From Qipengyuania xiapuensis (GTDB taxonomy: Bacteria; Pseudomonadota; Alphaproteobacteria; Sphingomonadales; Sphingomonadaceae), in the NCBI RefSeq assembly GCF_019711395.1, contig NZ_JAIGNL010000001.1, positions 1-64,000 of the forward strand: DNA of 64,000 bases, given 5' to 3'. Under the pieces are notes generated by a model. That model was not told the origin of the DNA. It saw only the letters and a program-made list of their open reading frames with translations, and did no database searches. Positions 1 to 64,000 of the stretch are shown piece by piece; positions within the stretch are counted from its first letter, which is position 1, and each line of letters opens with the position of its first letter. The position numbers and the translations under genes were made by a program.

Positions 1-72
1 TTCGGGTTCGGGTTCGGGTTCGGGTTCGGGTTCGGGTTCGGGTTCGGGTTCGGGTTCGGGTTCGGGTTCGGG
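1..72. repeat. Hexanucleotide tandem repeat (TTCGGG)12
   Basis: Twelve perfect TTCGGG units start at base 1, followed by a diverged TTCGGC. On the minus strand each unit is CCCGAA, encoding Pro-Glu. Because the unit is two codons, copy-number changes keep the frame and only lengthen the PE tail. The repeat begins at the first base of the window, so its true length is unknown. Confidence 0.95.
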
Positions 73-387
73 TTCGGCGGGTGGTGGCGCTACAGGCGCT
101 TCGGGCAAGTCCGCGCGGACCTCGTCCACAGTCTCGGTATAGGCCGCCTCGCGCGGAGCGAATTCGCCCGCCGCGACTGCCTCGCGCTCGGCACTGCGCT
201 GCATTTCCGAGGCCAGGAAGAGCGCCTTCTCGCGCGCTTCGGTAAGCTGCGCGAAAGCCGAGATCCGCATCGAACCGTCGAGTTCGGCCTTGCGCGCCGC
301 ATAGGCAGCGCGGATCGCTTCCTTGTCGGATGTCTCCGCGATCCCGAGCAGGGACCACGGCCAGTTCTGCGCGACCCCCAATGCCAA
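1..387 (-). CDS. J-like domain protein with Pro-Glu repeat tail (partial)
   Basis: The gene runs leftward off the window edge, so its C-terminus is not visible. It begins with TTG at 387 (TTG at 381 is an alternative); the in-frame codon just upstream is the phosphomannomutase stop, so no earlier start exists. The first ~60 residues resemble a degenerate J-domain: WPWSLLGIAETSDKEAIRAA, then a second helix ending in AREKAL. The HPD tripeptide needed to stimulate Hsp70 is absent; the position reads LDG. After an Ala/Glu-rich linker the protein enters at least 12 Pro-Glu dipeptides. It follows phosphomannomutase by 3 bases and is probably cotranslated with it. Function unknown; a periplasm- or envelope-spanning spacer is one guess from the PE tail. 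Confidence 0.6.
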   Translation of the reverse strand, partial: MALGVAQNWPWSLLGIAETSDKEAIRAAYAARKAELDGSMRISAFAQLTEAREKALFLASEMQRSAEREAVAAGEFAPREAAYTETVDEVRADLPEAPVAPPPAEPEPEPEPEPEPEPEPEPEPEPEPE

Positions 388-390
388 GAA

Positions 391-1794
391 CTAGTGCCCC
401 ACGCTTTCCCCGCGCTCGAGGCCCGACAGCGCGAGCTGTTCGTCGATCTGGCCGACCAGCCGCTCGAGACCTTCCTCGCTGTCGCTTTCTGCGCGCGCGA
501 CGAGCACGTCCTGCGTGTTCGAAGCCCGGAGCAGCCACCAGCCGTCAGCGGTGTTCACGCGCACTCCGTCGGTGCCGTTGACGTCGGCATCGGTGCCGGA
601 CAGGCGCTCCTTCACCTCGTCGATCGCGGCGAACTTGCGGCTCTCGTCGACCTGGAAGCGCATCTCCGGCGTGTTGATCATCTGCGGCATGTCGCTGCGC
701 AGCTGCGTGACCGATTTGCCCAGCCTCGCTGCCGAAGCCATCAGGCGCACGCCTGCGTAGAGCGCATCGTCGAAGCCGTAATACTCGTCCGCGAAGAAGA
801 CGTGACCACTCATCTCGCCGGCAAGCGGTGAACCAGTTTCCTTCATTTTGGACTTAATCAACGAGTGCCCGGTCTTCCACATCAGCGGCTCCCCGCCGCA
901 GGCCGCGACATGATCGTATAGCGCGCGGCTCGCCTTCACATCGGCGATGATCGTCGCGCCCTTGCGTGATTGCAGCAGGTCCTCGGCATAGATCATCAGC
1001 AGTTGGTCGCCCCAGATCACGCGCCCTTCGCCGTCGATCGCGCCGATGCGGTCGCCGTCGCCATCGAAGGCCACTCCGAAATCGAGGGACTTTGCGGAGA
1101 CGAGCTTTCGCAGGTCTGCAAGGTTTTCCTCGACAGTGGGATCAGGGTGATGATTGGGAAAATTGCCGTCGACCTCGGTGAAGAGGACATGATGCTCGCC
1201 AGGGAGTCTGGCGACGAGCTTTTCGAGCGCGGGGCCGGCAGCGCCGTTGCCCGCGTCCCAGCCGACGCGCATTCCTTCGAGCGCGCCCGTGTCGACACCG
1301 TCGAGTGCGGAAACCATGCGGGCGATATACTCGTCGAGGATATCGCGGTCCTCGACTTCGCCCGCCCCGTCGGCCCATTCGCCGGCAGCAGACAGGCGGC
1401 CCAGCTCCTGGATGTCGGATCCGAAGAACGGACGTCCCTGGAAGACCATCTTGAAGCCGTTGTAATTGGGGGGATTGTGGCTGCCGGTTATCTGGATGCC
1501 GCCATCGATCTCGTCGTCGCTGGCCTCCGCATAGTATAGCATCGGGGTCGCCCCCAGCCCCACGCGCACGACATCGCAGCCGGCCGAATTAAGGCCCTCG
1601 ACGAGTGCGTGTTCGAGCATGGGCGAGCTGACCCGGCCATCGTACCCGACAGCGACCTTGCTGCCACCTTCCTTGCGCAGCATCGAGCCGAAGGTGCGGC
1701 CGATCGCGCGCGCATCGTCAGCGCCCAGCGTCTCTCCGATGATGCCGCGAATGTCATATTCGCGCAGGACGGTCGGATCGAACTCGTGGCTCAT
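391..1794 (-). CDS. Phosphomannomutase/phosphoglucomutase
   Basis: 467 residues, the usual length for the alpha-D-phosphohexomutase family. It interconverts mannose-6-P and mannose-1-P (and probably the glucose forms), feeding GDP-mannose and surface polysaccharide synthesis in the cytoplasm. The catalytic phosphoserine loop TGSHNPPNYNG lies at residues ~103-113 (Ser105), the Mg-binding loop FDGDGDRIG at 243-251, the sugar-binding GEMSGH at 326-331 and the phosphate-binding RASNTQ near the C-terminus, so all four active-site loops are intact. The start overlaps the stop of the upstream J-domain gene by 4 bases, indicating translational coupling. It probably supplies the gmd/fcl pathway encoded further along. 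Which sugar it prefers (AlgC-like or ManB-like) cannot be decided from sequence. Confidence 0.93.
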   Translation of the reverse strand: MSHEFDPTVLREYDIRGIIGETLGADDARAIGRTFGSMLRKEGGSKVAVGYDGRVSSPMLEHALVEGLNSAGCDVVRVGLGATPMLYYAEASDDEIDGGIQITGSHNPPNYNGFKMVFQGRPFFGSDIQELGRLSAAGEWADGAGEVEDRDILDEYIARMVSALDGVDTGALEGMRVGWDAGNGAAGPALEKLVARLPGEHHVLFTEVDGNFPNHHPDPTVEENLADLRKLVSAKSLDFGVAFDGDGDRIGAIDGEGRVIWGDQLLMIYAEDLLQSRKGATIIADVKASRALYDHVAACGGEPLMWKTGHSLIKSKMKETGSPLAGEMSGHVFFADEYYGFDDALYAGVRLMASAARLGKSVTQLRSDMPQMINTPEMRFQVDESRKFAAIDEVKERLSGTDADVNGTDGVRVNTADGWWLLRASNTQDVLVARAESDSEEGLERLVGQIDEQLALSGLERGESVGH

Positions 1795-2093
1795 TGCGGG
1801 GGTTCCTCAACTTCGTGGGTGAGTTCATCGAGCAGGAGGTCGCGTGCCGCGTTCAGCTCCTGCATCTGCGCCTTGCTGCCGCCCTTGTCGGGATGCGCCA
1901 TGGCGGACAGGCGCCGGTGCGCCTCGCGGATTTCCGTATGATCGGCCCGCTCGGAGACGTTGAGCAACCGGCGTGCGCGGAAGAGCGCCTGCGAACGCGT
2001 GGGTGCGGGGCGCAGGTATTCCCACGGCCACTTGCCCAGAGCCCAACGGCAGAAAACGCTCAGCCCGACGGCGAACATGAGTATCTTGATCAT
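1791..2093 (-). CDS. Small membrane-anchored J-domain protein
   Basis: 100 residues. An N-terminal hydrophobic segment (~1-20, MIKILMFAVGLSVF) is followed by a J-domain whose helix II/III junction carries the intact HPD motif in SAMAHPDKGGSKAQMQ. It should recruit and stimulate a DnaK-type Hsp70 at the inner membrane, but its client is unknown. The stop overlaps the phosphomannomutase start and the start overlaps the mipZ stop, both by 4 bases, so it sits in the middle of a coupled operon. Small DnaJ-like membrane proteins of this type (DjlA- or Tim14-like) are common in alphaproteobacteria; the link to MipZ here is only positional. Confidence 0.8.
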   Translation of the reverse strand: MIKILMFAVGLSVFCRWALGKWPWEYLRPAPTRSQALFRARRLLNVSERADHTEIREAHRRLSAMAHPDKGGSKAQMQELNAARDLLLDELTHEVEEPPQ

Positions 2094-2899
2094 GCGGTTT
2101 CACGTTCCTTGGTACGGGTGACTTCAGGCAGGCGCAGGGCCGCAATGAGACCGCGCAGCTCCTGCCGTGCGACCAGGTGACTGGTCCCGAGATCGCCAAG
2201 ATGCCCCTTGTCGAGCAGCGTCAGGCCGGACGGGAAAAGCTCGCGGTAGATGACGCGTTCGGAGAGGCCATGCGCGACGCGAAAGCCGACGCGTTTCGAC
2301 ATTTCGGTGAGCGCCTGTTCGATACGCGCGACGTTGCGCGCCTCGGTGTGACCCGTGCGGTTGCGCACAACCACCCAATCCATCGGGGGGCGGTTCTCCT
2401 CGATCGCCTTGCGGCTGCGCTGGATGCGCGCTTCCCAGATCAGCTCGGCATAGAAGGACAGTTTCTTGACCTTGAAACTCTCGCTCTCGACCTGACCGAT
2501 GAGGTCGAAGTCCACGAAGCTGTCGTTCATCGGCGTGACCAGCGTATCGGCATGGGTCGCTGCAAAGCGCGCCAGCGGGTCGTCACGGCCGGGCGTGTCG
2601 ATCAGGATGAAGTCCGCGTCGCGCCCGTGGCGCTGCACCATTTCCCCGAATTCCTCTTCGGGGATCAGTGGCACGGTGTGGCACTCGACCGTGGGCAGAT
2701 CGATCCCCCGGCGATGCGCGGTGTCGGCGCGGTTCTCGAAATAGCGGTTCATCGTGCGCTGGCGATGGTCGAGATCGAATGCCGCGACCTTCGCTCCGCG
2801 ATAGGCCAGCGCCACCGCGACATGGACTGCGGTGGTCGACTTGCCCGTCCCGCCCTTCTCGTTGGCGAAGGTAATCCAGTGGGGAGCGGCGTGCGGCAA
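2090..2899 (-). CDS. mipZ: Division-plane positioning ATPase MipZ
   Basis: 269 residues of the ParA/MinD deviant-Walker ATPase superfamily. The Walker A motif NEKGGTGKST lies at ~13-22, FILIDTPGRDD marks Walker B, and the MipZ-specific stretches TPMNDSFVDFDLIGQV, MDWVVVRNR and RVIYRELFPSGLTLLD are all present. In Caulobacter MipZ forms a gradient from the ParB-bound poles and blocks FtsZ assembly there, placing the ring at mid-cell. The resemblance extends over the whole protein, so this is MipZ rather than plasmid ParA. It is the first gene of the mipZ/J-protein/phosphomannomutase run and is divergent from panC across 89 bases. Confidence 0.93.
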   Translation of the reverse strand: MPHAAPHWITFANEKGGTGKSTTAVHVAVALAYRGAKVAAFDLDHRQRTMNRYFENRADTAHRRGIDLPTVECHTVPLIPEEEFGEMVQRHGRDADFILIDTPGRDDPLARFAATHADTLVTPMNDSFVDFDLIGQVESESFKVKKLSFYAELIWEARIQRSRKAIEENRPPMDWVVVRNRTGHTEARNVARIEQALTEMSKRVGFRVAHGLSERVIYRELFPSGLTLLDKGHLGDLGTSHLVARQELRGLIAALRLPEVTRTKERETA

Positions 2900-2988
2900 T
2901 TGCGTTCCAGATATTGAAATGTTGATGCCCGGCCCTGCGCGGCGCTAGGGCAGGTGATATTTCCATCCTTATCCAAGGGGATGCATGC

Positions 2989-3846
2989 GTGCAAACAATC
3001 GGCAAGCTCGAAGTGTTGAGGAAAAGGGTCGCTGACCTGCGCGAAAGCGGTAAGACCGTTGCGCTGGTGCCGACCATGGGAGCCCTCCATGATGGCCACC
3101 TGACCCTGATGCGGCGCGCGCGCGAGGCCGCCGATCACGTGGTCGCATCGATATTCGTCAATCCGCGACAGTTCGGCGAGGGAGAGGATCTCGATGCCTA
3201 TCCGCGCCAGTTGCAGCGCGATTCCGAATTGCTCGAAGCCGAGGGCGTGGCGCTGCTGTGGGCGCCGCAGCCGGACGAGGTCTATCCGACAGGCTATGCC
3301 ACCAACATCTCTGTCGCAGGCGTCAGCGAGGGGCTGTGCGGCGGCGACCGCCCGGGCCATTTCGACGGCGTGGCGACAGTGGTCTGCAAGCTTTTCAACC
3401 AGGTGCTGCCCGACATGGCCTTCTTCGGCGAAAAGGACTGGCAGCAGCTCGCCGTCATCCGCCGGATGGCGCGCGACCTCGACCTGACGCGGCCGCATGT
3501 CGAAGCGATCATCGGCGTACCGATCGTGCGCGAGGATGACGGTCTCGCGATGAGCAGCCGCAACGCCTACCTTTCGGCCGAGCAGCGCGCCCAGGCGGCG
3601 GCCCTGCCCAAGGCGATGCGCGACGCGATCGCGGTCATTGCGCAAGGCGGTGCGGCGGACAGGCCGCTCGGAAACCTGCGCGAGGTGCTGCAGGTCTCGG
3701 GCTTCGACAGCGTCGATTATGCCGAGGTGCGCGATGCCGACAGCCTCGAACGGCTAGAGGCGGACAATGGCAATGCCCGCCTCTTCGTTGCCGCCCGGAT
3801 CGGTGGGACGCGATTGATCGACAATATGGGGATCCACGCTCAATAA
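2989..3846 (+). CDS. panC: Pantothenate synthetase
   Basis: 285 residues. It condenses pantoate and beta-alanine with ATP, the last step of pantothenate (CoA precursor) synthesis. The ATP-binding region VPTMGALHDGHLTLMRRA has the HIGH-like signature, followed by the conserved VASIFVNPRQFG, the pantoate site FFGEKDWQQL and the signature REDDGLAMSSRN. The start is GTG at 2989; nearby ATGs at 2981 and 2985 are out of frame. The rest of the pathway (panB, panD) is not in this window. Confidence 0.96.
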   Translation: MQTIGKLEVLRKRVADLRESGKTVALVPTMGALHDGHLTLMRRAREAADHVVASIFVNPRQFGEGEDLDAYPRQLQRDSELLEAEGVALLWAPQPDEVYPTGYATNISVAGVSEGLCGGDRPGHFDGVATVVCKLFNQVLPDMAFFGEKDWQQLAVIRRMARDLDLTRPHVEAIIGVPIVREDDGLAMSSRNAYLSAEQRAQAAALPKAMRDAIAVIAQGGAADRPLGNLREVLQVSGFDSVDYAEVRDADSLERLEADNGNARLFVAARIGGTRLIDNMGIHAQ

Positions 3847-4004
3847 GCGAAACGGTCGCGCAGGTGGAATCCCCTCCTACGCATACGTATGTGATAACGG
3901 TCGCAATTGGCTAAATTCTGCCTTTGCACAAAGGGTTGCAGGATTGTTTTGTTAACCGGCGGTTGCATGTCCCTCCATTGGGGGACTAGTGTTTTAGAAA
4001 CAGG

Positions 4005-4010
4005 TAATAT
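4005..4010 (+). promoter_or_regulatory. Possible -10 element for candidate sRNA
   Basis: TAATAT lies 6-8 bases before a G-rich likely start (about 4016-4018) of the candidate small RNA. No convincing -35 hexamer at 17 bases spacing is obvious, so this is tentative. Confidence 0.3.
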
Positions 4011-4011
4011 A

Positions 4012-4106
4012 GGGCGCTCGACAACGTTTGGGCGCTGATAAAGCCCTTCGGGTAGCAAGGCCGGTTGTTCGCATCCCCCCGCGGACATCCGGCCTTTTTT
4101 GTGCCG
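4012..4106 (+). ncRNA. Candidate small RNA ending in strong intrinsic terminator
   Basis: Between panC and tRNA-Gly the plus strand has an A/T-rich promoter-like stretch, a small CCC-UUCG-GG hairpin near 4040-4052, and then a long stem-loop (about 4061-4095) whose arms GGCCGG and CCGGCC are extended by further pairs, closed by an ATCCCCCC loop and followed by six T. It has no open reading frame with a ribosome site. The C-rich loop could pair with Shine-Dalgarno sequences, as in Hfq-dependent alphaproteobacterial sRNAs. It could instead be only the panC terminator, but 200 bases separate it from the panC stop. It does not match tmRNA, 6S or SRP RNA landmarks I know. Confidence 0.45.
4061..4101 (+). 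terminator. Intrinsic terminator of candidate sRNA (or panC)
   Basis: The GC-rich stem starts GGCCGG and ends CCGGCC, with inner pairs TGT/ACA and CGC/GCG around a C-rich loop, followed directly by TTTTTT. It stops plus-strand transcription before the opposing tRNA gene. Confidence 0.75.
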
Positions 4107-4128
4107 GTCTGAAACTGCCGAAAGGGAG

Positions 4129-4202
4129 TGGAGCGGGTAAGGGGAATCGAACCCCTCTAGCCAGCTTGGAAGGCTGGAGCATTACCACTATGCTATACCC
4201 GC
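4129..4202 (-). tRNA. tRNA-Gly (anticodon TCC)
   Basis: The minus strand gives a full cloverleaf: acceptor GCGGGTA/TACCCGC, D-arm GCATAGTGGTAATGC, anticodon arm CCAGC-CTTCCAA-GCTGG with anticodon TCC, T-arm AGGGG-TTCGATT-CCCCT, discriminator T and an encoded CCA at 4129-4131. Confidence 0.97.
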
Positions 4203-4271
4203 ATGACATTGGCCTGTCTGGCCAATCGAGCGGGGCGCAGATGCCACCGCTCATGGCCATTCGTCAACACA

Positions 4272-4898
4272 TCATTGTGGCTGATCTTGCGTCTGCGCTT
4301 CGGCAGCCCCTTGCGTCGATGCGGCATCCGGCCGGGTCAGGGTCTCGACCAGCGTCTGCTCGCGCTCGGTGCCGCGCGCGGTCTCGACGGTCAGCTCGAC
4401 ACGGCGGTTGGTGGCGCGGCCCTCTTCATTAGGTGAGCCGTCGGGCAGGGCATTGGGCGCGAGCGGGTTCTGTTCGCCGAACGGGATGATCGCGATGCGC
4501 TCTTCCGCCACGCCGTTCTCGATGAGGAAGTCGCGCACCGCCTCGGCCTTCTCGCGCGAAGACTGGAGCGTTTCCGCGTCGCTACCCTGTGCATCGGTAT
4601 GGCCACGCAGAATGATCGCCCCGCCCGCATCCATCTGCGGCGAATCGACCACCGTCGCGAGTTCTGCACGCGCAGCTTCGGTCAGGTCGCTGGTGCCGTC
4701 GGCAAAGGAGATGGTGGTCTCGAGCGGGCGCAGCACGGAGGCAGGTACGCCGGCGCTATTCGACTGCGCGTCTTCCGACTGGAAGATCGAGCGCGATCCC
4801 TCGCCCTGCGAAGGATCGTTGTCGGCCTCTTCGCTCTGCGAACATCCAGCGAGCAGCGCAGCGGTGATCAATGCGAAATGGGTCGGTGCGTATCTCAT
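4272..4898 (-). CDS. OmpA-family lipoprotein
   Basis: 208 residues. A lipoprotein signal ends in the lipobox LAGC (Cys ~19). After a short acidic linker comes a C-terminal OmpA-like peptidoglycan-binding domain (~70-175) with IILRGHTDAQGSDAETLQ and the arginine-rich end GRATNRRVELTVE. It is expected in the outer membrane, gripping peptidoglycan non-covalently. The tail is Glu/Gln-rich. Its start overlaps the stop of the CPA1 antiporter gene by 4 bases, so the two are translationally coupled; why an anchor protein and a cation antiporter share an operon is not evident. Confidence 0.85.
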   Translation of the reverse strand: MRYAPTHFALITAALLAGCSQSEEADNDPSQGEGSRSIFQSEDAQSNSAGVPASVLRPLETTISFADGTSDLTEAARAELATVVDSPQMDAGGAIILRGHTDAQGSDAETLQSSREKAEAVRDFLIENGVAEERIAIIPFGEQNPLAPNALPDGSPNEEGRATNRRVELTVETARGTEREQTLVETLTRPDAASTQGAAEAQTQDQPQ

Positions 4899-6763
4899 GT
4901 CGGCTGCGGCCCCTGTTTCTTGCTCGCTTTCTTTGCTGCCATTTCCTCCGCGGTTTTCGTCTGCGGGGGCGAGAAGCTCAGGATGGTATCGCCTGCGCGC
5001 GGCTCCGGCTTGGCGGCGTGGGTGAAGAAGCGGATCGTGCCGTTGCTGCGCACCAGCAACAGCATGTTCGCGGCATTGGGGAGCCTCTCCTGCATCTTCT
5101 CGAAGTCGAATTCGTCCGATAGCTTCGTCTTGCGAAATACCCAGCCCTGTCGCTGGCGTTCGCTGACGTCTTCCACCCCGAAACCGCTTTCGAAGAGCGC
5201 GCGACCGCGCAGGCTTTCGGGAAGCGCATGGCGATCCTCGCCGTCGGCACTTTCGCCCAGCTGGAAGACGCGGTCACGCCCGATCTCGTGGGCGAACTCG
5301 TTGCACACGAGCGCGTTGTATGCCTCGTTCTCCGTGGCCGCGACGAGGTTCTGGTAGGGCGCGAGCTCTAGGTTGTGCTCGGTCGCCTCGTTGAGGATTT
5401 CCCCGTGGTAGAAATCGATCCCCTTCTGGCGGGCGAGGCCAAGCCGCTGCCAGCTGGCATCGACCACGATGACCGGCGCTTTCAGCTCTCGCATCTGTTC
5501 GGCCAGGGCAATGGTCCAGGGCGTCGAACCGACAATCAGCATGCCCGGGCGCGTAACACCCTTCACCTTGAGCAACTTGGCCACGAAATCGATCGTGAAG
5601 CCATGCGCGACGATGGTGACGACGACGACGGCAAAGCTCAGGCCGATCAGCAGGTTTCCGTCGCTATAGCCAAGGTCCGACAGGCGCAGCGCGAACAGGC
5701 CTGAGATAGCGACCAGCACGATGCCGCGCGGGGCGATCCAGGCGAGCAGGAGGCGCTCGTTCCAGGGTACGCTGCTGCCGAGCAGGCTCAGCAGGATCGT
5801 CGCCGGCCTGACAAGGAACAGCAACGCCAGCAGGAACAGCATCATGTTGAGGCCGGCAGGCGTCATCGGGTTGAGATAGGAAAGCTCTTCCCAGTCGAGC
5901 GATGCGGACAGCAGGATGAAGATGCCCGAGACGAGGAGGATCGCGATGTTCTCCTTGAACGGGTGGATCGACCTCAGGCTGGAGACATTCATGTTGGCCA
6001 GCGCCACACCCATCACGGTGACTGCGACCAGCCCTGCTTCGTGTTCGATCAGGTTCGAAATCACAAAGACGCCGATGACGGCTGCCAGCAGGACAGGGAC
6101 TTTCAGGTACTCCGGCACGGCGCCGCGCGGGAAGGACCATGCGATCGCTAGGGCGGCTACATAGCCGATCAGGCCGGCGAGGATCGCGGCGATGATGAGC
6201 GGCGGGACCACCTGAAACAGCGTCGCGTCGGGGGTTTCGGCAACCTTGCGGAAGTATTCATAGGCAATCACCGCGCACAGCGCCCCGGTGGGGTCGTTCA
6301 CGATGGCTTCCCACTTGAGGATTGAGGCCGGGCGCGACTTGATCGAGCTCTGGCGCAGCAGGGGGATGACGACCGTGGGCCCGGTCACCACGAGGATGCC
6401 GCCGAACAGGATGGCCACTTCCGGAGCGAGGCCCGCGATGTAGATGCCGGCCAGAGAGCCGAACAGCCAGCCGAGGACCACGCCGATAGTTGCAAGCCGC
6501 ATCACCGCGCTGCCGCTATGGCGCAATTCGCGGAAATCGAGGCTGAGGCCGCCCTCGAACAGGATCAGCGCAACGCCGACCGCCACCATGGGCTCGAGCA
6601 GTTCGCCGAAAGCATGTTCCGGATCGAAGATGCCGAGGACCGGTCCGGCAAGGAAGCCCGCGGCAAGCATCAGGACGATCGCCGGCCAGCCGGTCCGCCA
6701 TGCAATCCACTGCGCTCCGATGCCGAGGATCCCGACCAGCGCTATGACAAGTGTCTGTTCCAT
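4895..6763 (-). CDS. CPA1-type cation:proton antiporter with cytosolic nucleotide-binding-like domain
   Basis: 622 residues. The N-terminal ~400 residues form about 12-13 membrane helices of the NhaP/CPA1 fold, including LILFEGGLSLDF and the ion-binding segment EAIVNDPTGAL. From ~residue 410 a cytosolic Rossmann-like (RCK_N/TrkA-N-like) region begins with MLIVGSTPWTIALAEQM, which may sense nucleotide or redox state. It probably exchanges Na+ or K+ for H+ at the inner membrane; the ion cannot be assigned from sequence. It is followed by the overlapping OmpA-family lipoprotein gene. No frameshifts seen. Confidence 0.88.
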   Translation of the reverse strand: MEQTLVIALVGILGIGAQWIAWRTGWPAIVLMLAAGFLAGPVLGIFDPEHAFGELLEPMVAVGVALILFEGGLSLDFRELRHSGSAVMRLATIGVVLGWLFGSLAGIYIAGLAPEVAILFGGILVVTGPTVVIPLLRQSSIKSRPASILKWEAIVNDPTGALCAVIAYEYFRKVAETPDATLFQVVPPLIIAAILAGLIGYVAALAIAWSFPRGAVPEYLKVPVLLAAVIGVFVISNLIEHEAGLVAVTVMGVALANMNVSSLRSIHPFKENIAILLVSGIFILLSASLDWEELSYLNPMTPAGLNMMLFLLALLFLVRPATILLSLLGSSVPWNERLLLAWIAPRGIVLVAISGLFALRLSDLGYSDGNLLIGLSFAVVVVTIVAHGFTIDFVAKLLKVKGVTRPGMLIVGSTPWTIALAEQMRELKAPVIVVDASWQRLGLARQKGIDFYHGEILNEATEHNLELAPYQNLVAATENEAYNALVCNEFAHEIGRDRVFQLGESADGEDRHALPESLRGRALFESGFGVEDVSERQRQGWVFRKTKLSDEFDFEKMQERLPNAANMLLLVRSNGTIRFFTHAAKPEPRAGDTILSFSPPQTKTAEEMAAKKASKKQGPQPT

Positions 6764-6853
6764 GCCCCTCGCAACAATGCGCGCCGATACGCGGCGCTCA
6801 GCAGGTTCAATGCCCTAGCGCGGGAAATTATCCAAGTTTTGCAGCAAAAAGCG

Positions 6854-7390
6854 TCAGTCGCCCTCGAATTCCATCAGGGCTTGGACGGCGACATCACAGT
6901 CCTTGAGCCTGGTCGCACCACCCAGATCAGGCAGGTCGATGACGAAGAAGGCGTGCTCGACCCGCGCGCCAGCCTTGCGCAGCAACTCCGCGGTTGCGCA
7001 TGCGGTGCCGCCAGTGGCGAGGAGATCGTCGACCATTGCGACAAGCTGCCCTTCGCTCACCGAGGCGGGGTCCATTTCCAGCCTGTCCGAGCCATATTCG
7101 AGCGCGTAGTCGACGCCGATCGTGTCGCATGGAAGCTTGCCCGACTTGCGCACGGGCAGGAACGGCAGCGCGAGCTTTGCCGACACGGCGGCACCGAAGA
7201 TGAAGCCGCGAGCTTCCATTCCGGCGATGGCCTGCGCGCCGCTAGCGCTGACGCGATCGGCCAACCACTCCACGGTGGCAGCAAAGCCCTCGCCATTGCC
7301 GATCAGCGTGGTGATATCGCGGAACTGGATGCCCTCGATGGGAAAGTCGGGAATGGTCCGGACCAGCGATTTCAGCTCTTGCGGGGTAAT
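6854..7390 (-). CDS. apt: Adenine phosphoribosyltransferase (probable ATT start)
   Basis: 178 residues when started at ATT (7390-7388). It converts adenine and PRPP to AMP in purine salvage. The conserved N-terminal FRDITTL segment, the later GFIFGA, and the PRPP loop MVDDLLATGGTACATAELL are present. The first ATG/GTG/TTG in frame is GTG at 7273, which would delete the conserved PDFPIEGIQFRDITTL region. Upstream of it only ATT/ATC codons precede an in-frame TAG. A GGGAGA ribosome site lies 6-7 bases before the ATT, matching the usual family start (M-T-P-x-x-L-K). The start codon therefore appears to be ATT, as in infC. The gene follows the petABC terminator directly. Confidence 0.85.
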   Translation of the reverse strand: MTPQELKSLVRTIPDFPIEGIQFRDITTLIGNGEGFAATVEWLADRVSASGAQAIAGMEARGFIFGAAVSAKLALPFLPVRKSGKLPCDTIGVDYALEYGSDRLEMDPASVSEGQLVAMVDDLLATGGTACATAELLRKAGARVEHAFFVIDLPDLGGATRLKDCDVAVQALMEFEGD

Positions 7391-7403
7391 GATGCGTCTC
7401 CCG

Positions 7404-7444
7404 AAAATGAAAGCGCCCCTCGCATCGCTGGGATGGAGGGGCGC
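7404..7444 (-). terminator. Intrinsic terminator after petABC
   Basis: On the minus strand GCGCCCCTC and GAGGGGCGC form a perfect 9-bp stem with a 14-base loop, followed by TTTCATTTTC. It separates the bc1 operon from apt; the apt ribosome site lies immediately downstream of it. Confidence 0.75.
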
Positions 7445-7469
7445 GTTTCGTGTTCGCTAGCGAAGCAGC

Positions 7470-8318
7470 TTACTTCTTGGGCTTAACGGCAGCCCAGATC
7501 TGCTTCTTCGACATGTAAGCGAGGATCGTTGCGAAAAGCAGGAAGATCATCACCGGCCAGCCGGTCTGCTTGCGCTTGATCATGCTCGGTTCGGCAGTCC
7601 ACGCGAGGAACGCTGCGACGTCCGTGCTCATCTGCTCGATCGTTGCCTCGGTACCGTCGTCATAGGTCACCTGTCCGTCCGTCGTGAGCGGCGGTGCCAT
7701 GGCGAGGTTGAGGTTCGGGAAGTAGGAGTTGTGATACAGGCCCGGACCCGGTGCCGCCTCGGGGTACTCGGCCAGCAGTTCGGCGGAGGGTTCCTGGTAG
7801 CCGGTAAGCAGCGAAGCGACGTAGTTCACGCCATCCCCGCGCGCCTTGGTCATCAGCGAGAGATCCGGCGGGATCGCGTTGTTGTTGGCCGCGGCAGCCG
7901 CGACATTGTTCGGATAGGGCGACGGGAAATAATCCGTCGGCAAGCCGGGACGCATGGTCGCTTCGCCGGTGTTCGGGTCGATGCCCGGAACCTGCTTGGC
8001 AGCGGCATAGGCCTTCACCTGTGCTTCGGAGTAACCGAGCTGTTCGAGATCGCGGAAGGCGACGAACTTGAGGCTGTGGCAGGCAGCGCAGACTTCGTCA
8101 TAGACCTTGAGGCCGCGCTGGAGCTGCTGCTGGTCCCACTTGCCGAAAGGACCGGAGAACGACCAGTCGTAGTCGTTCGGCTTTTCGTAGGGCGCGTGGG
8201 GAACCGGCTCTTCGGTCGCAAGCGCGATGACACCGACCACGAGGGCCCAGAGTGCCGCTACCGCGAACACGAGGCCGACTGCCATGGCTACGAGGCGGAC
8301 GCTGAGGAGTTTGAGCAT
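7470..8318 (-). CDS. petC: Cytochrome c1 of the bc1 complex
   Basis: 282 residues. It carries electrons from the Rieske protein to cytochrome c on the periplasmic face. An N-terminal membrane/signal segment is followed by the heme c site CAACHSLK, a Met ligand in the LNLAMAPPL segment, and a C-terminal anchor helix (WPVMIFLLFATILAYM) that ends in basic residues. It is the last gene of the petABC operon, 24 bases after petB, and is followed by an intrinsic terminator. Length and motif order fit the alphaproteobacterial/mitochondrial type. Confidence 0.95.
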   Translation of the reverse strand: MLKLLSVRLVAMAVGLVFAVAALWALVVGVIALATEEPVPHAPYEKPNDYDWSFSGPFGKWDQQQLQRGLKVYDEVCAACHSLKFVAFRDLEQLGYSEAQVKAYAAAKQVPGIDPNTGEATMRPGLPTDYFPSPYPNNVAAAAANNNAIPPDLSLMTKARGDGVNYVASLLTGYQEPSAELLAEYPEAAPGPGLYHNSYFPNLNLAMAPPLTTDGQVTYDDGTEATIEQMSTDVAAFLAWTAEPSMIKRKQTGWPVMIFLLFATILAYMSKKQIWAAVKPKK

Positions 8319-8342
8319 GACCTTGTATCTTTCTCGTATCTC

Positions 8343-9638
8343 TTAAACGGCCGGCGCGGTGTTCTCGCCCTTCACCATCGTCTTGTCCGAGCCGAGGACG
8401 GCTTCGGTGATGGAGTAAGGCAGGGGTTCAGGCTTTTCCACGCTGCTGACGATCGGCAGGATCACCAGGAAGTGGATGAAGTAGTAGGCCGTCGCGATCT
8501 GGCTGAGGATCACGTAGGGCTCTTCGGCAGGTGCGCCGCCGCAAATGAACAGGACGATCATCGCGGGGATCAGGCCGAACCAGAAGAACTTGCGGAACAG
8601 CGGACGGTAGTGGCCGCTGCGCACCGGCGACTTGTCGAGCCAGGGCAGGAAGAACCACAGCAGGATCGATGCAAACATCGCCAGCACGCCCATCAGCTTC
8701 GCGGGAACGAAGAAGAAGTCGACGGTGAAGGCGCGCAGGATCGCGTAGAACGGCCAGAAGTACCATTCCGGAACGATGTGCGCCGGGGTCGAGAGCGGGT
8801 TCGCTTCGATGTAGTTGTCCGGGTGGCCGAGCGCGTTGGGCAGGAAAAAGACCAGCGCGAAGTAAGCCAGCAGGGCGATGCCGAGGCCGAAGCCGTCCTT
8901 CGCCGTGTAATACGGGTGGAAGGGGACGGTGTCGCTTTCGCTCTTCACTTCCACACCCGTCGGGTTCGACGAACCCGGGATGTGCAGCGCCCAGATGTGC
9001 AGGATCACGACACCGGCAATCACGAAGGGCAGCAGGAAGTGGAGGCTGAAGAAGCGGTTCAGTGCGGCGTTGTCGGGGGCGAAGCCGCCGAGCAGCCATA
9101 CCTGGATCGGCTCGCCGACGATCGGGATTGCGCCGAACAGGCCGGTGATGACCTTCGCGCCCCAGAAGCTCATCTGGCCCCAGGGAAGCACGTAACCCAT
9201 GAAGGCGGTAGCCATCATGAGCAGGAAGATCACGACGCCGAGCAGCCAGATCATCTCGCGCGGAGCCTTATACGAAGAGTAGAAGAGGCCGCGGAAGATG
9301 TGGAGGTAGACAACGATGAAGAAGAAGCTTGCGCCGTTGGCGTGGGCATAGCGCATCAGCCAGCCCCAGTTGACGTCGCGCATGATGTGCTCGGTCGTGG
9401 CGAAGGCGACCTGCGCGTTCGCTGCATAATGCATGGCGAGCACGACGCCGGTGACGATCTGCACGACGAGGAAGAATCCGGCGAGGACGCCGAAATTCCA
9501 GAAGTACGAAAGGTTGCGCGGAACCGGATAACCTGCGCCGACGGCGTTATAGACGAGGCGCGGAAGCGGCAATTTCTCGTCGAGGAACTTCGTCAGACCG
9601 TTCTTCGGTTCGTACTGGCGTGCCCAGGGAAAGCTCAT
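8343..9638 (-). CDS. petB: Cytochrome b of the bc1 complex
   Basis: 431 residues, eight expected membrane helices. It holds hemes bL and bH and the Qo/Qi quinone sites. Four histidine ligands lie in the segments [34 protein letters not shown] and [12 protein letters not shown], and the Qo-site PEWY motif is present in [14 protein letters not shown]. It sits 23 bases after petA and 24 before petC on the minus strand. The full-length form (not split b6/subunit IV) is typical of Proteobacteria. Confidence 0.96.
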
Positions 9639-9661
9639 GTCTCTGTCTCTCGTCTTCTAAC

Positions 9662-10234
9662 TCAGCCGACCTGGATGACGGTGTCCGAGGTGAACTCGTA
9701 TTCCGGCACTTCGAGGTTGGTGGGCGCAGGGCCTTTGCGGATGCGTCCTGCGGTATCGTAGTGCGAACCGTGGCAGGGGCAGAAATAGCCGCCGAATTCG
9801 CCCTTCACTTCGCCTTCTGCAGCGCCCAGCGGCACGCAGCCGAGGTGGGTGCAGACGCCCATGGTGACGAGGATGTCCTCGTGGCCTTCCTTGGTGCGGT
9901 CGGCGAGGCTCTGCGGGTCGCGCAGCGAACCGGTGGCGGTTGCGTTGGCAGCTTCGATTTCGGCCGGCGTCAGGCGCTTGACGAAAAGCGGCTGCTTGCG
10001 GAACACGGCCTTGATGGCCTGGCCCGGCTCGATCGACGAGATGTCGACTTCGGTCGAACTCGCTGCGAGCACGTCCTTCGAGGGCGCCATCTGGCTCACC
10101 AGCGGATAGACCACGGCGAGACCGCCGATGCCTGCCGCACTAACGGCTGCGATGTCGAGGAAGTCGCGGCGACGAACGCCGTCTTCGCCCGCGGTGGGTG
10201 TTTCGGGATTAGCGGTTGCAGTCGTGTCTGCCAT
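9662..10234 (-). CDS. petA: Rieske iron-sulfur subunit of the bc1 complex
   Basis: 190 residues. A twin-arginine-type start (RRRDFLDIAAVSAAG) precedes a single membrane anchor and a Rieske [2Fe-2S] domain with the two ligand loops CTHLGC and CPCHGSHYD. It takes electrons from ubiquinol at the Qo site and passes them to cytochrome c1. It is the first gene of petABC; the 230 bases upstream, shared with the YfiH-type gene end, must hold the promoter, but I cannot place the boxes confidently. Confidence 0.96.
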   Translation of the reverse strand: MADTTATANPETPTAGEDGVRRRDFLDIAAVSAAGIGGLAVVYPLVSQMAPSKDVLAASSTEVDISSIEPGQAIKAVFRKQPLFVKRLTPAEIEAANATATGSLRDPQSLADRTKEGHEDILVTMGVCTHLGCVPLGAAEGEVKGEFGGYFCPCHGSHYDTAGRIRKGPAPTNLEVPEYEFTSDTVIQVG

Positions 10235-10464
10235 CAGCGCCTTGCCTTGCCTGCCTTGCGTTCCGCGCCGGATGGCGCAGGTAAAATGTTGCGATCCAGT
10301 TTCCGGTCCTTGCCGGAGGGCTGCGCCGAAAAAATTTGCGCGGAAGCCCCCGTTGGTTCCGGTTTGGTCGCGCCTCTAGCCGCTATGCGACCCCTTGCCA
10401 ACCGCCATTTTGGCAACAGATGTGCCTCGTCGCGCAATGCCGCGTGGCAATTACTGGCCCAGCG
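10235..10464. other. Intergenic region upstream of petABC
   Basis: 230 bases between the end of the YfiH-type gene and petA, both on the minus strand. It contains short CCTTGC repeats near 10244-10260, an A-rich patch at 10326-10335 and a TTGCCAAC...TTGGCAAC inverted pair around 10395-10420. I find no convincing gene, RNA or terminator. Confidence 0.5.
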
Positions 10465-11124
10465 CTACGGCAAGGCGATGGCGCTGACCTGCCGGCCTTC
10501 GGTCGGCTCCGCGCGATGGGTCGCGCGGCGGTAGGAGTGAAAGCGGGTTTCATCGGCATAGGTGTCGAGACCGATATCGGTGATTCGCCCCACCCCCGCC
10601 TCGCGCAGACGGTGCGCTGCGTAGGCGGGAAGGTCGAATTGGAGATGCCCTTCGCGTCCCGGCAAGAAGAACCGCTCGTCGGCTTCCTGGAATTGGTCAC
10701 GAAATGCGCAGTCCACCTCGTAGCTTGCCTGCGCGATAGTCGGTCCGATCACCGCGACGATGGCCTCGCGCCGCGCCCCGAGCTGCTCCATTGCGCGCAC
10801 GGTGTTCTCGAGCACGCCGCCATGGGCTCCGCGCCAGCCGGCATGCGCCGCGCCCACCACGCCTGCTTCGCTGTCCGCAAGCAGCACCGGCGCACAGTCG
10901 GCAGTCACGATGCCGAGCACGATACCGCGCCGGTCCGTCACCATCGCATCGGCCCGCGCCAGCGCGCTGCCCGCCTCGCTCACGGTCACGACATCGGCCG
11001 AATGCACCTGCTGGAGCATGGCGAGCTCTCCGCCCGGCAGGATATCGGCCGCCCCCAGCCCCTCGCGTGTCGAAAAGCCGTGCGGCACGCCTTCAAGCGC
11101 CGGGTCGGTCAGCACATCAGCCAA
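10465..11124 (-). CDS. YfiH/DUF152-family laccase-domain protein
   Basis: About 219 residues from TTG at 11124 (GTG at 11115 is the alternative; both overlap or abut the pepN stop at 11117). Longer in-frame extension to 11196 lies wholly inside pepN and is unlikely. Family hallmarks are QQVHSADVV, VTADCAPVLLAD and the metal-site region AHAGWRGAHGGVLENTV. YfiH-type proteins bind Zn or Cu and have been linked to purine nucleoside phosphorylase, laccase and peptidoglycan-editing activities, so the exact role is open. Likely coupled to pepN. Confidence 0.85.
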   Translation of the reverse strand: MADVLTDPALEGVPHGFSTREGLGAADILPGGELAMLQQVHSADVVTVSEAGSALARADAMVTDRRGIVLGIVTADCAPVLLADSEAGVVGAAHAGWRGAHGGVLENTVRAMEQLGARREAIVAVIGPTIAQASYEVDCAFRDQFQEADERFFLPGREGHLQFDLPAYAAHRLREAGVGRITDIGLDTYADETRFHSYRRATHRAEPTEGRQVSAIALP

Positions 11125-13768
11125 GCGAGCGCGAGACCTGTTCGAACGTGTCGCGCGACAGCTTCGGGGCAGCCGCGATGCGTTCCAGCTGTTCACGCAT
11201 CAATGCGCTGCGGCCCGGTTCGAGTTTCCGCCAGCGGCCCAGCGCCGGCACGAAGCGCGCAGCGGTCTGGGCGTTAATCGGATCGAGTTCGAGAATGAGG
11301 TCAGCGATCAGCTTGTAACCCTCGCCCGAAGCGGCATGGAAGCCGTGCGGGTTCGCGGCGAACGCCATGTAGAGCGAGCGTACGCGGTTGGGGTTCTTCA
11401 TCGTGAAGTCCTCGTGATCGGCGAGCGCCTTCACATGTTCGAGAACCTTGGGGTGGAGCGACATCGCCTGCAGCGAGAACCACTTGTCGATGACCAGCGC
11501 ATTGCCGCGGTAGCGGTTGTAGAAATCGATCAGGGCGTTGGTGCGCTCGGCGCTGTCGATGCCGGTGAGCACCATCAGCGCACCCTGCCGGTCGGTCATG
11601 TTGTCCGCGTTCTCGTACTGGTGCGCGGCGAGCTCGGCGGCCTTCTGCGGGTCGTGCGCCGCGGCGTAGACGAGGATCAGCGTCTTCAGCTTGCGTGCAC
11701 CCTTCGCTTCCGCCGAATGCGAGAAGGGAAGTTCGGCCGCGCGGTCGTAGAGTGCGTGCAGCTCGTCCTGCAGCTCGCCCGCGATCGCGGCCTTGAGCGC
11801 CTCGCGCTCTTCATGGATACGACCCGGGTCCGCTTCGCTCATCTGCTCGGCGAGATAGGTCTGGCTGGGCATCGACATCAGCTCGCCGCGCATGAGATCG
11901 TCGAGCCCCTCGTCCTCGATCACGGCGCGCATGGCACCGACGATATCCTTGCGGCCGGCCGCGCGGTCCTCCTCACCGAGTTCGCCCTTGCTGGCCGCGA
12001 CGAGGTGGCCGACCATCAGGTCCTGCATCGCCTCGTAGCGGGCAAAGGGATCATCGTCCTTCGCGGCCAGGAACACCAGTTCGTCACGCGCGATCTCGCG
12101 CTGGATCGTCACCGGTGCCGAAAAGCCGCGATTGATCGACAGCACCGGCTTTTGCGCGAAACCGCCGAAGCGGAACGTGTCGCTCGCCTTGTCGAGCACG
12201 ATCAGCTGCTCGCCCGAATGCGTGCCCTTCTCGCGATCGAACAGCGCGATCTTCAGGGGGATCGGCATGGGCTTCTTCTCGTCCTGCCCCGGCGTTGTAG
12301 GGACCAGCTGCGAGAGTTTGAGCACTGCCTCGTCGCCCTCGTGGCCGAACTCGACGCTCACCTTCGGCGTACCCGCCTGCGAATACCACAGGCGGAACTG
12401 GGTCAGGTCGAGGCCAGCGCCATCTTCGATCGATTTGACGAAATCCTCGCATGTCGCGGCTTCGCCATCGTGACGGTCGAAATAGGTGTCGGTGCCTTTC
12501 CTGAAGGCCTCCTCGCCCGCCATGGTGCGCATCATGCGGATGACTTCGGCGCCCTTGTTGTAGACAGTGGCCGTGTAGAAGTTGCTGATCTCGCGGTAGC
12601 TGTCGGGCCGGATCGGATGCGCGAGCGGTCCCGAATCCTCGGGGAACTGCGCACCGCGCAGCACGCGCACGTCCTCGATCCGCTTGACCGGCTCGGACCC
12701 CATGTCCTGGCTGAAGAGCTGGTCGCGCAGCACCGTGAAGCCTTCCTTCAGGCTCAGCTGGAACCAGTCGCGGCAGGTGATGCGGTTGCCCGACCAGTTG
12801 TGGAAGTACTCGTGGCCGATCACGCCCTCGACCCCGTCATAATCGCCATCGGTGGCGGTTTCCGGGTCGGCGAGGACGTATTTGGTGTTGAAGACGTTGA
12901 GGCCCTTGTTCTCCATCGCGCCCATGTTGAAATCGCTGACGGCGACGATGTTGAACAGGTCGAGATCGTATTCGCGCCCGAAGGCTTCCTCGTCCCATTC
13001 CATCGAGCGCTTGAGGCTTTCCATGGCATGCTCGGTCCGTTCGAGATCGCCTTCGCGCACCCAGACGTTCAGCTCGACCTCGCGCCCGTTCATGGTGGTG
13101 AAGCTGTCGGTCCGGGCGACCAGGTCGCCGGCGACCAGCGCAAAGAGATAGGAGGGCTTGGGCCACGGATCGTGCCACTCGGCCCAGTGGCTGTCGCCCT
13201 CCTCGCCGGTGGCGACCTTGTTGCCGTTGCACAGCAGGATCGGGAACTGGTCCTTCGGCCCGCTCATCCGCACCGTGTAGGTGGAAAGCACATCGGGCCG
13301 GTCGGGGAAGAAGGTGATCCGGCGAAAACCTTCGGCTTCGCATTGGGTGCAGAGCATGCCGGAGGAGGCGTAGAGGCCCATCAGCTGCGAATTGGCGCTG
13401 GGATCGATCTCGGTCTCGATCGAGATCTCGTGCGCGTCGTCGGACAGGGTGAGGACGAGATCGTCGCCATCCATCACGAAGCTCTGCGTCGGCTCGCCAT
13501 CGACCTTGACGCTGGTCGGCTTGATCCCGTCACCGTCGAGCCGGATCGTGGGCGAGCGCGCAGCCTTGTTGTTGTGCACCACGGTCAGCGTGGAGCGAAC
13601 GCGCGTGCTCTCGAGGCCGAGCTCGAAGTCGAGCCGGGTCTCGGGCACCAGCCAGGGGAAAGGTGTGTAGTCCTCGCGGCGGATGACCGGCGGATCCTTC
13701 GGCTCGACGGCGGCATCGGCCATTTCGATGTTGCCGTCGGGCGTGGCGGGCGTGCGAGCGATATCCAT
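11117..13768 (-). CDS. pepN: Aminopeptidase N (M1 family)
   Basis: 883 residues, matching the usual PepN length. The exopeptidase motif GAMENKGLNVFN and the zinc site HEYFHNW, with the third ligand Glu in SLKEGFTVLRDQ, define an active M1 peptidase that trims N-terminal residues from peptides in the cytoplasm. I chose ATG 13768 (MDIARTPATPDG); the frame stays open further upstream but would run under the divergent epimerase-like gene and exceed family length. The antisense strand carries a very long open frame that I regard as a shadow of the GC-rich codon pattern. Confidence 0.95.
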   Translation of the reverse strand: MDIARTPATPDGNIEMADAAVEPKDPPVIRREDYTPFPWLVPETRLDFELGLESTRVRSTLTVVHNNKAARSPTIRLDGDGIKPTSVKVDGEPTQSFVMDGDDLVLTLSDDAHEISIETEIDPSANSQLMGLYASSGMLCTQCEAEGFRRITFFPDRPDVLSTYTVRMSGPKDQFPILLCNGNKVATGEEGDSHWAEWHDPWPKPSYLFALVAGDLVARTDSFTTMNGREVELNVWVREGDLERTEHAMESLKRSMEWDEEAFGREYDLDLFNIVAVSDFNMGAMENKGLNVFNTKYVLADPETATDGDYDGVEGVIGHEYFHNWSGNRITCRDWFQLSLKEGFTVLRDQLFSQDMGSEPVKRIEDVRVLRGAQFPEDSGPLAHPIRPDSYREISNFYTATVYNKGAEVIRMMRTMAGEEAFRKGTDTYFDRHDGEAATCEDFVKSIEDGAGLDLTQFRLWYSQAGTPKVSVEFGHEGDEAVLKLSQLVPTTPGQDEKKPMPIPLKIALFDREKGTHSGEQLIVLDKASDTFRFGGFAQKPVLSINRGFSAPVTIQREIARDELVFLAAKDDDPFARYEAMQDLMVGHLVAASKGELGEEDRAAGRKDIVGAMRAVIEDEGLDDLMRGELMSMPSQTYLAEQMSEADPGRIHEEREALKAAIAGELQDELHALYDRAAELPFSHSAEAKGARKLKTLILVYAAAHDPQKAAELAAHQYENADNMTDRQGALMVLTGIDSAERTNALIDFYNRYRGNALVIDKWFSLQAMSLHPKVLEHVKALADHEDFTMKNPNRVRSLYMAFAANPHGFHAASGEGYKLIADLILELDPINAQTAARFVPALGRWRKLEPGRSALMREQLERIAAAPKLSRDTFEQVSRSLG

Positions 13769-13810
13769 GCTTTTCCTGTCAATTGCGGCTTCGTGAGCTA
13801 ATACGCTCCG

Positions 13811-14602
13811 ATGGCCCGATTGTTCATCTTCGGTCTCGGCTACACGGCGGGGCGTTTTGCGCAAGAGATGCGTGCGCGAGGCTGGCATGTCGATGCCACC
13901 GGAAGCGCCGGAAATGTAGAGTTTTCGGACCGCGGGGCAGTCGGGGAAGCGCTGGCCTCGGCAACGCATGTCCTGTCTTCCGTCCCGCCCGACCGCGAAA
14001 GCGGCCGCGACCCCGTCCTGCATGGTCACGGTGACAAGTTCGGCGAGCCGTGGCTCGGCTACCTCTCTTCCACCGGCGTCTATGGCGATGCGGCAGGCGC
14101 GTGGGTGGACGAGCACTCGCCCACCGGCGGGGGCCGGCGCACTGCCCGAAGCGAAGCGGATTCCGGCTGGCTCGAGCTCGGCGCACGGGTCTTCCGCCTG
14201 CCGGGCATCTACGGGCCGGGCCGCAGCATTTTCGAGCGGCTCGAGGCGGGCAAGGCGCACCGGATCGACCTGCCGGGGCAGGTGTTCAGCCGCGTCCATG
14301 TCGACGATCTCGTTGCGGGCGTCGTTGCGGCTATCGAGAGCGGCGCTCCGGCAGGCGCCTACAATCTCGCCGACGATCTACCGACCAGCCAGAATGCGGT
14401 AGTCGAGGAAGCGGCCCGCCTCCTCGGCATCGATCCACCGCCCCTCCAGACGATCGAGGAGGCCGATCTCTCGCCCATGGCGCGCGGCTTCTATGCGGAG
14501 AACCGGAGGGTGGCGAACGGAAAGGCGAAACGCGTTCTCGGCTGGGAGCCTCGGTACCCCACCTATCGCGAAGGCCTCGCTGCGATCAGGGCTCAGGCGT
14601 AG
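13811..14602 (+). CDS. NAD(P)-dependent epimerase/reductase-like protein (YeeZ type)
   Basis: 263 residues. A Rossmann start FIFGLGYTAGRFAQEM with a GxGYxxG pattern is followed by YLSSTGVYGD and FRLPGIYGPGRS, the signatures of the extended-SDR YeeZ/YbjT-like group. The usual YxxxK catalytic pair is not obvious, since the region after GVYGD reads GAWVDE. It may be an atypical reductase or a non-catalytic NAD-binding protein. It is divergent from pepN (42 bases) and its last 17 bases overlap the convergent DMT transporter gene. Confidence 0.8.
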   Translation: MARLFIFGLGYTAGRFAQEMRARGWHVDATGSAGNVEFSDRGAVGEALASATHVLSSVPPDRESGRDPVLHGHGDKFGEPWLGYLSSTGVYGDAAGAWVDEHSPTGGGRRTARSEADSGWLELGARVFRLPGIYGPGRSIFERLEAGKAHRIDLPGQVFSRVHVDDLVAGVVAAIESGAPAGAYNLADDLPTSQNAVVEEAARLLGIDPPPLQTIEEADLSPMARGFYAENRRVANGKAKRVLGWEPRYPTYREGLAAIRAQA

Positions 14603-15530
14603 CGCGCCTCGGCGGCGGAGCTGCGCGGCCGCGCATCGCCACCACCATGCCCGCCAGCGTGATCGCCGCGCCTGCGGCCGGCAGTGGCCCCCAGACGAAC
14701 CCCTCGAAGAGGGTCGAGAGCACCATAGCGACGATCGGAACGATCACCGAGCTGTAGGCCGCCGTTCCCGCCCCGACCTTGCGAACCAGCCCGTAGTATA
14801 GCGGGAAGGTGATCACCGACCCGGCGAGGCCGAGATAAAGGATGCCGAGCGCGTACTCGGGCCGCGAATCGAATTGCGGCGGCCCCTGGGTAGCGAGAGC
14901 GAAGCCCGTATTGAGCAAGACGCCCACCACCATCGACCATGCGAGCAGGGTGAGCAGCGGCTGGCGTTTCGCGCCATCCATCGCCTGCACGATATTGGCC
15001 GCGCTCGCAGAGAGGATGCCGCCCACGGTCAGCGCGGCGCCGGTCAGCACCTCGCCCAGCGTCGCCGGCGAGGCGCGGTACTCCTGGGCAAAGAGCATCG
15101 CGACCCCGATCGCCGCGATCGAGGAGCCGAGCACGAATTCGCGCCTGATCGGCTGGCCGAGCACGATCCGCCCGAGCACCGCATTGGGCACGACCAGCAG
15201 CGCGAACATCACTGCGACGAGGCCCGAGGTAATGAACTTCTCGGCATTGTATACGAAGCTGAAATTGAGCGAGAACTGGAACAGGCCGAGCGCCAGCGCC
15301 CAGCGCCAGCCTTCGCGCGGCAGGCCGAGCGGCTCGCCGCGCAGCTTCGCCAACACGAACATGCCGAGCGCGGCCACAATGAAGCGCCAGGTGATCGACC
15401 AGCTCGGCGGGACGGAGGATATCTGGTCGCGGATGACCAGCCAGGTGCCGCCCCAGATGAGGCTCACCAGCAGGAAGGCGGCAAGGTTTCTCGGAGCAAG
15501 CAGGCTTTCCCCGCCGGTCTGCGCGCTCAT
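14586..15530 (-). CDS. DMT-superfamily (EamA) transporter
   Basis: 314 residues, ten predicted membrane helices in two EamA repeats; the first opens FLLVSLIWGGTWLVIRDQ. Such proteins usually export amino acids or other metabolites; the substrate is unknown. ATG 15530 (MSAQTGG) overlaps the threonine aldolase stop by 4 bases (ATGA), giving a clear start. It is cotranscribed with the aldolase, so threonine, glycine or a related amino acid is a plausible but unproven substrate. Confidence 0.85.
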   Translation of the reverse strand: MSAQTGGESLLAPRNLAAFLLVSLIWGGTWLVIRDQISSVPPSWSITWRFIVAALGMFVLAKLRGEPLGLPREGWRWALALGLFQFSLNFSFVYNAEKFITSGLVAVMFALLVVPNAVLGRIVLGQPIRREFVLGSSIAAIGVAMLFAQEYRASPATLGEVLTGAALTVGGILSASAANIVQAMDGAKRQPLLTLLAWSMVVGVLLNTGFALATQGPPQFDSRPEYALGILYLGLAGSVITFPLYYGLVRKVGAGTAAYSSVIVPIVAMVLSTLFEGFVWGPLPAAGAAITLAGMVVAMRGRAAPPPRRATPEP

Positions 15531-16534
15531 AGGCCCGCAATCGCCTTGGCGAGCGCGCGCGCATCTTCCTCGCGCGTGTTCCACGAGGTGACGAAGCGCG
15601 CCGCGTCATAGCCCCAGTCGTAGAAACCGAAGCCCTGTTGGCGCAGCGCCTCGCGTTCTTCAGGGGTGCAGCGCACGAACACCTCGTTGGCCTCTACCGG
15701 ATGCATCAGCCGGTCCGCGCAGGCTCCGCCGATCTCGGCCGCGGCTGCATTGGCCGAACGCGCATTCTCGAGCCAGAGGTCACCGTCGAGCATGGCGTGG
15801 ACCTGCGCAGCGAGGTATCGGCCCTTGCTCTGCAAATGGCCGGCACGCTTGCGGCGATAGAGCGCGACATCGGCAAGAGCCGTATCGAAGAAGACGATCG
15901 CCTCCGCGCTCATGCCGCCGTTCTTCACGAAGCCGAAGCTCAGCGCATCGACCGCGCCCGCCACTTCGCCTGCCGGAAGATCGAGGAATGCCGCCGCATT
16001 GCCGAACCGCGCACCATCCATGTGCAATGACAGCCCGCGTTCGTCCGCCAGATCGCGGATCGCCGCGATCTCTTCGGGCCTGTAGGTCCGGCCGTACTCG
16101 CTTGCCTGCGTGATCGAGATGGCGTGAGGCTGCACCTGGTGCACATCGTCGCGGATCGGATCGAGGACTGCGCGGATCGCATCCGGCGTGAGTTTCGCCC
16201 CCTCGCCCGCCGCCAGCAAGAGCTTCGCACCGTGAAGGTAGAAGCCCGGCGCGCCGCATTCGTCCATCTCGATATGTGCTTCCTCATGACAGACCACGCC
16301 GCCGTGGGGCTGGACCATCGTCGCAAGGGCGAGGCAATTCGCCGCAGTACCGGTTGCCACCCAGAGCACCTTCGATTCCCTGCCGAAGAGTGAGGACATC
16401 TTCTCATCGAGCGAAATACTCAGTGCATCTCCGTCGTAGGGAGAATCGGGCGCGTCGGCGGCGCGCATCGCGTCCCACACGCGTGGGTGAACACTGGCGG
16501 CATTGTCTGACAGGAACTGCATCGGAACGCGCAT
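15527..16534 (-). CDS. ltaE: Low-specificity L-threonine aldolase
   Basis: 335 residues, fold-type I PLP enzyme of the beta-eliminating-lyase/threonine aldolase family. It cleaves L-threonine or allo-threonine to glycine and acetaldehyde. Landmarks are the N-terminal FLSDNAASVHP, CHEEAHIEMDECGAP, SLHMDGARFGNAAAF and the PLP lysine in LSFGFVKNGG. Start at ATG 16534 (MRVPMQFL) or 16522 (MQFL); a longer in-frame extension to 16732 would overlap the divergent acetyltransferase gene. It is coupled with the DMT transporter gene. Confidence 0.88.
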   Translation of the reverse strand: MRVPMQFLSDNAASVHPRVWDAMRAADAPDSPYDGDALSISLDEKMSSLFGRESKVLWVATGTAANCLALATMVQPHGGVVCHEEAHIEMDECGAPGFYLHGAKLLLAAGEGAKLTPDAIRAVLDPIRDDVHQVQPHAISITQASEYGRTYRPEEIAAIRDLADERGLSLHMDGARFGNAAAFLDLPAGEVAGAVDALSFGFVKNGGMSAEAIVFFDTALADVALYRRKRAGHLQSKGRYLAAQVHAMLDGDLWLENARSANAAAAEIGGACADRLMHPVEANEVFVRCTPEEREALRQQGFGFYDWGYDAARFVTSWNTREEDARALAKAIAGL

Positions 16535-16576
16535 AGCGCCAGCTGCGTTGGTTGCACAGCAAGGAAAGATAACGAC

Positions 16577-16873
16577 ATGGGTCACGCAGAAATCGAAATA
16601 GAACGTCGCGACAGGGTCACTCACGGTGATTATGTTGCGAAGCTGGATGCCGGTGACACTCCGGCCAAGCTGAGCTGGACCCAGCGCGACGATGTCCGCC
16701 ATGCCGAGCATACCTTCGTTCCGACCAGCCATCGCGGACGGGGCATCGCAGAAAAACTGGTCGAGGCACTGATCGAGGATGCCCGCTCAAACGGCTTCAA
16801 GATCGCGCCCGACTGCTCCTACGTCGAGCGCTATTTCGATCGCCACAAGGAGCTCGCCGACCTCAGGGCCTAG
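16577..16873 (+). CDS. Small GNAT-fold acetyltransferase-like protein
   Basis: 98 residues, the short COG2388/YjdJ type. The acetyl-CoA binding loop SHRGRGIAEKLVEALIEDA fits the R/QxxGxG/A pattern, and the end APDCSYVERYFDRH contains the conserved Cys-Ser-Tyr. These mini-GNATs have no well-established substrate. It is divergent from ltaE (42 bases) and its last 4 bases overlap the convergent PH-domain gene. Confidence 0.8.
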   Translation: MGHAEIEIERRDRVTHGDYVAKLDAGDTPAKLSWTQRDDVRHAEHTFVPTSHRGRGIAEKLVEALIEDARSNGFKIAPDCSYVERYFDRHKELADLRA

Positions 16874-18399
16874 GTCGCGGGCGCTCCCGGCGCATCGAGC
16901 AGTTCGGAGAAGTCGGTCCGCGAGATGCTGTCGCAGATCGCTGCACGCCAGCGGCTCGCCTCTTCCACCGGCATTCCGTCAATCCTCAGCCGCCCGCCGG
17001 CCAGCCCGAGGTGCAGGCTCGCGTAGCCACGCAGACGCGCGATCGGCCCTTGCGCTATCTCGACCGACTGGAGCTTCACTCGCGAGGCAATGGCAAGGCT
17101 CGGCGAGAACCAGCCGTGACGCGAATAGAGCTGCCGCTCGCCAAGCGCGCGGTAGTCGTGGTGCCAGCGCCACCATTGCTCCGCCAGCGTATAGACAAGC
17201 CCGACGGCAGGCGCGAGCCACATCCAGGAACTGCCGACGATTGCGACCACGATGGTCGCTGGCAGCAGAATCATCGTAGCGAGCGCGGCCTTGTCGATCC
17301 GGTAACGGCTGACTGCGCGGTGCCATTCGGCATTCTCGGGCGGAAGGTGAAAACCGGTGACGCCCACGACCGGCGCGATCTCGTCCATCTGGCCGAACGG
17401 CACGGCATCGTGATTTGCCCCGCCGGTATCGCTGGCAAGGCTGATGACCTTGAGCGAATGCCAGCCGAAACGGCGGCGCAGGAAGCCGGTCCCGATACGC
17501 AGCGCCTGCACGCGGTGGAGCGGCATCACGAGATCGGTGCGCGTCAGCAGGCCCCTGCGCCGTCGCAGGCCCTTGGCTGTCCTCTCCAGCCGGAAATCCC
17601 ATTCGCGAAGCGCGGTGCGGACGAGACCCGTCGCGACGCCGAGGACCCCGAGCGACAGGAGCGCGAAGATGATGCCCGCGAACTGCGCCAGCGGGCCGAG
17701 GCCCGACAGCCACTGCCCCTGTCCCGCGATACGCTCTTCCCAATAGTCGATGTCCCACAGATCGAAGGGCAGCAGGAAGTCGAATTGCTGCGCAAGGCCG
17801 CCGATCACTGCCACCACGGCCAGCGAGAACTCGAACAAGCCAAAGGTGAAGACGCGCTTCGGTCCCATGGCAAAGAGCACCTCTGCCTCTTCCGCCGGCT
17901 TGGCCTCGACGCCTTCCTCCTGCGCGATCTCCTCGCCCTCACGGCGCGCACGCACCAGTTCCCGCAAGCGCTCGCCCTCGTCTTCCGAAAGGTAGCTGAG
18001 CGCGAGGTCGTCCTTGCCGCCCGCGCCGGTCTCGAACTTGACCTCCACGAGGCCGAACAGGCGCGGAACCAGCTTCTGTTCGAGACTGACGTCCTGGATG
18101 CGCTCGTAGGGCACCGAACGGGCCGCCCGCGAAAGCACGCCGCTTTCCACGCGGATATCCGCCTCGCCCACCGTGTAGGTGAGCTTGGTCCACTGGAGAT
18201 AGGCGATGAAGACGTTGAGCAGGATGATGCCGGTCACGAGCGGCAGGAAATAGCCGACGAGATCGGTCACCTTGCCGTCGTCGAGTATCGTCGCCGAAGC
18301 GATCGCGATCGGGATGACGAGCTGGAACAGCATCATCACCGCGCGTACTGCGAAGCTGCGCGGATCGGTGCGTTTTGCCTCCTGCGGCTCGGGCGTCAT
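16870..18399 (-). CDS. Bacterial PH-domain membrane protein, YdbT-like
   Basis: 509 residues. Pairs of membrane helices alternate with bPH2 domains; the first PH-like block carries VESGVLSRAARSVPYERIQD and later copies LRRRRGLLTRTDLVMPLHRV and YSRHGWFSPSLAIASRVKLQ. Bacillus YdbT belongs to this family and, with YdbS, protects against amisulbrom-type stress and certain bacteriocins. The actual function is unknown here. It overlaps the YdbS-like gene by 4 bases, the usual pairing for this family. Confidence 0.82.
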   Translation of the reverse strand: MTPEPQEAKRTDPRSFAVRAVMMLFQLVIPIAIASATILDDGKVTDLVGYFLPLVTGIILLNVFIAYLQWTKLTYTVGEADIRVESGVLSRAARSVPYERIQDVSLEQKLVPRLFGLVEVKFETGAGGKDDLALSYLSEDEGERLRELVRARREGEEIAQEEGVEAKPAEEAEVLFAMGPKRVFTFGLFEFSLAVVAVIGGLAQQFDFLLPFDLWDIDYWEERIAGQGQWLSGLGPLAQFAGIIFALLSLGVLGVATGLVRTALREWDFRLERTAKGLRRRRGLLTRTDLVMPLHRVQALRIGTGFLRRRFGWHSLKVISLASDTGGANHDAVPFGQMDEIAPVVGVTGFHLPPENAEWHRAVSRYRIDKAALATMILLPATIVVAIVGSSWMWLAPAVGLVYTLAEQWWRWHHDYRALGERQLYSRHGWFSPSLAIASRVKLQSVEIAQGPIARLRGYASLHLGLAGGRLRIDGMPVEEASRWRAAICDSISRTDFSELLDAPGAPAT

Positions 18400-18935
18400 C
18401 GCGTATCGCGCCGGATCGCCGCGCGGATATCCTCGCGCATGGCAAGCGCAGTCTCGTGGGCGAGGCCCGGGAGCGAGACCGAGGCGTTGTGCGAACCCGC
18501 AGTATGCACCGTAAGCGTCGCGAGACCGAAGCCGCGCTCGAGCGGCCCCTGGTCGACATCGATATGCTGGACCCGCCCGAAGGGGACGATCGTGTCCGAA
18601 TGGAAAAGTACCCCGCGCACGACGCGCAGTCGCTCCTCGGCCAGCGAGTAACCGCGTGTCGCGTAGCGCCGCATCGGCAGGTAGAACACGATATAGGCGA
18701 CCACCAGAAGGACTGGGGCCCAGACCACGCCGGTCCAGCCGGGAATGGCCAGCTCGGCAATCGTCGCACCGACCAGCAGGACGATGGCGAACAACCCCGC
18801 AACGAGCCGCATCATCGTCTTGTAGCGCGGGTCGAGCTGGGTGAGGTCGTCCGGCGAGCCGTCCGCCAAAGGGGTCGGGCCGGGATCATCGGTGGGCACA
18901 GCGTCCTGTCGCGGAGCGTCTTGGGTCTCGTCCAT
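18396..18935 (-). CDS. Bacterial PH-domain membrane protein, YdbS-like
   Basis: 179 residues. A Pro/Asp-rich N-terminal tail and two membrane helices (~65-110) precede one bPH2 domain with RVVRGVLFHSDTIVPFGRVQ. It is translationally coupled to the larger YdbT-like protein and likely forms a membrane complex with it. No catalytic residues are recognisable. Confidence 0.8.
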   Translation of the reverse strand: MDETQDAPRQDAVPTDDPGPTPLADGSPDDLTQLDPRYKTMMRLVAGLFAIVLLVGATIAELAIPGWTGVVWAPVLLVVAYIVFYLPMRRYATRGYSLAEERLRVVRGVLFHSDTIVPFGRVQHIDVDQGPLERGFGLATLTVHTAGSHNASVSLPGLAHETALAMREDIRAAIRRDTR

Positions 18936-18966
18936 ACTGGTTTACCTATGCAAGACAGCCGCCGCG

Positions 18967-20136
18967 TCAACGCCTTTGATCGAAACGCCTTCCCACGATT
19001 GCTGCCGCGATATTGGTCTTCTGCACGTCGGTCGTGCCTCCCGCGATGCCCCAGGCAAAGCCGTCGCGCACGCGCTGCTCCATGCCGTATTCCTTGTGAT
19101 AGCCGTATCCGCCCATCACCTGCATGCCGTTCGCGGTGACGCTACGCACGATCTCGTTGGCGAAGCATTTCGCGGTCGAGCTCTCGTAGACGCTCGGCAG
19201 GCCACCTTCATTGTGTTCGGCATTGGCCGCGGCGCGGTAGATCAGGAGCCGCGCCGCCTCCACCTGCATCGCCATTTCGGCAAGGCGCATCTGCACCGCC
19301 TGGAAATCGACGATCGGCTTGCCGAAGGCCTGCCGCTCCTGGACATATTCGGTCGCCTGTTCGAGCGCAGCCGCCGCGAGGCCGAGCGATTGGGTCGCAT
19401 TGCCGCAGCGCTCCAGCCCGAATGCGCTCATCAGTTTTCCGAAACCGCCGGCGGGCACGATGACATTCCCTTCCGGCACCCGCACCCCGTCGAAAATGAT
19501 GTCGCGCGTTTCGATACCGCGGAACCCCATCAGCTGCTCACGCTTGCCGAAGGAGACGCCTTCCATTTCCTTTTCGACCAGCAGCGCCCCGATCCCCTTT
19601 GCCCCGGGCGCATCGGAGAGGCGCGTGTAGACGACGTAATAATATGCGTGCCCCGCTCCGGAGGTCCAACGCTTGTTTCCGTCGAGGATGTAATGACCAT
19701 TCTGGAGAAATGCGTTGGTCGTCAGATCCGTCAGCGCGGTGCCTGCATCAGGCTCGGACATGGAAACCGCAACCGTCGCTGCGCCCCTGACGACCCGGGG
19801 AATAATCTTCGCTTTCAGCGCATCCGAACCGAATCGCTCGATCGTCCTGACCGGACCGACCAGCGCCTCGAAGATCGGGAAGGCCACGGCATTCGAAATC
19901 ATCGCGAACTGTTCGAGCACCAGCAGAGCTTCGAGATGGCCGAGCCCGAGCCCGCCGTATTCCTCGGGCAGATTCACCCCGAGAAAGCCCATCTCGCCGT
20001 AACGGACCATCATCTCGGGCGGTACGGAGAAGTCCTTCTCCTCCATCTCGCGCGCGAGATCGGGCAATTCCTTGCGCGCGAATGTGCGCGCCGCGTCCTG
20101 CAGCTCGCGCTGTTGTTCGGTCAGGCGAAAATCCAT
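18967..20136 (-). CDS. Acyl-CoA dehydrogenase
   Basis: 389 residues, FAD-dependent alpha,beta-dehydrogenase that passes electrons to ETF (etfBA lies at 35-36.7 kb). Fold landmarks are AVSMSEPDAGTALTDL, GFRGIETRDIIFDGV, EYVQERQAFGKPIVDFQAVQ and GGYGYHKEYGMEQRVRD. At the position where SCAD/MCAD carry the catalytic Glu (YEGT) this protein has AGGT; the candidate base is instead the Glu in FGLERCGN, the position used by isovaleryl-CoA and long-chain dehydrogenases. The substrate is undetermined. It follows tRNA-Thr and a palindromic repeat on the same strand. Confidence 0.9.
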   Translation of the reverse strand: MDFRLTEQQRELQDAARTFARKELPDLAREMEEKDFSVPPEMMVRYGEMGFLGVNLPEEYGGLGLGHLEALLVLEQFAMISNAVAFPIFEALVGPVRTIERFGSDALKAKIIPRVVRGAATVAVSMSEPDAGTALTDLTTNAFLQNGHYILDGNKRWTSGAGHAYYYVVYTRLSDAPGAKGIGALLVEKEMEGVSFGKREQLMGFRGIETRDIIFDGVRVPEGNVIVPAGGFGKLMSAFGLERCGNATQSLGLAAAALEQATEYVQERQAFGKPIVDFQAVQMRLAEMAMQVEAARLLIYRAAANAEHNEGGLPSVYESSTAKCFANEIVRSVTANGMQVMGGYGYHKEYGMEQRVRDGFAWGIAGGTTDVQKTNIAAAIVGRRFDQRR

Positions 20137-20188
20137 GAAGCTCTCCCTTTAGAAAAGGAGTGCCGCGATGGGTGGCCATGCGCAACCC

Positions 20189-20226
20189 GGTTCTTGGTCA
20201 CGGCAGTCAAAGCGCGACTGCGCGCC
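20189..20226. repeat. Dispersed palindromic repeat, copy A
   Basis: A 38-base unit matches the copy at 62155-62192 at 34 of 38 positions. Its core is an inverted repeat, GCAGTC / GACTGC separated by AAAGCGC. Here it lies between tRNA-Thr and the acyl-CoA dehydrogenase gene. The flank continues with CGCGCCGCC...GGCGGCGCG, another potential stem. Confidence 0.75.
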
Positions 20227-20300
20227 GCCGCTGCTGCGGCGAAGCCAAGCGACGCGGAGGCGGCGCGCCCGGCGTTTGAGGGTCCAATCAAAAAAGAAAA

Positions 20301-20375
20301 TGGTGCTGCTGGGGAGGATTGAACTCCCGGCCTCACCCTTACCAAGGGTGCGCTCTACCACTGAGCTACAGCAGC
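20301..20375 (-). tRNA. tRNA-Thr (anticodon GGT)
   Basis: The minus strand folds as acceptor GCTGCTG/CAGCAGC, D-arm AGCTCAGTGGTAGAGC, anticodon arm CACCC-TTGGTAA-GGGTG with anticodon GGT, T-arm CCGGGAGTTCAATCCTCCC, discriminator A and an encoded CCA at 20301-20303. Confidence 0.97.
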
Positions 20376-20489
20376 ACATGCCGCCGCGAGAAAAACCGTC
20401 GCGGGGTGGAGGCGCGCGCTATTGGCAGGCGCGGCGAGAAAGTCAACCTTCGCTTGCGGCTCCGCGCGATTTTCGCAAAAGGTTGCGCG

Positions 20490-20633
20490 ATGAGTGGCAG
20501 CAACGAAAAGATGACCCGCGAAGAACGCCTCGCCGCGAAACTTCGCGAGAACCTTCGCAGGCGCAAGGTGCAGACGCGCGAAATGCGCGAATCGGGCGAT
20601 ACAGGCCTTCCCAAGGATGGCGGGGACCGCTAA
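20490..20633 (+). CDS. Small basic hypothetical protein
   Basis: 47 residues, highly charged: MSGSNEKMTREERLAAKLRE then an Arg-rich helix and a Gly/Asp end. It is predicted to be a single amphipathic helix with no membrane segment. It ends 34 bases before gpmA and may be the first cistron of that operon. No function is assignable; the codon pattern and regular charged helix argue for a real gene, but the ribosome site is weak. Confidence 0.5.
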   Translation: MSGSNEKMTREERLAAKLRENLRRRKVQTREMRESGDTGLPKDGGDR

Positions 20634-20667
20634 CGCGCAGTGCTCCTAGGGGAAAACCGGAGTAATC

Positions 20668-21354
20668 ATGTCGAAGCTGATCCTCGTTCGCCACGGCCAG
20701 AGCGAGTGGAACCTCGCCAACCGCTTTACCGGCTGGTGGGATGTCGACCTGACCGAGAAGGGTGTCGAGGAAGCCCGCGCAGCCGGACGGCTGATGAAGG
20801 AGAAGGGCGTTCTGCCCACCACCGCCTTCACCTCGGTCCAGAAACGCGCGATCAAGACGCTCAACCTCGCGCTGGAGGAATGCGACCGGCTGTGGATCCC
20901 GGTCACCCGCGACTGGCACCTGAACGAGCGCCACTATGGCGGGCTTACCGGCCTCAACAAGCAGGAAACCCGCGAGAAGCACGGTGACGAGCAGGTGCAC
21001 ATCTGGCGCCGCAGTTTCGACGTGCCGCCGCCCGAGCTCGAAGCGGGCAGCGAGTTCGATCTCTCGGACGACCCGCGTTACGCCGGTATCGAGGTGCCGC
21101 GCACCGAAAGCCTCAAGCTCACGATCGAGCGCGTCCTTCCCTATTGGGAAGAGGCGATCCTGCCGCTGCTGGCCAAGGGCGAGAATGTCATCATCTCCGC
21201 CCACGGCAACAGCCTGCGCGCACTGGTGAAGCATCTCTCGAACATCTCGGACGACGAGATCACCGGTCTCGAGATCCCGACCGGCGAGCCGATCATCTAT
21301 GATTTCGACGGCGCGAATGTGTCGGGCGAACGATATTACCTGAAGGACGCGTAA
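20668..21354 (+). CDS. gpmA: 2,3-bisphosphoglycerate-dependent phosphoglycerate mutase
   Basis: 228 residues, histidine phosphatase superfamily. It interconverts 3-phosphoglycerate and 2-phosphoglycerate in glycolysis. The catalytic His motif [18 protein letters not shown] is at the N-terminus, the [11 protein letters not shown] substrate loop at ~90, and the second His in [15 protein letters not shown] at ~180. A GGAG site precedes ATG 20668. It is followed after 1 base by purE. Confidence 0.96.
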
Positions 21355-21355
21355 G

Positions 21356-21847
21356 ATGGCGCAGGGGGAGGCAAAGGTCGCGATCGTGATGGGGAGCCAG
21401 TCCGACTGGTCGACCATGAAGTGTGCTGCGGAAGTGCTCGAGGAGCTGGGCGTCGAAAGCGATGTGCGCATCGTCTCGGCGCACCGCACACCCGACCGCA
21501 TGTATGATTTCGCCAAGGCAGCGGAGAGCGAAGGCTTTCACGTCATCATCGCAGGCGCTGGCGGCGCAGCGCACCTGCCCGGCATGATCGCGGCGCTGAC
21601 GCATGTTCCCGTGCTCGGCGTTCCGGTTCAGTCGAAGGCGCTGTCGGGCCAGGACAGCCTGCTCTCGATCGTCCAGATGCCCGCCGGTGTCCCGGTCGGC
21701 ACGCTGGCCATCGGCGAAGCGGGTGCGACCAATGCAGGCCTCTTCGCTGCAGCAATCCTCGCCAATAACGACCCGGCGCTGGCTCAGCGTCTCAAGGATT
21801 GGCGCCAGGCGCGCAGCGACGCCGTGACCGAAAGGCCTGAAGGCTGA
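21356..21847 (+). CDS. purE: N5-carboxyaminoimidazole ribonucleotide mutase
   Basis: 163 residues, class I PurE. It converts N5-CAIR to CAIR in purine synthesis, acting after PurK. The N-terminal [13 protein letters not shown], the SAHRTPDRM segment with the catalytic His, and the [13 protein letters not shown] loop are all present. The stop overlaps the purK start by 1 base (TGATG), so the pair is coupled. Confidence 0.96.
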
Positions 21848-22914
21848 TGCTGGCGCGCGGATCGACGATCGGCATCCTCGGCGGCGGCCAGCTCGGCCGC
21901 ATGATGGCGATGAGCGCGGTGCAGCTCGGCTACAGGTGCATCGGGTTTGCCCCCGAAGGCGACAATGTCGCAGCCGCCGTCTGCGATGCATTCCATACCG
22001 CCGCATGGGACGACAGCGATCGGGTCAGGGCCTTTGCCGATGCCTGCGACGTCGTGACATGGGAATTCGAGAACGTACCAGTAAAAACCGCGCGCACGGT
22101 CCCGGCCGAAAAGATCCACCCCGGCCCGCTCGCGCTCGAGACTGCGCAGGACCGCCTCAGCGAAAAACGCTTCATCGAAGGCCTCGGCGGAAGGCCCGCT
22201 GCCTATGCGCGTATCGATTCGCGTCACGACCTCGAAAGCGCGGTCGACCGGCTCGGCGCGCCCGGCATCCTCAAGACCCGCCGCGACGGCTATGACGGCA
22301 AGGGCCAGTGGCGCATCGCCTCGTCGCGCGATGCGCAGGCGCTCAAGCTGCCCGACGTCCCGCTCATCTACGAAGGCTTCGTCGAGTTCGACGCTGAGTT
22401 CTCCGTCATCCTCGTCCGCGCGCAAGACGGCGAGATCCGCTTCTGGGATTCGACCCGCAACGTCCACGAGGGCGGCATCCTCGCCGCTGCGCACTATCCT
22501 GCTGGCAGCGCCGTCGAAGGACAGGTTGCCGACGCCCGCGTGCTGGCCCGCAAGGTTGCCGATGCGCTCAATTACGTCGGCGTGCTGACGCTCGAATTCT
22601 TCGCCACGCACGAAGGCCCGATCTTCAACGAGATGGCCCCGCGCGTGCACAATTCGGGGCACTGGACGATCGAGGGCGCGGCCACCAGTCAGTTCGAGAA
22701 CCACATCCGCGCGATTGCCGGCCTGCCGCTCGGCGACACGCGGACCGTCGCGCCGGGCATCGAGATGCGCAACATCATCGGCAGCGAGATCGACGGCGCA
22801 TACGCTTTCCTCGCGAGCAGCAATTCGCACCTGCACGACTATGGCAAGGCCGAGGCGAGCGAGGGCCGCAAGATGGGCCACATCACCAGGCTGTCGCTCG
22901 ACACCCGCGGATGA
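21847..22914 (+). CDS. purK: N5-carboxyaminoimidazole ribonucleotide synthase
   Basis: 355 residues, ATP-grasp enzyme making N5-CAIR from AIR, bicarbonate and ATP, the substrate for PurE. It begins with a GILGGGQLGRMMAM preATP-grasp loop; the ATP-grasp core includes LKTRRDGYDGKGQWRI and the metal-binding FNEMAPRVHNSGHWTIEG. The gene overlaps purE by 1 base and folA by 4. Confidence 0.96.
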   Translation: MLARGSTIGILGGGQLGRMMAMSAVQLGYRCIGFAPEGDNVAAAVCDAFHTAAWDDSDRVRAFADACDVVTWEFENVPVKTARTVPAEKIHPGPLALETAQDRLSEKRFIEGLGGRPAAYARIDSRHDLESAVDRLGAPGILKTRRDGYDGKGQWRIASSRDAQALKLPDVPLIYEGFVEFDAEFSVILVRAQDGEIRFWDSTRNVHEGGILAAAHYPAGSAVEGQVADARVLARKVADALNYVGVLTLEFFATHEGPIFNEMAPRVHNSGHWTIEGAATSQFENHIRAIAGLPLGDTRTVAPGIEMRNIIGSEIDGAYAFLASSNSHLHDYGKAEASEGRKMGHITRLSLDTRG

Positions 22915-23402
22915 GTTTGTTCCTGATCTATGCGCGCTCGGCCAATGGCGCGATCGGCAAGGACGGGGCTTTGCCCTGGCACCTTCCCGCCGATCTCAAG
23001 CGCTTCAAGGCGCTGACGATGGACAAGCCCATGATCATGGGCCGCAAGACCTTCGAGAGCCTGCCCGGCCTCCTGCCCGGACGCCGCCATATCGTGCTGA
23101 CGCGCAAGGAGCGCTGGGATTCGACCGGCGCGGAAGTCGTCCGTTCTGTCGAGGAAGCGATCGCGAAGGCAGGAGAAGGTGACATCGCGGTCATCGGCGG
23201 CGCTGCGATCTTCGACGTTTTCATGCCGCTCGCCGAACGGGTCGAGCTGACCGAGATCCACGAGGAATTCGACGGCGACGTCTTCATGCCGCCGCTCGGC
23301 CCCGAATGGGAAATCGCCGGCCGCGAGGACCACGAGGCGAAGGACGAGCGGCCTGCCTATTCCTTCCTGACCTACACCCGCGTCGGAGAGACTGCGGAAT
23401 GA
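22911..23402 (+). CDS. folA: Dihydrofolate reductase
   Basis: 163 residues. It reduces dihydrofolate to tetrahydrofolate with NADPH. Landmarks are IYARSANGAIGKDGALPWHL, with the proline-tryptophan loop and the usual acidic substrate residue in DLKRF, MIMGRKTFESL, and the cofactor site IAVIGGAAIFDVFMP. It is placed between purK and the dipeptidase gene with 4-base overlaps on both sides. No sign of a resistance-type (dfr cassette) variant. Confidence 0.94.
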   Translation: MSLFLIYARSANGAIGKDGALPWHLPADLKRFKALTMDKPMIMGRKTFESLPGLLPGRRHIVLTRKERWDSTGAEVVRSVEEAIAKAGEGDIAVIGGAAIFDVFMPLAERVELTEIHEEFDGDVFMPPLGPEWEIAGREDHEAKDERPAYSFLTYTRVGETAE

Positions 23403-24580
23403 AGCGCCGGATCGTCATCGCTCTGGTCGTGCTGGTGATCGGCGGATTGCTGGGGTTCTTCATCTTTGCGCCGGGATATGTCGAACGCGACCTCAATCGC
23501 ATCGATGGCGAGCCGCTGATCGAGGTCTCGCAGGAAGCGCGTGACCTCCACGAGACATTGCAGATTGTCGACCTGCATTCGGACACGCTCTTGTGGAAGC
23601 GCGACATGCTGGACCGCGCCGACCGAGGACACGTGGACTTGCCGCGCCTGCGCGAAGGCAACGTCGCCCTGCAGGTCTTCTCCAGCGTTACGAAGTCGCC
23701 GCGCGACCAGAATTACGATTCGAACACCGGCGAGACCGACAACATTACCCCGCTCGTGATCGGCCAGCTCCAGCCGCTGCGCACGTGGAGCAGCCTGCTC
23801 GAACGCTCGCTATGGCATGCAGAAAAGCTGGACCGCGCCGTCGGGGAAGAGCGCGACACGCTGTTCCAGATCCACGGGCAGGAAGACGTCGAGCGCTTGC
23901 TCCGCTCACGCGATACCGGTCGGGACAGCGTCGGCGCGATGCTTTCGATCGAGGGCCTGCACAATCTCGAAGGCGACCCCGCCAATCTGGAAAAGCTCCA
24001 CGCGGCAGGCTTCCGGATGGCGGGCCTTACCCATTTCTTCGACAACGATCTCGCCGGCTCGATGCACGGCGTCGACAAGGGCGGTTTGACCGACATGGGC
24101 CGCGCGGTGGTGCGACGCATGGAAGAACTCGGCATGATCGTGGACATCGCGCATTGCAGCCCCGCCTGCGTCGCCGACATCCTTGCGATGGCCCGCCGCC
24201 CTGTCGTCTCCAGCCATGGCGGCGTCCAGGCGACCTGCGAGGTGAACCGCAATCTCACCGACGAGCAGATTCGCGGCGTGGCGCGGACCGGCGGGATTAT
24301 CGGCGTGGGCTATTGGCCGGGCGCAGTCTGCGACACCTCGCCGCGCTCGGTAGCTACGGCGATGCGTCATATCCGCGATCTTGTCGGCATAGAGCATGTC
24401 GCCCTCGGAAGCGATTACGACGGCTCGGTCACGACCCGTTTCGACACCAGCGAGCTGACCCAGGTGACGCAGGCGCTGCTGGACGAAGGCTTCACCGAAG
24501 AGGAAATTCGCGCGGCCATGGGCGGAAACGCCCTGCGCGTCCTTGGCGCCGGGATTGAACCGATGGAGACCGCATCGTGA
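23399..24580 (+). CDS. Membrane-anchored M19-family (renal) dipeptidase
   Basis: 393 residues from ATG 23399, which overlaps the folA stop (ATGA). An N-terminal membrane anchor (~4-26) is followed by a TIM-barrel amidohydrolase with the metal site VDLHSDTL, IVDIAHCSPACVADIL, VVSSHGGVQATCEVNRN and ALGSDYDGSVTTRFD. It should cleave dipeptides outside the cytoplasmic membrane. The substrate may be D-amino-acid-containing dipeptides, as for several bacterial members, but this is inference. Confidence 0.9.
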   Translation: MKRRIVIALVVLVIGGLLGFFIFAPGYVERDLNRIDGEPLIEVSQEARDLHETLQIVDLHSDTLLWKRDMLDRADRGHVDLPRLREGNVALQVFSSVTKSPRDQNYDSNTGETDNITPLVIGQLQPLRTWSSLLERSLWHAEKLDRAVGEERDTLFQIHGQEDVERLLRSRDTGRDSVGAMLSIEGLHNLEGDPANLEKLHAAGFRMAGLTHFFDNDLAGSMHGVDKGGLTDMGRAVVRRMEELGMIVDIAHCSPACVADILAMARRPVVSSHGGVQATCEVNRNLTDEQIRGVARTGGIIGVGYWPGAVCDTSPRSVATAMRHIRDLVGIEHVALGSDYDGSVTTRFDTSELTQVTQALLDEGFTEEEIRAAMGGNALRVLGAGIEPMETAS

Positions 24581-25518
24581 GGTTCCTTGATCACCGCGAA
24601 CCGCTGCCCGAATCCTTACGCGGTGCGATCATCGCGCTGGGCAATTTCGACGGATTCCACCTCGGCCACCAGGCAGTGGCGAAGGAGGCGATCGACTGGG
24701 CGCGTGCGGAAGGTCGCCCCTCGATCATCGCCACCTTCGATCCGCATCCGGTGCGCTTCTTCAAGCCCGATGCGGCTCCCTTCCGGCTCACCACGCTCGA
24801 ACAGCGGCAGGAGCTCTACCTTGCCGCCGGAGCCACCGCGATGCTGGTGTTCCATTTCGACGGCGAACTGGCCGGGACCACGGCGGAAGATTTCGTCCGC
24901 GTGCTGCTGGCTGAAAAGCTGGGCGCGAAAGGCGTCGTGACCGGCGGAGACTTTACTTTCGGCAAGGCGCGCGGCGGCAATTTCGAAAAGCTGGTCGAGC
25001 TCGGCAAGGAAGTCGGCATCGAGGCGCGCGCAGTCGATCCGGTGATGGATGGCGGCGCGCCCGTATCCTCCAGCCGCGTGCGCGAGGCGCTGCGCGAGGG
25101 CGATCCGCAGGAAGCCGCGCGCCTTCTCACCCGCCCCTTCGCGATTCGCGGCGTGGTCCGGCACGGCGACAAGCGCGGGCGCGAGATCGGCTATCCCACC
25201 GCCAACCTCTCGATCGAGCATTACCTGCGCCCGAAATACGGCATCTACGCCGTGACGGGGCGCATCCTTTCGACCGGGCAGGAGCTGAAAGGCGCGGCCA
25301 ATATCGGCGTGCGCCCGCAGTTCGAACCGCCCAAGGAACTGCTCGAACCCTATTTCTTCGATTTCTCCGGCGATCTGTACGGGCAGGAGATCGAGGTGGC
25401 CTTCCACCACTTCCTGCGCGGCGAGGCGAAGTTCGACAGCCTCGATGATTTGATCGCGCAGATGGAGAAAGATTGCGAGAAAGCGCGCCATCTTCTAAGC
25501 GCGCGCGGCAATGACTGA
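24577..25518 (+). CDS. ribF: Bifunctional riboflavin kinase/FMN adenylyltransferase
   Basis: 313 residues. The N-terminal nucleotidyltransferase domain has IIALGNFDGFHLGHQAVAKE and ATFDPHPVRFF; the C-terminal kinase domain has RHGDKRGREIGYPTANL. Together they make FMN and then FAD from riboflavin. The start is GTG at 24577, overlapping the dipeptidase stop by 4 bases. It overlaps ileS by 8 bases; ribF-ileS-lspA is a widespread gene order. Confidence 0.95.
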   Translation: MRFLDHREPLPESLRGAIIALGNFDGFHLGHQAVAKEAIDWARAEGRPSIIATFDPHPVRFFKPDAAPFRLTTLEQRQELYLAAGATAMLVFHFDGELAGTTAEDFVRVLLAEKLGAKGVVTGGDFTFGKARGGNFEKLVELGKEVGIEARAVDPVMDGGAPVSSSRVREALREGDPQEAARLLTRPFAIRGVVRHGDKRGREIGYPTANLSIEHYLRPKYGIYAVTGRILSTGQELKGAANIGVRPQFEPPKELLEPYFFDFSGDLYGQEIEVAFHHFLRGEAKFDSLDDLIAQMEKDCEKARHLLSARGND

Positions 25519-28486
25519 ACAGCGCGATTACAGAGACACGGTCTTCCTTCCCAAGACCGATTTTCCCATGAAGGCCGGCCTCCCCCAGAAGGAGCCGAAG
25601 ATCCTTGCGCGCTGGCAGGAAGAAAACCTCTACCAGCAGCTGCGCGAGGCGCGTGAAGGCCGCGAGAAGTTCATCCTTCACGACGGCCCTCCCTACGCCA
25701 ATGGCGACATGCATATCGGCCATGCGCTGAACCGCATCCTCAAGGACATGGTGGTGCGTTCACAGACGCTGCTCGGCAAGGACGCGCCCTTCGTGCCCGG
25801 CTGGGACTGCCACGGCCTGCCGATCGAGTGGAAGGTCGAGGAACAGTTCCGCAAGAAGAAGCGCGACAAGAACGCCATTCCGGCGAGCGAATTCCGCGCC
25901 GAATGCCGCGCCTATGCGCAGAAGTGGGTCGACGTTCAGCGCGAACAGCTCAAACGTCTCGGCCTTATGGCGGATTTCGACAATCCCTACCTCACCATGC
26001 AGTTCGAGAGCGAGGCGACCATCGTTGCCGAGCTGATGAAGTTTGCCGAAGCCGGCAATCTCTATCGCGGATCGAAGCCGGTGATGTGGTCGCCGGTCGA
26101 GGAAACCGCGCTGGCCGAAGCCGAGGTCGAATACGAGGACATCACCTCGACCCAGATCGACGTGGCCTTCGAGATCGTGGAATCGCCGATTCAGGAACTT
26201 GTCGGCGCGCATGCGGTGATCTGGACCACCACGCCGTGGACGATCCCGGTGAACCAGGCTTTGGCCTATGGGCCGGATGTTGAGTACCGACTTGTCGAGA
26301 TGCGTGGAATCGGCTTTCGCGCAGGCGAACCGGATCCATTCGATGTATCCTTACACCCTCTATTTCCCCTGTTGCGTGGGACGAAGCTGCTTGTCGCAGT
26401 TGAGCGGGAGGGTGAGTTCTTTTCGCGTCTGGCGAAGGAATTTTGGCGCGCGTCAGCGCAAATATTTGACGGAGATGAAGAGAAGGCGAAGCCGACCTTC
26501 GAGTATTCCTATGAAAAGATCAAAGGTTCCGACTTAGCGGGATCCATAGTCCACCACCCGATGCATCATCTCGGCGGCTTCTACGCCAAGCCGCGTCCGC
26601 TGCTCGCGGGGGATTTCGTCACCACCGACAGCGGTACGGGCCTCGTCCATATGTCGCCCGACCATGGCGAGGACGACTTCCTGCTCTGCCGCGAGCACGG
26701 CATCGAGCCGGTCTTCGCCGTCATGGGCGACGGGCGCTATCGCGACGACTGGGAATGGCTCGGTGGCAACGACGAGCGCCGCCGCGCGGTAATCAACAAG
26801 GCCTTCAACGCGCCCGAAGGCCCGATCTGTTCGGACCTGCGCGAAGCAGGTGCGCTGCTTTCGGCCAGCGACGACTACGCACACTCCTATCCGCATTCAT
26901 GGCGTTCGAAGGCCAAGGTCATCTACCGCTGCACGCCGCAGTGGTTCGTGCCGATGGACAAGCCGCTCGACGTGGGCGACTTCGACGTAGCCGTGCCCGA
27001 AGGTTTCGGCGCGGCTGTCGCTATGGCCACGAGCAAGGACCACTCCACCTTGCGCGAAATCGCCATGCGCGAGATCGAGCGGGTGAAGTTCTATCCCGAA
27101 AAGGGCCGCCGCCGCATCGGTTCGATGGTCGAAGGCCGCCCCGACTGGGTGCTCTCCCGCCAGCGCGCATGGGGCGTGCCGATCACGCTCTTCGTGCGCA
27201 GCGACGGCACCTACCTCCAGGACCCGGCGGTCAACGCGCGTGTGGTCGCAGCGGTGCGCGAAGAAGGCGTCGATGCCTGGGACGAAAGCCGCAAGGCCGA
27301 ATATCTCGGCGCCGATCACGATCCGGCAGAATTCGAGATGGTCACCGACATTCTCGACGTCTGGTTCGATTCGGGCTGCACCCATGCCTTCACCCTCGAA
27401 GGCGACCGCTGGCCCGACCAGCGCTGGCCCGCCGACCTCTATCTCGAAGGCAGTGACCAGCATCGCGGCTGGTTCCAGTCGAGCCTGCTCGAGAGCTCCG
27501 CCACCCGCGGCCGTGCACCCTATGATGCGGTGCTGACCCACGGCTTCACCATGGCGAGCGATGGCAAGAAGATGTCGAAGAGCCTCGGCAACACCATCGA
27601 CCCATTGAAGGTCATGGAACAGTACGGCGCCGACATCATCCGCCTCTGGGCGCTCAGCGTCGACTTCACCGAAGACCACCGCATCGGCGATGAAATCCTC
27701 AAGGGCGTGGGCGACCAGTACCGCCGCCTGCGCAACACCTTCCGCTACCTGCTCGGCGCGCTCGACGGTTTCGTCGGCGACATGGGCGATGCGGGCGAGA
27801 TTCCCGAGCTTGAGGTCTATGTCCTCGCGCTGCTGGCCGATCTCGACGGCAAGCTGAAGAAGGCCGCCGAGGAATACGACTTCAACACCTACACGCGCCT
27901 GCTGGTCGATTTCTGCAACGAGGACCTCTCGGCCTTCTACTTCGATATCCGCAAGGACGTGCTCTATTGCGACGGGCCCGACAGCGTGAAGCGCAATGCC
28001 TATCGCACCGTGCTCGACCTGCTGTTCCACGCGCTGGTGCGCTACGCCGCGCCGGTGCTGGTCTACACGGCAGAAGAAGTCTGGACGACGCGCTATCCGG
28101 AAGGTGGCAGCGTCCACCTGCTCGACTGGCCGCCGGTCATGGGCGTGACTGCCGACGGCGAGCGCTGGGACAAGCTGCGCGCGCTTCGCGAACGTGTAAC
28201 CGAGGCGATCGAGCCGCTGCGCCGCGACAAGACCATCCGCTCCAGCCTCGAAGCCGATGTCACCGTGCCCGCAAGCGCGGTGCCCGAAGGCTTCTCGGAC
28301 GAAGATCTCGCAGAACTGTTCATCACCGCGTCAGTGACGCGCGGCGATAGCGACGAGGTGACTGTCTCGCGCACCGACGAAAACAAGTGCGGCCGCTGCT
28401 GGCGCCTGCTGCCTTCCGTTCCGGAGGACGGCGCACTGTGCGACCGGTGCGAGCCGGTCGTCGCCCAGCTGGATGCTGCAGAATGA
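25511..28486 (+). CDS. ileS: Isoleucyl-tRNA synthetase
   Basis: 991 residues, class I aminoacyl-tRNA synthetase. The HIGH motif is in PPYANGDMHIGHALNRIL (~60-75), the CP1 editing domain spans roughly 200-430 with WTTTPWTIPVNQAL, the KMSKS motif is in DGKKMSKSLGNTI (~680), and a C-terminal zinc-binding CGRCWR...CDRC ends the protein. It is somewhat longer than I expect for the family because of a segment at about residues 255-345 (26275-26545) whose codons are less GC-rich than the flanks. The reading frame is continuous across it. The start overlaps ribF; the stop overlaps lspA by 4 bases. Confidence 0.95.
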   Translation: MTEQRDYRDTVFLPKTDFPMKAGLPQKEPKILARWQEENLYQQLREAREGREKFILHDGPPYANGDMHIGHALNRILKDMVVRSQTLLGKDAPFVPGWDCHGLPIEWKVEEQFRKKKRDKNAIPASEFRAECRAYAQKWVDVQREQLKRLGLMADFDNPYLTMQFESEATIVAELMKFAEAGNLYRGSKPVMWSPVEETALAEAEVEYEDITSTQIDVAFEIVESPIQELVGAHAVIWTTTPWTIPVNQALAYGPDVEYRLVEMRGIGFRAGEPDPFDVSLHPLFPLLRGTKLLVAVEREGEFFSRLAKEFWRASAQIFDGDEEKAKPTFEYSYEKIKGSDLAGSIVHHPMHHLGGFYAKPRPLLAGDFVTTDSGTGLVHMSPDHGEDDFLLCREHGIEPVFAVMGDGRYRDDWEWLGGNDERRRAVINKAFNAPEGPICSDLREAGALLSASDDYAHSYPHSWRSKAKVIYRCTPQWFVPMDKPLDVGDFDVAVPEGFGAAVAMATSKDHSTLREIAMREIERVKFYPEKGRRRIGSMVEGRPDWVLSRQRAWGVPITLFVRSDGTYLQDPAVNARVVAAVREEGVDAWDESRKAEYLGADHDPAEFEMVTDILDVWFDSGCTHAFTLEGDRWPDQRWPADLYLEGSDQHRGWFQSSLLESSATRGRAPYDAVLTHGFTMASDGKKMSKSLGNTIDPLKVMEQYGADIIRLWALSVDFTEDHRIGDEILKGVGDQYRRLRNTFRYLLGALDGFVGDMGDAGEIPELEVYVLALLADLDGKLKKAAEEYDFNTYTRLLVDFCNEDLSAFYFDIRKDVLYCDGPDSVKRNAYRTVLDLLFHALVRYAAPVLVYTAEEVWTTRYPEGGSVHLLDWPPVMGVTADGERWDKLRALRERVTEAIEPLRRDKTIRSSLEADVTVPASAVPEGFSDEDLAELFITASVTRGDSDEVTVSRTDENKCGRCWRLLPSVPEDGALCDRCEPVVAQLDAAE

Positions 28487-29031
28487 ACCCGCTGCTCAAA
28501 CTGCGCCTGATCGGCGTTGCGATCGCATTTGCGCTCTATGCGGCCGACCAGTGGGTGAAACGCCTCGTCACCGGCTCCCTCGGCATCGATAGCCCGGGCG
28601 ACGTGATGTACCTGCTCCCCTTCTTCGACCTGCGCTTCACGCGCAACTTCGGCGTTTCGATGGGCATGTTCGAGGCGAACAGCCTCGAGGCGCGCTGGAT
28701 GCTCGTCGGCGCAACCGCACTGATCGCGCTGGTGGTGACGATCTGGATGTTCCGCGAAAAGCTGTTCGGCGACATCCTCGGCCTGTCGTTCATCCTCGGC
28801 GGCGCTCTGGGCAACATCAAGGACCGCTACGAGCTCGGCTATGTCATCGACTATGCCGATTTCCACATCGGGGATTTCCGCCCGTTCCTCATTTTCAACA
28901 TCGCCGATGCGGCTATCACCATCGGCGTCCTCATTATCCTTGCCCGCGCCTTCTTCATGCGCGACAAGGACGATCAAGAGGTCGACGACCTCATGGAAGG
29001 CAAGCCGGCAGACGCCGCGGAGAGCAAATAA
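28483..29031 (+). CDS. lspA: Lipoprotein signal peptidase (signal peptidase II)
   Basis: 182 residues, four membrane helices. It removes signal peptides from diacylated prolipoproteins, cutting before the lipobox Cys. The catalytic aspartates lie in ALGNIKDRYELG and FNIADAAITIG. Start at ATG 28483 overlaps the ileS stop. It is followed directly (TAATG) by a lipoprotein gene, whose product is a likely substrate. The C-terminal tail is acidic and lies beyond the membrane domain. Confidence 0.94.
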   Translation: MNPLLKLRLIGVAIAFALYAADQWVKRLVTGSLGIDSPGDVMYLLPFFDLRFTRNFGVSMGMFEANSLEARWMLVGATALIALVVTIWMFREKLFGDILGLSFILGGALGNIKDRYELGYVIDYADFHIGDFRPFLIFNIADAAITIGVLIILARAFFMRDKDDQEVDDLMEGKPADAAESK

Positions 29032-29441
29032 TGAACACTATCGCCCGTATCGCCATTGTTGGTGCAGTCTCGAGCATGCTTGCGGCATGTGGCGGCGGCG
29101 GTTTCCTCAACCGCGACCGTCCCGACGAATTCGCCGTCCAGCGCCAGGCTCCGCTGGTGGTGCCGCCCGACTTCAACCTCGTGCCGCCCGCTCCGGGCGC
29201 TCCGCGTCCGGTCGAAGGCACTGCCGCCGACCAGGCTCTCGAAGCACTCTTCGGCGGCCCCGCCCCCCGCAGCGGCGTCGAGACCAGCGCTCTCGACCGC
29301 GCCGGCGCTGCAGAACCGGGCATCCGCTCGGCCGTGGGTTCGGAAGACACCAACACCGTCGCCAAGGGCGCCGTGACCCGCGACATCATCGCCGCCCCCG
29401 AAGGTGACGGCGCATCGGCACAGGCCGTAATCCCGGGTTGA
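29031..29441 (+). CDS. DUF3035 lipoprotein, BamF-like
   Basis: 136 residues. The signal ends in the lipobox LAAC followed by a glycine run. Directly after it is the conserved alphaproteobacterial segment DRPDEFAVQRQAPLVVPPDF. Proteins with this RPDEF motif (DUF3035) have been described as BamF, an accessory lipoprotein of the outer-membrane BAM complex; I assign this from motif memory only. The gene follows lspA with a 1-base overlap, so lipoprotein and its processing peptidase are cotranslated. Confidence 0.8.
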   Translation: MNTIARIAIVGAVSSMLAACGGGGFLNRDRPDEFAVQRQAPLVVPPDFNLVPPAPGAPRPVEGTAADQALEALFGGPAPRSGVETSALDRAGAAEPGIRSAVGSEDTNTVAKGAVTRDIIAAPEGDGASAQAVIPG

Positions 29442-29452
29442 TATTGCTTTTC

Positions 29453-29474
29453 GAACCCGCATCCGCGGGTTCGT
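29453..29474. terminator. Stem-loop between convergent genes
   Basis: CGAACCCGC / GCGGGTTCG form a perfect 9-bp stem with an ATCC loop between the DUF3035 and CNNM gene ends. No T-run follows on either strand, so it is a weak candidate for a bidirectional terminator. Confidence 0.4.
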
Positions 29475-29483
29475 CCCCACAAG

Positions 29484-30818
29484 CTAGATCGTGAAGTCTT
29501 CCGGGTCTTCGCTCTTCGCCTTGGGCGAGATGTCGGTGACTAGGACCTTGTCGATCCGGCGTTCGTCGAGGTCGATGATCTCGAAGCGCCAGCCCTGTTC
29601 CTCGAAGAACTCGCCTTCGCTCGGGAGCTTCTTCAGCACGGCGAGACAGAAGCCCGCCACCGTAGCGAATTCGCGGTCGTCGCCGTAGTCGAGGCCCAGC
29701 CGGTCGGCGAGCGCATCGGCCGAGAGCGATCCAGCCACCAGCAGCGAGCCATCGGTGCGTTCGACGATACCCGGCGCATCGCCCGGGTCCTGGTCGCTGG
29801 CGAAATCGCCGACCAGCGCGGTGAGCAGGTCCACCGGCGTCACGATGCCGTCGAGGTGGCCGTATTCGTCGTGCACCATGGCCATGGCGATATCGGCCTG
29901 TTGCAGCACGCGAAGCGCATCCACCGCGTCGAGCTGGTCGGGCACGACCTCGGCCTTGCGCATCAGGGTTTCGAGCGCGACGCCTTCGCCTGCAAGCAGG
30001 ACGCCGAGAACCTCGCGCACACGCACGAGGCCTAGAATCTTGTCGGGCGAGCCGTCGGCGACGGGCCAGATCGAATGCGGGCTCTCTTCCAGCAGGGCGC
30101 GGATGGCCTCTTCGTCGGCGTTGACGTCGATCCAGTCGACATCGGTGCGCGGCGTCATCACCTCGCGCACGGGACGCTGCGCCAGCCGTACGACGCCCGC
30201 GAGCATCTGGTGCTGTTCGGTCTCGATCACGCCGGTCTTGGTGGCCTCGGCGAAGAGCATGTGCAGTTCTTCCGCCGTGACCGCGCTCTGCCCTGCGGGC
30301 TTCACGCCCAGCAGGCGGATCAGCAGGCCCGAGGAAGTATCGAGCAGCCAGACCAGCGGCGCCGCCACGCGTGCGAGCAGCGCCATCGGGCGCGCCATGG
30401 TGACCGCGATCGGCACCGCGGCGCGCAGCGCGACCTGCTTGGGCACGAGCTCGCCGATCACGAGGCTGAAATAGGTGGTGAGCGCGATCACCAGTGCAAA
30501 GCCCGCTTCGCCCGCCCACTCGGATGGGACACCCAGAACGGCAAGGCGTTCGCCCACCGGCTCGCCGAGGCTCGCGCCCGAATAGGCACCCGCCACGATC
30601 CCGACCAGCGTGATGCCGATCTGCACGGTCGAAAGGAACTTGCCCGGGTCCGCCGCCAGCGCAATTGCCGTCTTGGCGCCCGCGCTTCCCTGCTGCGCGG
30701 CAGAGCGCAGCCGCGCGGTGCGGGCGGAAACGATTGCCAGCTCGCTCATGGCGAAAACGCCGTTGAGCAGGATCAGCCCGGCAATGATCAGGAGGTCGGT
30801 CCAGGGAAAGGGTGTCAC
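29484..30818 (-). CDS. CNNM/CorC-type DUF21-CBS membrane protein
   Basis: 444 residues. An N-terminal DUF21 membrane domain starts LLIIAGLILLNGVFAMSELA, followed by two CBS domains (REVMTPRTDVDWI and the DEYGHLDGIVTPVDLLTAL region) and a C-terminal CorC/HlyC domain. Bacterial relatives export Mg2+ or Co2+ in a Na+-dependent way; the older name hemolysin is misleading. It is a single gene facing the lspA operon. Confidence 0.88.
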   Translation of the reverse strand: MTPFPWTDLLIIAGLILLNGVFAMSELAIVSARTARLRSAAQQGSAGAKTAIALAADPGKFLSTVQIGITLVGIVAGAYSGASLGEPVGERLAVLGVPSEWAGEAGFALVIALTTYFSLVIGELVPKQVALRAAVPIAVTMARPMALLARVAAPLVWLLDTSSGLLIRLLGVKPAGQSAVTAEELHMLFAEATKTGVIETEQHQMLAGVVRLAQRPVREVMTPRTDVDWIDVNADEEAIRALLEESPHSIWPVADGSPDKILGLVRVREVLGVLLAGEGVALETLMRKAEVVPDQLDAVDALRVLQQADIAMAMVHDEYGHLDGIVTPVDLLTALVGDFASDQDPGDAPGIVERTDGSLLVAGSLSADALADRLGLDYGDDREFATVAGFCLAVLKKLPSEGEFFEEQGWRFEIIDLDERRIDKVLVTDISPKAKSEDPEDFTI

Positions 30819-30985
30819 CCCTTCTCGCTAGCACAAAAGTGCAGCCTTGGAAGCGTCTGTCGGAACAGGCTGTGAATTCACGTGTTTGGGAAGTCTAGAG
30901 ACGCGGTGGGTGCGTCCCTCCGCCAATGGGCATGACCGGCTCTCCCGAACCGGTGTGTGTCAGTCTCGATGAAGGGGAAGAAACT

Positions 30986-31684
30986 ATGAAAACATCAAGA
31001 ATATTTCTCGCAGGCTTCTCGGCAATCGCCCTGATGGGCACCTCTGCCTGCGTCACCGACCCGAACACGGGCGAACGCAAGGTCTCGCGCACCGTTCTCG
31101 GCGGTGTCGGCGGCGCTGTTGCCGGCGGCCTGCTCGGCGGCGTCATCGGCGGCAAGACCGGCCGCATCATCGGCGCGGCAGCCGGCGGTGCAGCTGGCGG
31201 CTATGTCGGCTACCGCATGGACCAGCAGATCAAGGAGCTGAAGGAGCAGACCGAAGGTTCGGGCGTCGATGTCACCGAAGTCGACGGCGGCGATGCCATC
31301 CTCGTGAACCTGCCCGACGGCGTGACCTTCGCCACCGGGAGCGCGACGATCAACTCGGCCTTCCGTGCCACGCTCGACAATGTCGCAGCGAACCTCGTCG
31401 AGTATCCCAACAGCCTGATCGACGTTTACGGCTACACCGACACGACCGGTTCGGATTCGCTCAACCAGCGCCTGTCCGAACAGCGTGCGCAGGCTGTCGC
31501 CAATTACCTGATCAGCCGCGGCGTCAGCTCCTCGCGCATCCGCTGGCAGGGTTATGGCGAGCAGTACGAGCATCTCAAGATCAAGACCGGCGACGGCGTG
31601 AACGAACCGCTCAACCGCCGTGTCGAAATCAAGATCATCCCGTTCGACCAGGACGACGTCGACGCTGCACAGGCGAACCAATAG
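30986..31684 (+). CDS. OmpA-family lipoprotein with glycine-zipper
   Basis: 232 residues from ATG 30986, preceded by GGGGAAG. The signal ends at a lipobox-like TSAC. A glycine-zipper stretch (~40-75, with GGVGGAVAGGLLGGVIGG) could insert in the outer membrane. The C-terminal OmpA domain (~100-225) has IDVYGYTDTTGSDSLNQRLS and NEPLNRRVEIKI. It resembles the YiaD type of peptidoglycan-binding lipoprotein and is followed by a strong terminator. Confidence 0.88.
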   Translation: MKTSRIFLAGFSAIALMGTSACVTDPNTGERKVSRTVLGGVGGAVAGGLLGGVIGGKTGRIIGAAAGGAAGGYVGYRMDQQIKELKEQTEGSGVDVTEVDGGDAILVNLPDGVTFATGSATINSAFRATLDNVAANLVEYPNSLIDVYGYTDTTGSDSLNQRLSEQRAQAVANYLISRGVSSSRIRWQGYGEQYEHLKIKTGDGVNEPLNRRVEIKIIPFDQDDVDAAQANQ

Positions 31685-31724
31685 GTCGCCTTCCTACCGA
31701 GTTCTTCGGAACAGTCGCAGAGAG

Positions 31725-31751
31725 GGGTCGGGCACCAGCCCGGCCCTTTTT
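31725..31751 (+). terminator. Intrinsic terminator after OmpA-type gene
   Basis: GGGTCGGGC-ACCA-GCCCGGCCC pairs fully with one G-T wobble and is followed by TTTTT. It overlaps the stop codon of the convergent cysQ-like gene. Confidence 0.85.
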
Positions 31752-32532
31752 ACTTGCCCGCGACCTTGTGGGCGCGCTCGGATAGATGCTCGATCGTCGC
31801 CGCGTGGATCGCCGGAGCGCTGGCCACGACACCGAAGGCGCGCGGGTCGCGCTTGTTGTAGTCGAGCTTGCGCCCGAAACTGTCGGAGATCGCTGCTCCT
31901 GCTTCGCGCGCGATCAGGCCTGCCGCGGCAATATCCCACTCGAAGCCCCAGCGAAGCGTCGCCACGAGATCCGCTTCGTCGGCAGCGACCATGGCGATAC
32001 GCAGGGCGATCGAATTGGGCTGGTCGACCTTGGTCAGCATGCGGTCCTGCTTCATCAGGTCCGCTGCCGGCACGCGCGCGCCTTCGAATTCGGTACGCGT
32101 CGAGGCCGAGAGCACCTTGCCGTTGCGGCTTGCCCCCTGCCCCGCAACCGCCTGCCAGACCTCTTCGCGGGCGGGCGCACACAGGGTGCCGATCAGCGGC
32201 CGTCCCGCGCTGATCAGCGCGACGGAAACCGCCCAGCCCGTCCGGCCCCGGATGAAATCGCGCGTCCCGTCGATCGGATCGACCATCCAGATGAGGTCGT
32301 GCTCCAGCCGGGCAGGATCATCGGCGGTCTCTTCGGAAAGCCACCCTGCCGCCGGCAGAAGTGCGCCCAGCTCTCGCTTGAGGAAGGCATCAACCGCGAG
32401 ATCGGCCTCGCACACCGGGCTGCCCGGGGTCTTCTCCCACGCGCGCAGCTCGGCACCTGCGCCGGGCCACAGGCCAAGCGCGATCTTGCCGGCTTCAGCG
32501 ACAATAGTTTCGAGTCGTTTGCTGTCGATCAT
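31750..32532 (-). CDS. cysQ: Inositol-phosphatase family, CysQ-like 3'(2'),5'-bisphosphate nucleotidase
   Basis: 260 residues, from ATG 32532 (MIDSKRLE). The metal-site motifs LSEETADD and [10 protein letters not shown] and the C-terminal [14 protein letters not shown] are those of the Li+-sensitive phosphatase superfamily. The [18 protein letters not shown] segment fits CysQ, which recycles PAP from sulfate assimilation. Inositol-1-phosphatase or HisN activity cannot be excluded. It is divergent from sucC. Confidence 0.75.
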
Positions 32533-32643
32533 GGGATTGGGGGGCACTGCACCCGAAAGTCGCACTTTTCAAGCGGGCCTACGTATGCTTATGCGCCCGT
32601 GAAGAATCTCCGCACGCAAATCTCGCGAAGGACCAGATCCCCC

Positions 32644-33843
32644 ATGAACATCCACGAATACCAGGCCAAGGAACTTCTCGCGAAATACGGTATCGCCGTT
32701 CCCGCGGGTCACGCAGCAATGACTGTCGAAGAAGCAGTCGCAGGCGCGAAGCAGCTTCCGGGGCCGCTCTATGTCGTGAAAGCCCAGATCCACGCGGGTG
32801 GCCGCGGCAAGGGCAAGTTCAAGGAACTCGGCCCCGATGCGAAGGGCGGCGTCCGCCTGTCGAAGAGCATCGAGGAAGTCGAAGCCAACGCGAAGGAAAT
32901 GCTCGGCAACACGCTGGTGACGATCCAGACCGGCGACGAAGGCAAGCAGGTCAACCGCCTCTACGTCACCGACGGTGTCGACATCGCGCATGAATATTAT
33001 CTCTCGATGCTGGTCGACCGCGCCACTGGCCGGGTCGCCATGATCGCTTCGACCGAAGGCGGCATGGACATCGAGGACGTCGCGCACGAAACGCCCGAGA
33101 AGATCACCACCATCACCATCGACCCGGCACAGGGCTTCATGCCCCACCACGGCCGCGCGGTGGCCTTCGCCCTCAAGCTGACGGGCGACACCAACAAGCA
33201 GTGCCAGAAGCTCGCCAAGCAGCTCTACACCGCATTCATGGACCTCGACATGGAGATGCTCGAGATCAACCCGCTGGTCGAAGACAAGGACGGCAACCTC
33301 CTCGTCCTCGACACCAAGATGAGCTTCGACGGCAACGCGCTCTATCGTCACAAGGACGTGGAAGCGATGCGCGACGAGACCGAGGAAGACCCGGCCGAAG
33401 TCGAAGCATCGGAATACGACCTCGCTTACATCAAGCTCGACGGCAATATCGGCTGCATGGTCAACGGCGCAGGCCTCGCCATGGCGACGATGGACATCAT
33501 CAAGCTGAACGGCGCCTTCCCGGCGAACTTCCTCGACGTTGGCGGTGGCGCCACCACCGAGAAGGTCACCGCTGCGTTCAAGATCATCCTCAAGGACCCG
33601 GCAGTCGAGGGCATCCTCGTCAACATCTTCGGCGGCATCATGCGCTGTGACACCATCGCAGAAGGCATCGTGGTTGCGGCCAAGGAAGTCGAACTGGACG
33701 TGCCGCTGGTGGTCCGCCTCGAAGGCACCAATGTCGAGAAGGGCAAGGAAATCCTCGCCAACTCGGGCCTGCCGATCGTTCCGGCAGACGACCTCGGCGA
33801 TGCTGCCCGCAAGATCGTGGCAGAGGTCAAGCAGGCGGCCTAA
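32644..33843 (+). CDS. sucC: Succinate-CoA ligase, beta subunit
   Basis: 399 residues. ATP-grasp subunit of the TCA-cycle enzyme that makes ATP (or GTP) and succinate from succinyl-CoA. It starts [20 protein letters not shown], has the nucleotide loop [16 protein letters not shown], and the C-terminal ligase domain [19 protein letters not shown] 32644 is the family start; the frame is open far upstream only because it lies opposite cysQ. sucD does not follow, as it often does elsewhere; a terminator comes next. Confidence 0.96.
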
Positions 33844-33867
33844 GCGCCTCATCAGACCAGGTTGAAA

Positions 33868-33904
33868 GGCCGTGCCGGCTTCGTGCTGGCGCGGCCCTTT
33901 TTCT
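33868..33904 (+). terminator. Intrinsic terminator after sucC
   Basis: A 12-bp stem GGCCGTGCCGGC / GCTGGCGCGGCC (two wobble pairs) with a TTCGT loop is followed by CTTTTTCTTT. It ends sucC as a single-gene unit, before the convergent secreted-protein gene. Confidence 0.85.
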
Positions 33905-34777
33905 TTACGGCGTGGGCTTGGGCTCGGGCAGGACGGGAGGCGTGCTGTCCATGTAGGTGAGCCAGTTGCTCCAGATTGTAAGCGTGCGGCTGTCGGTCAT
34001 GGAGATGCTGCAAGTCAGCCCCATCACGCCGCGGATCGTGCCTTCCTTCCAGTCTTCGTAGACAGCTCCGCATTCCGCATCGCGATAGGCGAGGAAGGCC
34101 GCATCGCTGGCCGCGATCTCTTTCGCCAGCTCGGGCCGGTCGGCATGTATCTCGACCGCTTTCGCGAGATAGGCCTCGCGCCGCTCGTCGGCGCGGCCGA
34201 GCACATCGGCATAGCACTGGTTCATCTCGACCGTGGTCATGGCATCGGGGCAGCGCTGTGGATGCTCGGGGCCAAGCGCATCGAAGCGGAATACCAGCTC
34301 CCCGCCCGATTGCATGCGGACCGCCGCGAGCAATCCCTCGCCCGGGAAGCTAGGGTTGCGACACCGCAAGGTGAGCGCATGGAAATAGGCTGCGCAATCC
34401 TCCACCGCGATCAGGCGGAAGGTCAGCATGCCGTCCTTTTCCTCCCAGCCGGTGAGGTCGGCGTTGAAATGCTTGAGGCGCAGCACCAACGTGCCCTCTT
34501 CTTCCATCAGGTAGAGATGCTCGGTGAAGCGAATCCCGCCTTCTTCCGTTTCCTGGATGAAAGTGCCGACCATGGTGCCGCCGCTCGGCGGCAGCCAGCT
34601 TTCCATGGCGGGCGCGCCGCCGATGCCGGTGCCGGCCCACTGGCCGACGAGCCAGTCCACCTGATCGAGCGTGGCCGGAGGAGGCGTATGGCCCTCTGGT
34701 GCCACGCGCGTTTCCTGCGCGGCAAGCGGGCTCGCCAATGCCGCCAGCACCCCTGCGAAAATCGTCCAGCCGCGCAT
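33905..34777 (-). CDS. Secreted protein with DUF6265-like and LprI-like parts
   Basis: 290 residues with a cleavable signal (cut near AAQE, ~21). The N-terminal half (~35-165) has LDQVDWLVGQWAGTG and later MVGTFIQETEEGG, resembling the DUF6265 lipocalin-like family. The C-terminal half (~190-275) resembles the LprI/DUF1311 domain with paired cysteines (MNQCYADVLGRADERREAYL, FLAYRDAECGAVYED, GLTCSISM). LprI-like domains can inhibit lysozyme, but the role here is unknown. Monocistronic on the minus strand. Confidence 0.7.
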   Translation of the reverse strand: MRGWTIFAGVLAALASPLAAQETRVAPEGHTPPPATLDQVDWLVGQWAGTGIGGAPAMESWLPPSGGTMVGTFIQETEEGGIRFTEHLYLMEEEGTLVLRLKHFNADLTGWEEKDGMLTFRLIAVEDCAAYFHALTLRCRNPSFPGEGLLAAVRMQSGGELVFRFDALGPEHPQRCPDAMTTVEMNQCYADVLGRADERREAYLAKAVEIHADRPELAKEIAASDAAFLAYRDAECGAVYEDWKEGTIRGVMGLTCSISMTDSRTLTIWSNWLTYMDSTPPVLPEPKPTP

Positions 34778-34913
34778 CGCAAACCTCCCGTCTCTCCGCC
34801 GAAACTAGCGCGGCAGGCCCGCGTTAGTAAAGCAAGGCGCACCAGCGCGCTTGACCTCGCCACTGGCGCGGGCAATCACCCCGCCGGGCAACGCAAAAAG
34901 CTCGCCCGCCCAA

Positions 34914-34936
34914 CTTGACGTTTACGTAAACGCAAG
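34914..34936. promoter_or_regulatory. Palindromic operator upstream of etfBA
   Basis: A perfect 14-base palindrome CGTTTACGTAAACG at 34919-34932 lies 48 bases before the etfB start, flanked by CTTGA and CAAG. It resembles the TTTACGT-type sites of LiuR-like regulators of branched-chain amino-acid degradation. No regulator gene is adjacent. Confidence 0.55.
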
Positions 34937-34979
34937 CTAGGCGTGCGCCACAGATTCTATCGAGAGGAAGGTATCCCCC

Positions 34980-35726
34980 ATGAAAATCCTCGTCCCCGTC
35001 AAGCGGGTGATCGATTACAACGTCAAACCGCGCGTGAAGGCCGATGGCTCGGGCGTGGACCTTGCCAACGTCAAGATGAGCATGAACCCCTTCGACGAAA
35101 TCGCCGTCGAAGAGGCTATTCGCCTCAAGGAAGCCGGCAAGGCGGAAGAAATCATCGCCGTCTCGATCGGCCCGGCCAAGGCGCAGGAAACGCTGCGTAC
35201 CGCGCTCGCCATGGGCGCCGACCGCGCGATCCTCGTCGAGACCGATGACGAAGTCGAACCGCTCGCTGTCGCCAAGATCCTCAAGGCCATCGCCGACGAG
35301 GAAACCCCGGGCATCGTGATGCTCGGCAAGCAGGCGATCGACGACGATTCGAACCAGACCGGCCAGATGCTCGCAGCCCTCATGGGCCGTCCGCAGGGCA
35401 CCTTCGCCAACACCGTCGAAGTCGACGGCGACAGTGTCGTCGTGAAGCGCGAAGTCGACGGCGGTCTCGAGACCGTAAAGCTTTCGCTCCCCGCCATCGT
35501 CACCACCGACCTTCGTTTGAACGAGCCGCGCTATGCTTCGCTGCCGAACATCATGAAGGCGAAGAAGAAGCCGCTCGAGACCAAGAGCCCGTCCGATTAC
35601 GGCGTCGACACTGCGCCGCGCCTCAAGACCACCAACGTCTCCGAACCGCCGGTTCGCCAGGCAGGCGAAAAGGTCGAGGACGTCGATGCGCTGGTCGCCA
35701 AGATCAAAGCGCTCGGCATCGCGTAA
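34980..35726 (+). CDS. etfB: Electron transfer flavoprotein, beta subunit
   Basis: 248 residues. It pairs with EtfA to carry electrons from acyl-CoA and other dehydrogenases to the ETF:quinone oxidoreductase. Landmarks are [18 protein letters not shown] at the start, [17 protein letters not shown], the AMP-site region [18 protein letters not shown] and [25 protein letters not shown] site precedes ATG 34980. It is 27 bases upstream of etfA. Confidence 0.95.
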
Positions 35727-35753
35727 GAACCCGGACAGGAAAGGAACAGAACT

Positions 35754-36683
35754 ATGAAAACTCTCGTCTGGGTCGAACACGACAATGCCGAGATGAAGGA
35801 CGCAACGCTTTCGGCGGTCACCGCTGCAAGCAAGCTGGGTGAAGTGCACCTGCTGGTCGCTGGCTCGGGTTGCCGCGCCGTGGCTGAACAGGCTGCCAAG
35901 ATCGCAGGCGTCGGCAAGGTCCACCTCGCCGACGATGCGGCCTACGAGCACGCGCTGGCCGAAAACGTCGCACCGCTGATCGCGGCGCAGATGGGCCACC
36001 ACGATGCCTTCGTCGCGCCTGCCACCACCACCGGCAAGAACATCGCACCGCGCGTCGCAGCCCTGCTCGACGTGATGCAGGTTTCGGACATCCTCTCGGT
36101 CGAAGGCGAGAAGACCTTCACCCGTCCGATCTACGCCGGCAACGCCATCGCCACGGTCGAATCGACCGACGAAAAGCTCGTCGTCACCGTCCGCGGTACC
36201 GCATTCGAAAAGGCAGCCGCAGAAGGTGGTTCGGCCGAGATCGAGGACATCTCCGGTTCGGGCGACGCTGGCATCTCCAGCTTCGTCAGCCAGGAAATCG
36301 CCGAGAGCGACCGTCCCGAACTCACCAGCGCCAAGGTCATCGTTTCGGGTGGCCGCGCACTCAAGGACGCAGAGACCTTCGAGGAGTACATCACCCCGCT
36401 GGCCGACAAGCTCGGCGCAGGCATCGGTGCATCGCGTGCCGCAGTCGACGCGGGCTACGTCCCGAACGACTACCAGGTCGGCCAGACCGGCAAGATCGTG
36501 GCTCCGGAAGTCTATATCGCCATCGGCATCTCGGGCGCGATCCAGCACCTTGCCGGCATGAAGGACTCCAAGACCATCATCGCCATCAACAAGGACGAGG
36601 ACGCCCCGATCTTCCAGGTCGCGGACATCGGCCTCGTCGGTGATCTCTTCAAGGTCGTGCCGGAGCTTACTGAAAAGCTTTGA
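35754..36683 (+). CDS. etfA: Electron transfer flavoprotein, alpha subunit
   Basis: 309 residues. The C-terminal FAD-binding domain has the signature [20 protein letters not shown], then [20 protein letters not shown] and [17 protein letters not shown]. It forms the FAD-bearing heterodimer with EtfB and serves acyl-CoA dehydrogenases such as the one at 19-20 kb. A strong terminator follows. Confidence 0.95.
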
Positions 36684-36706
36684 CGAAAATCTTGTTCTAA
36701 TTCAGA

Positions 36707-36742
36707 CCCCTTCGAACCAATACTGGTTTGGAGGGGTTTTTT
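36707..36742 (+). terminator. Intrinsic terminator after etfA
   Basis: A 13-bp fully paired stem CCCCTTCGAACCA / TGGTTTGGAGGGG (two wobbles) with a four-base loop and six T. The T-run ends one base before the ATG of the next gene. Confidence 0.9.
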
Positions 36743-36743
36743 C

Positions 36744-37667
36744 ATGCGGTCGCTCGCCAAATTCATGTCGCCTTTGCTTGCAGCAACTTGCCTTGCCGGG
36801 GCCAATGCCGCCTCGGCGAAGGACGACCCGGAGCTCGTCCTGCTAGAGCCGTCGAGCTCGTGGAACCTCGACATGGGCGAACACAAGTGCCGCATCGCGC
36901 GGCTGTTCGGCGAGGGCGAGAACAAGACGATCTTCATGATCGACCAGTGGGACCCGTCGAAAATTGCGCAATGGACCGTCGCGGGGCCTGCACTGGAGAA
37001 ATACCGCAACGGGCGTGACACTTCGTTCGAATTCAGCGGCGGAGGCGATTCGGGCGAGTTCGAACTGCTGGGCTCGTTCTTCGGTGAGTTCGGGAACGCG
37101 ATCCAGAGTTCGAGCGGCTTCGTTGCTGACGAGCCCGATGATGACGGCGAAGACGAAGAACCCGACTATCTCGCCAATCCGCGCAGCCTGCCCGCACTCG
37201 ACGCCAAGGGCGCGGCGGGTATCGAGTGGCTGACCCTTTCCCAGCGCGGGCGCACGCCCGTCCGGCTCAAGCTGGGCTCGCTCGAGGCCCCGCTTGCGGC
37301 GATGAACGTGTGCATGGAAGACCTCGTCGAGTTCTGGGGCTTCGACGTGGAGGAGCAGCGAAAGGTCGCAAGCCCGCCCGAAGTAACGAACATGCCGAAG
37401 GTCGCGCGCGAGGTGGCCGAGCGTTATCCGGAATCCGCGCTAAGGCGGGGCGCGCAGGCGGACTTCCACATTCGCATGACCATCGACACGCAGGGCCAGA
37501 TCGAGAACTGCGTGCTCCTCAACCAGACGGCGGCGGACAATTTCGAGCTAGGCGGCCATCCCTGCACGGCCTTCGAGCGTTACGCGGAGATCGAACCTGC
37601 GCGCGACAAGGAAGGCCAGCCTGTCCGTACCTACCTGACCAATAGGATCGTCTACCGCATTCCCTGA
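36744..37667 (+). CDS. Secreted protein with TonB-C-like domain
   Basis: 307 residues with a signal peptide ending near ANAASA (~24). The central part has an acidic patch ([16 protein letters not shown]). The C-terminal ~95 residues resemble a TonB C-terminal domain: [20 protein letters not shown], then [16 protein letters not shown] and [16 protein letters not shown] TonB-box-binding or periplasmic role is possible but not shown. The start codon abuts the etfA terminator tail with no normal ribosome site between, so it may be translated from a read-through transcript or from an internal later start. Confidence 0.7.
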
Positions 37668-37679
37668 GGGCGCCGCGCG

Positions 37680-38960
37680 CTAGCCGAAAAGCTCCATCAG
37701 GCCATGGAGCGTCAGCCCGACGAGCCCGCCCACCAGCGTACCGTTGATACGGATGAACTGGAGGTCGCGGCCGACCGCGCTCTCGACTCGGTCGGTCAGC
37801 GTGGTGGCGTCCCAGCGGCGTACGGTCTCGCTCACCAGCTGGACGATCTGGTCACCATAGCGCGTGGCAATGCCGACCGCAGTGCGGCGCGCGAAGCGAT
37901 TGACCTGCTGTTGCAGCCGCTCGTCGTCGCGCAGCGCTTCGCCCAGTTCGGCGAGCGTTTCGCCGAGATAGCCGCTGCCCGTACCGCCGCTGTCGCGTAT
38001 GCTGGTGATCAGGCGTGCGCGAATGCGCTCCCAGACCGATTGCCACCAGTCGGCGATCGCGGGATTGTTGAGCAGTTCGACCTTCATCCGCTCGACCCGC
38101 TCCTGCATCTCGGGGTCTTCGCGCATGCCACGCGCGAGTTCGTGCAGGCCTTCCTCGATCTTGTCGCGCAGCGGATGTTCGGGATCGACCAGCACCTCGG
38201 CGAGCAGCTTGTAGAGCCCGTCGATGACCGAGTTGGCGAGCCTTTCATCGAGGCCGGTGAGGCGCAGCACCGCATTGGCGCGCTTGTGCACCATGTCGCG
38301 GACCATCTGCTCGTTGTCCTCGAGCACAAGGCCTGCCCAGCGAATGATCTTGTCGATCACGATCCGGTGCCGCCCGTCCTCGATCATGGCGTCGAGCATC
38401 GATCCGAGCAGCGGTGCGACCTCGAGCTTCTCGATCTGGGCTGCGAGACCCGAGCGGACCTGCGTCCCCAGCCGCTCGGGATCGAGCGATTCGAGAACCT
38501 CGACGGCAAGTTCGCCCGCGCCGATGCGGACGCGCGAATCGTTCGCGGCCCTGGGTTCGGCAAGATAGCTGCCGACCGCCCCGGCAAGGTTCATCGCGCC
38601 CATGCGGCGCGCGACCACCTGCGGGGTGAGGAAGTTCTCGCGCAGGAAGCCCGCCATCGTATCGGCGATGCGGTCCTTGTTCTCGGGAATGATGGCCGTG
38701 TGCGGGATCGGCAGGCCCAGCGGGTGGCGGAACAGCGCGGTCACTGCGAACCAGTCGGCAAGGCCGCCGACCATGGCGGCCTCGGCAAAGGCATGCACGT
38801 ATCCCCACGCCGGATGCAGTTCGAGGTAGCGGGCAGACAGGATGAAGATCGCCGCCATCAGGAACAGCATGCCCGTGGCAGTCCGCCGCATGGCCCGCGC
38901 ACGGTCAGGGGGGAGCGGCGCTCCCACCATCATTCCCGTTCCTTTTGATATGCCCGCCAT
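37680..38960 (-). CDS. DUF445 membrane protein
   Basis: 426 residues. A membrane segment near residue ~30 and the conserved GGLADWFAVTALFRHPLG with LPIPHTAIIPENKDRIADTM define DUF445. A long helical middle precedes a C-terminal hydrophobic stretch (FIRINGTLVGGLVGLTLHGL). The function is unknown. It lies 14 bases downstream of the RND permease gene and may be cotranscribed with it. Confidence 0.85.
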   Translation of the reverse strand: MAGISKGTGMMVGAPLPPDRARAMRRTATGMLFLMAAIFILSARYLELHPAWGYVHAFAEAAMVGGLADWFAVTALFRHPLGLPIPHTAIIPENKDRIADTMAGFLRENFLTPQVVARRMGAMNLAGAVGSYLAEPRAANDSRVRIGAGELAVEVLESLDPERLGTQVRSGLAAQIEKLEVAPLLGSMLDAMIEDGRHRIVIDKIIRWAGLVLEDNEQMVRDMVHKRANAVLRLTGLDERLANSVIDGLYKLLAEVLVDPEHPLRDKIEEGLHELARGMREDPEMQERVERMKVELLNNPAIADWWQSVWERIRARLITSIRDSGGTGSGYLGETLAELGEALRDDERLQQQVNRFARRTAVGIATRYGDQIVQLVSETVRRWDATTLTDRVESAVGRDLQFIRINGTLVGGLVGLTLHGLMELFG

Positions 38961-38974
38961 AACCTAGGCGACGC

Positions 38975-41900
38975 TTACTCCGCCGGTTCGATCCCGGGCT
39001 GCTGGCCCTGGGATGGGACAACGCGATCCTCGTCGCCGGGGCGATAGGTGAGGAACTTGTTGCGCAGCCACGGGCCGGCGCGCTTCTCGAACCCGTCGGC
39101 AAGGCTGAAGCCTGCCGGCACGATCAGCAGCGTAAGCAGCGTCGAAAGGATCAGGCCGCCGATCACGACGGTGCCCATCGGTGCGCGCCATGCGCCGTCG
39201 CCCGAAAGGCTGAGTGCGGTCGGCACCATGCCCGCGGTCATGGCGACCGTTGTCATGACGATCGGCTGCGCACGTTTGTGGCCAGCGTCGATGATGGCAT
39301 CGATCTTGCGTGTGCCCTTGTCCATTTCCTCGATCGCGAAGTCGATCAGCAGGATCGAGTTCTTCGAGACGATACCGAGCAGCAGCAGGATACCGATCAG
39401 CACCGGCATGGAGAGGGGCTGTCCGACGATCCAGACGAGGAAGATACCGCCGAGCGGGGCGAGCGCGAGCGAGGTCATGTTGACCAGCGGGCTCATCAGT
39501 CGCTTGTAGAGGAGCACCAGCACGGCGAACACGAGCAGGATGCCGGCAAGCAGCGCGACCGCGAAATTGTCGAGCAGTTCCTGCTGCAGTTCGTCTTCGC
39601 CCACCTGGTCGCGGATCACGCCCTGCGGGAGATTGGCGAGGGTCGGCAGCGTGTTGATCTGCTGCATCGCGTCGCCGCGCAGGACACCGCTGGCAAGGTC
39701 TGCACCGATCAGGACGCGGCGGTTCTGGTTGTAGCGCTGGATGGTCGTGGGACCTGCACCGAAGGAGATGTCCGCGATCCGGCCGAGCGGGACCGAGGTG
39801 CCGTTGGCAGTCGGGACCGGCAGGTTCTGGATCGTCGTGATATCCTCGCGCGCCGTCTCGGGGAGGCGGACGCGGATCGGGATCTGGCGATCGGAGAGCG
39901 AGAACTTGGCGGCGTTCTGCTCGATCTCGCCCATCGTCGCGATGCGGATCGCCTGGCCCACCGCCGCAGTCGACACGCCGAGATCGGCAAGCAGTTCGGG
40001 GCGCGGACGGATGAGGATTTCGGGACGCGGCACGTCGGCGGTGATGCGCGGCGCGACGATCGTATCGAGATCCTTCATCTCCTCGACCAGCTGTGCGGCC
40101 GTATCGTTGAGGAGGACGGGGTCGGACCCGGCGAGCATGATCGACAGGTCGCGGCCGCTACCGCCGCCGCCCGGGCCGTTCATGTTGTTCCAGCGCACGC
40201 GCGCATCGGGAATACGCGAGAGTTCGGGCGCGAGATCGCGGGTGAAGACGTAGGACGGACGCTCACGATCCTGCTTGAGCGTGATGTAGAGCGTCGCGTT
40301 ACCTTCCGAAACGCGCTCGAGCACGCGTTCCACTTCCTGCTGCTCGTAAAGTAGCGCGGCAACGCCGTCGGAAACGCGTTCGGTGTCTTCCAGCGTGGTG
40401 CCGGGGACCATCTCGATGCGGACCTGCGCGTTCGAATCGTCGACTTCCGGATTGAACTGGAAAGGCGTCTGGCCGAACAGCAGGATGGTCAGCAGGAACG
40501 AGAACCAGCCGACACCGAGCATCCAGACGCGGTGATCGTAGAAGCGCGCTTCGAGATAACGCCAGCTCTGGCCCAGGCGCTGGCCGAAGCGAGTGAGCAA
40601 GCCGAGCAGCTTGAGTACGCCGAAGGCAATCGCAAAGCCTACGGCGGTAGCCACGGCCAACTGGACCAGCTGGAGCGGGCGCATGATCAGCGAGTGCAGG
40701 AAGGTGTCTTCTGCAGCGACCGCATTTGCAAGCGTCTGCGGGATCTGCAGACCGTCGATCGCGCCGAAGGTCATGAAGACGCCGATCGCCGAGACCACGA
40801 GCAGAACGATTACCGTCAGCAGCAGCGAGAGAGCATAGGCCCAGCGGCGCTTGGGCGGCAAAACGCCATCACGGCGCTTGCGCATCTTTCCGCGCTCGAG
40901 CGACCAGTGGAGCACGTTCATGTAGCGGTCCATCCACTTGCCCTCGCCGTGGGCGGCATGGCCCTTGGCCTGGAGGAAGTAGGCCGCCAGCATCGGCGTG
41001 ATCATACGGGCCACGGCAAGGCTCATCAGCACGGCGATCACGACGGTGAGGCCGAAGTTCTTGAAGAACTGTCCGGTCACGCCCGGCATCAGGCCGACGG
41101 GCAGGAAGACCGCCACGATACAGAAACTGGTAGCGACCACGGGCAGGCCGATCTCGTCGGCTGCGTCGATCGACGCCTGGTAGGCGCTCTTGCCCATTCG
41201 CATATGTCTGACGATGTTCTCGATCTCCACGATCGCATCGTCGACCAGAACGCCCGCCACGAGACCGAGCGCCAATAGCGAGAGCTGGTTCAGGTTGAAG
41301 CCGAGCAGGTCCATGAACCAGAAGGTCGGGATCGCCGAAAGCGGGATCGCGACGGCGGAAATGAAGGTCGCACGCCAGTCACGCAGGAAGAAGAACACGA
41401 CCACGACGGCGAGGATCGCGCCTTCGATCATGGCGGCGAGCGAGCTCGAGTACTGGTCCTTGGTGTACTTCACCGTGTCGAACAGCTGGATGAAGCGCAC
41501 GTCGGGGTTGGCGGCTTCGATCTCGGCGATCTTCTTCTGCGCTTCGGCAAAGACGGTGACGTCCGAGGCGCCCTTGGCGCGGCTCATGTAGAAGTTGACG
41601 ACCTCCTGGTCGCGAACCTTCGAGATGGAGGTGCGTTCGGAATAACCGTCGCGCACGGTCGCGACATCGCCGAGCTTGAGAGTGGTACCGTTGGCGAGGC
41701 GAATCTGGCGCTGCGAAAGCTCGTAGGCACTGCCGGTGTTGCCAAGGACGCGGACCGACTGGCGGGTGCCGCCGACTTCGGCCATGCCGCCTGCCGCGTC
41801 GAGATTGTCGCGGCGCAGGACCGAGTTGATCTCGCTCGCGGTGACGCCGTAGGCCTGCATCTTGGGCAGGTCGAGGATGACCTCGATCTCGCGGCTCACG

Positions 41901-42445
41901 CCGCCGAAGCGGCCTGCTTCCGCCATGCCGTCGATCGAAAGCAGCTGCTTGGCCACCGTATCGTCGATGAACCAGCTCAGCTGTTCGATCGTCATGTCAT
42001 TGGCTTCGACAGCGTAGATGCCGAGGAAGCCGCCGGCGATCTCGACCTTCTCGACACGCGGTTCGAGAATGCCGTCGGGCAGGCTCCCGCGCACGCGGTC
42101 GATCGCGTTCTTGACCTCTGCGGTGGCGTTGTTCGGATCGGTGCCGATCTCGAATTCGACGAAGGTATTCGAGCTGCCTTCGCGCGCGGTCGAGGTGATC
42201 TTGTTGACCCCGTTGACCGACCGCACTGCGGATTCGACCTGCTGGGTGATCTGGTTCTCGATCTCGGTCGGGGCGGCGCCCGGCTGCGAGATCGTTACGT
42301 TGACCGCGGGGAATTCGATGTCCGGGTTGTTCACCACGTCCATGCGGGCAAAGCTCAGCATGCCGGCCAGCAGCAGCGCGGTAAACGCAACCAGGGGGAT
42401 CACCGGGTTGCGGATCGACCAGGCGGAGATATTGCGGAAATTCAT
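38975..42445 (-). CDS. RND efflux pump inner-membrane permease with extra two-helix block
   Basis: 1156 residues, HAE-1/AcrB type. The first helix leads into porter domains with IEFPAVNVTISQPGAAPTEI; the transmembrane core carries the proton-relay pair in GVLVDDAIVEIENIV. It exports hydrophobic compounds with the adaptor encoded just upstream (13 bases). About 100 residues longer than typical AcrB; the extra material lies at ~520-635, between the sixth and seventh canonical helices, and adds two hydrophobic segments. No outer-membrane channel gene (TolC type) is adjacent. Confidence 0.9.
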   Translation of the reverse strand: MNFRNISAWSIRNPVIPLVAFTALLLAGMLSFARMDVVNNPDIEFPAVNVTISQPGAAPTEIENQITQQVESAVRSVNGVNKITSTAREGSSNTFVEFEIGTDPNNATAEVKNAIDRVRGSLPDGILEPRVEKVEIAGGFLGIYAVEANDMTIEQLSWFIDDTVAKQLLSIDGMAEAGRFGGVSREIEVILDLPKMQAYGVTASEINSVLRRDNLDAAGGMAEVGGTRQSVRVLGNTGSAYELSQRQIRLANGTTLKLGDVATVRDGYSERTSISKVRDQEVVNFYMSRAKGASDVTVFAEAQKKIAEIEAANPDVRFIQLFDTVKYTKDQYSSSLAAMIEGAILAVVVVFFFLRDWRATFISAVAIPLSAIPTFWFMDLLGFNLNQLSLLALGLVAGVLVDDAIVEIENIVRHMRMGKSAYQASIDAADEIGLPVVATSFCIVAVFLPVGLMPGVTGQFFKNFGLTVVIAVLMSLAVARMITPMLAAYFLQAKGHAAHGEGKWMDRYMNVLHWSLERGKMRKRRDGVLPPKRRWAYALSLLLTVIVLLVVSAIGVFMTFGAIDGLQIPQTLANAVAAEDTFLHSLIMRPLQLVQLAVATAVGFAIAFGVLKLLGLLTRFGQRLGQSWRYLEARFYDHRVWMLGVGWFSFLLTILLFGQTPFQFNPEVDDSNAQVRIEMVPGTTLEDTERVSDGVAALLYEQQEVERVLERVSEGNATLYITLKQDRERPSYVFTRDLAPELSRIPDARVRWNNMNGPGGGGSGRDLSIMLAGSDPVLLNDTAAQLVEEMKDLDTIVAPRITADVPRPEILIRPRPELLADLGVSTAAVGQAIRIATMGEIEQNAAKFSLSDRQIPIRVRLPETAREDITTIQNLPVPTANGTSVPLGRIADISFGAGPTTIQRYNQNRRVLIGADLASGVLRGDAMQQINTLPTLANLPQGVIRDQVGEDELQQELLDNFAVALLAGILLVFAVLVLLYKRLMSPLVNMTSLALAPLGGIFLVWIVGQPLSMPVLIGILLLLGIVSKNSILLIDFAIEEMDKGTRKIDAIIDAGHKRAQPIVMTTVAMTAGMVPTALSLSGDGAWRAPMGTVVIGGLILSTLLTLLIVPAGFSLADGFEKRAGPWLRNKFLTYRPGDEDRVVPSQGQQPGIEPAE

Positions 42446-42458
42446 CGCGGGAAGTCCC

Positions 42459-43652
42459 TTATTCGCTGGCGGACCGCGGGTTCACCGTTTCGCCTTCGGT
42501 CAGGAAGCCGCCGGCGCGCAGGACGATCTTCTCGTTGCCCGAGATGCCGCTCTCGATGACGACGCCATCGCTGGTGACCATGCCGGTTTCGACCGCCATT
42601 CGCTGCACCTTGTTCTCGTCATCGACGACGTAGACGAAGCTGCCCTGGCTGTCCGACAGGACGGCGCTTTCGGGAAGCAGCGGCGCAGTGGTGGTGCCAC
42701 TGAGGATGCGTGCGGTGGCAAAGCCGCCGGGACGCAGAGCCGGGTCATAGGACAGCGCGATGCGCGCGGTGCCCTGGCGGTTGCGGGCATCGATCGTGGG
42801 CGAGATCTGCCACACCTGACCGGTGAAGGTCTGGGCAGTGCCGACCGGCGTTACCTCTGCCGAGACGCCTGCGCTGAGGCGCGCAAGCTGTTCTTCGCCG
42901 ACCTGGGCCAGCATTTCGATCTCGCCGCCGCGGGCGAGGCGGAACAGCGCGCCCGAGCCCGCCGAGACGGTGGCACCGACCTCGACATTACGTTCGAGCA
43001 CGAGGCCTGCCGACGGAGCGACGATGTTGAGGCGTGCGTTGCGGGCATTGAGTTCGCTGAGCGAGGCCTGGGCCACGCGTACACGGGCCACGGCGGCATC
43101 GCGCGTTGCCGTCAGGCGATCGACGTCCGCGGTCGAGACGAAGCCGCGCTCGACCAGCTGGAGAGCGCGGTCGAGGTTCGACTGGGCGAGGTTTGCATCG
43201 GCCTGCGCCACTTCGACCTGTGCTGCGGCGGCGCGCGCCTGCTGCGACTGGACCGAACGGTCGATCACCGCGAGGACCTGGCCCTGGCGGACCCAGTCAC
43301 CCGCTTCGACGGGGATCGAGACCACGCGGCCGCCTTCGCCGACAACGCCGACGGGCGCTTCACGGCGGGCAGCCAGCACGCCGGTAGCGACGATCTGGCC
43401 CTCGACCGTCGTGCGGCCGGGCGAAACGACGGTGATCGCCGGCGCCTGCGCTCCGCGGTCGGCCACTTCTTCCTCGGCGCCCATCGTCAGGAAGACGTAG
43501 GCAGCGATAATCGCCGCGAGCAGCGCGATGCCGATGATCACGTACAGGCGCGTGCGCGAACGTTCTTCCGCCGGCTCGCCGATGGTGTTGCCATCGAGTG
43601 TTACCGCCACGGGTTCATCGCCCTGTGCCTTGATATCCGATTCATACGTCAT
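42459..43652 (-). CDS. RND efflux periplasmic adaptor (membrane fusion protein)
   Basis: 397 residues. A cytoplasmic tail and one membrane helix (~31-52, VIIGIALLAAIIAAYVFLT) lead to a lipoyl domain (VEAGDWVRQGQVLAVIDR), an alpha-hairpin coiled coil and the beta-barrel. It links the permease to an outer-membrane channel. First gene of the efflux operon, behind a 12-base palindrome. The start is ATG 43652. Confidence 0.9.
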   Translation of the reverse strand: MTYESDIKAQGDEPVAVTLDGNTIGEPAEERSRTRLYVIIGIALLAAIIAAYVFLTMGAEEEVADRGAQAPAITVVSPGRTTVEGQIVATGVLAARREAPVGVVGEGGRVVSIPVEAGDWVRQGQVLAVIDRSVQSQQARAAAAQVEVAQADANLAQSNLDRALQLVERGFVSTADVDRLTATRDAAVARVRVAQASLSELNARNARLNIVAPSAGLVLERNVEVGATVSAGSGALFRLARGGEIEMLAQVGEEQLARLSAGVSAEVTPVGTAQTFTGQVWQISPTIDARNRQGTARIALSYDPALRPGGFATARILSGTTTAPLLPESAVLSDSQGSFVYVVDDENKVQRMAVETGMVTSDGVVIESGISGNEKIVLRAGGFLTEGETVNPRSASE

Positions 43653-43695
43653 CTTATCTGCCCCGTCTTGTCGCGGCCGTCGTTGGCTGAGTGTA

Positions 43696-43707
43696 TTAGT
43701 CGACTAA
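43696..43707. promoter_or_regulatory. Palindromic operator upstream of RND operon
   Basis: TTAGTCGACTAA is a perfect 12-base palindrome 44 bases upstream of the adaptor start, in an otherwise featureless 170-base leader. TetR-family efflux repressors typically bind such sites over the promoter. No regulator gene is present nearby. Confidence 0.55.
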
Positions 43708-43826
43708 ATCACAAAGCGCAAGACCGTGGATTCGTTGCCTAGAACCAAGCGTGAGGCGGGGCAATCAGCAACTCGACCGGGGGCATAGCACGCCTGACGA
43801 AGTGCGTCGCGCGCCGCGTAAAATGC

Positions 43827-43864
43827 AAAAAGGGCGGCACGATTGACCCGTGCCGCCCCTTTTT
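43827..43864. terminator. Bidirectional intrinsic terminator
   Basis: AAAAAGGGCGGCACG and CGTGCCGCCCCTTTTT form a near-perfect stem with A- and T-runs on both sides. It ends the GlsB-type gene on the minus strand and insulates it from the efflux promoter. Confidence 0.85.
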
Positions 43865-43885
43865 GGCTCAAATTGTCGCCTGTGC

Positions 43886-44152
43886 TTACCGCACGCGGCC
43901 ACGCTGAACGAGGTTGGCGATGCCAAGCAGGACGACGGCGCCGACGATGGCGATGATCAGTCCGGTGAGCGAGAACTCCTGCACGCTGCCCGAAATGCCC
44001 AGCAGCGGGCCGGCAATCAGGTTGCCGATGACGGAGCCGACGCAGCCGACCACGATATTCCAGAAAATGCCCATCGAGGCGTCACGGTTCATGACGAGGC
44101 TCGCAAGCCAGCCCGCGATACCACCGACGATAAGTGCGATAATCCAACCCAT
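43886..44152 (-). CDS. GlsB/YeaQ/YmgE-type small membrane protein
   Basis: 88 residues, three hydrophobic segments rich in glycine (MGWIIALIVGGIAGWLASLV, then IVVGCVGSVIGNLIAGPLLG, then IAIVGAVVLLGIANLV). This transglycosylase-associated/stress-induced membrane family is common but functionally undefined. An AGGAGG site is just upstream. It stands alone before a bidirectional terminator. Confidence 0.88.
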   Translation of the reverse strand: MGWIIALIVGGIAGWLASLVMNRDASMGIFWNIVVGCVGSVIGNLIAGPLLGISGSVQEFSLTGLIIAIVGAVVLLGIANLVQRGRVR

Positions 44153-44310
44153 TGCAATTCCTCCTGTTTTAGTCCGGTCAGGACATCACCTCGCAATGCG
44201 CAAGGCATGCCGGACCGGCCCCCTTTCTGCATGGGGACAGGTTTCAAGCGGTATTGCAAGCGAAAGGTTCCCGCGCCGCGCGTGGCGGATTGGCGGGATA
44301 ACCCCTTGGA

Positions 44311-44610
44311 TCAGTACTTGAACTGGCGCTCGTAAAGGTCGCGATAGTGCTGGATGCGGGTCACGCGCAGTCCCTGCATGCCCGAACGATCGACAGCGCG
44401 CTGCCAGGACGCGAATTCTTCCAGCGTCAGGCCGTAGCGCTCGAGCACTTCGTCGATAGTAAGAAGGCCGCCATTTACCGCAGCGACCACTTCGGCCTTG
44501 CGACGCACCACCCAGCGCTTCGTCTTGGGCGAAGGCAGGTCGTCAAGGGTCAGCGGCTCGCCAAGCGGGCCAATCACCTGTGCAGGGCGGATGTCCTGGT
44601 TTTCGATCAT
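44311..44610 (-). CDS. sciP: CtrA inhibitor SciP
   Basis: 99 residues, DUF1153 helix-turn-helix protein. Conserved parts are VIGPLGEPLTLDDLPSP, KRWVVRRKAEVVAAVNGG, LLTIDEVLERYGLTLEEF and ASWQRAVDRSGMQGLRVTR. In Caulobacter SciP binds CtrA-controlled promoters and blocks CtrA activation after division. Its presence implies a CtrA circuit here, although ctrA itself is outside the window. Its start directly abuts the stop of the small upstream gene. Confidence 0.92.
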   Translation of the reverse strand: MIENQDIRPAQVIGPLGEPLTLDDLPSPKTKRWVVRRKAEVVAAVNGGLLTIDEVLERYGLTLEEFASWQRAVDRSGMQGLRVTRIQHYRDLYERQFKY

Positions 44611-44904
44611 CTATTTCTCTCGGTCGCCATGCACCGCACCATTTGCGGCTCGACCACTCTCTAACCCGCTTGATTTGCCATGAGTTAAATCAGCTTGGTT
44701 AACAGGCCGTTTACTTTCTTCGTCGCTTTCGCGGCGAACTTCGCCGAAAGCCTCGAACCCCCCGGTCTCGGATTTCGACAGTTCCTCGCGCAGCTCGCGA
44801 GTCGCCGACAGCTTCGCGACCAGGTCGGTCCAGCGAAACTGGTGCAAAACGTCGGATTCGCGCCCCTGCACGAATGCCTTCTTGTTGATGTGCCCCTCGA
44901 ACAT
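44611..44904 (-). CDS. Small charged hypothetical protein upstream of sciP
   Basis: 97 residues from ATG 44904 (MFEGHINKKAFVQGRESDV); an earlier ATG at 44961 is possible. The first half looks structured (LHQFRWTDLVAKLSATRELR); the second half is polar and low in hydrophobics. Its stop touches the sciP start codon, so the two are coupled. The function is unknown; position suggests a cell-cycle role. TTAA half-sites within its 3' end may instead belong to a sciP promoter. Confidence 0.6.
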   Translation of the reverse strand: MFEGHINKKAFVQGRESDVLHQFRWTDLVAKLSATRELREELSKSETGGFEAFGEVRRESDEESKRPVNQADLTHGKSSGLESGRAANGAVHGDREK

Positions 44905-45011
44905 GCGACTCGGAATAGTCCAACATGGTAAAGAGTCTGTGAAACATCGCATCGCAGGCATTCCAAGGGAAATGCTGGAGGCGCGCGGCCAAGGCGTGTA
45001 AGGGGCGCGCC

Positions 45012-46166
45012 ATGCCCGAATCCCGTCTTCTCGATGCGGCCTCAGCCGCCGATCTTTTCGACTTGCCGCGTCCCGCGTCCGAGTGCCGGATCGTGGTCGC
45101 CATGTCGGGCGGTGTCGACAGCTCGGTGGTCGCCGCGCTTGCCGCGAAGAGCGGCGCGGAAGTCATCGGGATCACGCTGCAGCTCTATGACTACGGCGCC
45201 GCGACGGGCCGCAAGGGCGCATGCTGTGCGGGCGACGATATCGCCGACGCGCGCGCGGTCGCCGACCGGCTCGGCATTGCGCATTATGTTTCCGACCACG
45301 AAAGCGCCTTTCGCGAGGAAGTGGTCGAGACCTTTGCAGACGAGTATCTTGCAGGCCGCACGCCGGTGCCCTGCATCCGCTGCAACATGGGCCCCAAGTT
45401 CACCGATCTCTTCGCGATGGCGCGCGAACTGGGCGCGGACTGCCTCGCCACGGGACATTACGTCCGCCGCGTGATGGGACCAGCCGGACCCGAGCTGCAC
45501 CGCGCGCTCGATCCGGCGCGCGACCAGTCATACTTCCTCTACGCCACGACCGAGGACCAGCTCGACTACCTGCGCTTCCCCCTCGGCGGCCTGCCCAAGA
45601 GCGAGGTTCGCGAGCTTGCCGAGGCCGCCGGCCTGCGCAACGCTGCCAAGCCCGACAGCCAGGACATCTGCTTCGTGCCCGACGGCGACTATGCGAAGAT
45701 CGTCAAGAAGATGCGCCCCGAGGGCGCGCGCCCGGGCAAGATCGTCCATGCCGCGAGCGGCGAAACGCTGGGCGAGCACAAGGGCGTGATTCACTACACC
45801 GTCGGCCAGCGCCGCGGCCTCGAGATCGGGGGCCAGCCCGAACCGCTCTATGTCGTGGGCATCGACGCCGAGAATGCCGAGGTAAAGGTCGGCCCCAAGC
45901 GCATGCTTGCAGTGGAAGCGGCACATGTCGTCGAGACCAACCGTATCGGCCCGCTCCCCGACGTGCAGCTTACGGCGAAGGTGCGCAGCCTTGCCAAGCC
46001 GGTTCCCGTCACGCTCGAGGGTCCACTGGGGGACAATGCGCCCACCACGATCCGTTTCGCGGAGCCCGAATACGGCGTCGCGCCCGGGCAGGCCGCTGTC
46101 CTCTATGCAGGTGACAGGGTCGTCGGCGGAGGCTGGATCGACGCCACGACGGGGGTTTCCGCCTAG
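45012..46166 (+). CDS. mnmA: tRNA 2-thiouridylase MnmA
   Basis: 384 residues. It thiolates U34 of Lys, Glu and Gln tRNAs using ATP and sulfur relayed from a cysteine desulfurase. The PP-loop is [15 protein letters not shown], the catalytic cysteines lie in [11 protein letters not shown] and [12 protein letters not shown], and TGHYVRR marks the tRNA-binding region. It is divergent from the sciP operon and lies 60 bases upstream of gmd. Confidence 0.95.
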
Positions 46167-46226
46167 GCGACGCTTGCCAAACCGGCGGCCCTTTCCTTAC
46201 CGCAGCGCCATAAAAGGAGAAACGGG

Positions 46227-47279
46227 TTGAGCGCCAAGCGGGCATTGATAACCGGGGTCACCGGACAGGACGGGTCGTATCTTGCGCGCCTGCTCCTGGA
46301 GAAGGGCTACGAGGTCCACGGCGTGAAGCGTCGCTCGTCCTCGTTCAACACCGGCCGGATCGAAGACATCTACGAGGATCCGCACGATCCCGATCCCCAG
46401 ATGCACCTGCATTTCGGCGACGTGACCGATGCCACCAACATCATCCGCGTGGTGCAGGAAGTGCAGCCGCACGAGGTCTACAACCTTGCCGCGCAAAGCC
46501 ACGTGCAGGTGAGCTTCGAGACGCCCGAATATACGGCCAATGCCGATGCACTCGGCGCGCTCCGCCTGCTCGAGGCGATCCGCATCCTCAAGCTCGAAGG
46601 TCACACGCGCTTCTTCCAGGCCTCGACCAGCGAGATGTTCGGGCTGGTGCAGGAAACGCCGCAGACCGAAACGACTCCCTTCTACCCGCGCAGCCCCTAT
46701 GCGGTGGCCAAGCTCTATGCGCACTGGATCACGGTGAACTACCGCGAGGCGTACAATATGCACGCCTCCTGCGGGATCATGTTCAACCATGAAAGCCCGG
46801 TCCGCGGCGAGACCTTCGTCACGCGCAAGATCACTCGCGGTGTCGCGGCGATCGCGCTTGGCATCGAGGACCGGCTCTATCTCGGCAATCTCGATGCGCA
46901 ACGCGACTGGGGCCACGCCCGCGAATATGCGCGCGGCATGTGGATGATGCTGCAGCAGGACGTGCCTCAGGATTACGTGCTCGCGACGGGCAAGACCTCG
47001 AGCGTGCGAGACTTCACCCGCTGGGTGTTCGAGGACGCGGGCATCGAGCTCGAATTCCGCGGAGAGGGCGAGGACGAGAAGGGGTTCTGCGCGAAGACCG
47101 GCAGGTGCCTCGTCGAGATCGATCCGCGGTACTTCCGGCCGACCGAAGTCGATTTCCTTTTGGGCGACGCTTCCAAGGCCAAGGCCGAACTGGGCTGGGA
47201 AGCGCAGACCTCGGCGCGCGAACTGGCGAGCGAGATGCTGGCCGCGGACATGGAAGCGATGAAGGCCGCGAGATCGTGA
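46227..47279 (+). CDS. gmd: GDP-mannose 4,6-dehydratase
   Basis: 350 residues, extended SDR. It converts GDP-mannose to GDP-4-keto-6-deoxymannose, the first step toward GDP-L-fucose. The NADP site is [20 protein letters not shown], with [20 protein letters not shown], and the catalytic YxxxK is in [12 protein letters not shown]. The start is TTG at 46227, with AAAAGGAG upstream. It overlaps the fcl start by 4 bases. Confidence 0.96.
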
Positions 47280-48214
47280 GCCGCTACGCGCTTTCGGGAA
47301 AGCGCATCTACGTCGCCGGCCATCGCGGGATGGTGGGGCAGGCATTGGTGCGGCGGCTCGAGAGCGAGGACTGCGAAATCCTCACTGCCGAACGTTCGCT
47401 CGACCTGCGCGAACAGGCCGAGGTGCGCCGCTGGTTCTCCGATAACAGGCCCGATGCGGTTATCCTCGCTGCGGCAAGGGTCGGCGGTATTCTTGCCAAC
47501 AGCGAGCGGCCGGGCGAGTTTCTCTACGACAACCTCATGATCGCGGCGAACGTGATCGAGACCGCGAGGAGGCAGCGCTGCGAGAAGCTGCTGTTCCTCG
47601 GCTCCTCCTGCATCTACCCCAAGCATGCCGAGCAGCCGATCACCGAGGACGCATTGCTCACCGGCGCGCTCGAACCGACCAACGAGGCCTATGCGATCGC
47701 GAAGATCGCGGGCCTCAAGCTCGCCGCCAGCTATCGCCGGGAGTACGGCTGCGATTTCATTTCCGCCATGCCGACCAATCTCTACGGCCCGGGCGACAAC
47801 TACGACCCGCAGAGCAGCCACGTCATCCCGGCGATGATCCGCCGCTTCCACGAGGCGAAGCTATCGGGTGCGGACAGCGTTGCGATCTGGGGAAGCGGCA
47901 CGCCGATGCGCGAATTCATGCATGTTGACGATCTCGCCGATGCCTGCATCTTCCTGCTGCGCGAATATTCGGAGGAAGGCCACATCAATGTCGGCTCGGG
48001 CGAGGAGGTCTCGATCCGCGATCTCGCGGGCCTCGTCGCACAAACGGTCGGTTTCGAAGGCCGGATCGAATGCGACACCACCAAGCCCAACGGCACGCCG
48101 CGCAAGCTGATGGATTCCTCGCGTCTCAGGGCGATGGGCTGGACCTCTTCGGTCGGTCTCGAGGATGGCCTGCAAACGGCCTACGAGGCTTACCTCAGCG
48201 ACGTCGCCCGCTGA
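47276..48214 (+). CDS. fcl: GDP-L-fucose synthase
   Basis: 312 residues, SDR epimerase/reductase that completes GDP-L-fucose (or colitose-type) synthesis. It has the cofactor loop [17 protein letters not shown], the [16 protein letters not shown] segment and the catalytic [11 protein letters not shown] 47276 overlaps the gmd stop, so the pair is coupled. Together with the phosphomannomutase at the left end, it covers most of the route from mannose-6-P to GDP-fucose for surface glycan. Confidence 0.95.
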
Positions 48215-48553
48215 TCAGCGATCCCACTGCTGCAATACGCAGCCATATCCCTCGCGGTAGGACGCCGTGTCGGAAGCGACGAACGGGATCGACGCGGTCA
48301 CGCTGCGGTTGGTCGTGTTCTCGCTCAGCATGACCAGTTCCATCCCGGCAAGCTTGTCCTTCCCGCAATCGTCGAGGCTGCGCCCGGCGACATAGCGGCA
48401 CGAACAGGCGACCCGCGCCGCATAGGCCGTGCCCGCCTCGCTCGTGCGCCGCATGTCCTCGCCGTAGGCGACCCAACCGGCCGCCAGCAGCGCGGCGACG
48501 ACCACCAGCAACCAGAACCACCAGCGGGTGAAGAGAGAGCGTTTTTTGGCCAT
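48215..48553 (-). CDS. Small membrane-anchored cysteine-containing protein
   Basis: 112 residues. After a basic start one membrane helix (~10-30, WWFWLLVVVAALLAAGWV) anchors a short extracytoplasmic part with four cysteines: VACSCRYVAGRSLDDCG and a later GYGCVLQQW. The pattern suggests two disulfides. It begins with ATG 48553, 35 bases from the divergent serine hydrolase gene. I do not recognise the family; expression with the hydrolase from a shared region is possible. Confidence 0.65.
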   Translation of the reverse strand: MAKKRSLFTRWWFWLLVVVAALLAAGWVAYGEDMRRTSEAGTAYAARVACSCRYVAGRSLDDCGKDKLAGMELVMLSENTTNRSVTASIPFVASDTASYREGYGCVLQQWDR

Positions 48554-48588
48554 TGCGCGGGTCAGTTCCTCATGCGAGTGACGATTGC

Positions 48589-49722
48589 ATGTCAGTGTGG
48601 TCGCGCCCCCTTATCGCCCTTGCCCTTGCCGCTACAACCCTTGCGAGCTGCGGCGCCCCCGGCCCTGCCGAAGAACCCCCGCTTTCGGACGAAGCGCTCT
48701 CGGCGGTGACCGCCGATCCGGGTGCGCCGACCAAGGCGCTGGCGCGTGAGGTGGACGACCTTTTCCGCATGGAAGGCCTCGGCGAAACCCGCGCGCTGAT
48801 CGTGATGCACGACGGCAAGCTCGCCGCCGAACGCTATGGCGCAGGCTACGACGCCGAGACCCGCTTCGTCAGCTGGTCGATGGCCAAGACGGTCACCGCG
48901 CTTCTCATCGGACAGCTCGTCGGCGACGGCCTGCTGCGCCTAGACGAGCCCGCCCCCGTTCCGCGCTGGCAGCGCAGCGGCGATCCGCGCGCGGACATCA
49001 CCTTGCGTCACCTCCTCCAGATGCGCGCCGGGCTCGAGCACACCGAGGCCGGCCCCGTGCCCTACGAGAGCAGCGAGGTGCGCATGCTCTTCCTCGACGG
49101 GCGTGACGACATGGCGGACTATGCCACCGCGCAGCCGCCCGAGGCCGAGCCGGGCGAGAAGTTCGAATATTCCTCCAACACCACTGTCATCCTCGCCGAT
49201 ATCGCGGCGCGCACGCTGGCCGATGCCGACCATGCCGAGGCGCGCCGCCGCGCGGTGAGCGACTATCTCGACGCGCGCCTGTTCGAGCCGCTCGGAATGA
49301 CCTCGATGGTCCCCGAATTCGACCGCGCGGGCACGCTCGTGGGCGGCAGCCTGATGCACGCCACCGCGCGCGACTGGGCGAAGCTCGGCGAACTCATGCG
49401 CCGCAAGGGCTCGCACCGCGGCGAGCAGCTCGTCCCGCGAAGCTGGATCGAGAAGATGGTCGCTCCCAGCCCCGCCAGCCCGCATTACGGCCTCCAGACC
49501 TGGCTCAACCGCCCCAATGGCGAGCCCGAGCACCCGCTCTTCCCGAACCGCGCTCCGCAATCGATGTTCGCCATGATCGGACACATGGGCCAGTACGTGA
49601 TCGTCTCGCCCGAACAGGGGCTGACGATCGTGCGCCTCGGTCATTCGAACCGCGATGAGCGCATCGCGATGCTCCAGCAGGTCGCCGACATCATGGAACT
49701 CTACCCCGTTCAGGGCAGGTAG
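48589..49722 (+). CDS. Serine hydrolase lipoprotein (class C beta-lactamase fold)
   Basis: 377 residues. The signal ends in a lipobox (LASC, ~21). The catalytic SxxK is in VSWSMAKTVTALLIG and the Tyr motif in FEYSSNTTVILADIA, the two landmarks of the beta-lactamase/DD-peptidase fold. It is close to the 6-aminohexanoate-dimer-hydrolase branch, so esterase or amidase activity is more likely than antibiotic resistance. ATG 48589 gives a clean signal peptide; an upstream in-frame ATG at 48553 does not. Confidence 0.85.
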   Translation: MSVWSRPLIALALAATTLASCGAPGPAEEPPLSDEALSAVTADPGAPTKALAREVDDLFRMEGLGETRALIVMHDGKLAAERYGAGYDAETRFVSWSMAKTVTALLIGQLVGDGLLRLDEPAPVPRWQRSGDPRADITLRHLLQMRAGLEHTEAGPVPYESSEVRMLFLDGRDDMADYATAQPPEAEPGEKFEYSSNTTVILADIAARTLADADHAEARRRAVSDYLDARLFEPLGMTSMVPEFDRAGTLVGGSLMHATARDWAKLGELMRRKGSHRGEQLVPRSWIEKMVAPSPASPHYGLQTWLNRPNGEPEHPLFPNRAPQSMFAMIGHMGQYVIVSPEQGLTIVRLGHSNRDERIAMLQQVADIMELYPVQGR

Positions 49723-50507
49723 AAGCTACCTTCCACCACGGTCACGCAAGATCCGCCGAGGATCGCCTTGTCGCCCTCGAGCCGGCAAGTCGCGTGGCCG
49801 CCGCGCTGCGAGGCCTGGAAGGCGGTGAAGCTGTCGCGGCCGAGCCGGTTCGCCCAGAAATGGGTGAGGCAGGCATGGGCGGAGCCGGTGAAGCTGTCCT
49901 CGTCCACGCCGCCGCCGGGCACGAAGACACGGCTGACGATATCGGTGTCTGATCCGGGCGCGGTGCAGATGAACTGGTCGTTCCCGAGCGCCCTGAGGCC
50001 CCGCAGATCGGGATCGAGCGCGCGCACCTCTTCCTCGGTCTCGAACAGGTAGATGCCGTAGCCGTCGGGGTTGAGCCAGACTTCCTGCGGCTTCGCGCCG
50101 AGCAGCGCGACCGCCTCGTCCCACTCGCCGCGGCTCGTCGGGATGGCCGGCAGCGCGAGCTCGTAGCCATCGCCTGCCTTCGACACTTCGAGGACGCCCG
50201 CCTTGCGCGTGCGCAAAGTGACCCGCTCGCCTCCGTCGCGGGTCAGCAGGACATGCCCGCTCGCCAGCGTCGCATGGCCGCACAGCCGGACTTCCTCGGT
50301 CGGGGTGAACCAGCGCAGCTCCCAGTCGGCCTCGCCGCTCGCGTCGGGAACGAGGAAGGCGGTTTCGGCGAAGTTGTTCTCCACGCCGATGGCCTGCAGC
50401 ACATCGTCGGGCAGCCACTCATCGAGCGGCATGACCGCCGCCTGGTTACCCTCGAAGGGGCGCGAGGCGAAGGCATCGACGTGCCAATAGGGAAGCGTCC
50501 TCGTCAT
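49710..50507 (-). CDS. PhzF-family isomerase-like protein
   Basis: 265 residues. The diaminopimelate-epimerase-like fold is shown by VDAFASRPFEGNQAAV, the catalytic-Glu region VENNFAETAFLV, RLCGHATLASGHVLL and DEDSFTGSAHACLTHFW. The conserved Glu of PhzF is kept. The substrate is unknown, as for most family members outside phenazine clusters. ATG 50507 overlaps the CDF transporter stop by 4 bases; longer in-frame extension lies inside that gene. Confidence 0.85.
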   Translation of the reverse strand: MTRTLPYWHVDAFASRPFEGNQAAVMPLDEWLPDDVLQAIGVENNFAETAFLVPDASGEADWELRWFTPTEEVRLCGHATLASGHVLLTRDGGERVTLRTRKAGVLEVSKAGDGYELALPAIPTSRGEWDEAVALLGAKPQEVWLNPDGYGIYLFETEEEVRALDPDLRGLRALGNDQFICTAPGSDTDIVSRVFVPGGGVDEDSFTGSAHACLTHFWANRLGRDSFTAFQASQRGGHATCRLEGDKAILGGSCVTVVEGSFYLP

Positions 50508-51439
50508 TCGTCGTCCTCGAGCTTGGCGAATTCGTCGGCCTCGGCGAGCGGGTTGTCCGGCTCGTCGACATGACCCACGGGGTCGATGTGGATGAGTAGC
50601 TCCATCCCCGGGAAGCGGCCACGAAGGTCTTCTTCCACCCGCTCGATGATGTCGTGCGCTTCCTCGACCGTCATCTCGCCCGGCAGGTCGACGTGGAACT
50701 GCACGAAGTCCCGATTGCCGCTGGTGCGGGTGCGCAAGTCGTGGAGGTTGGACAGCTCCGGATGACGCGCCGCCGCTTCGACGAAGGCGAGCCGTTTCTC
50801 TTCGGGCCATTCGCGGTCCATCAAATCGTCGACCGCATCGCGGGCGGCCGAATAGGCACCCCAGCCGAGCCATGCGGCAATCGCGAGACCGAACAGCGGG
50901 TCGGCACCGGTCACCCCGAGCATCTGGTCGATGACCAGCGCCGCGATCACCGCGAGGTTGAGAAAGAGGTCCGATTTGTAATGCAGGTGGTCGGTCTGGA
51001 TCGCCAGGCTGCGCGTCCGGTTCATCACATAGCGCTGCCAGCCTAGCAGTGCGAAGGTCAGCACGATCGCGAAGACCGAGACGGCTATGCCCTCTTCGGC
51101 CGCCTTGACCTCGCTTCCTTCAACGAGCTGCGTGATCGCGCGCACCGCGATGCCGAAGGCCGAAATCGTGATCAGCATGACCTGGACAATGGCCGCCAGT
51201 GCCTCGGCCTTGCCGTGGCCGAACCGGTGGTCCTCGTCGGCAGGCATCGATGCAATCCACACACCGGTCAGCGTGGCGATGCTGGCAATGAGGTCGAGCG
51301 CGGAATCGGCAAGGCTGCCGAGCATGGCAGTCGAGCCGGTGCGCCAGCTCGCCCATGTCTTGAGCAGGACGAGGATCACCGCGACAGTGATCGATGCCAT
51401 GGCCGCCGAGCGGGCCAGAAGGGCGCGGTTGTCGGTCAC
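50504..51439 (-). CDS. Cation diffusion facilitator (FieF/ZitB type)
   Basis: 311 residues, six membrane helices and a C-terminal metal-binding domain. Metal-site residues appear in LGSLADSALDLIASIATL, HRFGHGKAEALAA and DHLHYKSDLFLNLAVI. It exports Zn2+, Fe2+ or similar ions by proton exchange. The start is GTG 51439 (VTDNRALLARS); upstream in-frame sequence lies inside pdxH. Coupled to the PhzF-type gene by a 4-base overlap. Confidence 0.88.
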   Translation of the reverse strand: MTDNRALLARSAAMASITVAVILVLLKTWASWRTGSTAMLGSLADSALDLIASIATLTGVWIASMPADEDHRFGHGKAEALAAIVQVMLITISAFGIAVRAITQLVEGSEVKAAEEGIAVSVFAIVLTFALLGWQRYVMNRTRSLAIQTDHLHYKSDLFLNLAVIAALVIDQMLGVTGADPLFGLAIAAWLGWGAYSAARDAVDDLMDREWPEEKRLAFVEAAARHPELSNLHDLRTRTSGNRDFVQFHVDLPGEMTVEEAHDIIERVEEDLRGRFPGMELLIHIDPVGHVDEPDNPLAEADEFAKLEDDE

Positions 51440-51449
51440 TCGTCGGGCC

Positions 51450-52085
51450 TCACGGATAGAGCAGCGTGTTCGACCAGGCGTCCTTCGGTCCCTCGCGGGT
51501 GAAGCGGCGGCGGTCGTGGAGACGATACTTGCGGTCGTGCCAGAATTCGATCGCACGCGGGCACAGCAGGAAGCCGGTCCAGTGCGGCGGGCGCGGGATA
51601 TCGCCTTCGGGGAAGCGCTCTTCCAGCGCGGCCACGCGGTCGAGATAGACCTGCCGTTCGGGAAGCGGGCGCGACTGGTCGCTGGCCGCCGAACCGATCT
51701 GCGAGGCGCGCGGGCGCGAGTGGAAATAGGCATCGGCCTGCTCCTCGCTCACCTCGGTGAGCGGGCCCTCGATGCGGATCTGGCGGCGCTGGCTCTTCCA
51801 GTGGAACAGGAGGCTGGCGTGCATGTTGGCGCGGATTTCCTCGCCCTTGCGGCTTTCGGCGTTGGTGTAGAAGACGAATCCTCCGCCCTCACCCAACCCG
51901 CTGCCATGACCCTTCAGCAGGACCATGCGCACCGAGGGGCGGCCCTCGGGCGTCGCCGTCGCCAGCGCCATGGCGTTGGGATCGTTGGGCTCGGTTTCCT
52001 TGGCCTCGCCGAACCACTTCTCGAACAGGGCGAAGGGGTCGGTGACCGGAATCGCGCTCTTCGTGTCGTCCACAGTCTCGGTCAC
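51450..52085 (-). CDS. pdxH: Pyridoxamine 5'-phosphate oxidase
   Basis: 211 residues, FMN enzyme making pyridoxal 5'-phosphate (needed by ltaE in this window). It has MALATATPEGRPSVRMVLLK, VFYTNAESRKGEEI, SLLFHWKSQRRQIRIEG and the C-terminal FWHDRKYRLHDRRRFTRE. The start is GTG 52085. It is followed 10 bases on by the CDF transporter and PhzF genes. Confidence 0.95.
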   Translation of the reverse strand: MTETVDDTKSAIPVTDPFALFEKWFGEAKETEPNDPNAMALATATPEGRPSVRMVLLKGHGSGLGEGGGFVFYTNAESRKGEEIRANMHASLLFHWKSQRRQIRIEGPLTEVSEEQADAYFHSRPRASQIGSAASDQSRPLPERQVYLDRVAALEERFPEGDIPRPPHWTGFLLCPRAIEFWHDRKYRLHDRRRFTREGPKDAWSNTLLYP

Positions 52086-52286
52086 GGGGCACTCCTACAG
52101 CTTGGAACGGATGGAACACGGTCCAGGGAGAAAAAACGCAAGGCCTGCAATCCGCCCGCAAACGCCGGAACTTCGGCGACTTTCGGAGGATTGTACCTGC
52201 GCATGTGGCGTCCCCTAGCCGCCTGTGCAATTGTAGGAAAGGCTCGCAGCTTGCGGAAGATAAGCGTAGCAACTAGCTAACACACC

Positions 52287-53249
52287 ATGGCAGACCCGTA
52301 TTCCACCCTCGGCGTAACGCGCTCGGCAGACGAGAAGGCGATCAAGAGCGCCTATCGCAAGCTCGCCAAGGAGCTGCATCCGGACAAGAACAAGGACAAT
52401 CCCAAGGCGGCGGAGAAATTCTCCGACGTGACCAAAGCCTACGACCTCCTGTCCGACAAGGACAAGCGCGCCCAGTTCGATCGCGGCGAGATCGACATGG
52501 AAGGCAATCCCACCAATCCCTTCGGCGGGATGGGCGGCGGCTTCGGCGGTGGCGGCGGCGGTTTCGGAGGCGCGGGCGGCGGACAGCGCGGCTTCCGCGC
52601 GGAGGATTTCCAGGGCTTCGGCAACGACCAGGTCGACCTCGGCGATATCTTCGAAGGTCTGTTCGGCGGTGGCCGCGCACGCAGCGGCGGCCCGGGCGGA
52701 GGCTTTGCCGGCAGGCGCCCGCCCCCGCGCAAAGGAGCCGACATCGGCTACACACTGCGCGTACCCTTCATCGATGCGGCGACACTGCGCGACCAGCGAA
52801 TCACGCTCGCGGACGGCAAGACCATCGACCTGAAGCTGCCCAAGGGCCTCGAGGACGGCACGCAGATGCGCCTCAAGGGCAAGGGCGAACAGGGCCCGGC
52901 CGGAGCGGGCGACGGCATCGTCACCATCCGGATCGACAAGCACAAGGTTTACAAGCGCGAAGGCGACGACGTGCGCTTCGACCTGCCGATCACGCTCGAC
53001 GAAGCGGTGAACGGCGGCAAGGTGCGTGTGCCCACGGTCGACGGGCCGGTGATGATGACCATCAAGCCCGGCACGCATGGCGGCACGGTCCTGCGCCTCA
53101 AGGGCAAGGGATTCACCCGAAAGAACGGCACCCGCGGCGACCAGCTCGTGACGCTCGAAATCCAGCTTCCTGAAAATCTAGAGGAACTTGCCAAGCGGCT
53201 CGATGGGTGGAAGGACGAAAGCGACCCGCGCAGCAAGCTCCAGGTGTAA
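52287..53249 (+). CDS. DnaJ-like (CbpA type) chaperone
   Basis: 320 residues. An N-terminal J-domain with HPDKN, a Gly/Phe-rich linker (~75-125, rich in GGGFGG) and two C-terminal beta-domains (VPFIDAATLRDQRITLADGK; LKGKGEQGPAGAGDG). There are no zinc-finger cysteines, so it is class II (CbpA-like), not DnaJ proper. It assists DnaK in protein folding. It overlaps the BrkB-type gene by 43 bases if that gene uses its first ATG. Confidence 0.9.
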   Translation: MADPYSTLGVTRSADEKAIKSAYRKLAKELHPDKNKDNPKAAEKFSDVTKAYDLLSDKDKRAQFDRGEIDMEGNPTNPFGGMGGGFGGGGGGFGGAGGGQRGFRAEDFQGFGNDQVDLGDIFEGLFGGGRARSGGPGGGFAGRRPPPRKGADIGYTLRVPFIDAATLRDQRITLADGKTIDLKLPKGLEDGTQMRLKGKGEQGPAGAGDGIVTIRIDKHKVYKREGDDVRFDLPITLDEAVNGGKVRVPTVDGPVMMTIKPGTHGGTVLRLKGKGFTRKNGTRGDQLVTLEIQLPENLEELAKRLDGWKDESDPRSKLQV

Positions 53250-54274
53250 TCCTGTCCGACGCCGATCTACCCCCGCCCAAGGAACGCGAGATCCACTCGC
53301 TGTCTCCCGAGGCGCGGCGGATGGAGGCGGCCCACCTGCGCGGCCGGATCGAGCGCCATGTCGGCCCCGGAACGCGCGCGTGGGAAGTGGCCAAGCGCAC
53401 GCTGATCGGCACCTATAACGACGGCTTCATCCACGCGGGCAACCTTGCCTATCTCGCGATGCTTTCGATCTTCCCCTTCTTCATCCTCGGCGCGGCGATC
53501 TTCTCCGCGATCGGCGAGGAAAGCGAGCGTGCGGCGACCATCAATGCGGTGCTCTATGCCCTGCCCCCGGTGGTGGGGAACGTGATCGAACCGGTGGCAC
53601 GCGACGTGATCCAGGCCCGCTCGGGCTGGCTCCTGTGGGCGGGCGCGGCAGTGGCGCTGTGGACCGTGGGCAGCCTGATCGAGACGATCCGCGACATATT
53701 GCGCCGCGCCTATGGCACGGAGCCGACGCAGGCCTTCTGGAAATACCGCCTCTTCTCGACCGCCGTGATCCTCGGGGCGGTGCTGCTGTTGATGCTCAGC
53801 CTGATGGCGCAATTCGTGATCGGCACCGCGCAGGAAATCATCGAGGCCTACTTCCCCGAACTGATCGACCGCCTCGCCGCGCTGCAGATATCGCGCATCG
53901 TGCCCGCCTTCGGCCTCTTCGCCTCGCTCTACCTCATCTTCTACACGCTCACGCCCTCGAAATATCGCGGAGGTCGCTATCCGAAATGGCCAGGAGTACT
54001 CCTGACGACCTTTTGGTGGATCGCGGTGACCACGGTTATGCCTGCGGTGCTGAGCCGTTTCTTTGCCTACAACCTCACCTACGGCGGGCTGGCCGGCGTG
54101 ATGATCGCGCTGTTCTTTTTCTGGCTTGTCGGCCTCGGGGTGGTTATCGGCGCGGAATTGAACGCTGCGCTGGCCGAAACTCCGGAAGAGGAACTGGCCG
54201 AAGAGACCGACGAGGAACGCCGGGCGCAGCTCGAGAAGGAAATGCTCAGCGAGCAGGAAGGATGCGAAACATGA
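53207..54274 (+). CDS. YihY/BrkB-family membrane protein
   Basis: 355 residues from ATG 53207; a later in-frame start near 53321 is possible, which would avoid the overlap with the DnaJ-like gene. Six membrane helices, with AGNLAYLAMLSIFPFFILGA and the family core LASLYLIFYTLTPSKYRGG and FFFWLVGLGVVIGAELNAAL. Once annotated as RNase BN; the true role (lipid or toxin resistance) is unsettled. The C-terminus is acidic. It overlaps fabI by 4 bases. Confidence 0.85.
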   Translation: MEGRKRPAQQAPGVILSDADLPPPKEREIHSLSPEARRMEAAHLRGRIERHVGPGTRAWEVAKRTLIGTYNDGFIHAGNLAYLAMLSIFPFFILGAAIFSAIGEESERAATINAVLYALPPVVGNVIEPVARDVIQARSGWLLWAGAAVALWTVGSLIETIRDILRRAYGTEPTQAFWKYRLFSTAVILGAVLLLMLSLMAQFVIGTAQEIIEAYFPELIDRLAALQISRIVPAFGLFASLYLIFYTLTPSKYRGGRYPKWPGVLLTTFWWIAVTTVMPAVLSRFFAYNLTYGGLAGVMIALFFFWLVGLGVVIGAELNAALAETPEEELAEETDEERRAQLEKEMLSEQEGCET

Positions 54275-55080
54275 GCGGATTGATGGCAGGCAAGCGCGGC
54301 CTCATCATGGGTCTCGCCAACGACAAGTCGCTGGCCTGGGGGATTGCCAAGCAGCTGAAGGAACAGGGCGCGGAGATGGCGTTCTCCTACCAGGGCGAAG
54401 CGCTGAAGAAGCGCGTCGGCCCGCTCGCCGAACAGCTGGGCAGCGATTTCGTCTTCGAATGCGACGTGTCGGACATGGATGCGCTCGACAAGGCATTCGA
54501 TACGCTGAAGGAGCGCTGGGACACGATCGATTTCGTGGTCCACGCGATCGGCTTCTCCGACAAGAGCGAGCTGCGCGGCAAGTATGTCGACACCAGCCTC
54601 GACAACTTCCTGATGACGATGAACATCTCGGCCTACAGCCTCGTCGCGGTGGCCAAGCGCGCCCGCGAGATGATGCCGAACGGCGGCAGCATCCTGACGC
54701 TGACCTATTACGGCGCGGAAAAGGTCATCCCGCACTACAACGTCATGGGCGTGGCCAAGGCGGCGCTGGAAACCAGCGTACAGTACCTCGCCAACGATCT
54801 CGGCCCCGAGGGCATTCGCGTGAATGCGATCAGCGCGGGCCCGATCAAGACGCTCGCGGCCAGCGGCATCGGCGACTTCCGCTACATCTTGAAGTGGAAC
54901 GAGTACAACTCGCCGCTGCGTCGCAATGTCACGATCGAGGATGTCGGCGGCTCGGGCCTCTACTTCCTGTCCGATCTTTCCAGCGGCGTGACCGGCGAAA
55001 CGCATCACGTCGATGCGGGCTACCACGTGGTCGGCATGAAGCAGGAAGACGCGCCCGACATCGCACTCGACAAGGGCTGA
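54271..55080 (+). CDS. fabI: Enoyl-[acyl-carrier-protein] reductase (NADH)
   Basis: 269 residues. It reduces enoyl-ACP in the last step of each fatty-acid elongation cycle; triclosan target family. The cofactor loop is GLIMGLANDKSLAWGIA and the catalytic Tyr/Lys lie in TYYGAEKVIPHYNVMGVAKA. ATG 54271 overlaps the BrkB-type stop (ATGA). The active-site spacing is that of FabI rather than FabG. Confidence 0.95.
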   Translation: MSGLMAGKRGLIMGLANDKSLAWGIAKQLKEQGAEMAFSYQGEALKKRVGPLAEQLGSDFVFECDVSDMDALDKAFDTLKERWDTIDFVVHAIGFSDKSELRGKYVDTSLDNFLMTMNISAYSLVAVAKRAREMMPNGGSILTLTYYGAEKVIPHYNVMGVAKAALETSVQYLANDLGPEGIRVNAISAGPIKTLAASGIGDFRYILKWNEYNSPLRRNVTIEDVGGSGLYFLSDLSSGVTGETHHVDAGYHVVGMKQEDAPDIALDKG

Positions 55081-55099
55081 CGGCACAACGGGGGGTGAC

Positions 55100-56101
55100 T
55101 TGGCGAGAGTACTGGTAACAGGAGCCGCAGGCTTCATCGGCGCGGCGGTGGCAGAGCGGCTCTGCGCGCGCGGCGACGAGGTTCTCGGGATCGACAACCT
55201 CAACGATTATTACCAGGTCTCGCTGAAGCACGACCGCGTGGCGCATGTGCGCGAGGCGGCCCCCGATGCCTTCGCCTTCAAGCAAGTCGATTTCTCCGAC
55301 TGGGACGCGCTTTCCGCAGCGCTCGATGGCGAGGCGTTCGACAGCATCGTGCACCTCGGGGCGCAGGCGGGCGTTCGCTACAGCCTCGAGAACCCGCGCG
55401 CCTATGTCGAGGCGAACCTCATGGGGCATGTGAACATGCTCGAGATCGCCCGCCACCGCGAGAGCGCGCACATGGTCTATGCGAGCTCGTCATCGGTCTA
55501 TGGCGGCAACGACAAGCTGCCCTTCTCGGTCGAGGACCGCGCCGACCACCCCGTCTCGCTCTATGCCGCCACCAAGAAGGCGGACGAGCTGATGAGCGAG
55601 ACCTATGCCCATCTCTACCGCACGCCGCTCACGGGCCTGAGGTTTTTCACCGTCTACGGCCCATGGGGCCGGCCCGACATGGCGCTCTGGCTGTTCACCG
55701 ACGCGATCCTGTCCGGCAGGCCGATAAAGGTCTTCAACGAGGGCGAAATGTGGCGCGATTTCACCTTCATCGAAGATATCGTGAGCGGGGTGGTCGCCTG
55801 TCTCGACAAGCCTCCGGCAGATGACGGGACCGAAAAGGCAGGCGGCAGCGTCAAGCCGCATGCGCTCTACAATATCGGCAACCACCGCAGCGAGAAGCTG
55901 ACCCGCGTGATCGAGCTGATCGAACAGGCCTGCGGGAAGAAGGCGGAGGTCCAACTCATGCCGATGCAGCCCGGCGATGTCGAAAAGACCTATGCCGATA
56001 TCGACGCGATCCAGCGCGACATCGGCTACCAGCCGACCACGAGCATCGAACAGGGCATCCCGCAATTCGTCGAGTGGTACCGCGCGTACCACAAGGTCTA
56101 G
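55100..56101 (+). CDS. UDP-glucuronate 4-epimerase-like NAD-dependent epimerase
   Basis: 333 residues, extended SDR. It has TGAAGFIGAAVAERLCARG, the family-specific IDNLNDYYQVSLKHDRV and SSSVYGGNDKLPFSVED, with the catalytic YAATKKADELMSETYAHLYR and FTVYGPWGRPDMALWLF. These match bacterial UDP-glucuronate 4-epimerases making UDP-galacturonate for capsule or LPS. The start is TTG 55100, after GGGGGTGAC. It ends 3 bases before the convergent wecB. Confidence 0.88.
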   Translation: MARVLVTGAAGFIGAAVAERLCARGDEVLGIDNLNDYYQVSLKHDRVAHVREAAPDAFAFKQVDFSDWDALSAALDGEAFDSIVHLGAQAGVRYSLENPRAYVEANLMGHVNMLEIARHRESAHMVYASSSSVYGGNDKLPFSVEDRADHPVSLYAATKKADELMSETYAHLYRTPLTGLRFFTVYGPWGRPDMALWLFTDAILSGRPIKVFNEGEMWRDFTFIEDIVSGVVACLDKPPADDGTEKAGGSVKPHALYNIGNHRSEKLTRVIELIEQACGKKAEVQLMPMQPGDVEKTYADIDAIQRDIGYQPTTSIEQGIPQFVEWYRAYHKV

Positions 56102-56104
56102 GCG

Positions 56105-57226
56105 TCAGCCGGCGAGCAGCTCGCAGATTCGCTGCGCCGATTTTCCGTCGCCATAGGGGTTGTGCGCCCGCGCCATCGCGGCATGCGCGCGCGGATCGTC
56201 GAGCAGGCGCTCGGTTTCGCGAACGATCCTGTGCGGACAGGTGCCGACCAGCCGCGCCGTGCCCGCCGTCACGCCTTCGGGCCTCTCGGTGGTCTCGCGC
56301 ATGACCAGCACCGGCTTGCCCAGCGCGGGGGCTTCCTCCTGGACGCCGCCGCTGTCGGTGAGGACGATATGGCAGACCGAGAGCAGGCGGGCGAAATGCA
56401 GGTAGTCGAGCGGCTCGATCAGCGCGACATTGTCGAGGCCGCCGAGTTGCTCGTGCATGATGGCGCGGACTTCGGGATTGCGATGCATGGGGAAAATAAC
56501 CGCAGCATCATCCCGTGAGGCGACATGTCTAACCGCTTTGGCGATGTTTGCCATGCCCTGCCCAAGATTCTCGCGGCGATGACTGGTCAGGCCGATGATC
56601 CGCTTTCCGGCGAACCGCTGTTCGAGCTCGGTCATCCCGGAAACCAGCGAGGGTTCTGCATCCGTGCGCTGCGACACCCAGTGCAGCGCATCGATGACGG
56701 TATTGCCGGTCACGTGGATCGTCGCGGAAGGAATGTTTTCTCGCAGCAGAGCCTCGGCGCTCGTCCTCGTGGGCGCGCAGTGGAGGCTCGCGATCGCTCC
56801 AACCATGCGGCGGTTCGCCTCCTCGGGCCATGGCTGCGAGAGATCGCCGCTGCGCAGCCCCGCCTCGACATGGCAGACCGGTATCTGCCGGTAATGCGCG
56901 GCGAGCGCCGCGGCCATGACAGTGGTCGTATCGCCCTGCACCACCACCCAGTCTGGACATTCCTCGTCCAGCACCTTCCCGATGCCGGTCAGCGCACGCG
57001 CGGTCAGGTCGTCGAGCGACTGGCCTTCACGCATGAGGTCGAGATCATGGTCGGGGACGATGCCGGCAAGGCCAAGCACCTGGTCGAGCATCTCGCGGTG
57101 CTGGGCGGAAACGCAGACCCGCACTTCGAAGCGCGGATCGGCTTCAAGCGCATGGATCAGCGGGAACAGCTTGATCGCTTCGGGCCGCGTACCGAAGACA
57201 ACGAGAATGCGTGCGCCCGACCCCAT
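56105..57226 (-). CDS. wecB: UDP-N-acetylglucosamine 2-epimerase (non-hydrolysing)
   Basis: 373 residues, GT-B-like fold. It interconverts UDP-GlcNAc and UDP-ManNAc for surface polysaccharide. Landmarks are VFGTRPEAIKLFPLIHAL, VVQGDTTTVMAAALAAHY, CHVEAGLRSGD, GLTSHRRENLG and DSGGVQEEAPALGKPVLVMR with TERPEGVTAGTARLVG. It stands alone on the minus strand, convergent with the UDP-sugar epimerase gene. Confidence 0.94.
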   Translation of the reverse strand: MGSGARILVVFGTRPEAIKLFPLIHALEADPRFEVRVCVSAQHREMLDQVLGLAGIVPDHDLDLMREGQSLDDLTARALTGIGKVLDEECPDWVVVQGDTTTVMAAALAAHYRQIPVCHVEAGLRSGDLSQPWPEEANRRMVGAIASLHCAPTRTSAEALLRENIPSATIHVTGNTVIDALHWVSQRTDAEPSLVSGMTELEQRFAGKRIIGLTSHRRENLGQGMANIAKAVRHVASRDDAAVIFPMHRNPEVRAIMHEQLGGLDNVALIEPLDYLHFARLLSVCHIVLTDSGGVQEEAPALGKPVLVMRETTERPEGVTAGTARLVGTCPHRIVRETERLLDDPRAHAAMARAHNPYGDGKSAQRICELLAG

Positions 57227-57268
57227 GCGCGAGGTCTAACGCCAAACATCCTGAAATCAAACGGAAAT

Positions 57269-57862
57269 TCAGCCCTCCGGGTCGCCCGCGACGACTTCGG
57301 GTTCGGGCGTGGTCTCGGGCAGCGGCTCTTCTTCGCCGGCCTCGCCTGCACGCTCGCGCTCGAGGCGCTCCATGTAGGCCCGCTCGATCGATTCCACTTC
57401 GGCCTGGGTGCGCTCGGCTTCCTCGTCGATACCGGCAAGGCGCTCTTCGCGCTGGGCATTGATGATCTCGCTGAAGCGCACTTCGGAGGCGTTCTCGCGG
57501 TCGTCATAGGCTTTCGCGATCAGCTCCTGCGTACAGCCGGTGAAGCCGCCCGCACCGGTGGGCGAGCAGGACATGATGCCGCTCTTGCCGACCATCTCGA
57601 GGCGTTCGACACGCTCTGCCCAGGCCTGCGCCTGCGGACCGTCGGTGAAGCGCAGGGCCTCGGGAATGCGGTAGCGTTCGCTTTCCGCCTTGCGCGCGCA
57701 CACTACGATCGTGCCGTCGTCGCCCTGCGGGCATTCGTCGTCGCCGTAGACGATGACCATGTTGTAGCTGTCGTCGCCCGTCTCGACCGGGGTCTGCGCC
57801 TGTACGGGCGCGGCGATGGCTGCGGCTCCGAAGACGGAAAGGGCAATGAGGGACTTGGTCAT
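57269..57862 (-). CDS. Secreted hypothetical protein with paired-Cys motif
   Basis: 197 residues from ATG 57862; signal peptide ending near VQAQ (~23). After it comes VIVYGDDECPQGDDGTIVVC and ARKAESERYRIPEALRFTDG, a pattern I associate with small Sphingomonadales secreted proteins, with two further Cys later (MSCSPTGAGGFTGCTQEL). The C-terminal part is a charged helix followed by an acidic, proline-containing tail. Function unknown. Its gene stands between coq7 and wecB. Confidence 0.7.
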   Translation of the reverse strand: MTKSLIALSVFGAAAIAAPVQAQTPVETGDDSYNMVIVYGDDECPQGDDGTIVVCARKAESERYRIPEALRFTDGPQAQAWAERVERLEMVGKSGIMSCSPTGAGGFTGCTQELIAKAYDDRENASEVRFSEIINAQREERLAGIDEEAERTQAEVESIERAYMERLERERAGEAGEEEPLPETTPEPEVVAGDPEG

Positions 57863-57952
57863 GCTGGGCCTCGCAAATGGGTCGATGCGCATTTAGGCGC
57901 CTTGTCGGGTGAACTGTCAATGAAGCGCTTGGGCGCACCCCGCGCCTTCGCG

Positions 57953-58483
57953 TCAGATACGCTCGGAAATCTTGATCGCGGCCTTGCAGCCCAGGCGGAT
58001 GATGCCCGAGAGGAGCGGATAGGCGGGCGCGCGTTCGGCACCTGCCGCGAGCGCGGCATCGCGGTGCTCGCGCTCGTCCTCGCGGAATTCCTCGATCATG
58101 GCAGCGAGTTCGGGATCCTCGTTGGTCGCCTCGAGCTGGTCGAGCTGGTCCGAGTAGTGCTTGTCGATCTCGGTTTCGACCGCAGCGGTGCAGGCCATGG
58201 CAGCCTCGGGGCCGATCAGCGCGGTGGCCGCGCCGAGCGCGAATCCCGCCTTGTCCCAGAAGGGCTGGAGGGCGGTCGGACGCACGCCGCGGCGCGCCAT
58301 CAGCGCGTCGAACTTGGCCCGGTGTCCGGCTTCCTGTTCGGCCATCCCGGCAATTTCTGCCGAATCGGGTCCGCGGTCACCCATCACGGCGAGCTGACCG
58401 GCATAGATCCGCGTCGCGCCGAACTCGCCTGCCTGGTCGACGCGGATCATCCGGGCGATGTGGTCGGGAGTTTTCTTGGTCAT
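57953..58483 (-). CDS. coq7: Demethoxyubiquinone hydroxylase
   Basis: 176 residues, di-iron carboxylate protein that hydroxylates demethoxyubiquinone in ubiquinone synthesis, matching the ubiquinol-using bc1 operon. The iron ligands lie in QAGEFGATRIYAGQ, EQEAGHRAKFDAL, VETEIDKHYSDQL and EDEREHRDAAL. It follows dsbB by 10 bases. Confidence 0.94.
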   Translation of the reverse strand: MTKKTPDHIARMIRVDQAGEFGATRIYAGQLAVMGDRGPDSAEIAGMAEQEAGHRAKFDALMARRGVRPTALQPFWDKAGFALGAATALIGPEAAMACTAAVETEIDKHYSDQLDQLEATNEDPELAAMIEEFREDEREHRDAALAAGAERAPAYPLLSGIIRLGCKAAIKISERI

Positions 58484-58493
58484 TCTCGGGTCT

Positions 58494-58976
58494 CTATGCC
58501 TTCGCGGCGTCCTTGCGCAGCAGGTTGAAGATGACCAGCGCAGCGCCGGTCGAGATCAGGAAATTGAATCCCGCCAGACTAATGCCCAGGAACGTCCATG
58601 GTGCCTCGTCGCAGCGGATGACAGGCGCATTCATGATCGCATCGAGCGCGCTCTGGCCTTCGGCCGCCTGCGGGATGGCAGTGCAGGAGGTCAGCCCTTG
58701 CCACCAGTCGTATTCGACGCCAGCATGGAACAGGCCGATGAGCCCGGAGGTGAGGATGCCGCCCGCCGCAAGCGAAACCCACAGCCGCTTGGGCGCGAGG
58801 AAGAAGCCCATCAGTGCAAAGGCCAGCGCGGCGAAATGGGGCCAGCGCTGCCACCAGCACATTTCGCACGGATAGAGGTCGAAACCGTATTGCGACACAT
58901 AGGCGCCGGCCAGCAGGGCAGCGGGCACGGCAAGCGCGAGGCGCTGGGCCATTCGCAGTGAGGAAGTCTCTGTCAT
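58494..58976 (-). CDS. dsbB: Disulfide bond formation protein B
   Basis: 160 residues, four membrane helices. The quinone-linked Cys pair is in YPCEMCWWQRWPHF and the DsbA-facing Cys pair in LTSCTAIPQAAEG and VIRCDEAPW. It reoxidises DsbA and passes electrons to ubiquinone. I chose ATG 58976; the longer form would overlap ctpA. Confidence 0.9.
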   Translation of the reverse strand: MTETSSLRMAQRLALAVPAALLAGAYVSQYGFDLYPCEMCWWQRWPHFAALAFALMGFFLAPKRLWVSLAAGGILTSGLIGLFHAGVEYDWWQGLTSCTAIPQAAEGQSALDAIMNAPVIRCDEAPWTFLGISLAGFNFLISTGAALVIFNLLRKDAAKA

Positions 58977-58995
58977 TGCGCCCGAAGCGCTATCC

Positions 58996-60336
58996 TTACT
59001 TTGCGCGGCTGGCAACGGCGCTCGGCGTGGTCCGGCGCAGCGTTTCGATCGCGTAGTGCAGCTGGAAGTCCTCGATGCCCTGTTCCTCTAGCTCCTCGGC
59101 GGTCAGCTGGAAACGCGGATCGTCGCGCTGGTCGCGCTCCATGTCCTCGTCCTTGAGGCCGAGTTCGTTGACGAGGTGACCGCGAAGGTCGCTCTCGCGC
59201 ATGATGAACTTGCTGCGGCGGGCGAGGTCCGGATCGGACAGCTGCGGCACGTCGATATCGGGCTTGATGCCGCCTTCCTGCACCGAGTGGCCCGACGGCG
59301 TGTAGTAACGTGCCGTCGTCAGCTTCAGCGCGGCGTTGCGACCGAGCGGCAGGAGCGACTGGACGCTGCCCTTGCCGAAGCTGCGATTGCCCATGACGAC
59401 TGCGCGGCGATGATCCTGCAGCGCGCCGGCGACGATCTCGCTGGCCGAGGCCGAACCGGCGTCGATCAGCACGACGATAGGCAGGCCTTCGGCGATATCC
59501 CCGCGGAAGACGGTCTCTGCATCGTAAGCCACCGATTCGCCGCGGGCGCGGCCACGCTGGGTGACGATGCGACCTTCGGAGAGGAACAGGTCGGACAGCG
59601 CGACTGCCTCGTCGAGCGAGCCGCCCGGGTTCGAGCGCAGGTCGAGCACGAGGCCGTTGATGCGGCCGGTCGCCTTGGTCTGGAGGTCCTTCCACGCGGC
59701 GAAGACATCGCTGCCGACATCGCGCGAGAACTCGTTGACCATGATGTGGCCGATGTTGCCGTCCTTGAGTTCCCAGGTGACGGGTTCGAGTTCGATCACG
59801 CCGCGCGTCACGTCGACGTCGAACGGCTCGTCGCGGCCCGGACGGAATACCGTCAGGCGGATCGTCGTGCCTTCGCGGCCGCGCATGCGGGCGACGGCTT
59901 CGTCGAGTTCGAGGCCGTAGATGAGCTCGCCATCGAGGTGGGTGATGTAGTCGCCGGCCTTGATGCCGGCCTGGTCGGCCGGGCTGCCGCGGAAGGGCGA
60001 GATGATCTTCACCGCGCCGTCGTCGCTCACGACCGAGAGGCCGAGGCCAGAGTAATTGCCGTCGATCATCGTTTCGAGGCGCTGCAGGTCGCTGCCGTCG
60101 AGATAGCCGGAGTGGGGGTCGAGCGCGGCCAGCATGCCGTCGATCGCGCCATTGATCAGGACATCGTCCTCGACCGGTTCGACATAGCTCGCCTTCACCC
60201 GCTCGTAGACCGCAAAGAGCTTGCCGAATTCGGGGCCGGCATTGCCGTCGACACGGGCGAGGCCGGCCGTGGTTGCCGGGATCAGCGCCACCGCGGTAAC
60301 GAGTGCGGCCGAACGGGCGAGATTGGCGATCTTCAT
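58996..60336 (-). CDS. ctpA: Carboxy-terminal processing peptidase (S41)
   Basis: 446 residues from ATG 60336, with a signal peptide (~1-28). A PDZ domain follows, and the catalytic Ser/Lys dyad is in DAGSASASEIVAGAL and NRSFGKGSVQ. Such Ctp proteases degrade or trim envelope proteins and, in several bacteria, control peptidoglycan hydrolases. It lies downstream of the envC-like gene, a conserved proteobacterial pairing. Confidence 0.92.
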   Translation of the reverse strand: MKIANLARSAALVTAVALIPATTAGLARVDGNAGPEFGKLFAVYERVKASYVEPVEDDVLINGAIDGMLAALDPHSGYLDGSDLQRLETMIDGNYSGLGLSVVSDDGAVKIISPFRGSPADQAGIKAGDYITHLDGELIYGLELDEAVARMRGREGTTIRLTVFRPGRDEPFDVDVTRGVIELEPVTWELKDGNIGHIMVNEFSRDVGSDVFAAWKDLQTKATGRINGLVLDLRSNPGGSLDEAVALSDLFLSEGRIVTQRGRARGESVAYDAETVFRGDIAEGLPIVVLIDAGSASASEIVAGALQDHRRAVVMGNRSFGKGSVQSLLPLGRNAALKLTTARYYTPSGHSVQEGGIKPDIDVPQLSDPDLARRSKFIMRESDLRGHLVNELGLKDEDMERDQRDDPRFQLTAEELEEQGIEDFQLHYAIETLRRTTPSAVASRAK

Positions 60337-60467
60337 GCGGCGAATTCCTTCAGGGCTCTTCGTGCGCATTCTATAGCGCTGCTGGAGTGAATGGAAGATG
60401 ACCCTGTTTAGCGCGCAATTGCGAGGAAAATTCGACGAATGTCCCGATCGGGGGCGATAATCGCCCG

Positions 60468-61688
60468 CTAGCGCTGGAAATCGAGCGGATTGACCGGTCT
60501 TCCGTTGCGCCGCAGTTCGAAGGCGATGCGCGGGCGACCCCGGGTCGCGAGGCCCAGCGGCGAGCCTGCGGTCACGCTCTGGCCGACCTCCACGCTGACC
60601 TGCCCCAAGCCGGTCACGAGGCTGGTCCACTCGCCGTCATGTTCGAGGATCACGATGCGGCCGAAACCCTCATACGGGCCGGCAAAGGACACGCGGCCTG
60701 CTGCGGGCGAGACCACCTGCGCGCCGGGACGCGGCACGATGGCGAGACCCGATGCGCGTCCGCCCGAAGCGCCGGTCTCGCCGAAACCTTCGGCGACACG
60801 TCCGGAAACGGGGAGAAGGAAACGTTCCGGTGAGTTGCGCGACGTAGATGAACCAGATTGGCGAGGCGCGGCCACTGCCTGGCCATCCGTGGGGCGCGGG
60901 AGGGGGCCATCGAGTCCAGCAAGCCGCTGGCGCATGGCAGCATCGGACTCCAGACGGCCCACAAGCCCGTCTAGATCACGCGCCTGTTCGGCGAGTTCGA
61001 CCGCCAGTTCGGCCTCGCGATTGGCACCGCCAAGTGCCTGGCGCGCAAGGATTCTTTCCTGTTCCGCCCTCGCGATGACGTCACGACGCCGGCTTTCGAG
61101 GCGACTCTCCGCCTCGCGGCGGTCGGCGAGCACGCCCGCCCGCTCGATTTCGAGTGCGCGGGCGCGGTCGAGTTCGCCCCTGAGCGAAGCCGTGCGGGCG
61201 CGGACGACCGGGACAGTGCTCGCCAGCACGGCGCGGGTGTGGACGACATCGCGCAGCGATCCGGACTGCAGCGCCGAGAGCGCCAGCGGGCGGCTTGCCA
61301 TGGTCTGCAGCGCGCCGGTCAGCCGCGCGAGCGGTTCGCGCCGTTCCGCCAGCCGCGCATCGAGCGCCTTGCGCTGCTGTTCCACCAGCGACAGTTCGGC
61401 TTCGGCAGCCGCGATCGCCGCCTCGGCCTGCTGGACGCGCGCAGCTAGCGCCGCCGCCTCCTGCAGCGCCTGCTGCGCGGCTTCGCGCGATTGTGCCGCC
61501 TGGCCTTCGAGGCGTTCGGCACGGCTGCGCGCATTGCGTTGCTGCTGGCGGGCAATCTCGAGTGCCTCGCGCGCGTCCACCGCCTCTTCCGAAGTTAATG
61601 GGGTGGTCGAATGCTGCGCGACAAGTGCATGAAACCCAAAGGCAAGTGCGCCGCTGGCGGCAAGGCAGGCAAGGGCAGCGCGGGTCAT
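60468..61688 (-). CDS. envC: EnvC-like murein hydrolase activator (degenerate M23)
   Basis: 406 residues. A signal peptide is followed by two long coiled-coil blocks (~30-270, Ala/Arg/Glu-rich) and a C-terminal LytM-like domain (FLLPVSGRVAEGFGETG; then VSPAAGRVSFAGPYEGFGRI). The zinc motifs are lost: HxxxD is replaced within GRASGLAIVPR, and the HxH site reads RPRIAFELR. It is therefore probably non-enzymatic, activating amidases during division like EnvC. The degeneracy is typical for the family. Confidence 0.88.
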   Translation of the reverse strand: MTRAALACLAASGALAFGFHALVAQHSTTPLTSEEAVDAREALEIARQQQRNARSRAERLEGQAAQSREAAQQALQEAAALAARVQQAEAAIAAAEAELSLVEQQRKALDARLAERREPLARLTGALQTMASRPLALSALQSGSLRDVVHTRAVLASTVPVVRARTASLRGELDRARALEIERAGVLADRREAESRLESRRRDVIARAEQERILARQALGGANREAELAVELAEQARDLDGLVGRLESDAAMRQRLAGLDGPLPRPTDGQAVAAPRQSGSSTSRNSPERFLLPVSGRVAEGFGETGASGGRASGLAIVPRPGAQVVSPAAGRVSFAGPYEGFGRIVILEHDGEWTSLVTGLGQVSVEVGQSVTAGSPLGLATRGRPRIAFELRRNGRPVNPLDFQR

Positions 61689-61709
61689 GACGTCAGCATC
61701 CCTGCCGCA

Positions 61710-62132
61710 TTATCCGCTGCGATGATAGGGGTGACCGGCGATGATCGTCGTCGCGCGGTAGAGCTGTTCGGCCAGCATCGCGCGGGCCATGAGATGCGGC
61801 CATGTCGCCTTTCCGAAGGCGAGCAGCAGGTCGGCCTCGCGCCGTTCCTCCTCGCTATGGCCGTCGGCCGCGCCCAGCACGAAACGGCACTCGCGCATGC
61901 CGTCATCGCGCCAGCGCTCGAGCGTTTCGGCCAGCTTTTCCGAGGAGATGTCCTTGCCGCGCTCGTCGAGCAGCACGGTCTTGTAAGGCGTCTGTGGATC
62001 GGGAATGCGCCCGCCGGTCTCGGGCAATTCGGTGAATTTCACCGGCCAGGTCAGGCGCTTCTCGTATCGCGCAACCAGCTCCGCCTCCGGAGAACGGGCA
62101 ATCTTGCCGCGAGCGATGACGTGAAGAAGCAA
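61710..62132 (-). CDS. rlmH: 23S rRNA pseudouridine-1915 N3-methyltransferase
   Basis: 140 residues, SPOUT fold. It methylates pseudouridine 1915 in helix 69 on the assembled ribosome. It has VIARGKIARSPEAELVARYE, FVLGAADGHSEEERREAD and MLAEQLYRATTIIAGHPYHR. The start is TTG 62132 (an AGGGG site lies 7 bases upstream); TTG 62138 is the alternative, and the ATG-like extension upstream runs into the repeat. Confidence 0.92.
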   Translation of the reverse strand: MLLHVIARGKIARSPEAELVARYEKRLTWPVKFTELPETGGRIPDPQTPYKTVLLDERGKDISSEKLAETLERWRDDGMRECRFVLGAADGHSEEERREADLLLAFGKATWPHLMARAMLAEQLYRATTIIAGHPYHRSG

Positions 62133-62154
62133 GAGCAAACCCCTGAAACTCGAA

Positions 62155-62192
62155 GGTTCCTGGCCACGGCAGTCAAAGGGCGACTGCCCGCC
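62155..62192. repeat. Dispersed palindromic repeat, copy B
   Basis: This 38-base unit matches copy A at 20189-20226 in 34 positions. The core GGCAGTC / GACTGCC is a perfect 7-bp inverted repeat with a 7-base loop. It lies between rsfS and rlmH; more hairpins follow (CGACGCG...CGCGTCG, CTCGCGC...GCGCGAG) at 62202-62256. Confidence 0.75.
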
Positions 62193-62264
62193 CGCAGGTG
62201 CTCGACGCGAACCGCGTCGAAACAGCACCGAGGACGCTCGCGCGGAGGCGCGAGTGAAAGACGA

Positions 62265-62696
62265 TTACGCCGTGCCGGCCACCGGTGGAGCGTCGCCGAA
62301 CGCCCACATGCGCTCGAGATTGTAGAAGCTGCGCACTTCGGGGCGGAACAGGTGGACGACGATGTCGCCAGCGTCGAGCAGCACCCAGTCGGCCTGCGGC
62401 AGCCCTTCGAGCTTCACCGGGCCATAGCCCTCGTGCTTCAGCTTTTCGGCGAGTTTCTGTGCGATCGAGGCGACCTGGCGGGTCGAACGGCCCGAGGCGA
62501 TGACCATGTGGTCGGCGATCGAGCTTTTCCCGGCGAGGTCGATGGAAACCACCTCCTGCGCCTGGTCGTCGTCGAGCTGCGTGAGCACGAGGTCCAGCAG
62601 TTCGTCCTTCTTGGCGTCAGTCATTTTCACGACCTTCGCCGTATCGGCTCCGGCAGCAGCCGGATTTGTATGCGCCTGAGTCATAGGCGAGTGCAT
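62265..62696 (-). CDS. rsfS: Ribosome silencing factor
   Basis: 143 residues from ATG 62696 (62684 also possible). It binds ribosomal protein L14 and blocks subunit joining when nutrients are scarce. Family core: DLAGKSSIADHMVIASGRST, RQVASIAQKLAEKLK, VKLEGLPQADWVLLDAGDIV and VHLFRPEVRSFYNLERMW. It lies between nadD and rlmH, a conserved order. Confidence 0.92.
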   Translation of the reverse strand: MHSPMTQAHTNPAAAGADTAKVVKMTDAKKDELLDLVLTQLDDDQAQEVVSIDLAGKSSIADHMVIASGRSTRQVASIAQKLAEKLKHEGYGPVKLEGLPQADWVLLDAGDIVVHLFRPEVRSFYNLERMWAFGDAPPVAGTA

Positions 62697-62741
62697 TACT
62701 CCTGATTTTAGAGGCTTGGTGCATGAAACAATCAACGCGCA

Positions 62742-63395
62742 TCATGGCGTAGTCGTTTCCTCCCCTGAAGGAATGAGGTGGTGTGTCACCTGGTCTCGCG
62801 GGGAAAAACCGGCGTGGCGCGATGCCCAGTCGGGATCGGCGCGGCGGATGGCCGTGGCCGAACGCGGGTCGGGATCAAATCGCAATGTCACCAGTGCCGG
62901 TGCGCTCCATTCGCCCCTGTTCCGGAAGCTGGCGAGCGGCACGCGATAGCGCCGTAGCCAGGCCATCGCGGGGCTTGCGACAGCAGCGCCATCATAGCCG
63001 GGCCGCGCGATCACCGCAATCGGCATGCTTCGTGCGATCCCCCGCCAGTCGCGCCAGCGGTGGAACTGGGCGAGGTTGTCGGAGCCCATCAGCCAGGTGA
63101 AATCGTGCCGCGGGAAGCGCCTCTGGATCGCGCGCAGGGTTTCGACCGTGTAGCGCGTGCCGAGCTCGCGCTCGATCGCGGTGACCCGGATCGGCGCGCG
63201 CCGCGCCTGCATGATGGCGGAGGTGACGCGCGCGGCCAGGGGCGCCATGCCCGCCTTCGGCTTCAGGGGATTTCCGGGCGACACCAGCCACCAGACCTCG
63301 TCCAGCCCCAGCGCCTCGCGCGCAAACAGCGAGATCTTCCGGTGGCCGCCATGCGCCGGATTGAAGCTCCCGCCGAGCAGGCCGATCCGGCTCAT
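62742..63395 (-). CDS. nadD: Nicotinate-nucleotide adenylyltransferase
   Basis: 217 residues. It makes deamido-NAD from nicotinate mononucleotide and ATP. The nucleotidyltransferase motif is LLGGSFNPAHGGHRKISLFA, with WWLVSPGNPLK and FTWLMGSDNLAQFHRWRDW, and the second motif appears as ATAIRRADPDWAS near the C-terminus, where many relatives have ISSTxIR. First gene of the nadD-rsfS-rlmH-envC-ctpA run. Confidence 0.93.
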   Translation of the reverse strand: MSRIGLLGGSFNPAHGGHRKISLFAREALGLDEVWWLVSPGNPLKPKAGMAPLAARVTSAIMQARRAPIRVTAIERELGTRYTVETLRAIQRRFPRHDFTWLMGSDNLAQFHRWRDWRGIARSMPIAVIARPGYDGAAVASPAMAWLRRYRVPLASFRNRGEWSAPALVTLRFDPDPRSATAIRRADPDWASRHAGFSPRDQVTHHLIPSGEETTTP

Positions 63396-63679
63396 GCGGT
63401 GCGCCCCGTCGGCGGTGCAGGAAAGCTTGCGCCCATGGCGCGACGCCTATCAGGCGAATCCCCGCGTGTCAGCGCTTTGGGAACGTTACCGATTCGGAAT
63501 CGGAAAATTAACCTCTCGGTAACTTTTGTGGCTCGCAAATGAACGAAAGTTCCCGCTCGACGAAACGCTTCATCCCGCCGAGCACTCGACTCGTGGATTC
63601 GGGGGGAATGACGGTTCGATTTTATTAAGGATTGTCTGTAGGGAATGGCCAAGGGTCAAAGACCAAGGGACGGGTCGTT
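63396..63679. other. Divergent intergenic region upstream of M23 gene
   Basis: 284 bases between nadD and the M23-type gene. It holds a near-palindrome CCGATTCGGAATCGG (63489-63503) and a TTAACCTCTCGGTAAC (63508-63523) resembling a CtrA site with one mismatch. No gene is convincing; short frames lack ribosome sites. Confidence 0.5.
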
Positions 63680-64000
63680 TTGGAACACACTATCGCCAAG
63701 CGCGGTTGGCTAGACCGCATCAACAGCTGGTTTCCTGATCGCGAATTCTTCATGCGGTCGGAAGGCCAGGTCCGCTTCATCACCATTTCGTCGCGTGTGC
63801 AGAAGGCAGCCGCTGCCTCCGCGCTGCTCGTCGTCGTGGTGTGGGCGGTCTCGCTGGCGATCGCCGGCTGGGCGCAGTACAGCGCGAGTGCCGATCGCAT
63901 GTCGCTGCTGAGCCGTGAAGCCAAGGTGGCGACTTCCGAGGAACGCCTCGCCGCCTATGGCGACAACCTCGAAGCGGTCAGCGAAGATCTCGATCGCCGC
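63680..64000 (+). CDS. M23 peptidase with DUF5930-type N-terminus (partial)
   Basis: The first 107 codons are visible; the gene runs off the right edge. It begins with TTG 63680 (GTTTTGGAACAC), preceded by AAGGGACGGG; no ATG in frame is available earlier. The N-terminus carries SWFPDREFFMRSEGQVRFIT and a membrane helix (ALLVVVVWAVSLAIAGWA), then the start of a coiled coil. This arrangement matches Sphingomonadales membrane-anchored M23 endopeptidases; the catalytic domain lies outside the window. Confidence 0.75.
   Translation, partial: MEHTIAKRGWLDRINSWFPDREFFMRSEGQVRFITISSRVQKAAAASALLVVVVWAVSLAIAGWAQYSASADRMSLLSREAKVATSEERLAAYGDNLEAVSEDLDRR

Follow-up and report, generated by a model that had tools for sequence, protein, structure and literature searches.

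Start codons of the AUH class (AUA, AUC or AUU) are very rare outside infC. The pcnB gene of Escherichia coli is one that starts at AUU, and it is translationally limited. For infC itself, the start codon is AUA in Staphylococcus aureus, and the E. coli gene is subject to autoregulation by IF3 (PMC13009471). The same report puts AUU and AUA starts in S. aureus at about 10% of the output of an AUG reporter in poor medium, with the ccpN start reaching up to 30% of AUG output in rich medium (PMC13009471). In Streptomyces, the sigR gene has a GTC start that is repressed by IF3, according to a second report (PMC5472188).

The gene for adenine phosphoribosyltransferase (apt) in one lineage of Qipengyuania in all likelihood also starts at AUH, with AUU in the DNA analyzed here, AUC in most relatives and AUA in one, as judged from the sequence and its conservation. 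The DNA in question is a stretch of 64,000 nucleotides from Qipengyuania xiapuensis, referred to below as the window. Codons of the corresponding class in DNA (ATA, ATC or ATT) are written ATH, and ATG, GTG and TTG are called standard.

The probable apt start site in the window

The features of the locus are as follows, with the basis of each in parentheses.

6854..7390, minus strand: apt, adenine phosphoribosyltransferase, 178 amino acids from ATT, stop codon TGA at 6856-6854 (NCBIfam profile matches)
7390-7388, minus strand: ATT, probable start codon of apt (sequence, and relatives with ATH in 11/11 clade members)
7402-7397, minus strand: Shine-Dalgarno sequence GGGAGA, 6 nt before the ATT (sequence; its core GGAGA identically placed in 11/11 ATH members)
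7409..7449, minus strand: GC-rich, terminator-like hairpin in the petC-apt interval, T-rich on its 3' side (fold of 7480-7370)
7459-7457, minus strand: TAG stop codon 5' of apt and in frame with it (sequence)
7470..8318, minus strand: petC (cytochrome c1), upstream neighbor of apt (ORF list; match in relatives)

The order along the minus strand is thus petC stop codon (7472-7470), hairpin (7449-7409), GGGAGA (7402-7397), an ATC (7393-7391) and the ATT (7390-7388). The identity of the gene is well supported, since its product scores above the cut-off for adenine phosphoribosyltransferase with two NCBIfam profiles, NF002634 (208.2 bits, cut-off 170) and TIGR01090 (186.2 bits, cut-off 185.85). 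A genome search found a single Apt match in the genome from which the window comes.

The initial annotation of this DNA had read the ATT as the start codon of apt, and this reading stands: the codon is at the position claimed, and the relatives described below strengthen the case. The details offered in its favor were also borne out. The GGGAGA is well spaced for the ATT, with a gap of 6 nt, and no ATG, GTG or TTG occurs in the window sequence between the in-frame TAG and the ATT. The first standard codon on the 3' side is a GTG at codon 40, and a start there would remove 39 residues, including the FRDITTL motif. Annotation restricted to ATG, GTG and TTG would therefore either cut these 39 residues off Apt or miss the start. 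From the ATT, the codons that follow are ACC CCG CAA GAG CTG AAA, and the N-terminus reads TPQELKSLVRTIPDFP...FRDITTL. The window has two tandem ATH codons, ATC ATT, of which only the second is kept in all 11 of the genomes with an ATH start; the codon preceding codon 1 is ATC in the window and in one other of these genomes (locus L005).

We take the upstream neighbor to be petC from its CAACH heme motif, and the name also fits the place of the ORF after those for cytochrome b and the Rieske protein; the NCBIfam scan assigned no family to this ORF (7470..8318). A petC match lies 5' of apt in 59/59 genus loci, at a distance of 7 to 94 nt. The hairpin that the initial annotation had placed between the two genes is present, with a folding energy of -39.6 kcal/mol for 7480-7370 (z -3.64). 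A scan for consensus terminators listed none between petC and apt; the scan allows loops of up to 8, and the loop here is longer if the bulge is disallowed. With Rfam, no cis-regulator was found near apt (four sub-threshold matches, E 1 to 2.6), and at gathering score the whole window gave only two tRNAs and nothing at the hairpin.

A comparable hairpin was found in 18 of the 20 rows that were folded, namely 11/11 ATH members and 7/9 others. The two rows that lack it, L130 and L136, have short petC-apt gaps of 7 and 16 nt. In locus L015 the hairpin is kept with a different stem sequence. A pet-apt operon that needs far less Apt than cytochrome bc1 would explain both the hairpin and weak starts at apt. 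This is a suggestion only, because L136 lacks both the hairpin and a weak start; L130 has a weak start (TTG) and no hairpin.

Conservation of the ATH codon within the genus

Sixty genomes of the same genus were searched, and apt was found in 59 of them (G037 had no match; in G006 the gene is broken between two contigs, and the 5' part was used). The codon aligned to the ATT of the window is ATG in 42 genomes, ATC in 9, TTG in 4 and ATT, ATA, GTG and CTC in one each. ATH therefore occupies codon 1 in 11/59 genomes, window included (G000, G001, G004, G013, G022, G032, G054, G056, G057, G058 and G059). The row with CTC (L138) differs at the N-terminus, and a standard codon is found there nine codons 5' of the CTC. 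Weak standard starts occur in 5 of the 48 genomes outside the ATH group, in more than one lineage: TTG in L024, L129, L130 and L132, and GTG in L133.

The 11 ATH genomes form one clade (support 97/90) on an apt tree that was built from codon 2 on, with 58 rows and the partial L139 left out. The gain of ATH requires one change on this tree, versus a mean of 10.3 when the states are shuffled, and one change in 98% of 200 bootstrap trees. The occurrence of ATH at the same place in 11/59 genomes that make up one clade argues that it is not there by chance, and a mean pS of 0.60 within the clade shows that these genomes are not a set of near copies. The sequences thus indicate that the ATH start was very probably inherited from one origin. 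The start is a trait of the clade, in most members as ATC, and not of this strain alone. The comparison with relatives, which the initial annotation had proposed, bears on the objection it named, an ATG miscalled as ATT. With ATH in the 10 other genomes of the clade and ATG in none, such a miscall is very unlikely.

Searches by sequence pattern gave a similar picture. The original pattern recovered the ATH start in 10/60 genomes, missing G057 because AGG stands there where the pattern wants CGN. With relaxed patterns, the 59 genus loci gave 11 ATH and 42 DTG (standard) starts, and 80 named loci gave 0 ATH, 32 DTG and 2 CTG. In a family-wide sample, the ATH pattern was found in 2/397 genomes, both of the ATH clade, and the DTG control in 83/397. 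The absence of ATH elsewhere in the family is weakly supported, because the control picks up roughly one genome in five and the sample included only 10 genomes of the genus.

The sequence around the codon behaves as expected for a start site. In an alignment of the 11 genomes anchored at codon 1, GGAGA at -11 to -7 is invariant and positions -6 to -1 are all variable, while codon 1 has invariant A1 and T2 and a third base of C, T or A. A strong Shine-Dalgarno sequence is found in 11/11 genomes (full GGGAGA in 7/11), with duplex energies of -6.6 to -9.5 kcal/mol. The energy is weaker than -6.5 kcal/mol in 17/42 genomes with an ATG start, in a comparison that ignores relatedness, and GGAG also occurs near the apt start in 24/48 genomes outside the clade. 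In all 11 genomes the sequence from the in-frame stop on the 5' side to codon 1 is free of standard starts. In G057 this interval holds only ten codons before the ATA, none of them ATG, GTG or TTG.

Within the clade, pN/pS is 0.171 for codons 2-57 and 0.177 for codons 58-178. Codons 2-17 have a pN of 0.059 and a pS of 0.484, and the six triplets 5' of codon 1 have a pN of 0.398 and a pS of 0.490. Because codons 2-57 are constrained like the rest of the gene and the upstream triplets are not, coding constraint sets in at the ATH codon or immediately 3' of it. All 11 genomes combine the lack of a usable ATG, GTG or TTG with an ATH where conserved coding starts. Over the whole gene, pN/pS is 0.176 in the clade versus 0.322 in 18 ATG-start genomes with apt of the same length, which are a more diverse set. 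The motifs FRDITTL and VDDLLATGGTA, the latter presumably the PRPP-binding segment, are intact in 11/11 genomes.

These data allow other readings of the codon to be weighed. The ATH might be accidental and translation of Apt might begin further 3', for instance at a CTG at codon 6. A CTG is indeed present at codon 6 in 10/11 ATH genomes, and its use would cost five residues, but L008 has CTC, and the first ATG common to all 11 is codon 58, with no shared ATG, GTG or TTG before it. Moreover, a start at codon 6 would stand 21 nt from the conserved GGGAGA, and any downstream start leaves the invariance of A1 and T2 unexplained, which makes this reading highly improbable. No better placed is the idea that the ATH is an internal isoleucine codon of a longer protein with a non-standard start further upstream. 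ATC, ATT and ATA are exactly the isoleucine codons, and isoleucine coding predicts the same pattern at this codon. However, the upstream triplets evolve as non-coding sequence, the invariant GGAGA stands directly upstream of the codon, and the stop in G057 lies only 11 codons 5' of the ATA. The distance from the petC stop to codon 1 also varies within the clade (76, 77, 78 or 79 nt) by differences not divisible by three. An error of sequencing or assembly, or an apt gene in decay, has the least to recommend it: the agreement of 11 genomes on ATH speaks against error, and the low pN/pS over the clade, together with the two intact motifs, speaks against decay. Since relatives share ATH within one clade, behind an invariant GGAGA and with coding constraint from codon 2, we consider an error, a pseudogene or a downstream start very unlikely, and return to ATH as the probable start.

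An exploratory codon test compared 60 coding-like ORFs of the window with two relatives. Of the listed ORFs that had synonymous changes in the 15 codons before the first standard start, apt gave the lowest ratio, with a pN of 0.05 and a pS of 0.69. The flag rule averages over everything upstream of that start, the non-coding leader included, and for this reason apt went unflagged (pN 0.16, pS 0.44). Three ORFs were flagged and then rejected, two being antisense to Pfam-supported genes and the third (36684-37664) owing its flag to a terminator-like stretch between genes, 5' of an ordinary ATG. Raw similarity to the two relatives proved too noisy as a base rate, because antisense frames also align. 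Of ten ORFs of the window whose first standard start comes late, Pfam matched 8, and the best-scoring stretch always began 3' of that start, so no second clear case came to light among them. Two open frames may be mentioned separately. The first, at 44684-44998 on the plus strand, has 105 codons, lacks a standard start 5' of codon 67 and shows a weak coding signal (pN/pS 0.40); its translation is of low complexity with no Pfam match, and it is probably antisense or non-coding. The second, at 22931-23356 on the minus strand, has 142 codons with the first standard start at codon 24 and a moderate coding signal before it (pS 0.39, pN 0.15). Its translation is also of low complexity, it is partly antisense to a plus-strand ORF from 23183, and it is probably not a gene.

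Yield, IF3 and selection

The best account of initiation at apt is that the initiator tRNA would read AUH with a mismatch at the third position, helped by the strong GGAGA at fixed spacing; the observed ATH codons match the initiator anticodon at positions one and two. The AUG start would have been replaced once, at the base of the 11-genome clade, and AUH kept since then. Synthesis of Apt would be low and set at initiation, and initiation would be open to discrimination by IF3, as for infC. We infer from the comparative data that the ATH codon is used in vivo. By analogy, it is likely that the AUH start lowers the yield of Apt, with about an even chance that a low yield is useful to the cell, and control by IF3 is plausible. 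Weak translation and a response to IF3 are what would be expected of apt from the examples of ccpN, cvfC1 and citZ in S. aureus and sigR in Streptomyces.

The genus also appears, from its sequences, to use a start of the AUH class for infC. An ATA follows GGAG in 30/30 infC loci examined (10 of the ATH clade; infC had a match in 59 genomes). The stretch from the ATA on reads IARPPRRS in 29/30 and ISRPPRRS in one (L146). A definite assignment is held back by in-frame ATG codons at codons 9 and 11 in 30/30 and by a standard codon further 5' in 5/30. The infC gene of the window's own genome (L140 near base 1450; G000:C2, shortly before 606812) has an ATA after AGGAG as candidate start. Should infC start at this ATA, feedback by IF3 as in E. 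coli is likely.

It is tempting to connect the two genes. Both apt (AUH) and infC (AUA) would then belong to one class of starts rejected by IF3, the level of Apt would track IF3 supply or the state of the ribosomes, and selection would have maintained a weak start from the origin of the clade on; we regard this combination as rather unlikely. A reading with a probability somewhat short of one half is that AUH is the start but serves no purpose by being weak. On this view AUG was lost in a mildly deleterious change that became fixed once, after which the third base drifted among C, T and A. The single origin of ATH on the apt tree agrees with this, and the use of TTG (4/59) and GTG (1/59) in other lineages of the genus implies that apt tolerates weak starts. 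G is also missing from all 11 genomes at 44/171 four-fold sites of apt and petC, so that its lack at a third position is not unusual; among 40 four-fold sites with C in at least nine of the 11 genomes, 26 are without G. On the other side, selection in prokaryotes at large maintains AUG starts and favors a return to AUG, as stated in PMC5622118. The reconstructed switches given there are 202/5,080 from GUG to AUG and 363/61,358 from AUG to GUG, with a single switch from AUG to AUU among 61,358 ancestral AUG starts (PMC5622118). The 11 genomes, at their level of divergence, also all hold AUH with none back at AUG. This non-reversion was considered as a stand-alone proof of selection and fails the control with four-fold sites, and third-position drift alone could explain the lack of return to ATG. 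Since G may be missing through chance drift, what the data support is a very probably genuine, inherited AUH start, and not selection for it.

Comparison with described systems

Among the matches listed in searches of the open-access literature, nothing was on point for apt with a non-AUG start, which is weak evidence of novelty, or for Erythrobacter with ATT starts. The closest parallels lie in other genes. In infC of E. coli and other bacteria, as in apt, an AUH start follows a strong Shine-Dalgarno sequence. The two differ in that IF3 itself senses the infC start, closing a feedback loop, while Apt has no known part in initiation. The pcnB gene resembles apt in being a chromosomal gene other than infC with an AUU start and a limited yield; it is a different gene, and its start was tested by experiment, whereas that of apt is known from sequence comparison.

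In S. aureus, ccpN (AUA), cvfC1 (AUU) and citZ (AUA) likewise combine AUH with a strong Shine-Dalgarno sequence, and for ccpN and cvfC1 the start is conserved across relatives, as it is for apt (PMC13009471). The evidence differs in kind: ribosome profiling for ccpN and cvfC1 and reporters for all three, as against comparative evidence for apt (PMC13009471). The sigR gene of Streptomyces resembles apt in having a genus-conserved non-standard start in one gene, behind a strong Shine-Dalgarno sequence. It departs from apt in using GTC rather than AUH and in that its dependence on IF3 was demonstrated, while that of apt is deduced (PMC5472188 for sigR).

The apt lineage offers a metabolic gene in which AUG was apparently lost once and AUC, AUU and AUA were kept, and thereby a natural series in which to ask whether selection favors weak starts. 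The mechanism at its start is an ordinary one, and what is unusual is the gene and the persistence of the codon. The apt gene is a new lineage-conserved case beside infC, pcnB and ccpN, by a mechanism that is not new.
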